Below are positions 1-34,397 of a stretch of 34,397 nucleotides of DNA, piece after piece. A program made the translations under genes and the position numbers. The notes below the pieces were generated by a model. The model searched no databases. It was not told where the DNA came from and was given only the letters and a program-made list of their open reading frames with translations. The stretch comes from a virus. How positions within the stretch are numbered: the first letter of the stretch is position 1; the number at the start of each line of letters is the position of its first letter. The DNA is taken from IMG/VR virus record IMGVR_UViG_3300033553_000802, positions 1 to 34,397 of that record. One strand, 5' to 3'.

Positions 1-153
1 ATGATGTTTACCGTACGGCAAAAAATGCGCAGAGGCGCAGACATTCTAGAGCGCGGCGAGATGATCACGATGTGTGTCATCTATTCGGCGCTTTTTTTGT
101 GGGCTGTGATGCTGATCGTTAACGCCTGGCCGACCTGGTGGGGTGCGCTGTGA
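1..153 (+). CDS. Small single-pass membrane protein, 50 aa
   Basis: Not recognised as a named family. The frame opens with two Met codons and encodes a charged N-terminus (about residues 5-20, Arg/Lys/Glu rich), one hydrophobic stretch at about residues 23-43 that would span a membrane, and a short Trp-rich tail (PTWWGAL). The stop overlaps the GTG start of the next gene (GTGA), which suggests translational coupling in an early phage operon. The window begins at the ATG, so no ribosome site can be checked and the true start could lie further upstream. Confidence 0.45.
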   Translation: MMFTVRQKMRRGADILERGEMITMCVIYSALFLWAVMLIVNAWPTWWGAL

Positions 154-308
154 TCTGTATCTGCGGATGGTGTCGCGAGAGTCTCGGCTACCGGGTTGGC
201 CCGGTTGGAGAAGAGACCACCGGTATCTGCGATGCGTGCCGGGAGATCGAGCTTTCCAAGCTTAAACGACCGTTCTCGGTGGCACAAACAGAGGAGGAAG
301 AATGTTGA
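150..308 (+). CDS. Small zinc-ribbon protein, GTG start, 52 aa
   Basis: Read from a GTG that overlaps the preceding stop. The 52-residue product has two CxxC knuckles, C5-x2-C8 and C27-x2-C30, with a basic/glycine linker, the usual pattern of a one-zinc ribbon. The C-terminus is acidic (TEEEE) because it is read through the Shine-Dalgarno sequence of the next gene. Small zinc-ribbon proteins of this kind are common in phage early operons and often bind nucleic acid or a host protein. No specific function can be assigned. The GTG start and the clean stop/start overlaps on both sides are the main support. Confidence 0.5.
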   Translation: MICICGWCRESLGYRVGPVGEETTGICDACREIELSKLKRPFSVAQTEEEEC

Positions 309-367
309 CTGTTTTTGGAGTTCTTGCCGTGGTTGCTTTTTTCGTCTGGGTTGATGCAACGAAATAA
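302..367 (+). CDS. Putative 21-aa membrane micropeptide
   Basis: A very short frame with a strong ribosome site (AGGAGGAAG directly before ATG). It encodes almost nothing but a hydrophobic helix (LTVFGVLAVVAFFVWV) followed by DATK. It overlaps the end of the zinc-ribbon gene. The strong Shine-Dalgarno and the clean membrane helix argue for translation; the tiny size keeps confidence low. Function unknown. Confidence 0.35.
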   Translation: MLTVFGVLAVVAFFVWVDATK

Positions 368-379
368 GGGGGTAGTGCT

Positions 380-643
380 GTGGATAAAAAGAGTGACATC
401 ACTGAGCAACTTCGAGAAATGGGGGACCGTCTCTGCTGCGTTGATCGCAACCTGATCGACAGCGCGCGTTTTGAGATCGAGCGGCTGCGCCAGTTGGTTG
501 GCCAGAGCACCCAAAGACAGGACATCGCACTCGATGATGATCTAGGCCTATATATCAAGACAGAGCGGTTGAGGCGTCATTTGTTTGCGCAGAAAAAGAT
601 AGCGCAGAAACTTGCCCCTGGCACTCCGGATCTGAGGGACTGA
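380..643 (+). CDS. Hypothetical early phage protein, 87 aa
   Basis: Starts at a GTG behind a purine-rich stretch (AAGGGGGTAG). The 87-residue product is charged and predicted helical, with a segment resembling the EIERLR helices of many small lambdoid accessory proteins (EQLREMGDRL near residue 10; FEIERLRQLVGQ near residue 32). No catalytic motif or membrane helix is visible. It ends in a TGATG stop/start overlap with the next gene, so it is part of the same coupled operon. Function unknown. Confidence 0.55.
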   Translation: MDKKSDITEQLREMGDRLCCVDRNLIDSARFEIERLRQLVGQSTQRQDIALDDDLGLYIKTERLRRHLFAQKKIAQKLAPGTPDLRD

Positions 644-1542
644 TGGGATACGAGTCTTTGGTGACGACTGGTGCCTGCACGAAAGGCAATCTGCCTGATC
701 GCAACCAGTACGACATCCACTGCCCGATGATGGGTGGTCCTGCTTACAAGCCAAACTATGTGGCGGCCAGTTGCATTGCGCGACAGGTCGCCGGCAGCTG
801 CTCTGCAACGACGTGCGGGCGCAAGCGGATCCAACTACACAAAAAGCCGTCTGCGGCTAAGACTGAGCCAAATATCTACATAGAAGGGCAGATGTACAAC
901 AACAAGAAGGTAGCCGAGTGTGCTGAGTGTGGCCGACAAATGCCGATCTATGCCAGAGGATGTTGTGCCGGGTGCGTCGCCAGGCTTAAGAAGGCTGGCA
1001 TTCTTGATGAGAAGTACCCTGCAAAACGCAGTGGGCGCAGGAAGCCTGCCACCATTAATCAGATACAAGCAGGGCATACATCGCCCGCGAATGAGGGAAC
1101 GACGCCTGAGCTAGTCGTGACAGCCGGAGAGACGGCCCAACCTTTGGAGGTGAGTATGGCATCGAATAAAACAGTGGCGGCGTGTGTTGAATGCTTCCGT
1201 GTGATGAGGATTGTGGCGCGGGGTCTGTGCGGAAAATGCTACTCGGCTCACAGAAAAGCCGGGACGCTTGATGAGAAGTACCCGGCAAAGCGATTACCTA
1301 GCCCTCGCCCAGGATTCAAAAAGAAGAGCGCTAAGCCCCCTACTCAGGCAACCCGCCTTGATGTTGACGATATCGAAGCCTTGTCGCCGCGCGCATTGAT
1401 CGTTTTTGTGGGCGATCATGATGTCGCCATGGCTGAGTACCTACAAAAATTGGCGACAGAAGAGCGCCGCACGATCGAGCAGCAGATCCTCTGGCTGCTC
1501 GAGGTGGCCTGCACGGATCGCATCAACGGGAGCGCTGAGTGA
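643..1542 (+). CDS. Protein with duplicated four-cysteine zinc knuckle, 299 aa
   Basis: Not a named family that I recognise. It contains two copies of a module of about 40 residues, at about 91-129 and 179-217. Each has C-x2-C, ten or eleven residues, C-x2-C, then a basic helix and the shared tail LDEKYPAKR (ligands C93, C96, C107 or C108, C111; and C181, C184, C196, C199). The copies are separated by a linker rich in Thr, Ala and Gly. The N-terminal 80 residues hold further scattered cysteines (C27, C44, C53, C58). The C-terminal 80 residues are acidic then helical. A nucleic-acid-binding role is likely from the basic zinc modules but is inferred. An in-frame ATG at codon 84 with a purine-rich leader is an alternative start. 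Overlaps both neighbours (TGATG, TGATG). Confidence 0.65.
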   Translation: MGYESLVTTGACTKGNLPDRNQYDIHCPMMGGPAYKPNYVAASCIARQVAGSCSATTCGRKRIQLHKKPSAAKTEPNIYIEGQMYNNKKVAECAECGRQMPIYARGCCAGCVARLKKAGILDEKYPAKRSGRRKPATINQIQAGHTSPANEGTTPELVVTAGETAQPLEVSMASNKTVAACVECFRVMRIVARGLCGKCYSAHRKAGTLDEKYPAKRLPSPRPGFKKKSAKPPTQATRLDVDDIEALSPRALIVFVGDHDVAMAEYLQKLATEERRTIEQQILWLLEVACTDRINGSAE

Positions 1543-1673
1543 TGTTTGAGTTGCTCTGTTGGTTTGGGATTGCTTTGGTGATTATCTGTCTCACTGCGCT
1601 GGTGTCGTTTGTGTGCCATGAAGAGGCCGACGAGCGGCGTGAGCACATCATGAACAAGTACGGGAGTCAGTGA
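1542..1673 (+). CDS. Small membrane protein, 43 aa
   Basis: Begins at an ATG overlapping the preceding stop (GTGATG). It has a hydrophobic helix at about residues 3-26 (rich in Leu, Ile, Val, with three cysteines) and a short highly charged cytoplasmic tail (EEADERREHIMNKYG). No family recognised. Stop/start overlaps on both sides place it in the same coupled operon of small proteins. Confidence 0.45.
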   Translation: MFELLCWFGIALVIICLTALVSFVCHEEADERREHIMNKYGSQ

Positions 1674-1855
1674 TGATTTATGTGCCGTGCTCCACTTGCA
1701 AGTTCGGCCGTGCCTGCCGTGACTATAACGCCATGCACGAGCTGCATCTGCGGCGCTGGGCGCATGACTTAGGCTCTCAGGAGTGCCGCAACCACATGCC
1801 GCTGTATGAGCGCGGGGTTGAGGGTGTGCTAGTCCACCAGGAGGCGCATCGATGA
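1673..1855 (+). CDS. Small cysteine-containing protein, 60 aa
   Basis: The ATG overlaps the upstream TGA; a GTG one codon earlier is also possible. The 60-residue product has C-x2-C near the N-terminus (PCSTC), another Cys in GRACRDY and a fourth in SQECRN, plus several histidines, so a metal site is plausible. No family recognised. It overlaps the next gene by four bases after a good ribosome site (CCAGGAGG). Confidence 0.5.
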   Translation: MIYVPCSTCKFGRACRDYNAMHELHLRRWAHDLGSQECRNHMPLYERGVEGVLVHQEAHR

Positions 1856-2205
1856 GCCTGTTGGGAAACATTCCGGGCCTCTCCCGCCATGCGCCAGTGA
1901 TCGCGCCTCCAACTCCGCCAGGGTTTGACCTGGAGCGTGCCTGCTCGCTGATGCGCCAGGCGCTGTCTATCCTCGAGAACTATTACCCTGCGGGCGCGAT
2001 GGAGTGGCTGCGTGTGCATCGGCCTGAAGTGGTGGCCCATCTCAAGGAGCGCGCCCTGCAGGTTGACCGTGCGGTGCTGGCCGAGGATATGCCCGCCGTG
2101 ATCGCGGCGGTGGACGTCTATCGTGAGGCGCATGAACGTGCGTTTAAAATTTATCTTGCCCGCCCGCCGGTGATTGAAGTGGATCCGCAAGGGGGGGGTT
2201 TTTAA
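1852..2205 (+). CDS. Hypothetical protein upstream of primase, 117 aa
   Basis: Preceded by CAGGAGG at suitable spacing. The N-terminus is proline-rich (PVIAPPTPPG); the rest is predicted helical, with no cysteines except one and no membrane helix. It ends directly against the primase start (TAA then ATG). Its position just before the primase suggests a replication accessory role, but no motif supports a specific one. Confidence 0.6.
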   Translation: MSLLGNIPGLSRHAPVIAPPTPPGFDLERACSLMRQALSILENYYPAGAMEWLRVHRPEVVAHLKERALQVDRAVLAEDMPAVIAAVDVYREAHERAFKIYLARPPVIEVDPQGGGF

Positions 2206-3186
2206 ATGGGCTTTGCACTGGAGGAGCTGGGGCCGGAGGGCTGCCGGCGGATCGCCGAGGATCTGTTTAAGGTCGAGAAAGTCTATGGCGAGAAGCTGCA
2301 CGGCTTTTGCCCGGTCCATGGCGATCAGACCTCGGCGTCGTTTGTTTATCACACCGGCGAGGACTGGTACAAATGTAAAAGCTGCGGCGCTGGTGGTGAT
2401 CTGATCAACCTGTGGTGCGAGATCCACAACATGGACAGCCGCGGCGATGGTTTCAAGGCGTTTAAGGCCGAGTTTGTCGGTGGTGCTCCTGGTGATGGAT
2501 CGCGGCCACAGCGCAAAGAACGCAAGGCTGCTCCTGCCGCGGTTCTGCCGGACGTGTTTGTTGATGAAGCCGAGCTGGCTGCCCTGCCCCCCTTGCCCCC
2601 CGCGCGGATCCGCGAGTTGAACACGTCACGCGGTTGGGCGGCGCAGATGATCGAGCGCCTGGGCCTGCGCGAGTATGAAGCCGGGCGCAGCAAGAAGATC
2701 GCTATCCCCATCCGTGATGATGAGGGGCGGCTGTGCAACATCCGTCTGTATCAGCCTGGTGCTGAGCAGTTCAAGGTGATCTCGTGGTACGACCGCCACT
2801 GCCAGAGCTGCGGTGGTGCCTGGAAGAAAGTCAACAAAGCCAAGGTGTGCGCCGGTTGCGGTGGCAGCCCGAACGATTACGGCCGCACGCGCCTGTACCC
2901 ACCACCCTCGCAATGGAAGCCCTCGGGGCAGTTGTGGCTGGTGGAGGGTGAGCCGGATCTGGTCTGTGCCCTCTCCCAGGGGCTCAACGCTGTGACCCAG
3001 ACGGCCGGCTGCGGCACCTGGCGCGAGGAGTTTTCTGAGGCGATGGCGGGCCGCGATGTGGTGATCGCCTATGATGCGGACCAGCCGGGTTGGAAAGGCA
3101 GTATTATTGCGGCTGATTCGATTTGTAGGCATGCGAAAAGCGTACGTGTTCTTAAATGGCCAGAAATTATGGGAGATATGGCATGA
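2206..3186 (+). CDS. Phage DNA primase, CHC2 zinc finger plus TOPRIM, 326 aa
   Basis: Makes RNA primers for phage replication. The zinc-binding module is N-terminal (C35, H38, C57, C60, in CPVHGD and CKSCGAGGDL). A second ribbon lies at about residues 199-218 (CQSC...CAGC). The TOPRIM domain follows, with the catalytic acidic residues in WLVEGEPD (E247, E249) and IAYDADQPG (D290, D292). The protein stops shortly after TOPRIM at KWPEIMGDMA, where relatives that I know continue into a segment like GQDLTDWF. That segment appears at the start of the helicase 700 bp downstream, so this may be the N-terminal half of a once-fused primase-helicase. Codon composition becomes less GC-rich over the last 25 codons, consistent with a recombination junction. 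Confidence 0.88.
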   Translation: MGFALEELGPEGCRRIAEDLFKVEKVYGEKLHGFCPVHGDQTSASFVYHTGEDWYKCKSCGAGGDLINLWCEIHNMDSRGDGFKAFKAEFVGGAPGDGSRPQRKERKAAPAAVLPDVFVDEAELAALPPLPPARIRELNTSRGWAAQMIERLGLREYEAGRSKKIAIPIRDDEGRLCNIRLYQPGAEQFKVISWYDRHCQSCGGAWKKVNKAKVCAGCGGSPNDYGRTRLYPPPSQWKPSGQLWLVEGEPDLVCALSQGLNAVTQTAGCGTWREEFSEAMAGRDVVIAYDADQPGWKGSIIAADSICRHAKSVRVLKWPEIMGDMA

Positions 3187-3527
3187 AAAAAAGATATTTA
3201 GTCCGCTACCTCAAGCCTGCCGAGGAGATAGTTGAGGCGCATTCCGTCCATTCGGCTGTCGAGATCGTAAACAAGTATAAAGGAGCGTCGCTCATAAGCG
3301 TTGAATTGGTTGATGGTGGCGAAGACACCCGCCTAGGGCCAATCAACTGGTGCTATTTCTGTTCAAGACCACTCTTATGTGGCGCTGACGCTGTGCCTAT
3401 CCAGACATGGCACCAAGTACCCGAGCACCTACAAGACGTCCTGCCCGGCCTAGATTTCGCCTGCCCCCATTGTGCAATGGCTAAAGGGATCATTGCCGAA
3501 GGACCTGTTTCCCTGCCCACTAGTTGA
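3183..3527 (+). CDS. Small protein with split CxxC pairs, possible insertion in primase-helicase, 114 aa
   Basis: The ATG overlaps the primase stop (ATGA), with GGGAG upstream; an earlier in-frame ATG inside the primase gene is less likely. The N-terminal 45 residues look like a small alpha/beta unit (RYLVRYLKPAEEIVEAHS). The second half has C57-x2-C60 and C94-x2-C97, probably one zinc site. The gene is visibly poorer in GC than its neighbours. Together with the following small gene it separates the primase from the helicase. Function unknown. Confidence 0.6.
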   Translation: MKKRYLVRYLKPAEEIVEAHSVHSAVEIVNKYKGASLISVELVDGGEDTRLGPINWCYFCSRPLLCGADAVPIQTWHQVPEHLQDVLPGLDFACPHCAMAKGIIAEGPVSLPTS

Positions 3528-3565
3528 GCCGCCAATCATGGCACAAAAAAACAAAGGAGAAGCAA

Positions 3566-3811
3566 ATGCCCAAGATGAGAGCAAAGATGAAGGTCGAAAC
3601 TGTGGAATCGAATGAGTATCAAGACCGGTTGATAATGACCGCCGTCTGCAAAGAGGGTCTCTACGGGGAAGACGGAAGTGATGAGGACAATACCTTTGCC
3701 AAGTTTACGCCCAGCGGGCGCATCGACCTGACAGTCAACAACCCCGAGCTGGTTGGCCAGTTCAAGCCTGGGCAGAAGTTCTATGTCGATTTTACTGAAA
3801 CGACAAATTAA
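3566..3811 (+). CDS. Small conserved-type phage protein, 81 aa
   Basis: The start is set by AAAGGAGAAG six bases before ATG; an upstream in-frame start lacks a ribosome site. The protein begins with a basic Met/Lys-rich strand (MPKMRAKMKVETVE). It then has an acidic loop (YGEDGSDEDN) and beta-strand-like segments ending in FKPGQKFYVDFTE. This layout (K-rich start, TPSG, V-NP, FKPG--YVDF) is familiar from short phage proteins encoded near primase or recombination genes. I cannot name the function. It is followed by a possible weak terminator. Confidence 0.65.
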   Translation: MPKMRAKMKVETVESNEYQDRLIMTAVCKEGLYGEDGSDEDNTFAKFTPSGRIDLTVNNPELVGQFKPGQKFYVDFTETTN

Positions 3812-3834
3812 CCCCTGAATCTTGGGCGGGGGTT
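3810..3834 (+). terminator. Possible weak terminator after the small gene pair
   Basis: AACCCC pairs with GGGGTT across a loop of about 13 nt, followed by TGTTTCCC. The stem is short and the T-run poor, so this may not terminate efficiently. Confidence 0.3.
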
Positions 3835-3843
3835 TGTTTCCCT

Positions 3844-3857
3844 GCTCAAGCTTGAGC
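3844..3857. promoter_or_regulatory. 14-bp perfect palindrome before helicase gene
   Basis: GCTCAAGCTTGAGC is a perfect inverted repeat lying 25 bp upstream of the helicase TTG start. It could be an operator for a dimeric regulator. No promoter elements were identified around it. Confidence 0.3.
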
Positions 3858-3882
3858 GGTTGAATTTAGTCTGGAGGAACGT

Positions 3883-5400
3883 TTGTCACCTGAAGCCCCC
3901 TCACATTACCCCATCAATCACGGACAGGACCTGACCGACTGGTTTGTGCGCCATAAGCTCAACATGGCCGAACTGGTTGATCTGCTCCCTGGGGCGATCA
4001 CGATCGAGCCGCCCAGGGAACCTGACGAGGATCCCGGCGTGCTGCGCTTCTTCAAGGGGCGCAAGTTCGCCCCGGCGCTGCTGTCCCGGGCGATCATGGA
4101 GGATGTGGATATCGTCTCCGATCCGCTAACCGGCCTGGTCTACCGCTGGGAGGGCCGTTTTTGGGAGCAGTACGATCTGCAATACCTGCGCAGCAAAGCG
4201 TTGCTGATGCTGGGCGATGAGGGCAACAGCGCCCGCGCTGCCGACGTGGCCAACATGGTGCGCGACCTGTCGGTGCTGCCGATCGGGCGGCGCATGAACG
4301 ATGGTGAGGATCTGATCTGCCTGCAAAATGGCATGTTCAACCTGGGCAAGGGCGTGGACGCAGGAAAGCTTTTGCCGCATGGCAAGGACTATTACGCAAC
4401 GCATTGCCTGGGGGTTTCGTTCGACCCTTCGGACGTGCAGGACTGCCCGCGCTGGCGGCGCTTTTTGACCGAGACGGTGCAGGATCCGGAAGTGATCAAG
4501 GAGCTGCAGAAGTTCTTTGGCTACTGCCTGACCCGCGAGACGCGCTACGAAAAGATGCTGCTGCTGCACGGCCCTGGAGGCGACGGCAAGTCGACCCTGA
4601 TGAACGTCCTGCGCCAGCTGGTGGGCGAGGAGAACTGCTCTCACATCCCCATGGGGCGCCTCGATGATCAGTTCTATCTCTCGCGCCTGGTGGACAAGCT
4701 GCTGAACATGTCCACCGAGGTGGAAAGCAAGGCGATGCAGAGCCAGGAGATCAAGGCGATCGTCTCTGGTGACCCGATCTCGGCGTCGTTTAAGAACCAG
4801 ACGCCCTTCGATTTCGTGCCGGCGTGCAAGCTGGTCTACTCAACCAACCGCCTGCCGCGCATGCTCGACAACTCCGACGGCTTTTTCCGCAAGATCATGA
4901 TCATCGAGATGAAGGGCCAGTTCGTCAAAAAGGGCCGGGCCGACATCTTCCTTTACGAGGAGCTGATGGCTGAGCTGCCGGGGATCTTCGCCTGGGCGTT
5001 GCACGGCCTGGTGGATCTGCGTGAGGAGGGCTTTACCGCCTCGGCGACCATGGAGGCCAGCCTGCACGATTACAAGCGCACCAATAACAACGTGCTGTAC
5101 TTCATCGAGCAGCGCCTGGTGGCTGATCCGGAGGCTAAGACGGCCAAGGACCGCACGTTTGATGAGTATGTCAAGAGCTGCAAAGGGTGGGGCTTGATGT
5201 CGGTCGGTGAGCCGTATTTTCGCAAGGAGTTCATGCGTCTGCTTGGCGACTTCGAGATACCTGTGAGGGACGGCAAGGTGGCTGATGAGAGTTCGGCCAT
5301 AGGCCGCAAGAATGCTTATGTTGGTTTCCGTTTGGTCGATGAAAAGCTCGAGAACGATTCCCCCGCCCCTGCCCCCCACCCCGCGGAGGCCGGAGCATGA
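3883..5400 (+). CDS. D5/P4-family replicative helicase (primase C-terminal type), 505 aa
   Basis: Superfamily 3-type ATPase that unwinds DNA for phage replication. The start is an unusual TTG, chosen because GGAGG lies eight bases upstream and no ATG fits. The order is: an N-terminal segment with GQDLTDWF (typical of the linker after a TOPRIM domain), a D5-N-type region at about 90-215, then the AAA core with Walker A GPGGDGKST (230-238). Downstream are a Walker B-like region near LLNMSTEVE and the sensor segment YSTNRLPR...DGFFRK, as in phage P4 alpha and poxvirus D5. A C-terminal winged-helix-like region ends in a Pro/Ala-rich tail. Probably acts with the upstream primase. The stop overlaps the next ATG. 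Confidence 0.9.
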   Translation: MSPEAPSHYPINHGQDLTDWFVRHKLNMAELVDLLPGAITIEPPREPDEDPGVLRFFKGRKFAPALLSRAIMEDVDIVSDPLTGLVYRWEGRFWEQYDLQYLRSKALLMLGDEGNSARAADVANMVRDLSVLPIGRRMNDGEDLICLQNGMFNLGKGVDAGKLLPHGKDYYATHCLGVSFDPSDVQDCPRWRRFLTETVQDPEVIKELQKFFGYCLTRETRYEKMLLLHGPGGDGKSTLMNVLRQLVGEENCSHIPMGRLDDQFYLSRLVDKLLNMSTEVESKAMQSQEIKAIVSGDPISASFKNQTPFDFVPACKLVYSTNRLPRMLDNSDGFFRKIMIIEMKGQFVKKGRADIFLYEELMAELPGIFAWALHGLVDLREEGFTASATMEASLHDYKRTNNNVLYFIEQRLVADPEAKTAKDRTFDEYVKSCKGWGLMSVGEPYFRKEFMRLLGDFEIPVRDGKVADESSAIGRKNAYVGFRLVDEKLENDSPAPAPHPAEAGA

Positions 5401-5816
5401 ATGTAGTCAGCAAGGCTTATGCCAAGAAAAATCAGGGAATTTGTCCGGGCTGTCCGGGCTTGTCCGGGCAGAAAAACGCTACCCCGGACAGCGCAAAGCC
5501 TGATCTGGTGGCGGTTTGCGGGTGTCTGTCCGGGATGTCCGGGCAGAAAAACGCTACCCCGGACAGCGCAAAGCCTGATCTGGTGGCGGTTTGCGGGTGT
5601 CTGTCCGGGATGTCCGGGCAAAAACAAAATTCTATACGTATGCGCACACACCCGCGCGTAGTGGGGTTGTTGTTGTTTTGGCCTTGGGAGTTAAAAAAAG
5701 ACCGGACAGACCGGACAAACTTAGTTAAGTCTTTGATTGCGTTTCGTTTTTTCTGTCCGGTTAACGCTTTTTTACCCCGGACAAGCCCGGACAGCCCGGA
5801 CAGGAGGCTTTGCTGA
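5397..5816 (+). CDS. Doubtful repeat-encoded protein, 139 aa
   Basis: An open frame that overlaps the helicase stop (ATGA) and the next gene start (TGATG), which is what a coupled gene would do. Its sequence, however, is dictated by the DNA repeat field: a 25-residue unit (GQKNATPDSAKPDLVAVC and seven more residues) is repeated exactly twice, and CPG/LSG motifs come from TGTCCGG heptamers. No fold or family is apparent. The 75-bp repeat unit keeps the reading frame. Either a real low-complexity protein or a by-product of a cis-acting DNA region; I favour the latter slightly. Confidence 0.3.
   Translation: MNVVSKAYAKKNQGICPGCPGLSGQKNATPDSAKPDLVAVCGCLSGMSGQKNATPDSAKPDLVAVCGCLSGMSGQKQNSIRMRTHPRVVGLLLFWPWELKKDRTDRTNLVKSLIAFRFFCPVNAFLPRTSPDSPDRRLC
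5442..5802. repeat. Field of 15 TGTCCGG/CCGGACA heptamers (possible origin iterons)
   Basis: Forward TGTCCGG starts at 5442, 5451, 5461, 5527, 5536, 5602, 5611 and 5754. The reverse complement CCGGACA starts at 5484, 5559, 5702, 5711, 5777, 5787 and 5796. Neighbouring copies are 9-10 bp apart, about one helical turn, as expected for sites bound cooperatively on one DNA face. The field lies directly after the primase-helicase genes, where phage origins are often found. Opposed copies could also form RNA hairpins. Origin function is inferred. Confidence 0.65.
5461..5620. repeat. 75-bp perfect tandem repeat, 2.1 copies
   Basis: Copy 1 runs 5461-5535, copy 2 5536-5610, and a partial third copy of 10 bp follows. 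The copies are identical, which points to a recent duplication or active homogenisation. Each unit carries two TGTCCGG and one CCGGACA. The 75-bp length (25 codons) preserves the overlapping reading frame. Confidence 0.9.
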
Positions 5817-6448
5817 TGAACAACAACCGCATGATCTGGTTTGATATCGATGTTTTTCAGGACGCTCTCGATGGCGCTCTTGCCGACGCTGATAAAACAG
5901 TGAAGCAGGCGATCTATTCGACGATGAGAAAAGCCAGAGCTCATGCCGTGACGCGGATGTCAGCGGAGATCAGAGAGAAGTGGAACATCAAGAAGGCCGA
6001 TCTGGACAAGAAGATCCGCGTGCGGATCGGCACCGGCACGGCCGGCCATTATGAATCGTTCGAACTGACGATCAAAGGCACGTCGATTAGCCTCGCTTAC
6101 TTCACTGGCACAAAACAATACCTGGGGAACAAAGTCATCAACAGAAAAGCTGGCCGTCAAAATCAACGCAGCTCTAAATTCCAAGGCGTGCAGGCGGAGA
6201 TTATCAAGGGGCACAAGACGAAACTCTCCGGGGCATTTCTCCAGGCGGCAAGCAGTGGCCACATGATGGTCATGCGTCGCAAGGGTAAGGGACGTTATCC
6301 CCTGCAGGTCAAGGCCTCGATCTCTCCGGCGTCCATGTTCAGCAACGCACAGACAGCCGACCGCTTCGAGGAGGGCCTGCTCGACTACATCGAACGCACC
6401 TTCGAACATGAGTTGAACTATCGCCTGCAGCGGGCAGGTCTCGTATGA
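5816..6448 (+). CDS. Prophage minor tail protein Z-like, 210 aa
   Basis: Resembles the GpZ/minor tail Z family (lambda Z is 192 aa), which helps complete the head-proximal end of the tail. Supporting segments are the helical start with a conserved-looking MRKARAHAVTRMSAEIREKW stretch, KADLDKKIRVR, the MVMRRKGKGRYPL strand near residue 160, and SPASMF followed by a C-terminal helix. Start ATG has AGGAGG upstream; TTG and CTG codons just before are less likely. It lies in the early region next to replication genes, about 12 kb from the other tail genes, which is unusual in linear order but less so if the map is circularly permuted around a nearby packaging site. Confidence 0.65.
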   Translation: MNNNRMIWFDIDVFQDALDGALADADKTVKQAIYSTMRKARAHAVTRMSAEIREKWNIKKADLDKKIRVRIGTGTAGHYESFELTIKGTSISLAYFTGTKQYLGNKVINRKAGRQNQRSSKFQGVQAEIIKGHKTKLSGAFLQAASSGHMMVMRRKGKGRYPLQVKASISPASMFSNAQTADRFEEGLLDYIERTFEHELNYRLQRAGLV

Positions 6449-6466
6449 TTATCGCGGGTCCTTCCC

Positions 6467-6480
6467 AGGGGGTGACCCCT
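6467..6480. repeat. Short hairpin AGGGG-GTGA-CCCCT, possible packaging-site element
   Basis: A 5-bp GC stem with a GTGA loop in the 125-bp gap between the tail-Z-like gene and the zinc/HTH gene. The surrounding run (GGGTCCTTCCCAGGGGGTGA) is GC-rich and lies before the terminase genes, so a cos-type site is conceivable. No terminase-site consensus could be checked. Confidence 0.25.
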
Positions 6481-6573
6481 TGCGGGCGAGCAAGCGCGCA
6501 GAAACCGCGCAGTTATAGAGTTTTTCACGCTCCGGAATTTAGGAATACACCAGATTATAAGGGAGTTACGTCA

Positions 6574-6981
6574 ATGGTAAAAGCAGAAGAGATGCTCGAC
6601 GCGGTGGCTCGATCGGCAGCATGGTCATGGATGCAGCGGCGCTACCTCCAGTCCGGTCCCGTCTGCCAGGCATGCTCCGCACCGATCACCGGCGCCCGGG
6701 CCGTGGCAGCCTGGCACGAGCTGCGCAAAGTTTATTGCGCCAGTTGCGGCAAAGAGTCGCGGCCAACCGTCGGCACACCGATCTATGGCACCAGCTGGCA
6801 GCCGGAAGAATACGTCCAGTTGTTACTGCTCGATCAGGCCGGCCGGACGTCCGCACAGATCGCCGCGGCCCTAGGCAAGTCGGCCGCCTGCGTGCGCGAC
6901 ATGATCGATCGCATTCATCTGCATCATCAGATCGCAAGTGCGCCACCAACTGATTCGCAAGCTCTTACCGCACAGGGATAA
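6574..6981 (+). CDS. Zinc-ribbon plus helix-turn-helix protein, 135 aa
   Basis: The start is set by GGGAG nine bases before the ATG; an in-frame ATG 129 bp upstream would add a low-complexity leader with no family character. The product has a helical N-terminus, a zinc ribbon (C31-x2-C34 and C55-x2-C58) and a predicted helix-turn-helix at about residues 91-114 (RTSAQIAAALGKSAACVRDM). Probably a DNA-binding regulator or a recruitment factor. It resembles the zinc/HTH halves of some transposase-like proteins but has no catalytic domain. It is followed by 75 bp of GC-rich leader before the clamp gene. Confidence 0.6.
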   Translation: MVKAEEMLDAVARSAAWSWMQRRYLQSGPVCQACSAPITGARAVAAWHELRKVYCASCGKESRPTVGTPIYGTSWQPEEYVQLLLLDQAGRTSAQIAAALGKSAACVRDMIDRIHLHHQIASAPPTDSQALTAQG

Positions 6982-7056
6982 AAAGGGCGCGCCGCGGAGG
7001 GGGGAGGGGCTGGAAGGCTCTTTCTTTAAAACTGAAAACTTCACCAGGAGATGATC

Positions 7057-8160
7057 ATGGAATTCAACGCCGATAAAAACGAACTGCTCACCGCCCTCGC
7101 CCGCGTTATCGGCGCCGTCGACAAGCGTACATTGCTGCCGATCCTCAACCACGTCCTGGTGACGGTATTCCTCCGCAATACCATCAGTATCACCGCCACC
7201 GACCTGGATATCTTCGCCAGCGCCGACGCCGCCGCCGGTGTACCGCGCGATGGTGGCGAGTTTTGCGTACCCGCTGAAAAACTAAAAGGCGCCCTCGAGG
7301 CCGCTCCTGGTGATCGCATCTCTTTTGACTTTGACGGCGAAAAAGAGCTGACTATCACCAGTGAAGAGTGCCGCTTTGTCCTTGCCACCCTTCCCGCCGA
7401 TCAATTCCCTTTATTGCCCAACCCTAACGGCGGCGACATCGGCACTTTCCCCCAGGGGATCTTCGGACGCATTGTCAAAGCCATCGGCCACGCCGTCAGT
7501 CGCGACAGCCTGAAAGGCAATCTCGGCACCATCTGCCTGTGTGATCACAACGGCGGCCGCATCACCGCCGTCGCAACCGATGGCCACCGGCTGTCCCTGG
7601 CCAGCTTCGATGGCAACGATCCCGAGATCTGCAACCCTGACCTGATGCTGCCAATCAAAACCGTGCGACTGCTTGCCTGCATCAATGACTCCCTCACCAT
7701 CACCCGGTTCGATGCACAAAACATCGTGCACTTTGACGGACGCAGTAGCCGCGTCTCGTCCCGTTTGATCGAGGGCGACTATCCCGACTATCGCCGGGTG
7801 ATCCCCACCGACTACACCAAGTCCGTGCACGTCGATTCCGATTGCCTGATCGCCGCCCTCGAAGCCTGCGGCGTGGTCAGCGATGGAAAGGCCCGCAGCG
7901 CGTCGCTCACCAGCGCTGGAGAGAATCTTCTTGTCACCGCCCTCGGCTCCCAGGGCGAGCTTAGCTACTCGATCCCCTGCGGAGGGGATAGTGACCTGAT
8001 CGTCTCCGTCAACGCCACTTATCTGCTCCAGGCGCTTAAGGCTCTCGGCGGTGAAGTGTTTATCAAATACGACACAGGGAGCAAACCCCTGCTCATCATC
8101 CCTGTGGATCACGGCTACTGGACCGAGCGTCTTGAGGTTGTTATGCCGGTGCGGAAATAA
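7057..8160 (+). CDS. dnaN: DNA polymerase III beta sliding clamp (phage-encoded), 367 aa
   Basis: Full-length clamp; bacterial DnaN is about 366 aa. It forms a ring on DNA that tethers the replicative polymerase. Recognisable features are the N-terminal start (EFNADKNELLTALARVIGAV), the RTLLPILNHVLV segment, the ATDGHRLSLA motif of the second domain near residue 175, EGDYPDYRRVIP, and the C-terminal VVMPVRK that replaces the usual MPMRL. The start two codons into the frame is chosen because AGGAG is six bases before that ATG. Phage-encoded beta clamps are uncommon. It suggests the phage either supplies its own processivity factor for host Pol III or diverts host clamp-binding proteins. GC-rich codon use differs from the AT-richer genes that follow. 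Confidence 0.93.
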   Translation: MEFNADKNELLTALARVIGAVDKRTLLPILNHVLVTVFLRNTISITATDLDIFASADAAAGVPRDGGEFCVPAEKLKGALEAAPGDRISFDFDGEKELTITSEECRFVLATLPADQFPLLPNPNGGDIGTFPQGIFGRIVKAIGHAVSRDSLKGNLGTICLCDHNGGRITAVATDGHRLSLASFDGNDPEICNPDLMLPIKTVRLLACINDSLTITRFDAQNIVHFDGRSSRVSSRLIEGDYPDYRRVIPTDYTKSVHVDSDCLIAALEACGVVSDGKARSASLTSAGENLLVTALGSQGELSYSIPCGGDSDLIVSVNATYLLQALKALGGEVFIKYDTGSKPLLIIPVDHGYWTERLEVVMPVRK

Positions 8161-8173
8161 AAGGAGAGACAAC

Positions 8174-8416
8174 ATGAAAAACAAGCTAATCGATCTAAAT
8201 GACCACCTGTTTGCCCAGCTAGAACGTCTCAGCGACGAAGATCTGTGCGGGGAAAAACTGGATGAGGAAATCGGGAGGGCAAAGGCGGTCGGCGGAATAG
8301 CCGTACACATCATTGGCAATGCCAAGCTCGCCCTCGATGCTCAAATAGCGATCAACGACGGGATAATCAAAAACGCCCCAAAGATGCTGGGAATGACGCA
8401 TGAACACAAGGACTAG
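8174..8416 (+). CDS. Small helical phage protein, 80 aa
   Basis: Has AAGGAGAG just upstream. The 80-residue helical protein (IDLNDHLFAQLERLSDEDL, then EIGRAKAV and IIGNAKLALDA) resembles short conserved phage proteins found next to HNH or regulator genes in enterobacterial and pseudomonad prophages. No function is known to me. It overlaps the start of the HNH gene by 17 bases. Confidence 0.7.
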   Translation: MKNKLIDLNDHLFAQLERLSDEDLCGEKLDEEIGRAKAVGGIAVHIIGNAKLALDAQIAINDGIIKNAPKMLGMTHEHKD

Positions 8417-9236
8417 ATATACCCCGAAACAGCTTGCGTTCCTCCGGAAGGGATATCTCTCGATGTCGGTGCGCGATCTGACCCCTGCTTTCAACGCCGC
8501 CTTCAGTACGGACAAAACCGAAAATCAAATCCGTTCAACGCTGAAGAATCACGGCATCGTTTGCGGTCGCAAACCCAAAGAGAGATTTTCCCGATCGCTG
8601 ATCTACACCGAGCCGCAAATAGCATTCCTGCGGGAAAATTACCCAGGTCATAGCGTGAAGGGCTTGACAGACTTATTCAACAAAACCTTTAGCGAAAACA
8701 AAACCGAAAACCAGATCCGCGCTGCCGTCAATAATCGTGGCATTCTTTCAGGCCGAACAGGCCGTTTTGGAAAAGGGCAAAGTCCCTGGAACAAGGGTGC
8801 AAAAGGTTATATGGGCGCCAACGCCACCAGCTTCAAAAAAGGGGATATCCCGCGCAACAAACGCAAACTCTGGTCAGAGAGGATAAACAAAGACGGCTTT
8901 ATCGAAATCAGCATCCCTGAATGCAACCCCCACACTGGTGCTGTTACACGATTCAAGCACAAGCACGTCTGGATATGGGAAAACAACAATGGCCCGGTTC
9001 CGGAGGGACACGCAATAATTTTTATTGACGCGGATACACAGCATTGCGTTCTTGAAAACCTGATGCTTGTCACCAGAGCAGAGCTCCTGTCGATGAACCT
9101 GCACAACTACAAAGGAACGCCGTCACAACTAAAACCTTCTGTGTTGAGTTTGGCAAAGCTGGAAACCAAGGCCGGTTTCAGGTTGAAGCCAGCACGAGGG
9201 AGAAGGAAACAAGGAACAACGGGGGCCCCACAATGA
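8400..9236 (+). CDS. HNH endonuclease with duplicated N-terminal DNA-binding repeat, 278 aa
   Basis: The nuclease domain of the HNH_3 type spans about residues 160-230. H189 (HVWIWENNNGPVPEGH) begins the beta-beta-alpha metal fold, with H204 and the N-x-x-M-V segment (ENLMLVTRAE) as further landmarks. The N-terminus has two copies of a unit of about 45 residues (YTPKQLAFLRKGYLSMSVRD and YTEPQIAFLRENYPGHSVKG), each ending in KTENQIR, a Myb/SANT-like helical DNA-binding repeat. A basic linker (GQSPWNKGAKGY) precedes the nuclease. Just before the terminase genes, HNH proteins may either assist terminase cleavage (as in HK97-type phages) or be free-standing homing endonucleases. Codon use is less GC-rich than in adjacent genes, consistent with separate acquisition. 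Confidence 0.85.
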   Translation: MNTRTRYTPKQLAFLRKGYLSMSVRDLTPAFNAAFSTDKTENQIRSTLKNHGIVCGRKPKERFSRSLIYTEPQIAFLRENYPGHSVKGLTDLFNKTFSENKTENQIRAAVNNRGILSGRTGRFGKGQSPWNKGAKGYMGANATSFKKGDIPRNKRKLWSERINKDGFIEISIPECNPHTGAVTRFKHKHVWIWENNNGPVPEGHAIIFIDADTQHCVLENLMLVTRAELLSMNLHNYKGTPSQLKPSVLSLAKLETKAGFRLKPARGRRKQGTTGAPQ

Positions 9237-9415
9237 ACCCACCATTTGATCGCATCACCGCCACCTGCTTCCAGGATGGTCCCTTCCAGATTGAGCGTAA
9301 GCCCAAAAAACGCATGACCACATGTGGCCACGAGATCATCGGTTACGCTAAGGTCGTTTGCCCGACCTGCCGCATGTGGGCAACCGTCGACCAGGTCGAG
9401 GAAGTCAGAGTATGA
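9233..9415 (+). CDS. Small zinc-binding protein, 60 aa
   Basis: Overlaps the HNH stop (ATGA) and the small-terminase start (ATGA). Contains C12, C31GH and a C-x2-C (VVCPTCRMW), probably a single zinc site. Tight overlaps with packaging genes suggest co-expression. No family recognised. Confidence 0.55.
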   Translation: MNPPFDRITATCFQDGPFQIERKPKKRMTTCGHEIIGYAKVVCPTCRMWATVDQVEEVRV

Positions 9416-10107
9416 CTTCCCTCGGCGCCGCCCTCAACACCCGCGAAGCCGAACTGCGCGCCGCCCTCGATGCCGCCTTCGAGGCCGCCCGGCAAAAACC
9501 TACCGTCGCCAATCGGCGCGAGCTCAAAAAAGCCGAGCGCGCCCTGGGTGATTTTCAGAAAGAGCTGGCCGAAGACAGCGGCGAGGCCGTCTACCGCAAT
9601 ATTCCCGAGATGGTTGCCGCCCTCGATGCCGACGGCTGGAAGGTTTCCGACTCCACCGCCTACGAGCATCGCGACCAGGGCAAGCTCCGGCTGCGCTCCG
9701 ACGGCACCATCCCCGAGAGCAGCGCCACCGATTACGCCCGTCATCACCTGCGCAAAAAGGACGGCACGCCTGGCAGCATTGCCGGCGAGAGCCCCCAGGA
9801 GCAGAAACTGCAGGAAGAGATCCTGCGGATCCGTGCCGATCGGCTGCAGCGTGAACTCAAATACCGCGAATCATCTGGAGAGCTCATCCCGCGCAACCAG
9901 GTCGAGATCGAGATGGCCGAGCGCGCCAGCAACTTGCGCTCCTATCTCGACGCCGTCGCCCGCTCCTCGGCCGGCCGCATCATTAAAGTCTCAGGCGGCG
10001 ATCCTCAGAAAGCCCCCGAGCTGATCACCTACCTGCTCGGCATGTACCGCAAAGCCATGGACAACTATAGCCGCCCGATCAAGGGCTTTGAGGAAGAGGA
10101 GGATTGA
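9412..10107 (+). CDS. Terminase small subunit, Nu1-like, 231 aa
   Basis: Binds the packaging initiation site and recruits the large terminase. The N-terminal third is a helical, Ala/Glu-rich region; a winged-helix-like segment follows (IPEMVAALDADGWKVSDSTA, then YEHRDQGKLRLRSDG). A long coiled coil (EQKLQEEILRIRADRLQREL) and a helical C-terminus end in acidic EEEED. The DGWKVS...AYEHRDQGKL pattern is characteristic of Nu1-type DNA-recognition domains. The ATG is chosen over an upstream in-frame ATG because it overlaps the previous stop and has GAGGAAG upstream. The position before GpA-type TerL supports the call. Confidence 0.78.
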   Translation: MTSLGAALNTREAELRAALDAAFEAARQKPTVANRRELKKAERALGDFQKELAEDSGEAVYRNIPEMVAALDADGWKVSDSTAYEHRDQGKLRLRSDGTIPESSATDYARHHLRKKDGTPGSIAGESPQEQKLQEEILRIRADRLQRELKYRESSGELIPRNQVEIEMAERASNLRSYLDAVARSSAGRIIKVSGGDPQKAPELITYLLGMYRKAMDNYSRPIKGFEEEED

Positions 10108-10108
10108 G

Positions 10109-10570
10109 ATGATTGTGAGGCGCAGTGGTTGGCAGAAATATTTCACGTTGGTGTACTGGCGGATCCAGATAGTCAGGTTGTTTAGCGGGCAAGCACCGTT
10201 AAATATCGTCGAGACGTTCGAGATCGACATTCCCGAGGAGGGGAGAGGAATGATTCAGAGCATGAATGAACTGGCGACCGAGATCATTGAGATCAACACC
10301 GCTAACGGCTGGAACGTGCTGAAGCCTGGACAGTGGGATGACAAATACAAGATCCCGAGCATCCTTGCGCTGATTCACAGCGAGGTATCCGAAGCATTAG
10401 AGGCGTTCCGCAAGAACGACGCAATCAATTTTCAAGAAGAACTTGCTGACGTTCTGATGCGCGTGCTGGACTGTGCTGGAGGCTTGGGTATCGACATTGA
10501 CGCGGCGGTGCAGGCCAAGCTGGCGAAGAATCGCACGCGCGGCTACCGTCACGGCGGAAAACGGGTATGA
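10109..10570 (+). CDS. MazG-like nucleotide pyrophosphohydrolase, 153 aa
   Basis: The MazG fold occupies the last 100 residues. A helix with HSEVSEALEAF and a second with EELADVLMRVLD provide the E-x2-E and E-E-x2-D metal-binding motif of all-alpha NTP pyrophosphatases, which clean up non-canonical nucleotides or lower (p)ppGpp during infection. The start at 10109 has AGGAGG six bases upstream and encodes an extra hydrophobic/basic leader of 47 residues. An internal ATG at 10250, behind GAGGAGGGGAGAGG, would give a compact 106-residue MazG. Both ribosome sites look good, so both forms may be made. It sits between the two terminase genes, an unusual slot. Confidence 0.78.
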   Translation: MIVRRSGWQKYFTLVYWRIQIVRLFSGQAPLNIVETFEIDIPEEGRGMIQSMNELATEIIEINTANGWNVLKPGQWDDKYKIPSILALIHSEVSEALEAFRKNDAINFQEELADVLMRVLDCAGGLGIDIDAAVQAKLAKNRTRGYRHGGKRV

Positions 10571-10571
10571 G

Positions 10572-12569
10572 ATGACCACCCTCCCCGCCCAAAAAGAAAC
10601 ATACACCTGGCTTCCCGCCCCGCCGCCGCGCAAGTTCCGGCTGCTCCCCGGGGAGAAGGCCGTGTTTCGCGCAGCGGCCGAGCAATCCGCTGCGCAATGG
10701 GCCCAGGGAGAGCGGCACATCGAAGTCAGCCCCATGCCGGGCCCTTACGATGCCGATATCACGCCGTATGCCACCGGCCTACTCGAGCTCTACAGCCACG
10801 AGCATCTGCGCGAGCTCTACCTCGCCGGCGGCTCACAGAGCGCTAAAACCGACATCCTGCACACCACCTGGGGTTACGATGCCGTCAGCGATCCCGGGCC
10901 GGCCCTGATCGTTATGCAGGATCGCAACGCCGGGGTTGAAACCCTGCAAGATCGCCTGGTGCCGATGATCGATGGCACGCCGTCACTGCGCCGGCTCACC
11001 ACCGGCAACCCCGATGATATCAGCACTCGCCGCATCCGCCTGCGCACCGGCATGGTCACCTACCTGGCCTGGGCGCAGTCCGAAGGCCGGCTGGCGAGTA
11101 AGCCTTGCCGCTACGGCAAATTTGACGAGGTCGACCTGTGGCCAGATAACGCCTACAGCAAAGCCCTCGCCCGCTTCCGTGCTTTTGAAGATTCTTATAA
11201 AATCGTGGCCGCCTGCACCGCTTCCACCGAGAGCGGCCGCATCTGGTCGTTGCGCACCCAGGCGCAGACCTTGATCGACTTCTGGCCGATCTGCCCGCAC
11301 TGCGGCGAGGCCCACGTCATGGACGCCGCCCACATCCACTGGCAGGAGGGCATTGTCGACCCCGCCCACCTGGCCGACAAGGGCAGTGCCTGGTATCTGT
11401 GCCCACACTGCAACCAGCGCTGGGATGAAGAAGATCGCACCGAAGCCGTGCGCCTGGCCGCTGCCCAGCACGACCCGCCACACGTATGGCACGGCTGGCG
11501 GCCGCGCACCGGCGGCGTCGCTATCAACAAAGCCTCGCGGGTCTGGGCACACATCCCACCCCTGATCAGCCGCTTCGTACCGTTCCACAAGATCGCCGCG
11601 GCCTACCTGCTCACCCTGGTCGAGCCGTCCGAAGCCAACTTGCGTTATTACTACAACGATTGTCTTGGCCTGCCGGTACCGGAAGATGCCGAGGGCGAGC
11701 TCACCGGCGAAAAAGAGCTTTACGGCCGCCGCAGCGCCTACGCACCCGAGGGCGCCGACTGGAAGATCCCCCTGGCCGCCTGCGTGGTCACCGCCGATGC
11801 CGACGTGCAGCTCAACCGCATCGAGGTCGAGGCCGTCGCCTGGGGAGAAGGTCACCAGTGCTGGAGCATCGAATACCGCGTGTTTTTTGGTGACACCAGC
11901 CAGATTGACGTATGGGATCAGCTCCACGACTGGGCACAGGAAAGCATCTATCGCCACGAGTCCGGAGCTGACCTGCCCATCATCCGCCTGGGCGTCGACC
12001 TCGGCTATCGCGCCGATATGGTCGCCCTGTTCGTGCGCCGCTCGCGTCGCTACCTCGCCCACAAGGGCAGCAACACCCGCGGCCTGCCACTGGTGCCCCG
12101 CAAGCCGAGCAAGTCGCGCAAATACAAGGTGCCGTTCTACGAGCTGGGCGTCGACACCGGCAAGGATCTGCTGATGTCCTGGCTTACCGTCATCGAACCC
12201 GGCCCGCGCTGCTGCCACTGGCACATGGGCTACGACTTTGAGTATTTCCGCATGCTCTGCGCCGAGAAGCCGCGCAAAGAGAAAAACAAGAAAACCGGCA
12301 AAACCGAAACCGTCTGGGCCCTGCGCGACGGCTTCCAGCGCAACGAAGCTCTGGACGTACGTGTCGGCAATATGGCCGTGCGCCAGATCCTCAATCCCAA
12401 CTACGCCAAACTGGCGGGCAAGCTGCGCGAGCAGGCCGGTGACAACTCCAGCGACCAACCACCAGCAAACCAGGAGCTTGCCACCGAAACCCTCCGGTCC
12501 GGCAAAAAGCGCCGGCGGCGCAAAACCGGCGGCGGTACAATTGGCCGCATGAAAAAGGAGCTGACATGA
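10572..12569 (+). CDS. Terminase large subunit, GpA family, 665 aa
   Basis: ATPase and nuclease that packages phage DNA. The deviant Walker A is at residues 86-93 (GGSQSAKT), followed by the ATPase core with DEVDLWPDNAY as the Walker B region. A zinc ribbon interrupts it (CPHCGEAH and CPHCNQRW), as in lambda gpA relatives. The C-terminal nuclease has VTADADVQLNRIEVE and GVDLGYRADM carrying the metal-binding aspartates, and the tail is basic (KKRRRRKTGGG). Length agrees with lambda gpA (641 aa). The ATG overlaps no stop but follows the MazG stop by one base; an in-frame upstream extension lies inside MazG and is rejected. GpA-type terminases usually cut at cos sites. Confidence 0.93.
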   Translation: MTTLPAQKETYTWLPAPPPRKFRLLPGEKAVFRAAAEQSAAQWAQGERHIEVSPMPGPYDADITPYATGLLELYSHEHLRELYLAGGSQSAKTDILHTTWGYDAVSDPGPALIVMQDRNAGVETLQDRLVPMIDGTPSLRRLTTGNPDDISTRRIRLRTGMVTYLAWAQSEGRLASKPCRYGKFDEVDLWPDNAYSKALARFRAFEDSYKIVAACTASTESGRIWSLRTQAQTLIDFWPICPHCGEAHVMDAAHIHWQEGIVDPAHLADKGSAWYLCPHCNQRWDEEDRTEAVRLAAAQHDPPHVWHGWRPRTGGVAINKASRVWAHIPPLISRFVPFHKIAAAYLLTLVEPSEANLRYYYNDCLGLPVPEDAEGELTGEKELYGRRSAYAPEGADWKIPLAACVVTADADVQLNRIEVEAVAWGEGHQCWSIEYRVFFGDTSQIDVWDQLHDWAQESIYRHESGADLPIIRLGVDLGYRADMVALFVRRSRRYLAHKGSNTRGLPLVPRKPSKSRKYKVPFYELGVDTGKDLLMSWLTVIEPGPRCCHWHMGYDFEYFRMLCAEKPRKEKNKKTGKTETVWALRDGFQRNEALDVRVGNMAVRQILNPNYAKLAGKLREQAGDNSSDQPPANQELATETLRSGKKRRRRKTGGGTIGRMKKELT

Positions 12570-12688
12570 AAAAGCAAACACGGATCTGCCCTTATTGCCA
12601 GGGCAGCGGCAACGACCCCAAAGACACCACCAAACCCTGCCCGGTCTGTGACGGCCGTAAAACAAGCAACGAAACACTGAAGAGGTGA
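12566..12688 (+). CDS. Tiny zinc-finger protein, 40 aa
   Basis: Overlaps the TerL stop (ATGA) after AAAGGAG. Contains CPYCQGSG and CPVCDGRK, two DnaJ-type CxxCxGxG half-knuckles that together bind one zinc. Similar mini-proteins lie next to terminase genes in other phages. Function unknown. Confidence 0.6.
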   Translation: MKKQTRICPYCQGSGNDPKDTTKPCPVCDGRKTSNETLKR

Positions 12689-12692
12689 TGCA

Positions 12693-12905
12693 ATGAAAAA
12701 TAAGAGGGCGCTGTTACGATTTGATGAAGTTCAGGAGGTTCTCGGCTGTTCCAAACGCCACATCTACGACCTGCTCGCCACCGGCAAACTGCGCGGGCAC
12801 AACCCGGCCAGCGCCCCTGGAACCCGTGGCACCAAGATCATCGCCGATTCTGTTAAGGAGTATCTCAATGCCGGGGTGATCCCCACCGATCGGTGGAACG
12901 AATAA
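12693..12905 (+). CDS. Helix-turn-helix (excisionase/MerR-like) protein, 70 aa
   Basis: A compact winged-helix protein of the HTH_17 type. FDEVQEVLGCSKRHIYDLLA forms the turn and recognition helix, TGKLRGHNP the wing, and IIADSVKEYLNAG the last helix. Proteins of this class act as excisionases or local repressors. Located between the large terminase and head genes, far from int, so local regulation or DNA-site marking for packaging is as likely as excision. A 14-bp perfect palindrome (CCACCGATCGGTGG) lies over its last codons, at 12883-12896. Confidence 0.75.
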   Translation: MKNKRALLRFDEVQEVLGCSKRHIYDLLATGKLRGHNPASAPGTRGTKIIADSVKEYLNAGVIPTDRWNE

Positions 12906-12950
12906 CCACCATATCTAGTCAAAAACAAGAAGAGCATCACACGATTATGT

Positions 12951-12974
12951 GCATATGCGTGCATATGCGTGCAT
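12951..12974. repeat. 10-bp tandem repeat GCATATGCGT, 2.4 copies
   Basis: In the 113-bp gap before the head genes. Each unit contains the 8-bp palindrome GCATATGC, and the 10-bp period places copies on the same DNA face. A plausible operator array controlling the head/tail operon, perhaps bound by the HTH protein encoded just upstream. This link is inferred. Confidence 0.5.
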
Positions 12975-13018
12975 TTCAGCACCAGATTTATTTTTAAAAG
13001 CCCGTCATACTCCCGCCC

Positions 13019-13555
13019 ATGGATTACCGGGAGCCCTCAGAAGTCGCCGCCGGCGACACCATCACCTGGACGCGCAGCCTCGCTGACTACTCCGCCGCCA
13101 ACGGCTGGGTTTTAAAGTATGCGCTGCGCGGCCCCGCCGTGGTCGATCTCGAAAGCGAGGTTGATGGCGACTCCCACCTGGTTACCATCGCACCTGCAGA
13201 TCTCACCACCGCCGGGACCTATTCGGTCCAGGGTTATGTGGAAAAAGAGACGGCCCGCCATACCATCTACACCGGCCGGCTCAAAGTGACGCCCAACCTG
13301 GTTGCCGCCGCCGCCAACTTCGACGGCCGCAGTCATGCCCAGCGCGTGATCGATGCCATCGAGGCGGTCATCGAAGGGCGGGCCACCCGCGATCAGCAGG
13401 AGATGTGGATTGATGGCGAAAAACTGGTGCGTACGCCGTTCGAGGAGTTGATCCGGATTCGCGCCCGCTACCGCCACGAGACCAGCTCCGAAGCCGCCCG
13501 CGAACGCCGCCGTAATGGCCGGGGCGGCGGACATTCCGTCAAATTCAGGCTTTAA
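13019..13555 (+). CDS. Head-tail joining / gpW-position protein, 178 aa
   Basis: Occupies the slot between terminase and portal where lambda encodes gpW. The N-terminal 100 residues look like a beta-sandwich (GDTITWTRSLADYS, YSVQGYVEKE, YTGRLKVTP). The C-terminal part (RVIDAIEAVIEGRATRDQQE, then IDGEKLVRTPFEELIRIRAR) is helical with the GRAT--Q----DG--L-R-P-EEL--IR-RY pattern that I associate with phage head-completion proteins. The basic Gly/Arg tail could contact DNA. No clear Shine-Dalgarno precedes the ATG, so the first gene after the repeat region may have a leader or poor initiation. Confidence 0.65.
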   Translation: MDYREPSEVAAGDTITWTRSLADYSAANGWVLKYALRGPAVVDLESEVDGDSHLVTIAPADLTTAGTYSVQGYVEKETARHTIYTGRLKVTPNLVAAAANFDGRSHAQRVIDAIEAVIEGRATRDQQEMWIDGEKLVRTPFEELIRIRARYRHETSSEAARERRRNGRGGGHSVKFRL

Positions 13556-13564
13556 GGGAAGCGC

Positions 13565-15064
13565 ATGCTGAACCTTTTCCGCAAAATAACCGGGGCCACC
13601 GCACTCGACGTCAAGACCGAGCAGATCAACGAAGCGGCGCGAACCGTTGTACTGCGTCGTCATCAGCCGTCACGTCGCAATTTCAAGGGGGCCGACGTCG
13701 ATCGCCTGCAGTCCAACTGGAACCCGGCCGGGCAAAGCAACGACGCCTCGATCCGCATGGGCCTGCGCAAAATGCGCCTGCGCTCACGCGAGCTGTACTA
13801 CAACAACGAGTACGCCAAGCACTTCTGCCGCCTGCTCAAAAATAACGTGGTCGGCGCCGGCATCCGCCTGCAGGCCAAAGCTAAGGATCCCGACGGCACC
13901 ATCGACCGTGCCGCCAATCACCGCATTGAAGACGGCTGGAAAGCCTGGGGCAAGCGCGGCGTCTGTGACGTTACCGGCAAACTCTCCTGGGTTGATGTGC
14001 TGCGGCTGTGCCTGGAAACCACCGCCCGCGATGGCGAGCTGCTGGTGCGCAAGGTTCGCGGCTATCGCAACGCGTTCGGCTTCGCCCTGCAGTTGATCGA
14101 AGCGGATCACCTCGATGAGAACCTGAACGGCCAGCTGCCAAACGGCAACATCATCCGCATGGGTATCGAGTTTAATGGCTGGGATCGTCCGGTCGCTTAC
14201 CATGTACTGCGCAGCCACCCCGGCGATTACATCTATGGCCACCAACGTGGCAGCCAGCACGAGCGCATTCCGGCTGCCGACATCATCCACCTGCACCTGC
14301 CCGAGTTTGTCCGCCAGAGCCGCGGAGTGCCCTGGTTGCATGCCGCCATGGCCCGCCTGAAAAAAATGGATTCTTACGAGTGGTCGGAGCTGATCGCGTC
14401 CAACCTCGCAGCCAACAAAATGGCTTTTTACGAGGCCGATCCCGAAGCCGATCCGTCCTGGTTTGATTCCGAAGATGATGACGGTGAATTTATCGAAGAG
14501 TCAGAGGCCGGAACCTTCGGCGTAGTGCCGCTTGGTTATCGCCTGAAAGAGTTCGATCCGCAGCACCCGGCCGGCAACTACGACCCGTTTATGAAGCGCA
14601 TGATGCGCGGCTTTTCTTCCGGTGCCGGTTTGAGCTACGTCTCACTGGGCAACGATTTGTCCGAGGTTAATTTCTCATCGATTCGCTTCGGCACTGAAGA
14701 GGATCGGGATTTTTACAAGGGCTTGCAAAACTGGATGGTCGAGTGGCTCTGTGACGAAGTCTATGCCGAGTGGCTGCCCGCCGCCATGCTCAGCGGCCAG
14801 GTTGCCTTGCCGTTTTCCAAGCTCGACAAATTCCGCTCGATTGTCTGGCGCCCGCGGCGCTGGGGTTATATCAACCCGATTCAGGACGCCACCTCAAAGG
14901 ATAAGCAGCTCAAATATGGCGGGCTCACCCTCACCGATCTGCACGCCGAACAGGGCTCCGATTATGAGGAATACCTGGAAACCCTGGCCGAAGAAAAAGC
15001 CCTCGAAGAAGAATACAAGGTTCGCCCGCCTGCCAAACAGGAGCAGTTGCAGGCCAAAGTCTAG
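13565..15064 (+). CDS. Portal protein, lambda family, 499 aa
   Basis: Forms the dodecameric ring through which DNA enters the capsid. The family is recognised by the N-terminal region with NWNPAGQSNDASIR, LRSRELYYNNEYAKHFCRLL and NNVVGAGIRLQAK, and the central ARDGELLVRKVRGY...QLIEADHLDENLNG. It is also supported by RQSRGVPWLHAAMARLKKMD and the C-terminal SYVSLGNDLSEVNFSSIR with WRPRRWGYINP. Length matches lambda gpB-type portals (about 500 aa). Nine bases after the joining protein, and followed at once by the protease-capsid gene. Confidence 0.93.
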   Translation: MLNLFRKITGATALDVKTEQINEAARTVVLRRHQPSRRNFKGADVDRLQSNWNPAGQSNDASIRMGLRKMRLRSRELYYNNEYAKHFCRLLKNNVVGAGIRLQAKAKDPDGTIDRAANHRIEDGWKAWGKRGVCDVTGKLSWVDVLRLCLETTARDGELLVRKVRGYRNAFGFALQLIEADHLDENLNGQLPNGNIIRMGIEFNGWDRPVAYHVLRSHPGDYIYGHQRGSQHERIPAADIIHLHLPEFVRQSRGVPWLHAAMARLKKMDSYEWSELIASNLAANKMAFYEADPEADPSWFDSEDDDGEFIEESEAGTFGVVPLGYRLKEFDPQHPAGNYDPFMKRMMRGFSSGAGLSYVSLGNDLSEVNFSSIRFGTEEDRDFYKGLQNWMVEWLCDEVYAEWLPAAMLSGQVALPFSKLDKFRSIVWRPRRWGYINPIQDATSKDKQLKYGGLTLTDLHAEQGSDYEEYLETLAEEKALEEEYKVRPPAKQEQLQAKV

Positions 15065-15073
15065 GAGAGCGCC

Positions 15074-17071
15074 ATGCCTCAAAAACAAAAAATCAGAAAA
15101 CTCGCTCGTACCGTCAAAATGCAGGGGCCGCAGTTACGGGCCATGCACTTTGACCGTGCCAGCGCCAAAGAAGACGACCGCACCATCGAGATCAGTTACT
15201 CGTCGGAAACGAGAGACGTGGTCCGCTGGTTCGGCGTTGAGGTCTTAGGCCATGCCGACGGAGAGTGCCGCCTTGAGCGCATCAACACCGGCGGGCCTCT
15301 GTGTATGGACCACAACACCCGGGATCAGATCGGCGTCGTTGAAAAAGCCTGGATCGATGAGGAGAGCCGCAAGGGTCGTGCTCTCGTGCGCTTTGGGAAA
15401 AGCGCCCGTGCTCAGGAGATCTGGCAAGACGTCCTCGATGGGATCCGGGTCAACATTTCGTTCGCCTACGATGTCTACCGTTACTTCCTCGAGGAAGAGG
15501 GGGAAAACGGGCAACCCGATATCCTTCGCGCTGTCGACTGGGAACCGCTGGAGATCTCCATCGTCTCCGTTCCTGCCGACATCTCCGTGGGTATGGGCAG
15601 ATCTCTCGAATATGGCGAACCCCGCGAAGTCGAAATTTACTCAAACGAAACCCCTCTTGAAAGGAGCACCGCCATGAAACGCTGCACCGCTTGTGGCCAC
15701 GACCACGACCAGGACCAATGCCCCCGCTGCCAAGGCCGCGGACTGAACCCGACCCCAGCAGCCCCTCAGGTGAACGCCGAGCAGGAGCGCTCCGGTGAGC
15801 GCAAGCGCATCAACGAGATCCAGGCAGTCGGCCACGCCTTCGCCACGGTCAAAGGTGTTGATGAGCTCGCCCGGCAGTTTGTCGACAACGGCCAGAGCGT
15901 CGAAGCCTTCCAGGCCTCCGTGCTCGAAAAAATGCGCATTGCTGGCACCCCGGCCCCTGGCCTGCCTGAGCCTGCCGACATCAATCTCAACGAGCGTGAA
16001 GACCGCGAGTATTCGGTCCGCAACGCGATCCTGCTGGCGTTGGGTGAGCGCTCCAGCGGTCTCGAGCTGGACATCCACCAGAGCATCGAGAAGAAACTCG
16101 GCCGCAGTTCAAACGGCATTTTTGTGCCGCTGTCTCTGCGCAGCCGTGGTCAGCGCGCCCCGATCGGCACCGCCATGGATTCTCTCTCAGCCGGCGCCGG
16201 CGGCGCCGTGGTTGATACCAGTCTGATGCCGCTGATCGATATCCTGCGCAACAAGATGATGACCCGTGCCCTCGGCGCCCGCGTGCTCTCCGGCCTTACC
16301 GGCAATTTGAGCTTCCCCAAACAGATCGCATCGGCGGTGCTCTCCTGGGTGGCTGAAAACAGCGGCGCCGACGTCTCCGAGTCGGACCTGTCCGCCATGC
16401 TCGGCTCGATCTCTATGGGTCCAAAGAGCGCACAGGCCACCACCGCCGTCTCGCGTCAGCTGCTCGCTCAGGGCAGTGAAGATATCGAGATGCTGATCCG
16501 CGACGATCTCGCCGCGGTGAACGCCCTCGGTCTCGACCTGGCTGCCATCAACGGTAGCGGGAGCAACAACCAGCCGCGAGGCATCCTCAACACCTCCGGC
16601 ATCGGTTCGGTCGTCGGTGGCGATAACGGCCTAATTCCTACCTGGGCGCAGATCGTCAACCTGGAGACGGAAGTCGCCGTCGACAACGCCGACATCGGCA
16701 CCCTGGCCTATCTCACCAACGCCAAGGTGCGCGGCCAGCTCAAACAGACCGAAAAATCCAGCGGCACGGCCCAGTTCATCTGGGAAAAAGGCGCCGGCGG
16801 TTTCGGCGAGATGAACGGCTACCGCGCCGCTGCGTCCAACCAGGTGCCGAGCAACCTCACCAAGGGCTCCGCGATCGACATTGCCTCGGCCATTCTGTAC
16901 GGCAACTGGAACGACCTGATGATCGGTGAGTGGGGCGTCATCGAGATCATCGCCGACCCGTTCTCGCTCAAGAAGCAGGGCATGATTGAGTTGACCAGCT
17001 TCATGATGGCCGACGTCGCCGTGCGCCGCGCCGAGTCCTTTGCTGCAATGAAGGACGCCCTCACCGCGTAA
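15074..17071 (+). CDS. Prohead protease fused to HK97-fold major capsid protein, 665 aa
   Basis: Residues 1-200 are an HK97 gp4-type serine protease. The likely catalytic His is H80 (LCMDHNT) and Ser S129 (VNISFAYDV), 49 residues apart as in HK97 gp4, with WEPLEISIVSVPAD carrying the acidic partner. Residues from about 270 are an HK97-fold capsid protein (delta-like helical region EFSVRNAIL..., then GAVVDTSLMPLIDIL, SWVAENSGAD, NGSGSNNQPRGIL, and the C-terminal MADVAVRRAESF). Between them lies a zinc knuckle (CTACGHDHDQDQCPRC). Codon 201 is an ATG preceded by AAGGAG at seven bases, so the capsid protein (465 aa) is probably also made on its own from an internal start. The GC-rich SD AGGAGAG precedes the main start. 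Confidence 0.92.
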   Translation: MPQKQKIRKLARTVKMQGPQLRAMHFDRASAKEDDRTIEISYSSETRDVVRWFGVEVLGHADGECRLERINTGGPLCMDHNTRDQIGVVEKAWIDEESRKGRALVRFGKSARAQEIWQDVLDGIRVNISFAYDVYRYFLEEEGENGQPDILRAVDWEPLEISIVSVPADISVGMGRSLEYGEPREVEIYSNETPLERSTAMKRCTACGHDHDQDQCPRCQGRGLNPTPAAPQVNAEQERSGERKRINEIQAVGHAFATVKGVDELARQFVDNGQSVEAFQASVLEKMRIAGTPAPGLPEPADINLNEREDREYSVRNAILLALGERSSGLELDIHQSIEKKLGRSSNGIFVPLSLRSRGQRAPIGTAMDSLSAGAGGAVVDTSLMPLIDILRNKMMTRALGARVLSGLTGNLSFPKQIASAVLSWVAENSGADVSESDLSAMLGSISMGPKSAQATTAVSRQLLAQGSEDIEMLIRDDLAAVNALGLDLAAINGSGSNNQPRGILNTSGIGSVVGGDNGLIPTWAQIVNLETEVAVDNADIGTLAYLTNAKVRGQLKQTEKSSGTAQFIWEKGAGGFGEMNGYRAAASNQVPSNLTKGSAIDIASAILYGNWNDLMIGEWGVIEIIADPFSLKKQGMIELTSFMMADVAVRRAESFAAMKDALTA

Positions 17072-17081
17072 GCACAAATCA

Positions 17082-17121
17082 AGCGGCCTGCCATTCGGTG
17101 AAAATGCACCGGCAGGCCGCT
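17082..17121 (+). terminator. Strong hairpin after the capsid gene
   Basis: An 11-bp perfect stem (AGCGGCCTGCC with GGCAGGCCGCT) closing an inner CGGTG/CACCG pairing, followed by ACCACCCTTTT. The T-run is short, so it may act as a partial terminator or as an mRNA-stabilising structure that keeps capsid message abundant. Confidence 0.55.
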
Positions 17122-17147
17122 ACCACCCTTTTACGGAGGATAACGAG

Positions 17148-17390
17148 ATGAAAAAGAAACTCAAGCAGATCACCGCGGTCGATATCAAGCGCGCCACCAC
17201 GGTCGCCCTGCCGACCGGCGGCTCCAACGATGTGCAAAAAGGCGCAGTCCTGCTGGTGCCAAACGAAATCAGCCAGGACGATTCCCGTTACCTGTGCGCC
17301 ATGGGCAAGGCCGAGCCGTGTGATCCGAAGCTCAAGGCCGAACGTGCCAAAGCCGCCCTGGAAAGTGAAGGCAAAAAAGACGACAAGTAA
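17148..17390 (+). CDS. Small protein after capsid gene, 80 aa
   Basis: Good ribosome site (GGAGGATAACGAG then ATG). Lys-rich at both ends, with a central small beta region (TTVALPTGGSNDVQKGAVLLVP) and DDSRYLCAMGKAEP. Proteins of this size and position are often head-decoration or head-completion factors, but no family was recognised. Confidence 0.65.
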   Translation: MKKKLKQITAVDIKRATTVALPTGGSNDVQKGAVLLVPNEISQDDSRYLCAMGKAEPCDPKLKAERAKAALESEGKKDDK

Positions 17391-17412
17391 CCTTTCGGCC
17401 CCTGCAGGCCCG

Positions 17413-17434
17413 GGCGGGAGATCCGTCTCCCGCC
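17413..17434 (+). repeat. 9-bp GC hairpin with TCCG loop in the leader of the head-tail gene
   Basis: GGCGGGAGA pairs with TCTCCCGCC around TCCG; no T-run follows. It lies 35 bp upstream of the GTG start of the next gene. Possibly an RNA processing or attenuation structure. Confidence 0.45.
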
Positions 17435-17468
17435 TATCCTGGAGCGACCGAACTTACCGGAGGACCAC

Positions 17469-17771
17469 GTGTTATTCAACGAGGCAGATCTCGACAATTT
17501 ATTAGCCGATGAAAGCGATGTGATCATTAAACTTAACGGCGTTACCGTCAAGCCGCCCATCAAGGGCAAGCTGCGCAAACGCACCGAGATCGCCTCACCA
17601 CACACCGCCGACACCGTGCTGGTGATCCCCTCACTGCTCTGCAAGGATTCCGACCTGGTCGGCGTCGATCGCACCCACACCCTCACCGTTGATGGCGTGG
17701 CCTATAAACTTTACGGGGACGCCGATCCTCAGAACAGCGGGTTGACCCGCATCGGGCTGGTTAAAGCATGA
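17469..17771 (+). CDS. Head-tail attachment (gpFII-like) protein, 100 aa
   Basis: Starts at GTG with GGAGG six to eight bases upstream. Beta-rich product with IIKLNGVTVKPPIKG, a loop (IASPHTADTVLVIPS), and the C-terminal HTLTVDGVAYKLYGDADPQN plus GLTRIGLVKA. The shape and order (capsid, small protein, this, tail completion) fit lambda FII-type connector proteins. The four-base overlap with the next gene (ATGA) supports co-translation. Confidence 0.68.
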   Translation: MLFNEADLDNLLADESDVIIKLNGVTVKPPIKGKLRKRTEIASPHTADTVLVIPSLLCKDSDLVGVDRTHTLTVDGVAYKLYGDADPQNSGLTRIGLVKA

Positions 17772-18226
17772 CCGCTTTTGATGCCATCATCACCGCGCTG
17801 CAGACCGCCCTGGCTCAGATCCGTATTGCCAACGGCTACCGCACCGATGCCGGCGCCCTGGTGCACCTTAACCTTGAGTATCAGACCGCACCGAAGCAGA
17901 CGCCCTGCCTGATCCTGTTTCCGGGCGAGATCACCGATACCATCGACGGTGACATCCCGCCATCACAGGGCGAGGAAAACCACTTCTTGCCGATCACTGT
18001 TGAGGGTTGGATCGCAGACAGCGAGTCCGGCGCCGAGGGGCAGAAATTACGCCAGGATATTCTCAAGGCGCTTAAGGTCGATCAGTTCCTCGGTGGTCTC
18101 ACCGAGGGCTTTTCCGGATCCGTTACCAGTTCCACGACGATCGAGGACGCTGGTGCCGAGGGTTTTCTCGGCTTTGTGCAGGTGATCGCCACCATCCACT
18201 ATGTCACGGCTTGGGGGGATATCTAA
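17768..18226 (+). CDS. Tail completion / tail terminator protein, 152 aa
   Basis: Resembles gpU/gpZ-like minor tail proteins that cap the tail tube at the head side. A helical start (AFDAIITALQTALAQIR) is followed by a beta-sheet core (QTPCLILFPGEITDTIDGD, then LPITVEGWI) and an ending HYVTAWGDI typical for this class. The TAATG overlap with the next gene links the tail and lysis genes. Confidence 0.7.
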   Translation: MTAFDAIITALQTALAQIRIANGYRTDAGALVHLNLEYQTAPKQTPCLILFPGEITDTIDGDIPPSQGEENHFLPITVEGWIADSESGAEGQKLRQDILKALKVDQFLGGLTEGFSGSVTSSTTIEDAGAEGFLGFVQVIATIHYVTAWGDI

Positions 18227-18561
18227 TGTGCTCTGTGTGTCATCTTGATGTTCCTGTCGGCATTCTTCGGGAGAATTTCCCGAAGGTCGAGCGTGCTATC
18301 GGGGATATTTCAAATTCGCTTAAAGTCACAAACTCCCTGCTGGAGCAACTGGCCGCGCAGAGCGCCGAGATCAAACATTTGCGCGAAGACAACCAGCGCA
18401 ACGAAAAAGATGTCGATGGACTCTTCCTCCGCGTCCGGGGTTTGGAAATGTTACCCGGCCGTGCCGCCTCCAAAATCTTTTTGGTAGGCCTCGCCGCTGC
18501 CGGTGGCTGCATCGGAAGCTTGATCTCGGGCGTGGTCATAATCCTGATAACACAGAGGTAA
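18226..18561 (+). CDS. XhlA-like lysis accessory membrane protein, 111 aa
   Basis: The ATG overlaps the previous stop (TAATG). A predicted coiled coil (NSLLEQLAAQSAEIKHLRED, then a stretch to FLRVRGLEM) is followed by a C-terminal transmembrane helix at about residues 86-109 (IFLVGLAAAGGCIGSLISG and following) with a short positive end. This is the layout of the XhlA/holin-associated family, which sits in the inner membrane and assists endolysin release. The amidase and holin genes next door support the call. Confidence 0.7.
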   Translation: MCSVCHLDVPVGILRENFPKVERAIGDISNSLKVTNSLLEQLAAQSAEIKHLREDNQRNEKDVDGLFLRVRGLEMLPGRAASKIFLVGLAAAGGCIGSLISGVVIILITQR

Positions 18562-18562
18562 A

Positions 18563-19012
18563 ATGAGGCGTTTTAAGAATAGCCCGAAAGGCATTTGTAT
18601 CCACCACAGCCTCACCGCTGATGGTTATGTCAAACAGGACACCGACGCAATCCGCCGCTATCACGTCGAGACCAACGGCTGGGACGAGATCGGCTATCAC
18701 TATCTGGTCGAGCGCATCGACGGTGTGCCACAGGTAACCACCGGCCGCCCCGCCGAATATCAGGGTGCGCACTGCCCCGCACTCAACGCTACGCATTTCG
18801 GCATCTGCATTGTCGGCAACTACGACCTGGCACCTCCTGATCGTGACATGCTCGATACATTGCGCGATCTCTGCAACCATCTCATGGAGGGCCACCGCAT
18901 CCTTTATCGGGATATTGCTTATCACTGCGACTACTCGCACAAATCCTGCCCAGGAAACCTATTCCCGAAAACCGGCTTTTTACTCGATCTGGCTGGGGAG
19001 GTGAGACCCTAA
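18563..19012 (+). CDS. Endolysin: N-acetylmuramoyl-L-alanine amidase (T7 lysozyme/PGRP fold), 149 aa
   Basis: Cuts the bond between N-acetylmuramic acid and L-alanine in peptidoglycan to release progeny. Zinc ligands are visible: H14 in ICIHHS, and H121 and C129, the last two spaced eight residues apart as in T7 lysozyme (H122, C130). The catalytic Lys two before Cys is kept (K127, KSCPG). Tyr in IGYHYLV corresponds to the catalytic tyrosine region, and NATHFGICIVGNYD to the central strand. Length equals that of T7 lysozyme (about 150). No signal peptide, so release depends on the holin. Confidence 0.92.
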   Translation: MRRFKNSPKGICIHHSLTADGYVKQDTDAIRRYHVETNGWDEIGYHYLVERIDGVPQVTTGRPAEYQGAHCPALNATHFGICIVGNYDLAPPDRDMLDTLRDLCNHLMEGHRILYRDIAYHCDYSHKSCPGNLFPKTGFLLDLAGEVRP

Positions 19013-19434
19013 TGGATATTACCGGGATCGGCACCGCAGTTGTCGGCATCAGCAGCAAAATCATCGACAAGCTTTTCCCCGACCCGGTCGAGGCGGCCAG
19101 GGCAAAGGTCGAGCTTCTGCGCATGCAGCAGGACGGTGAGCTCAAGGAGTTGGAAGTGCGAATGTCGGCCATCATCGCCGAGGCCAACAGCAGCGACCCC
19201 TGGACAAGTCGCGCCAGGCCATCCTTTTTATACGTGGTCTACGTCATCATCCTGGCCGCAATCCCCATGGGCTTTTTGCATGCGGCCCAGCCTGAGATGG
19301 CCGCCAACATTGCCACCGGATTCAAGAGTTGGCTCGAAGCCATCCCAGACGATATGTGGATGCTTTTCGGCGCGGGGTACCTGGGTTATACCGGCGCCCG
19401 CACCCTGGATAAAAGAAAAGCGAATAACTTATAA
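19012..19434 (+). CDS. Holin, three-TM GTA type, 140 aa
   Basis: Forms the pore that releases the endolysin. The N-terminal amphipathic region (KIIDKLFPDPVEAARAKVEL) and a coiled coil (LKELEVRMSAIIAEANS) are followed by DPWTSRARPSFLYVVYVIIL and a second hydrophobic segment with WMLFGAGYLGYTGARTLDK. This is the pattern of the holin family first described in gene transfer agents. The ATG overlaps the endolysin stop. Endolysin before holin is the reverse of the lambda order. Confidence 0.85.
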   Translation: MDITGIGTAVVGISSKIIDKLFPDPVEAARAKVELLRMQQDGELKELEVRMSAIIAEANSSDPWTSRARPSFLYVVYVIILAAIPMGFLHAAQPEMAANIATGFKSWLEAIPDDMWMLFGAGYLGYTGARTLDKRKANNL

Positions 19435-19452
19435 CTTTAAACGGAGGTCATC

Positions 19453-20511
19453 ATGCTAAGCGTATCCGGATCGGAAATGAAATACGCCCTGAAAAAGGGC
19501 ACAGACTGGGGCACCGCCGTGGAAGCGGGCGCTGGTGATGGCCTGCTGCTGCTGCCTACAGGCGTTAAATCTGGCGATGCCGCCGTCGAGGTCGACGATT
19601 CACAGGGCCTGTTCTGGTCGGTCGATGGCACCCCAGGCCAGGTCAAGGTCGATGGCGATCTGCCGGGCTACCTGCGCTACGACGGCTGCGATCTGCTGCT
19701 CGCCCTGCTCATGGGCACCGCCGGCGCTCCTGTGCTGCACGATCCAGGTGCCGTCAGTTACGACTACACCTACGATCTCGCCGATGATCTCGATGGCCTG
19801 TTTGCCACGTTCGTGCGCCACTGGAAAAACTACGTCGAAGAGATCCGCAGCCTTAAAGCCGTATCGCTCACCCTGCGTGGCGAACGCGGCAAGCCCCTGC
19901 AGTTGGCCATTGGCTGTATCGGCGATCACAGCGTGCGCGACGGTGTCAACGGTGCCGTCAGTTACGCTAATGTCACCATCGCCGAAACTGCCCACCGCGT
20001 ACACATGGCGCAAGGGGTGTTTCGCGTCAACGATCAGGGCGGCGCCGCCCTGGCTATCGGTGACGTCATCCGCCCCAACAGCTTCGAGCTGACCGCCACC
20101 CGCAAACTGACGCAGACCGCCAGTGGCGCGCTCACCACCGGCGGCTCCAGCCCGCGCGACGTGATCGATGAGCCGGTTAACGACGGCATGCCCGAAGTCT
20201 CGTTAAAGTTGGGATTTCCGTACCACACCAGCAAAACTCGCCTGGATGAGATGGGCACCGACGCCCGCAAAAAGATGGACATCACCTTTACCGGCGCGGT
20301 GATCGAGGGCGCGATCCCTCGGCAGTTCACCCTGCAGCTGCCGCACCTGCAGTACAAAAGCACCGACGTGGTCGATGAGGCCGGCAACATCAAGGAGCCG
20401 GTTGAGTTTATCGTGCATGCCGCAGCAGCCGCACCCACCGGCATGGATGGCGTGCTCAAGCCGTTCCGGATCACCGGTACCAACCAGCGCGCGACCAACC
20501 CGCTCGCATAA
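19453..20511 (+). CDS. Major tail tube protein, 352 aa
   Basis: Strong ribosome site (ACGGAGG). The sequence is beta-rich with regular Gly/Asp turns. LKKGTDWGTAVEAGAGDGLL, GQVKVDGDLPGYLRYDG, LLALLMGTAG and a C-terminal FTLQLPHLQYKSTDV are typical of long tail tube proteins in siphoviruses (one or two beta-sandwich domains). About twice the size of lambda gpV without its Ig domain, hence possibly a two-domain tube. The strong terminator after it fits a gene that must be expressed above its downstream neighbours. Confidence 0.8.
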   Translation: MLSVSGSEMKYALKKGTDWGTAVEAGAGDGLLLLPTGVKSGDAAVEVDDSQGLFWSVDGTPGQVKVDGDLPGYLRYDGCDLLLALLMGTAGAPVLHDPGAVSYDYTYDLADDLDGLFATFVRHWKNYVEEIRSLKAVSLTLRGERGKPLQLAIGCIGDHSVRDGVNGAVSYANVTIAETAHRVHMAQGVFRVNDQGGAALAIGDVIRPNSFELTATRKLTQTASGALTTGGSSPRDVIDEPVNDGMPEVSLKLGFPYHTSKTRLDEMGTDARKKMDITFTGAVIEGAIPRQFTLQLPHLQYKSTDVVDEAGNIKEPVEFIVHAAAAAPTGMDGVLKPFRITGTNQRATNPLA

Positions 20512-20529
20512 TCCGATAGCCGATGCAAT

Positions 20530-20566
20530 GACCCGCCGCAGCGACGGCGACGGCGGGTCGATTTTT
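20530..20566 (+). terminator. Rho-independent terminator after the tail tube gene
   Basis: A 9-bp perfect GC-rich stem (GACCCGCCG with CGGCGGGTC) followed by GATTTTT. Leaky termination here would lower expression of the chaperone and tape-measure genes relative to the tube. Confidence 0.75.
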
Positions 20567-20589
20567 ACCCCTAACGCAGTGAGGATGAC

Positions 20590-20991
20590 ATGGACATTTC
20601 GGCGATCAAGAAAGACAAGTTCCAAGCCTGGGTCACGTTTGATGATGATGTTGAGGTGCTGATCAATTATGTGCCACGCGACGAGCTGGCCGCTATAGGC
20701 AAGGCCTGTGTGGTGGTCTCCCTCGATACGATCACCCGCAAGGAAAGCCGCGATTACGATGCCATCACCGCCGACGTGAAGATCGCGGAGCTGGCCGTGG
20801 CTGACTGGCGTAACCGTAAAACCAAAACCGGCACTGGCTTTGTCGCCGACGGTGAGCCCTTTGCCTGTACACCGGAGAACATCGCGCTGCTAGTCACCAA
20901 GTGGGGCGAGTTTGCCAAGTTTGTCGGCATCGCATGTGTCGATGTCGCCGGTCTGGCTGCCTTGCAGCGGAAGCAGTCGGAAAAAAACTGA
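20590..20991 (+). CDS. Tail assembly chaperone, gpG-like (zero-frame product), 133 aa
   Basis: Sits between the tail tube and tape measure genes, the position of lambda G. Helical/acidic 133-residue protein with DISAIKKDKFQAWVTFDDDV at the start, RDELAAIGKACVVV, and a C-terminal LAALQRKQSEKN. It ends at TGA just after a slippery A_AAA_AAC, from which a longer fusion protein can be made. Chaperones of this type coat the tape measure protein during tail assembly. Confidence 0.8.
   Translation: MDISAIKKDKFQAWVTFDDDVEVLINYVPRDELAAIGKACVVVSLDTITRKESRDYDAITADVKIAELAVADWRNRKTKTGTGFVADGEPFACTPENIALLVTKWGEFAKFVGIACVDVAGLAALQRKQSEKN
20982..20988 (+). other. Programmed -1 ribosomal frameshift site A_AAA_AAC
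   Basis: The heptamer A AAA AAC is in the correct phase (X XXY YYZ) relative to the gpG-like frame and lies immediately before its TGA stop. Slipping back by one enters an open frame of 99 codons that ends exactly at the tape-measure start. Position, phase and downstream frame all match the conserved G/GT frameshift of tailed phages. Confidence 0.85.
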
Positions 20992-21287
20992 TTAACCACC
21001 TGCATGCGGCGCTCGATTTTCCGGGCGTGACCTGCGCAGCCTGCGAGGATGCGCGGCAGGTGGATGGCATCGAGCCAGAATGTATCGCCGGGGCAGGCTG
21101 CCCGATCCCTGATCCGGGATCTGCCGGAGGCAGAGTGTTAGAGATCCGCGCCCTACTAAACACCCTGCGCGGTGTGATCGACCCCGGCACGGTCTGCCGG
21201 ATTTGTGAAGTCGATCGCGACGACCTTGAGCTGCTGGCCTTGGTCGAAACCGAGCTGCAACCCACCGCTCCTCAAGAGGATAGCTAA
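20988..21287 (+). CDS. GT-type frameshift extension of the tail assembly chaperone (99 codons, -1 frame)
   Basis: No independent start with a ribosome site is evident, so this frame is probably translated only as the C-terminal part of a 232-residue fusion made by the -1 slip. It has LINHLHAALDFPG at the junction and several cysteines (C-x2-C in TCAACEDA, C-x2-C in CRICEVD, plus PEC and AGC), suggesting a metal-bound T domain. The stop overlaps the tape-measure ATG (TAATG), as for lambda GT and H. Confidence 0.8.
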   Translation: MINHLHAALDFPGVTCAACEDARQVDGIEPECIAGAGCPIPDPGSAGGRVLEIRALLNTLRGVIDPGTVCRICEVDRDDLELLALVETELQPTAPQEDS

Positions 21288-23080
21288 TGGCCAGAGACAT
21301 CAAGCTCATTATCGGCGGCAATACTCGCGGAGCAGAGGCTGCACTCAAATCGCTTGAGAGATCCGGAGCACAGAGTGCCAGTATCATCGAGCGCGAGTTT
21401 GATCAGCTCGGCACACGCTCCGATGAGGTTTTCAAGAACAAGAGAAAGGCCGCGCAGAGCGCCTACGATAAAATCAAGCAAAGCGGTGCCGCCAGCGCCT
21501 CGGAGCTGGCCCGTTCCGAGAAAGGTCTGGCCAACAAACTCAAGGCCATTGATACCGAGCAGTACGGCGAGCGACTGAGCCTGGCGCAAAAGTTCCGCAA
21601 CAATCTTGGCGGGATCGTTGCCGCAGCCGGAGTCGCTTATGGTGCCGTGCGCATCGGCAAGGAAGCGGTCGAGGAAGCTAAAGTTTTTGAGACGGCCCTG
21701 GTCGATCTCGGCAAGGTTGGCGTCAAGGACCTTGGCGCCGTGCGTGCCGAGATTATGGCTATGCCTGATGAACTTGGCGGGGCCACCGAGTTGGTCAAAG
21801 GTTATTACCAGGTAATCAGCGCCGGGGTGACCGAACCCAAAGCCGCCATGGACCTGCTCACCACTGCAGCCAAAACCGCAAAGACTGCGCATATCGATCA
21901 AGAGATCGTCATCAAGGGTCTGACCAAGGTTATGGCCGGTTACGGTGGCGCTGTCGCAACCGCAGCCGACGCCGCCGACCTGCTGTTCGGTATCGAGAAG
22001 CTCGGCCAGACATCGGTCGCGGAGCTGGTGCCGGTGATCGGTGATCTCGCATCGATCTCCAGCCAGGTCGGCGTCAGTCAATATGAGATGGGCGCGGCCC
22101 TGGCACAGGTCACGCAGACCGCCGGATCAACCTCCCAGGCCGCCACCCAGTATAAAGCCATCATGGTCGGCCTGCTCAAACCGCAGACAAACATGACCGA
22201 GGCGCTGGAGAAGATGGGCTACTCCAGCGGCAAGGCTGCCATCGAGGCCCTCGGCCTGTCCGGCACACTCACTGAACTGGAACAATATGCGATCGACTCC
22301 GGCATCGGTATGGGCAAGCTTTTTGAGAGCTCGGAGGCTTTAACCGGTCTCGGCCCGCTACTCTCCAGCCAGTTTGCCGGCTATAACGTCGCCCTTAAAG
22401 AGCTAAAAGGCAACGCCGGGGCAGCAGATCAAGCTTTTGGCGACTGGCAGGGAACCCTGGAGGCCACGGAAGAATTATTTAAAAACACTGTTGGCAAGGT
22501 GATGATCGATTTGGGCACCGAACTGGCGCCAACGGTCAACTCAGCGCTCAAGGAGATCGCCGCCTGGATCCGTGACAACAAGCCGGGAATTTTAAGCTTT
22601 GTGCAGGGGCTTGGCAGCGTGATCGACGGTGTAACGGCAGCGGCAGGAGTCGCCATAAACTTTGTGCGGGGGGCAGCCGAATTGGCGGCCGAGCTTAGCC
22701 TTCGCACCGAATCCCTGCTTTCCGGAGACTTTTCGCAGGCATTCGGAACCACATCCATCGGCGGCTCCAGCACCGCCTCAAGCGCCGGATCCATGCGCGG
22801 CCCAAGCCAGCCGCTGTTCGGCGAGCCTATGGCCACCGGCGCCAGTTACGTGCCGCGCACCGGCTTTTACCAGCTGCACCGTGGTGAACAGGTCAGCACC
22901 CGCAATGAGGTTTCGCGCGGACGCGATGCCACCGCCCTGCAGATGGGCGACATCAACGTCACCGTCTCCGGAAACCAGGGTGCAGATCCGCAGCGCACAG
23001 GGGAGAAAATCGGCGACGCCGTTGCCCGCAAGCTTTACGAAAAGTTCCGCGAATTCGACCGCCGCTACGCCCGGACTTAA
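21287..23080 (+). CDS. Tail tape measure protein, 597 aa
   Basis: Sets tail length and is ejected into the host. The N-terminal region is Ala/Lys/Glu-rich and helical. The core (KEAVEEAKVFETALVDLGKV, then GATELVKGYYQVISAGV, AKTAHIDQEIVIKGLTKVMA, SQYEMGAALAQVTQTAGSTS) is the TP901-type tape-measure domain. A hydrophobic segment (IDGVTAAAGVAINFVRGAAE) lies near residue 450. The C-terminal end carries a Gly/Ser linker and YVPRTGFYQLHRGEQV, a motif common at the end of tape measures of prophages. At about 0.15 nm per residue this short protein suggests a tail of roughly 90 nm. Confidence 0.9.
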   Translation: MARDIKLIIGGNTRGAEAALKSLERSGAQSASIIEREFDQLGTRSDEVFKNKRKAAQSAYDKIKQSGAASASELARSEKGLANKLKAIDTEQYGERLSLAQKFRNNLGGIVAAAGVAYGAVRIGKEAVEEAKVFETALVDLGKVGVKDLGAVRAEIMAMPDELGGATELVKGYYQVISAGVTEPKAAMDLLTTAAKTAKTAHIDQEIVIKGLTKVMAGYGGAVATAADAADLLFGIEKLGQTSVAELVPVIGDLASISSQVGVSQYEMGAALAQVTQTAGSTSQAATQYKAIMVGLLKPQTNMTEALEKMGYSSGKAAIEALGLSGTLTELEQYAIDSGIGMGKLFESSEALTGLGPLLSSQFAGYNVALKELKGNAGAADQAFGDWQGTLEATEELFKNTVGKVMIDLGTELAPTVNSALKEIAAWIRDNKPGILSFVQGLGSVIDGVTAAAGVAINFVRGAAELAAELSLRTESLLSGDFSQAFGTTSIGGSSTASSAGSMRGPSQPLFGEPMATGASYVPRTGFYQLHRGEQVSTRNEVSRGRDATALQMGDINVTVSGNQGADPQRTGEKIGDAVARKLYEKFREFDRRYART

Positions 23081-23105
23081 CTGTAACTTACTAAGGAGAT
23101 TCACC

Positions 23106-23285
23106 ATGTGGACCATCGACGCGCAGTGCCCCAGATGCTGCAAGAAAAACGAGTGCCTTGATCGCCCGGAGGCAATTAAAACCCTGACCACCCTGACCGG
23201 CAAGCTCAATGGTTCGGCCAAGTTTGTCGACGGTCCGGGTGATGGAATCATTATCTTCTCATGCCGTGATTTTGAGGTGGCCTAA
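23106..23285 (+). CDS. Small cysteine-rich tail-region protein, 59 aa
   Basis: Preceded by AAGGAGATT at good spacing. Contains CPRCCKKNEC and a late Cys (FSCRD), probably binding a metal, with a PGDGIIIF strand. No named family. Lies between tape measure and distal tail genes; it directly abuts the next gene. Confidence 0.6.
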   Translation: MWTIDAQCPRCCKKNECLDRPEAIKTLTTLTGKLNGSAKFVDGPGDGIIIFSCRDFEVA

Positions 23286-23648
23286 GTGCCTGCGGCCCGC
23301 TTCGACCACGCCGGCGGTAGCCTGATTTTCAGCCGCCCACCAGAACGCCCGGCGCGCGAGCTTGAGCTGATCCAGGCAGAAACCCGCTCAGCCGGTGGTG
23401 TGCCGTTCGGGTTTACGATCTACGATGTCGAGGATTTATTGCCATTGCGCTGGCGTGGCCTGCTCGAAAGCGAGGCCGTCGCTCTGGAAAGTTTCTTCCG
23501 CTCCATATTAAACGGTATGGCCGAACCCTTTTTATACACCGATGTTGCTGGCGTTGCGCACAGTGTCCGCTTTGCCACACCCGAGATCGACAGCGTCGAG
23601 CGCGCATCTGGCCGCCGCGACATATCCCTGCAACTGCTCATCCTGTGA
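23286..23648 (+). CDS. Minor/distal tail protein, GTG start, 120 aa
   Basis: GTG directly after the preceding TAA, with GAGGTGG upstream. A beta-rich small protein (SLIFSRPPERPARE, then GFTIYDVEDLLPLRWRGL and FLYTDVAGVAHSVRF) with the ISLQLLIL ending. The order after the tape measure and the ending resemble distal-tail or tail-hub minor proteins. Exact family uncertain. Confidence 0.6.
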   Translation: MPAARFDHAGGSLIFSRPPERPARELELIQAETRSAGGVPFGFTIYDVEDLLPLRWRGLLESEAVALESFFRSILNGMAEPFLYTDVAGVAHSVRFATPEIDSVERASGRRDISLQLLIL

Positions 23649-23658
23649 GGAGGCTTTT

Positions 23659-24057
23659 ATGGCCCTGAAAATTTCCAAAACCGCCACCCCGGCGTACGAC
23701 TATTACAGTGAGGGCGACGGCAGCGATCCCATCTCCGCCGCGGTCGATCTCGATAACAGCGGCGATCCGGCGCAGGTCGCCTCCGACGTGGTCGCCGCTT
23801 ACCTGGTCGCTACCGAGTTTAACTACACCGAGATCCAGGTGACGCCGATCACCGAGGATGCCGGCATCGATTGGCAGGTCAGCCTCGACAACCTTGCCTG
23901 GGCCGACACGGTGGCCGTCCCGGCCATGGATGCCCTGGCCGCCGGTGTGGCCACGCCGTTATGGTTTCGCGCCCTTGCCGCCAACGACGGCAGCTTTGGT
24001 GTATCGATCCAGACCGGTTGCAAGATCAGCGTTACCCGCAAGGGTAGCCCCGTCTAA
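23659..24057 (+). CDS. Virion structural protein (tail), 132 aa
   Basis: Start ATG with GAGGAGG upstream. The product looks like a single beta domain (MALKISKTATPAYDYY, ATEFNYTEIQVTPITED, WQVSLDNLAW, GVSIQTGCKISVTRK). Such domains are found in phage baseplate and fibre accessory proteins. No named family assigned. Confidence 0.6.
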   Translation: MALKISKTATPAYDYYSEGDGSDPISAAVDLDNSGDPAQVASDVVAAYLVATEFNYTEIQVTPITEDAGIDWQVSLDNLAWADTVAVPAMDALAAGVATPLWFRALAANDGSFGVSIQTGCKISVTRKGSPV

Positions 24058-24069
24058 AGGAGTTAATTT

Positions 24070-24783
24070 ATGAAACCGGCCATCTTTGGCGGCAATACCC
24101 CGCCGCTGCCGGCAGGGGTTTCGATCCGGGTCTACGTATCCGGCACCGTAACCCTCGCCACGATCTACGATTTTGACAGCGGTCTCGCCATCGATCAAAC
24201 CGGGCTGCCGTTTATCGCCGACGCCGACGGACGCTTTGCCTTTACCACGGATCCGGGGCAGATGGTTGATGTACAGATGGGCGGAGAGGGGAACACCGCA
24301 GATCTGTTGTTTAATGGCGGGGCGGCGCGATGGTTCAAGGCTTTCCCGATGGTGGACCCTACCGGATCTCATGCCGGAGATATCTCCTTTCACGCGGCGA
24401 GCTCCCCCCCGTCCGGTTGGCTTAAAGCGAACGGCGCAGCAGTCTCCAGGGCGACCTACGCCGCGCTGTTCGCGGCCATCGGGGCGACATTCGGGGTCGG
24501 AGATGGATCGACAACATTTAATTTGCCCGACTTGCGTGGAGAGTTCCTGCGCGGCTGGGATGATGGGCGAGGAGTGGACAGCGGCCGCGTGTTCGGCAGT
24601 GCACAAAGCCAGTCCATACAGTCCCATAACCACTTGATCCCGGTTACAGGCAGCACCGACGGCACCGACCCCAGGTTTTCATTTCTCGCCAACGACGGGA
24701 CAGCCGTGCTGACTACGGGACTGACCGGCAGCACGGAGACCCGCCCCCGCAACATTGCCCTGCTCGCCTGCATTAAATATTAG
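24070..24783 (+). CDS. Tail collar/fibre protein, 237 aa
   Basis: The C-terminal half is a phage tail collar domain: PSGWLKANGAAVSRATYAAL, FGVGDGSTTFNLPDLRGEFL, RGWDDGRGVDSGR, then SHNHLIP and ETRPRNIALLACIKY, the standard collar ending. The N-terminal 100 residues form a beta domain with FIADADGRFAF, which probably attaches it to the tail. It acts at the virion tip in host binding. The fibre assembly gene follows. Confidence 0.88.
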   Translation: MKPAIFGGNTPPLPAGVSIRVYVSGTVTLATIYDFDSGLAIDQTGLPFIADADGRFAFTTDPGQMVDVQMGGEGNTADLLFNGGAARWFKAFPMVDPTGSHAGDISFHAASSPPSGWLKANGAAVSRATYAALFAAIGATFGVGDGSTTFNLPDLRGEFLRGWDDGRGVDSGRVFGSAQSQSIQSHNHLIPVTGSTDGTDPRFSFLANDGTAVLTTGLTGSTETRPRNIALLACIKY

Positions 24784-24792
24784 GAGTCAACC

Positions 24793-25380
24793 ATGCAGAT
24801 ATACCATTATCACCCTCTCACCCGCGAACACCTCGGCAGCTCCCAAGCCGATCCCGACCCGCTCACCGAGGGAGGCTGGCTCGTTCCCGCCAATGCCACG
24901 ACCGATCCACCGCCAAAGGTCGGGCCGGATCAGGCCACCGTCTATGGCTCTGGTGAATGGCTACTGCTACCCGATTATCGCGGCAAAACCGCCTACGACA
25001 CCGCCACCAAGGCTGAAGTCTTGGTCGAGGACCTCGGCGAGTTACCAGCCGCGTTGACCCTGCTGCCCCCGGGCCGCGATGACACCTGGACTGGCTCTGC
25101 ATGGGCGCTCGATACCGAAGACAGAGACGCCCGAATCCAGAGGCAGCTAACTCAAGCCATTCAGACACTGCTGGATACCGAAGCCCAAAAGCATCGCTAC
25201 GATAACATCCACACCGCAGTCGGTTGGGCCGACTTGTTTGTAGACGCTGCCGCTCTAAAAACGTGGGGGGCTGCCTGTTGGATAACCTCCGGCGAGATCG
25301 AAGCCGAGGTCATGGCAGGCAACCGGGAGATCCCGACGGTTGCGGAACTGCTGGCCGCAATGCCGGTGTTTGGCGCGTAG
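24793..25380 (+). CDS. Tail fibre assembly protein, 195 aa
   Basis: Follows the collar/fibre gene, as chaperones of the Caudo_TAP type do. Signs are the start IYHYHPLTREHLG, the central PPGRDDTWTGSAWALDTED pattern of short turns, and the helical C-terminus (QLTQAIQTLLDTEAQKHRYD, WITSGEIEAEVMAGNREIPT) that resembles the DUF/gp38-type assembly factors. Preceded by AGGAG. Confidence 0.72.
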   Translation: MQIYHYHPLTREHLGSSQADPDPLTEGGWLVPANATTDPPPKVGPDQATVYGSGEWLLLPDYRGKTAYDTATKAEVLVEDLGELPAALTLLPPGRDDTWTGSAWALDTEDRDARIQRQLTQAIQTLLDTEAQKHRYDNIHTAVGWADLFVDAAALKTWGAACWITSGEIEAEVMAGNREIPTVAELLAAMPVFGA

Positions 25381-25407
25381 AAATCAGAGCCGTACCGAGG
25401 AGTTGGC

Positions 25408-26091
25408 ATGTTTATATTTGAGGTACCAGGCGGCGAGGTCTCCGCAGCGGATACACAACAGCGCATCGCGGCGATCAAATCGACGCAGGTCGACTCAGCG
25501 CTCGAAATCTCACGCATCGAGGCGGCTCTGATTGATTCGGCAAGCCTCCTCTCACTGCTCGAAGACTCTCTGGCCGATACCACAACCACCCTCTCACACC
25601 TCGAAACAGCTCTAATTGATCCCGCGCTACACCTTCTGGTGCTCGAAACCGCCTCGACTGACACGCGCGTAGCCATCACCGCTCAAGAGGTCTTTCTGGT
25701 CGATACCCGCCTGGTTAACCCAGCCACCTTGTTTGTGCACGCCCTGGGCAGTGTATTATTCCCCTGGGCTCCTCAGCGCCCGCAACGTCGCCTCATCAGC
25801 CGAGCCCAGCTGCGAGATCGCGACTCGGCTGCAGCCTCTTACGTTTACGGCAAAAGCCTGACCGACCGCGCCGATCTGCAGCTGGTATTCCCGCGCGTCG
25901 ACACAGCAACCCTGCAGATCCTGCTAATTTGGGTACGCACCACCGTGCGCGGCACCGCTGAAACGTTTAACTGGATAGACCACAACAAAACCCAGCACAG
26001 TGCGCGCCTGCGCACGCCGCGCATTAGCCACCGCCAGACCGGCCCCGATCGACACCTGGTGGAGATCGATCTGCAAGAGGACCTGCCATGA
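25408..26091 (+). CDS. Minor tail protein with helical coiled repeats, 227 aa
   Basis: Preceded by GAGGAG. Residues about 20-95 carry repeated leucine/alanine/aspartate segments (ALIDSASLLSLLEDSLADTT and ALIDPALHLLVLETASTD) suggestive of a trimeric coiled coil. The second half is a beta-like domain (LVFPRVDTATLQILLIWVRT, TFNWIDHNKTQHSARLR, HLVEIDLQEDLP) that resembles tail-tip minor proteins. Overlaps the tail-tip gene by four bases. Confidence 0.6.
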   Translation: MFIFEVPGGEVSAADTQQRIAAIKSTQVDSALEISRIEAALIDSASLLSLLEDSLADTTTTLSHLETALIDPALHLLVLETASTDTRVAITAQEVFLVDTRLVNPATLFVHALGSVLFPWAPQRPQRRLISRAQLRDRDSAAASYVYGKSLTDRADLQLVFPRVDTATLQILLIWVRTTVRGTAETFNWIDHNKTQHSARLRTPRISHRQTGPDRHLVEIDLQEDLP

Positions 26092-28610
26092 AATCGCTCT
26101 CGTCAGGATATGCAGTAGAGTGCGCAAAGAAAACCGGCATCACGCCGCTGTGGATCCTCAAGCTCACGGTTGGGGGAACGGATTATTATCTCGGCGACAA
26201 CGCTCTGGCCATCCCAACCTGGCAGGGCGGCGTCAGCGTTTTGCCCTGGGTCACCTCGTGGGGCCAGTTCAGCGAAGGGATTACCGGAGAGCTTGGCGAG
26301 ATCCGCGTGGCCGATATCATTATCGAGACGATCATTGATCCGGACGCAACGCCAAACATGGACACGCTGGCCTCAACCGAAGGCATCGAGCAATCGCCCT
26401 GCTCGTTGTATCTGTGGTTCGCCGGGCTCAACCCTACCACCGACCCACCTCAAGAGTTTAGTCGATTCCATGTGCGCGACATCGATATCCCAGACGAAAC
26501 CATGGTGGTGCTCTCGCTCGAGGATGAGACCTTACGCCTTCGCCAACAGGTCGGCACCCGTGTCGATCGCACCAGCTACCCGGATGCCGATCCGGACGAC
26601 GTCGGCAAAGTCATACCGATGGTTTTTGGCAGCGTCTCCCGGTTGCCGGCCCTGGCCATTGATGCCGGGATGCAGACCAGCCTGCCGAACAATATAAACG
26701 CCGCCGCCACCAGTTTTGCTCTCTCCGATACCACTAGCTGGACGGTCGGCAAGGTTTTTCAGCTCGATAGCGAGCAGTGCTACATCAGTGGGATCTCTGG
26801 CGACACAGTCACCGTCACTCGCGGTTACAACACCACCGTGCCGGTGATCCATCTCAAAGGTGCGATCGCCTGGGAGATCAAGGACCGTTTTACTTATCTT
26901 GTCGCCGACCACGCCCTCGACCAGATCCCCAAGGTGCGCGGCCGGGTCGGACAGGCCGAAGTTGATGTCACCGCGATTGCCAGCCGTTATCTGGGCAGCG
27001 GGACATTCGCCCTGGTTGGCGCAGGAGTGGTCGGCGGACAGCATCCGGATTACCCGGGTAAAGCCTGCGTCACCCTCCCCGGCTATATCACCGTCGAGCA
27101 GGCGGTGGATCTACTGATCAGTGATGGCATCAATGTGGCCGACGCGATTGCCGTGGTCGACACCATTGCAGTTTCCGATACAATCGGCGTGAGCGATTCC
27201 ATTTCGGTTTACGACACGATCAACGTTTCCGACACAATCGGCGTGAGCGATGGTATCACTGTCAGCCAGGGCAACCACGCACACACCGGCTCGGCGCTGA
27301 GTACGGTCTGCCCGATCGACGATATCATTGCCGCAAGTGGCAGCTGGTTTATCCCAGCCGATGCGGCCATCGACGGAAATCTTAACACCGGCGGCATCGT
27401 CGAAAACGGCGCTTCCCATGCCGATACCAGGTTTAAGCGCACGCAGCCGTTCTCCCTTTCCGGTACGCCAATCCGTTACCGCTGGGTTTGGGTTACAGGG
27501 GATCCGGTCTATAGCGCCCCTCTCAAAGTGGGAGGGTCCAGCGTCGGTGGCGGCACTACCAAACGCACAGACTACGGCGTTTGGTTTAGCATCTCAACCT
27601 GGCCAAGCTTGACCGGAAAGTATATTGATGTCAGCGGATCAGGTGGTCGGTGCCGGGTCTGGGAGCTCTGGATCGAGGTCGAATACAGCTCAGGGACTAG
27701 TTCTACTCCAGCCACCGGCGTTGGTAAGTCCGGAACGGTTTACAAGTCTGGATCGGCCAGCAAGTCTGGATCGGTCAGCAAACTTGGATCGGCCAGCAAA
27801 ACAGGGGCAGCCAACAAAACGGGTGGCGCAAGCAAATCCGGCTCCGTATCGAAAACTGGAACCGTCACGCTCTCCGGAAACTCAACCGCTAACACCCTGA
27901 TTGGCGACGCCATCCTCTGCGATGTGGTGCGCACCAGCAGCATCGCCCAGACCTTTGACACCCTGCTCGCATTTGGTGGTTACGGCGCCGTCAGCGTCGC
28001 CGGGGCCTTCCCCGCTGGATATGCCTTAAATGGAGTCATCAACGCCAACAGGCCCCTGATCGAATGGCTCGACCTGCTCGCCTTTCAGTGCCGCGCCTAT
28101 TTCCGCATGCACTTAGGCCAGGGCCGTCTGATCGTGCGCCCGGACGCACTGACCAGCATCCGAACCATTCCGGCGGTCCGCCTCACCAATAACCACAAAG
28201 CCCACGCCCGCCGCAAGGTTGCGTATTCAGAAGTGGTTAATCGCATCAACCTGCTCTATGCCCGCGACTGGAGCGACGGCGGCGATAACGCCTATCAAAG
28301 CAACGCCGCGGTCGCAGACTCTGCCAGCATCGCCGTTTATGGCGAGCAGGAGCGCCCCGGTCTGTTTCAGTGCGATTTTATTACCAGCGAGGCCATGGCA
28401 GAGAGTCTGGCAGCGTTTTACCTGGCCCAACACAAAGACCGTCCCTGGCTGCACAGCTTTGAGGTGTTTCTCGATCATGCCGCCCTGGAATTTGCCGACG
28501 CCATCACCCTTGGCTTTGCCGGCGATCAGATCGGCGAGATCCAGCAGGCCCGATTTTCGCCGGGAGATACCACCCGCATGGATGTGATCGAGCTTGTGGT
28601 GAAAGTTTAA
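26088..28610 (+). CDS. Large tail-tip / receptor-contact protein with hexapeptide repeats, 840 aa
   Basis: The largest tail protein, encoded where lambda-like phages have their J or tip protein. Beta-rich N-terminal domain (LWILKLTVGGTDYYLGDN, FHVRDIDIPDETMVVLSLED, GKVIPMVFGSVSRLP), then a region with GYNTTVPVIHLKGAIAWEIK. Two low-complexity stretches follow: seven hexapeptides of the S-D-T-I-x-V type and eight of the K-S-G-x-x-S type. Between them is a discoidin-like segment (SGSWFIPADAAIDGNLNTGG, YIDVSGSGGRCRVWELWIEV). The C-terminal third (AFQCRAYFRMHLGQGRLIVR, ITLGFAGDQIGEIQQARFSP) ends like tail-hub proteins. The repeats probably form stalk-like or surface elements. Confidence 0.78.
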   Translation: MKSLSSGYAVECAKKTGITPLWILKLTVGGTDYYLGDNALAIPTWQGGVSVLPWVTSWGQFSEGITGELGEIRVADIIIETIIDPDATPNMDTLASTEGIEQSPCSLYLWFAGLNPTTDPPQEFSRFHVRDIDIPDETMVVLSLEDETLRLRQQVGTRVDRTSYPDADPDDVGKVIPMVFGSVSRLPALAIDAGMQTSLPNNINAAATSFALSDTTSWTVGKVFQLDSEQCYISGISGDTVTVTRGYNTTVPVIHLKGAIAWEIKDRFTYLVADHALDQIPKVRGRVGQAEVDVTAIASRYLGSGTFALVGAGVVGGQHPDYPGKACVTLPGYITVEQAVDLLISDGINVADAIAVVDTIAVSDTIGVSDSISVYDTINVSDTIGVSDGITVSQGNHAHTGSALSTVCPIDDIIAASGSWFIPADAAIDGNLNTGGIVENGASHADTRFKRTQPFSLSGTPIRYRWVWVTGDPVYSAPLKVGGSSVGGGTTKRTDYGVWFSISTWPSLTGKYIDVSGSGGRCRVWELWIEVEYSSGTSSTPATGVGKSGTVYKSGSASKSGSVSKLGSASKTGAANKTGGASKSGSVSKTGTVTLSGNSTANTLIGDAILCDVVRTSSIAQTFDTLLAFGGYGAVSVAGAFPAGYALNGVINANRPLIEWLDLLAFQCRAYFRMHLGQGRLIVRPDALTSIRTIPAVRLTNNHKAHARRKVAYSEVVNRINLLYARDWSDGGDNAYQSNAAVADSASIAVYGEQERPGLFQCDFITSEAMAESLAAFYLAQHKDRPWLHSFEVFLDHAALEFADAITLGFAGDQIGEIQQARFSPGDTTRMDVIELVVKV
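27138..27263 (+). repeat. Seven 18-bp in-frame repeats (x-D-x-I-x-V hexapeptides)
   Basis: Encode ADAIAV, VDTIAV, SDTIGV, SDSISV, YDTINV, SDTIGV and SDGITV in the tail-tip protein. DNA copies are diverged, but two are near-identical around ATCGGCGTGAGCGAT, so copy number could change by slippage or unequal recombination. Confidence 0.85.
27726..27869 (+). repeat. Eight 18-bp in-frame repeats (K-[ST/L]-G-x-x-x hexapeptides)
   Basis: Encode KSGTVY, KSGSAS, KSGSVS, KLGSAS, KTGAAN, KTGGAS, KSGSVS and KTGTVT in the tail-tip protein. Lys/Gly/Ser composition suggests a flexible or solenoid linker before the C-terminal domain. Confidence 0.85.
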
Positions 28611-28631
28611 CGGAAAAAATGCAAATTTACT

Positions 28632-28647
28632 GTTGATGCGTATCAAC
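28632..28647 (+). repeat. 6-bp hairpin after the tail-tip gene
   Basis: GTTGAT and ATCAAC flank a GCGT tetraloop in the 60-bp gap; no T-run. Possibly an mRNA 3'-end or processing structure; weakly supported as a functional element. Confidence 0.3.
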
Positions 28648-28670
28648 CCATAAACCAAAGGAGCCCCGCC

Positions 28671-29030
28671 ATGTTTAATATCAAAAACCAGCCAAATCAA
28701 AGCTTACGCTACCACGGACCGCTGCACATCCTGCAGGACATCACCCCGCTCGGCATCGATGCGGTCTCGACCAGCGAGTTTGTCCGCTGCGACCAGGTCA
28801 GCAAGGTTTTGGGCTCGGCCTACGCCGATCAGGCCGGCACGCTCAAGGTGCAAATGTCCGCCGACGGGGTTAACGTCGACCATGAAGAATCGATCGACAT
28901 CGCCGCAGCGACACCTGGCGGCGGGTTTGTTGTCGACCTGATCCTGCCCTATGTGCGGCTGGAATACACCAACGGCGGCGTGGCCCAGACCGAGTTTCGC
29001 TGCAACCTGTTCGGCCGTGGGGTGAGCTGA
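28671..29030 (+). CDS. Phage tail structural protein, 119 aa
   Basis: Preceded by AAAGGAG. A beta-sandwich-like protein (GPLHILQDITPLGIDAVSTS, AGTLKVQMSADGVNV, VVDLILPYVRLEYTNGGVAQ) in the style of small tail-tip or fibre-base proteins. Upstream of the DGR target gene and overlapping the next gene by one base (TGATG), so probably part of the same tip assembly. Confidence 0.6.
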   Translation: MFNIKNQPNQSLRYHGPLHILQDITPLGIDAVSTSEFVRCDQVSKVLGSAYADQAGTLKVQMSADGVNVDHEESIDIAAATPGGGFVVDLILPYVRLEYTNGGVAQTEFRCNLFGRGVS

Positions 29031-29584
29031 TGCGGCGCTTTGGCGGCAGTAAAGACACAGTCAACCTGGCCAACCCGCCTGATCTGGTGATGCACAGGTT
29101 GACGGTGCAGGCTGATAATATGGCGATGCGGCTGCGGGATTTTGCGGCGACTTCAGTTTTCAACCTGGCCGCGCTGTTCGCCAATGGCGAGGTTGGTTTA
29201 TTTGCCGATATCCAGAAGCTCGATGCGCTCTGGCAGGAGGAGGCGATGACAACCCCTTCCGCAGTCGGCGATCCGGTCGGGATGATCGTTGATCAGAGCG
29301 GCACCGGTCATCATTTGCTCACCGCCACCAGCGGTCAAAAGCCGCTGCTGAGGCAGGATGCGTCCGGGCATTACTATCTGGAGAGCGACGGCGTGGACGA
29401 TAAGCTGGTGGCCACCTTTGCTGTGGCTCCTGGCGACTGCACGCTGGTGTTCGCCGGGCCAGACGAAATCACTATACGCACGATCACGGTCGGCACAACG
29501 TTCGAGCTGCACACAGGGCTATGTTACGGTCTGCTGCTGATCGATCGTCCGCTGATAAGCGCGGAACTGGGGAGCATATTATGA
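29030..29584 (+). CDS. Tail protein upstream of the DGR target, 184 aa
   Basis: Helical N-terminus (NLANPPDLVMHRLTVQADNM) with a region around LWQEEAMTTPSAVGDPVGMI and DQSGTGHHLLTATSGQKPLL, then YYLESDGVDDKLVATFAV. This resembles the LamG/concanavalin-like segments (DGVDD, PVG-IVDQSG-G-HL--A) found in phage fibre proteins. The start is coupled to the previous stop; the ATGA overlap with the DGR target implies stoichiometric expression, so it may be the adaptor that anchors the variable receptor-binding protein to the tail. Confidence 0.62.
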   Translation: MRRFGGSKDTVNLANPPDLVMHRLTVQADNMAMRLRDFAATSVFNLAALFANGEVGLFADIQKLDALWQEEAMTTPSAVGDPVGMIVDQSGTGHHLLTATSGQKPLLRQDASGHYYLESDGVDDKLVATFAVAPGDCTLVFAGPDEITIRTITVGTTFELHTGLCYGLLLIDRPLISAELGSIL

Positions 29585-30681
29585 GCACTCTGCGTCAATA
29601 TCTGGCTGGCCGCTGCGGCAAGCCGAATTACACTATTTTTACACCGGACCCGGATCGCGCCAAAGTTGAGGCCGCATCAGGTGGGCGCAACACGGTCATT
29701 TATGACGACCTTGGCCAGCCCTCCATTATGGTCCGTGTTGATCCGTTCAACTGCGAGGATGTTGCAGGGAGCTACGGCACAGGATTGCACCCTGCTTTTG
29801 AAGCGGGCAAGGAATACTGGGTCGCTAAATATCTTGGCAGCCTACTCAACGCCCGCGCGGTCTCCCTGCCCTCGCGTGACCCGGCGCACACCATCAATTT
29901 TGACGCCGCCATGACTGCCTGCCGCGCCAAGGGTGCTGGTTGGGATCTCATGCCTAACGGGCTATGGGCGGCACTGGCGATGACCAGCCGAGACAACAAC
30001 ACCATGCCCACCGGCAATAACTCATATGGGCGTGAATACAGCGATCTAACCCAACAGGGCATCCAGCAGGACTGGACCGCGCCAGGCAGCAATAATGGCC
30101 ACGATCGCACCCTGACCGGCTCTGGGCCATTGGCGTGGAGTCACGACGGCACGCCCTGGGGTGTGCGTGATCTCAACGGCAACGTCTGGGAGTGGGTTTC
30201 AGGCATGCGGTTAAACGATGGCGAGATCCAGGTGATGCTCGATCCATTTGGGGCTGATCACGGTGTGGCGTCAAGCGCATGGAAGGCGATTCTGCAGGAT
30301 GGTAGCCTGGTGACGCCGGGCACCGCTGATACGCTGAAATACGATATGACCAGCGCTGCTGGCGGGTCGAACGCAACCACTATCAACACGACGCTGATAA
30401 ACCAATCCGACGGCTCGACCTACTCATATGGGCCACTAGAAAGCGTATCGACTCTCGTCACGGTTCCGGACGTTCTCAAACAACTGGCGCTGTTCCCTGG
30501 TACCGCTGGCCTGGCCAACGACTACCTATATCAACGCAACGTCTCTGAGCGTTTTCCGTATCGTGGCGGCTATTGGCTCCGCACGAGCTATGCCGGGGTG
30601 TTCTCGTGCTACCTGTACTACCCGCGCTCGTACACGCTCACGAACATCGGTTTCCGCCCCGCTTTCGTTTCTGCAATCTGA
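29581..30681 (+). CDS. DGR target protein: FGE/C-type-lectin-fold receptor-binding protein, 366 aa
   Basis: The variable protein of the retroelement. After an N-terminal region of 100 residues it has the formylglycine-generating-enzyme/sulfatase-modifying-factor fold used as a C-type-lectin scaffold by many DGR targets: FDAAMTACRAKGAGWDLMPN, WGVRDLNGNVWEWVSGM (199-209), then a C-terminal FPYRGGYW...NIGFRPAF. The last 40 residues are coded by the VR. Residues differing from the TR are Y331, L333, R334, Y337, Y344, Y346, Y347, Y351 and L353; N355 is still template-like. Start ATG has GGGGAG upstream and overlaps the prior stop. Likely displayed at the tail tip for host binding, as Mtd is in phage BPP-1. 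Confidence 0.93.
   Translation: MSTLRQYLAGRCGKPNYTIFTPDPDRAKVEAASGGRNTVIYDDLGQPSIMVRVDPFNCEDVAGSYGTGLHPAFEAGKEYWVAKYLGSLLNARAVSLPSRDPAHTINFDAAMTACRAKGAGWDLMPNGLWAALAMTSRDNNTMPTGNNSYGREYSDLTQQGIQQDWTAPGSNNGHDRTLTGSGPLAWSHDGTPWGVRDLNGNVWEWVSGMRLNDGEIQVMLDPFGADHGVASSAWKAILQDGSLVTPGTADTLKYDMTSAAGGSNATTINTTLINQSDGSTYSYGPLESVSTLVTVPDVLKQLALFPGTAGLANDYLYQRNVSERFPYRGGYWLRTSYAGVFSCYLYYPRSYTLTNIGFRPAFVSAI
30545..30663 (+). repeat. DGR variable repeat (VR), 119 bp, with IMH at its 3' end
   Basis: Aligns base for base with the TR (offset 529). Twelve mismatches, all at TR adenines: A to T eight times, A to C three times, A to G once. The flanks (26 bp at the 5' end and the last 25 bp, GAACATCGGTTTCCGCCCCG region) are identical. 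The invariant 3' GC-rich part corresponds to the initiation-of-mutagenic-homing site. Confidence 0.97.
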
Positions 30682-30699
30682 TCAACTGATATCTGGGGG

Positions 30700-30715
30700 C
30701 CGGGCGATAGCCCGG
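30700..30715 (+). promoter_or_regulatory. DGR target-recognition hairpin/cruciform, GATA tetraloop
   Basis: CCGGGC-GATA-GCCCGG: a perfect 6-bp stem (seven with an outer G-T pair) 37 bp after the end of the VR. Hairpins with a four-base GRNA loop downstream of VR are needed for efficient retrohoming in the Bordetella phage DGR; GATA fits GRNA. Position and loop match that role. Confidence 0.8.
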
Positions 30716-30725
30716 TGGTTATGGT

Positions 30726-31073
30726 TTGGACGATTTATTGATCAGGCAAAAGATTGAAGGGGTAATCCAGTACGGCTACATCGCCCTGCGGCAGTTCCCG
30801 AAATCGGAGCGCCACGTGCTCTCGCAGGAGCTGCGCCAGACCATGTGGGAGCTGTTGCGCCTGGTGATTGTCTGCAACCACCGTTATCACAAAAAGACCA
30901 CCATGCAGGATCTCGATGCCACCCTCGATTTGCTGCGCAGTCAGATCCGGTTGGCCAAAGATCTGGAGTTTTTATCATTTAAGAAGTACGAAGTGTGGAG
31001 CAGGATGGTGGACGAGTGCGGCCGGATGATCGGCGGCTGGTACAAAAGCCTGCGCACAGGAGGGCCGGGTTAA
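30726..31073 (+). CDS. avd: DGR accessory variability determinant (Avd), 115 aa
   Basis: A small four-helix-bundle protein that forms a basic pentamer and binds the reverse transcriptase and TR RNA. Landmarks are IEGVIQYGYIALRQFPKSER, HVLSQELRQTMWELLRLVIV, the basic NHRYHKKTT, LDATLDLLRSQIRLAKDLEF and SFKKYEVWSRMVDECGRMIG. The first codon is TTG; no ATG lies in frame near the N-terminus. Its stop codon abuts the TR, the same order as target, avd, TR, RT in the Bordetella phage. Without Avd, mutagenic reverse transcription does not occur in characterised DGRs. Confidence 0.9.
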   Translation: MDDLLIRQKIEGVIQYGYIALRQFPKSERHVLSQELRQTMWELLRLVIVCNHRYHKKTTMQDLDATLDLLRSQIRLAKDLEFLSFKKYEVWSRMVDECGRMIGGWYKSLRTGGPG

Positions 31074-31192
31074 CTGAGCGTTTTCCGTATCGTGGCGGCA
31101 ATTGGAACAACACGAGCAATGCCGGGGTGTTCTCGTGCAACCTGAACAACCCGCGCTCGAACACGAACACGAACATCGGTTTCCGCCCCGCT
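31074..31192 (+). repeat. DGR template repeat (TR), 119 bp
   Basis: Unmutated master copy of the VR, starting right after the avd stop. Contains 27 adenines, mostly in ten AAC/AAT codons positioned at the variable residues. NNC/NNT randomisation of such codons gives 15 amino acids and never a stop. Non-coding as placed; it is transcribed into the RNA that the RT copies with adenine errors. Confidence 0.97.
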
Positions 31193-31347
31193 CTTGGCGA
31201 TAGCCAGAAGCATGGCCCTTACTTGGGGGCCGTGCCAGTGCACCATCAAAAGGACCCGGCAATCCTTGGCCAGTGGCCAGAACATGAACAGGCCCTGGCG
31301 GGACAGTAGGTTGGTTCGAACCCTCGCCAGGGCCGCCCAAGGTAAAT
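31193..31347 (+). ncRNA. DGR spacer RNA between TR and RT, three hairpins
   Basis: Part of the TR transcript that should prime and anchor cDNA synthesis in a DGR. Visible pairings: TGGC-GATA-GCCA at 31195-31206; a 9-bp stem (one G-T pair) at 31210-31218 with 31227-31235, 8-nt loop; and a perfect 10-bp stem GGCCCTGGCG (31291-31300) with CGCCAGGGCC (31325-31334). The last ends 13 nt before the RT start. Length (155 nt) is close to the 140-nt essential spacer of the Bordetella phage system. Confidence 0.6.
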
Positions 31348-32385
31348 ATGGCCAAGACATACAAAAATATCTATCCACACATCTACGCTTTCGACGCCCT
31401 GCACGCTGCCTACCGCCGCGCCCGCAAGGGACATCGCGGCTGCCGGGAGATTCTGCGTTTCGAGCAGGAGCTGGAAAGCAACCTGATCCAACTGCAAAAC
31501 GAACTGATCTGGGGCACCTACCGCACCGGGACATACCGCTATTTTGAGATCCTTGAGCCGAAAAAACGCCTGGTGGCAGCCCTGCCGTTTCGTGATCGCG
31601 TGGTGCAGCACGCCTTGGTCGCCGCCATCGAGCCTATATGGGAGCGACGCTTTATCAGCGACAGTTATGCTTGCCGCATCGGTCGCGGTATGCACACCGG
31701 AGCCAACCAGGCACAGCGCTTTTTAAGACAGGTCAAGCGCCAGCACGGCAAGGTCTATGTCTATAAAGCTGATATTGCCAAGTATTTCGCCAGCATCGAT
31801 CATGCGGTCCTTGCGGGCTTGTTGCAAAAACACGTCGCTTGCCGAAAAACTTTAACGCTGATCCACGAGATCATCGACTCAAGCGGCGGGCGGTCCGGCA
31901 TTCCGATCGGCAACCTGACCAGCCAACTGTTTGCCAACATCTATCTGCATGAGCTGGATGTGTTCGTCAAGAACACGTTGCGAGAAAAGCGCTATATCCG
32001 CTACATGGACGATACGGTCATCGTTCATCACGACAAGCGCCACCTCAAAGAGATCCGCACGCAGATCGAGGTGTTTCTTGAAAGCCGCCTGAAACTGCAA
32101 ACCAACAGCAAAAGCCAGATCTACCCGGTGGCCATGCTCTGCGGCCGGCCGCTGGATTTTTTGGGCTATCGCATCTGGACAACCCACCGCCGCCTGCGTA
32201 AGTCGAGCGTCAACCGCATGCGCCGCAGCTTGAAAACCATGGTCCGCCAGTACGCCAAAGGCGACATCTCGATTGAGAAGATAAAACTACGCATCGCGTC
32301 CTGGTTGGGTCATGCCAAACACGCCGACTCCTTCCGGATCCGCGCCAAACTACTTAATCACACAATCTTCAGGAGGACCACATGA
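31348..32385 (+). CDS. DGR reverse transcriptase, 345 aa
   Basis: Copies the TR RNA into cDNA with errors at adenines. The polymerase core is intact: KADIAKYFASID (motif A, D142), GIPIGNLTSQLFANIYL with the SQ residues (192-193) that distinguish DGR RTs from group II intron enzymes, and RYMDDTVIVH (catalytic Y219-M-D221-D222). FLGYR (271-275) is the conserved motif after the catalytic loop, followed by a helical thumb. No maturase or endonuclease domain. Length is typical (about 330-380). Start ATG follows AAGG at seven bases. Overlaps the next gene (ATGA). Confidence 0.97.
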   Translation: MAKTYKNIYPHIYAFDALHAAYRRARKGHRGCREILRFEQELESNLIQLQNELIWGTYRTGTYRYFEILEPKKRLVAALPFRDRVVQHALVAAIEPIWERRFISDSYACRIGRGMHTGANQAQRFLRQVKRQHGKVYVYKADIAKYFASIDHAVLAGLLQKHVACRKTLTLIHEIIDSSGGRSGIPIGNLTSQLFANIYLHELDVFVKNTLREKRYIRYMDDTVIVHHDKRHLKEIRTQIEVFLESRLKLQTNSKSQIYPVAMLCGRPLDFLGYRIWTTHRRLRKSSVNRMRRSLKTMVRQYAKGDISIEKIKLRIASWLGHAKHADSFRIRAKLLNHTIFRRTT

Positions 32386-32771
32386 GCTGGCCACACCGCG
32401 TACAAATGATCGTGCCAATTGCCCTGATCGACACCGCCAACGCCATCGGCCGCGCCCTCGATCCCGACGCCGGCGGCGACAAAACCTTTTCCATTCCGCT
32501 GCCGGATGCCGCCAACCCCACGCACTACGGCGCCTCCACCGCCGCCGCGGAGAGCTTTGTGCAGACCATCCAGGCGGTCATGGCTGGACATATCTCCCTG
32601 GCCGACGCCGTAGCCGCCGACTACGCCCAACGCTGGCCCGGCATCACCCCACCGACCGCAGAGCAGTGCGCTGCGTTTATCGATCAGGCCACCATCCGCA
32701 TCAACGTGCCCTGGAATGATGTGTTGGTTGAGACGGGTTTGATGGTGGGGGCTGCTGAGGAAGCGTTCTGA
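32382..32771 (+). CDS. Hypothetical protein co-transcribed with the DGR RT, 129 aa
   Basis: ATG overlaps the RT stop with AGGAGG upstream, so it is translated together with the RT. Ala/Pro-rich soluble protein (VQMIVPIALIDTANAIGRAL, then a DPDAGGDKTFSIPLPDAANP segment and IDQATIRINVPWNDVLVETG). No cysteines other than one, no membrane helix. Not a known DGR component; probably a phage structural or accessory gene. Function unknown. Confidence 0.65.
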   Translation: MSWPHRVQMIVPIALIDTANAIGRALDPDAGGDKTFSIPLPDAANPTHYGASTAAAESFVQTIQAVMAGHISLADAVAADYAQRWPGITPPTAEQCAAFIDQATIRINVPWNDVLVETGLMVGAAEEAF

Positions 32772-32914
32772 TGAGGCGGTGCAGCTGTGGGCAATACCAT
32801 TGCAATGCCTGCCAAGGCTATACCAGGCACCCCTCAGTGTGCGAAGCCTGTGAAGCACTAACGGATGAAGAGATTAACGATTATGAACTGTCTTTGGTGG
32901 CAGAGGAAAACTGA
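32771..32914 (+). CDS. Small zinc-ribbon protein, 47 aa
   Basis: ATG overlaps the previous stop (TGATG). Contains C4-x-C6, C11-x2-C14, and C24-x2-C27 followed by an acidic tail (TDEEINDYELS). Likely one zinc ribbon. Overlaps the next gene in another frame by 50 bases, so one of the two starts may be wrong. Confidence 0.45.
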   Translation: MRRCSCGQYHCNACQGYTRHPSVCEACEALTDEEINDYELSLVAEEN

Positions 32915-33134
32915 CAAAGCCAACCCCGGGAAATATTACCGGGTGGATCGGGAAACTTTCTGGAACGTCTGGGCGTGGCTCAAGTGGCGGCACTACCTGC
33001 TGATGCCGCGCATCTGCCCGGATCACAAAAAACCCTGCCCGCACCTGATCTCCTATGCGCCCAAAGGAGAGAAGCTTAAGCACAAGCTGCCGCCTTTGTT
33101 TTTTGAGGGCGAAGTCAAACAGGGAGACGAATAA
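32865..33134 (+). CDS. Hypothetical protein before the attachment region, 89 aa
   Basis: Basic, Trp-rich protein (WWQRKTDKANPGKYYRVDRE, WNVWAWLKWRHYLLMPRICP) with a Cys/His pair (CPDHKKPCPH) that may bind metal. No clear ribosome site; an ATG at 32883 gives a shorter 83-residue version that overlaps less. Last rightward gene before int. Confidence 0.5.
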   Translation: MKRLTIMNCLWWQRKTDKANPGKYYRVDRETFWNVWAWLKWRHYLLMPRICPDHKKPCPHLISYAPKGEKLKHKLPPLFFEGEVKQGDE

Positions 33135-33159
33135 TCATGATGTAATGACCTGTTTAACC

Positions 33160-33186
33160 GTGGACAGATGTGGACACATGTGGACA
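33160..33186. repeat. Three GTGGACA repeats at 10-bp intervals (possible integrase arm sites)
   Basis: GTGGACA starts at 33160, 33170 and 33180, exactly one helical turn apart, 53 bp from the tRNA-derived core. Arm-type sites of tyrosine integrases are short direct repeats of this kind flanking the core. Binding is inferred. Confidence 0.55.
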
Positions 33187-33200
33187 AAACATAAATCAAA

Positions 33201-33230
33201 AAGGGTTTAGCCGGCAGTGGCTAGACCCTT
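33201..33230 (-). terminator. Minus-strand intrinsic terminator
   Basis: AAGGGTCTAG pairs with CTAAACCCTT (one G-T pair; 10-nt loop) when read on the minus strand, and is followed by TTTGATTTAT with the stem's own TT making a T5 run. It lies just after the CCA end of the tRNA-Leu fragment, so it could end the int message and replace the terminator of the host tRNA gene after integration. Confidence 0.6.
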
Positions 33231-33238
33231 ATGTTTAC

Positions 33239-33293
33239 TGGTGCCGAAGGGGAGATTCGAACTCCCACGTCCATACGGACACTAGACCCTGAA
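33239..33293 (-). other. Attachment-site core: 3' part of tRNA-Leu(CAG)
   Basis: On the minus strand the sequence runs from the anticodon loop (TTCAGGG, anticodon CAG), through the 3' anticodon stem and the long class II variable arm (GTGTCCGTATGGACGT), to the T arm (GGGAGTTCGAATCTCCC) and the acceptor end with CCA. The 5' half of a tRNA is absent, since the preceding bases do not pair as CTAGA. A tRNA 3' end next to a tyrosine integrase is the usual phage attachment core. Lies 16 bp past the int stop. Confidence 0.85.
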
Positions 33294-33308
33294 ATGCGAG
33301 CCTATCCG

Positions 33309-34397
33309 CTATGTATCTGTTTCCTCTTCGCTTTTATCGCTGTTTTTTGTCCCGCCATTGTAACCATCAAGGAAATCGGAGAATTTTTGACCCTCGGATT
33401 TGAGGAATTCTCCGGCCAGGTGAGTGTATAGCTCGGTGGTGCTGAGGTTGCTGTGGCCCATCATTTTTTGCACGGCCCGGGGGTCGACTCCGGCCATGGC
33501 GGTGTGGGTTCCGTGATCGTGGCGCAACAAGTGATGGTAGATGCGTTTATCTACCCCTGCCCTCTCGGCGGCGTTGCGCAATGCGATCCGGATGTTGACA
33601 TATGGCTTGCCGGTCGCTTTGTTGGTGTAGAGGAAGCCCTTGCCTGCGGCTTTTTTGGCGTCCCTGAGCTCGATATAGAGGCGCTCGGTGATGATCGGCA
33701 GGATCCGCTCTTTGTTGCCCTTGCCGAGTACGCGGATCTGGCGGGCGGCGAGATCCACCTGGCTGCCTTTGATGGTGAGGGCTTCGGTGCGACGCAAGCC
33801 GCCGTCGTACATCAGCAGGACCAGGCCACGCCGGGCCGGGTTGAGATGCTCGAGGATCTGCTGCAGCTCATCCATGGTGTGCACGATTGGCCTGGGGCTG
33901 ACGGTGTCGCGTTTGCGAAAGCGTTTGACCCGGAACGGCAGCGGGTCGACGTGCTGGCGATCCTCGGCCCACTTGATGATGGTTGAGAGATAGGAGAGCT
34001 CGCGGTTGATGGTGCGTTTTTTGACGCCATCCTGCAGCCGTGCGGCCTTGTAGGCCTCGATCATGGCTGGGGTAAGGCGGTTGATCGGCCTTTTGGCAAA
34101 GTGCGGCTCCAGACGTTTCCAGGCCCAGTGAAAATCATGCACGGTTGAGGCGGCCATGTCGACGCGGTACTCCACCAGCCACTCCGGCAACAGATCGCCA
34201 ACGGTTGGCGATGGCCGGGCGCTGATCGGCGGCCGCGCCTGGCGTTGGAGCTCCATGGCATAGTCACGAGCTCCCGGCTCGGTGCCGATGTACTCCAGGC
34301 GCTCGCGCTTGCCTGACCTGCCGTGCGGCCGCCAGTCGATAATGAAAACACCGGGTACCGGTTCGCCGTGGCTATTGCGTTTTTGTTTTACGGCCAT
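33309..34397 (-). CDS. Tyrosine integrase, 362 aa
   Basis: Site-specific recombinase for integration and probably excision. Order: a short N-terminal beta region (VFIIDWRPHGRSGKRERLEY), a SAM-like core-binding domain (about 60-155, TVGDLLPEWLVEYRVD...), and the catalytic domain. Catalytic residues: R202 (GGLRRTEAL), K226 or K229 (GKGNKE), H289-x2-R292 (HHLLRHDHGTH), H315 (MMGHSNLSTT) and nucleophile Y324 (ELYTH). Length is normal. The gene runs toward the tRNA-Leu fragment. It starts exactly at the window edge, so its promoter is not visible. Confidence 0.93.
   Translation of the reverse strand: MAVKQKRNSHGEPVPGVFIIDWRPHGRSGKRERLEYIGTEPGARDYAMELQRQARPPISARPSPTVGDLLPEWLVEYRVDMAASTVHDFHWAWKRLEPHFAKRPINRLTPAMIEAYKAARLQDGVKKRTINRELSYLSTIIKWAEDRQHVDPLPFRVKRFRKRDTVSPRPIVHTMDELQQILEHLNPARRGLVLLMYDGGLRRTEALTIKGSQVDLAARQIRVLGKGNKERILPIITERLYIELRDAKKAAGKGFLYTNKATGKPYVNIRIALRNAAERAGVDKRIYHHLLRHDHGTHTAMAGVDPRAVQKMMGHSNLSTTELYTHLAGEFLKSEGQKFSDFLDGYNGGTKNSDKSEEETDT

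Follow-up and report, generated by a model that had tools for sequence, protein, structure and literature searches.

The question raised by this locus is whether an imperfect repeat beside a reverse transcriptase (RT) gene belongs to a complete diversity-generating retroelement (DGR) of a tailed phage, and how constantly such a mutator accompanies its target gene among related phages. The DNA analysed in the current study (the window) comprises positions 1-34,397 of the IMG/VR record IMGVR_UViG_3300033553_000802, a 34.4-kb virus record. Besides the DGR, it carries genes for a primase, terminase, portal, capsid, tail tube, tape measure, collar-type tail fibre, fibre-assembly protein, large tail protein and tyrosine integrase. 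The tail-tube gene matched PF18906 and the tape measure gene matched PhageMin_Tail. No contractile sheath gene was matched among the window ORFs scanned, which makes it likely that the phage is a siphophage, as it had been labelled in a sequence-only reading, in a record that may be incomplete. The contig end coincides exactly with the start codon of the integrase gene, indicating that part of the genome may be missing.

The large tail (tail-tip) gene lies at 26088-28610 and is separated from the DGR target by two small genes. On the other side of the element, a stretch resembling the 3' half of a tRNA (about 33240-33270, minus strand) adjoins the integrase gene and is likely the prophage attachment site, as expected in this position. 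The nearest RTs in cellular genomes were those of a Geobacteraceae MAG (71%) and a Desulfuromonas MAG (64-65%), suggesting that the host probably belongs to the class containing both groups.

The cassette occupies 29581-32385 on the plus strand, in the order target gene with C-terminal VR, GATA hairpin, avd, TR, spacer RNA and RT gene. This is the arrangement that had been read from the letters alone; every part was found, none had been wrongly named, and all of them fall into known families. The target gene (29581..30681, 366 aa) encodes an FGE-type variable protein with a C-type-lectin fold. Its ATG overlaps the upstream stop codon as ATGA, and the program-made ORF list starts the frame 60 nt earlier, at 29521. 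The protein matched phrog_2889 (E 6e-121), the Pfam FGE-sulfatase family PF03781 (E 9e-6) and TaqVP (PDB 5VF4, E 1.5e-72), the last over residues 19-363 with the VR included. The VR is placed in the 3' end of a protein-coding target whose scaffold is known for DGR targets.

The VR (30545..30663) and the TR (31074..31192, beginning right after the avd stop codon) both lie on the plus strand and align without gaps over 119 nt. A recount gave the same numbers as those first reported, i.e. 12 mismatches, every one at a TR adenine (8 A>T, 3 A>C and 1 A>G). With 27 A among the 119 TR bases, the probability that 12 random mismatches all fall on A is 1.8e-9. Codon comparison also returned the earlier count, with nine of the ten Asn codons of the TR altered in the VR and all other codons intact. 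No second VR or TR was found elsewhere in the window. Tyr replaced Asn at six of the nine altered codons, the highest Tyr share among the loci compared; the P of about 0.006 against the pooled rate holds for this locus alone and, as a post hoc value among many loci, carries little weight.

Downstream of the VR, the DNA can fold into a 7-bp hairpin with a GATA loop (30699..30716, plus strand; GCCGGGC-GATA-GCCCGGT), the putative homing hairpin or cruciform. It conforms to the published rule of GC-rich stems of 7-10 bp with GRNA loops (PMC3240598), and both DGR homing signals, the GC-rich VR end and the downstream hairpin, are present. Hairpins of at least 6 bp, mostly with GRNA loops, were detected after the VR in 44 of 58 related loci, compared with 11 of 58 shuffled controls.

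The avd gene (accessory variability determinant; 30726..31073, plus strand) starts with TTG and encodes 115 aa. Its product matched the NCBIfam equivalog NF033474 above the cut-off (E 2.6e-36), as well as PF22296 (bAvd, E 1.6e-32) and phrog_3206. Between the TR and the RT gene lies a spacer of 155 nt (31193..31347, plus strand), a part of the DGR RNA that had been described as structured. This description is supported by the folding energy (-69.4 kcal/mol, z -2.9) and by strong covariation, since 19 of 36 pairs showed a double compensatory change across eight loci. None of 500 shuffles was equally good, and the signal collapsed when the partner was slid by one base.

The Rfam family RF02921 (RT-14 RNA) matched 31191-31334 in a permissive scan of the spacer alone (54.3 bits, gathering score 48.1); a default scan of the whole window gave no match. 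With this score above the gathering value, the spacer was no longer considered a candidate for an undescribed RNA. A covariance model built from the eight spacer loci (model R1) detected the spacer immediately downstream of the TR at about 35 additional DGR loci, and no match to it was obtained in the cassette-less target loci searched. The model also ties the RF02921 spacer to those of many other DGR loci, at most a minority of which were themselves scored against this Rfam family.

At least 39 loci share the cassette architecture of the window. Pooled over 58 TR/VR pairs, 718 of 1428 TR adenines (half) were changed versus 24 of 5341 other bases (0.4%). Only pairs with 80% or more of their mismatches at A were counted, which partly explains the low rate at other bases but not the size of the adenine rate. 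VR variation in related genomes was almost wholly limited to TR-adenine positions, as the sequence-only reading had led us to expect. The TR of a sister phage (L025) is identical to that of the window at 116 of 119 positions and keeps all 27 A. Its VR carries 17 changes, all at A, in a set different from that of the window.

At another locus (L024), the VR is identical to the window TR at 90 of 92 non-adenine positions and the rest of the target at 739 of 964, a contrast expected if the VR is overwritten from a conserved TR. An exact search with a 24-base string covering the 3' end of the TR and the start of the spacer matched no other viral contig, and the same search with the 5' end retrieved the sister phage only, so that these searches yielded no near-identical genome for a comparison of VRs within one population. 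As a statement about history, the proposal that the element has been active in this lineage is supported by the adenine-confined differences in the window and its relatives and the independent VR of the sister phage.

The RT gene (31348..32385, plus strand) encodes 345 aa with YMDD and LTSQ (LTSQLFANIY) motifs, and its product matched phrog_1423 (E 4e-137). As an alternative origin, we considered the chance proximity of a group II intron or retron RT to a duplicated gene end, with VR and TR as an ordinary duplication. The RT does match Pfam RVT_1, and its best NCBIfam match is a group II intron RT model, far under the cut-off (146.6 vs 300 bits); the St85 retron model reached 56.9 bits against a cut-off of 235. 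By far the best solved relative, however, was chain A of PDB 8UB7 (E 4e-64, vs 1.3e-21 for a group II RT), which we take to be the bRT of Bordetella phage BPP-1, and the partner chain in this entry is named Avd.

In a tree of 45 RTs, the window RT grouped with the DGR RTs, and the group II intron RTs formed a clade of their own with a 100/100 split, which is the outcome that the sequence-only reading had anticipated. One distant match to a retron model had a very long branch in this tree and was disregarded. Moreover, Avd is encoded next to the RT, and an ordinary duplication does not account for differences that are all at the adenines of one copy. On the basis of the tree and the substitution pattern this origin was ruled out, and we give it practically no probability.

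The element is almost certainly a canonical phage DGR with a complete cassette, of the TaqVP and BPP-1 kind, because all parts match DGR families, the RT groups with DGR RTs and the TR/VR differences are confined to adenines. The points against this reading are the TTG start of avd, the contig end at the integrase gene and the group II model as best NCBIfam match of the RT. The anatomy, the adenine-specific pattern, the family of every part and the independent rewriting in relatives are observed here. By analogy with studied DGRs, a complex of RT and Avd would bind an RNA that runs from the last part of avd through the TR and spacer, and reverse transcription of the TR would introduce errors at adenines into the cDNA. 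This cDNA would then take the place of the VR in the 3' end of the target gene, guided by the GC-rich VR end and the downstream GATA hairpin, while the TR itself would stay unchanged. In this way the phage population would gain variants of the binding surface of the target.

The same analogy suggests that the DGR may be active at present. A formerly active element could have fallen silent with its sequence intact, lacking expression or homing and with the VR fixed, and relatives with partial or missing cassettes demonstrate that loss of function does occur. Against this, the reading frames of Avd and RT are open and undamaged, the hairpin and spacer RNA are intact and the TR shares all 27 adenines with the sister phage. 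Non-adenine differences between VR and TR, which would mark a long rest, number zero. A silent element is therefore considered rather unlikely.

As to the product that is diversified, the target is probably a tail-associated adhesin or receptor-binding protein, judging from its homology to TaqVP and to annotated phage antireceptors and from its position in the tail module. It might instead be a non-adhesin, e.g. a lysogenic conversion protein, in which case the DGR would diversify something other than host binding. The location of target and cassette at the end of the tail genes, close to the integrase gene, would suit such a function, Pfam detects only an FGE-like domain in the protein, and the phage has a separate collar-type tail fibre with its assembly gene (24070-25380). 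On the other hand, the target is joined to its upstream gene by the ATGA overlap, downstream of tail genes. Moreover, its homologue in Pseudoalteromonas ACA phages is annotated as an antireceptor, there called a homologue of an antireceptor of phage VHML, and is placed among tail genes in both phages. A role outside host binding is for these reasons judged unlikely, and a receptor-binding function is favoured. The fibre and assembly genes at 24070-25380 may also mean that the phage has two host-recognition systems.

The closest known system is that of the sister phage, an uncultivated phage (IMGVR_UViG_3300037722_000865, loci L002/L025) that agrees with the window in the order and spacing of all parts. 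Its RT is 80% and its target 78% identical, the TR matches at the 116 of 119 positions given above, and it has the GATA hairpin and an RT-14 spacer. It differs from the window in its independently rewritten VR (17 adenine changes) and in the order of other genes of the tail region. The DGR of a Thermus aquaticus prophage, whose variable protein is TaqVP (PMC6328139), likewise has a single-domain FGE-type lectin-fold target with the VR at the C-terminus, followed by avd, TR and RT. It differs in host and sequence, and was compared through the target protein alone (E 1.5e-72).

The DGR of Bordetella phage BPP-1 (mtd, avd, TR, brt) shares the order target-VR-hairpin-avd-TR-spacer-RT, adenine mutagenesis and a position close to the attachment end of a temperate phage. 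Its RT is only 38.7% identical, however, and its spacer belongs to RF03022 (Phage_DGR), unlike the RF02921 spacer of the window; model R1 fails on BPP-1. BPP-1 is a podovirus. In Vibrio phages VHML and VP585 and Pseudoalteromonas phages ACA1 and ACA2, a target of the same family is found with avd, TR and RT in the tail module. These phages are P2-like with contractile tails, unlike the probable siphophage of the window, and the RT is about 50% identical in ACA1 and VP585. ACA1 and ACA2 differ chiefly in the VR (PMC10612066). More than 30,000 DGRs have already been catalogued (PMC8144416). The cassette is widespread and well studied, reportedly also in phages of siphovirus morphology (PMC8143477), and the window adds one clean, complete example.

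The cassette is not always present beside this target. Among the 80 closest target loci on viral contigs, a full cassette lay downstream of 39 and a partial cassette downstream of five. At 13 loci, 1.9 kb or more of downstream sequence contained no cassette, and the rest were cut by contig ends. Two of the 13 cassette-less loci (L078 and L079) are on the same contig as a cassette-bearing target (L039 and L092) and match its TR, indicating that they are second targets. At L024 (2385-3900), the target is 85% identical, and the locus lacks the hairpin, avd, TR, spacer and RT altogether. The counterpart of the window gene downstream of the RT comes about 20 nt after the target stop codon. The VR of this locus differs from the window TR at 20 of 27 adenines and at 2 of 92 other positions, and the homing end is intact, on a record of only 12 kb. 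The same record carries a terminase-like ORF of 813 aa (L024:5696-8137), the N-terminal part of which looks interrupted by an intein-like stretch.

At L026 (5001-6560), the target is 75% identical and has an adenine-rewritten VR with a more degraded end; no hairpin, avd, TR or RT lies alongside, and no RT was found on the 57-kb contig. Here too the target is almost contiguous with the gene found downstream of the RT in the window. This gene (32382..32771, plus strand) encodes 129 aa of unassigned function and is also present in L002, L005, L006 and L015. It comes after the target module with or without the DGR block, adjoining the target in both cassette-less loci, L024 and L026.

Only a C-terminal or short piece of the RT follows the target at L031 (6059-6314) and in Vibrio phage pYD38-B (L152:5051-5194). 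Partial cassettes, consisting of an RT piece only or of avd without a full RT, follow it at L098, L075, L043 and L061, which suggests decay of the mutator block. Klebsiella phage Kp4871-1 (L150:3941-5089) has a target of the same family, and the 1.7 kb remaining downstream contained neither an RT or avd gene nor a TR/VR repeat.

Taken with L024 and L026, which lack the block, such remnants make repeated loss of the mutator module the simplest reading of these sequences. It is also conceivable, albeit very improbable, that hairpin, avd, TR and RT form a separable module, and that a DGR at another place in the host cell acts in trans to diversify the VR of phages like L024. A literature search that covered few subscription journals returned nothing on phage targets that have lost the adjoining DGR block.

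Close relatives that share one target gene but differ in having the mutator block could indicate under which conditions targeted hypermutation is retained by phages and under which a single binding surface is fixed. The DGR of the window is of more use as one side of this comparison than as a further example of its kind.
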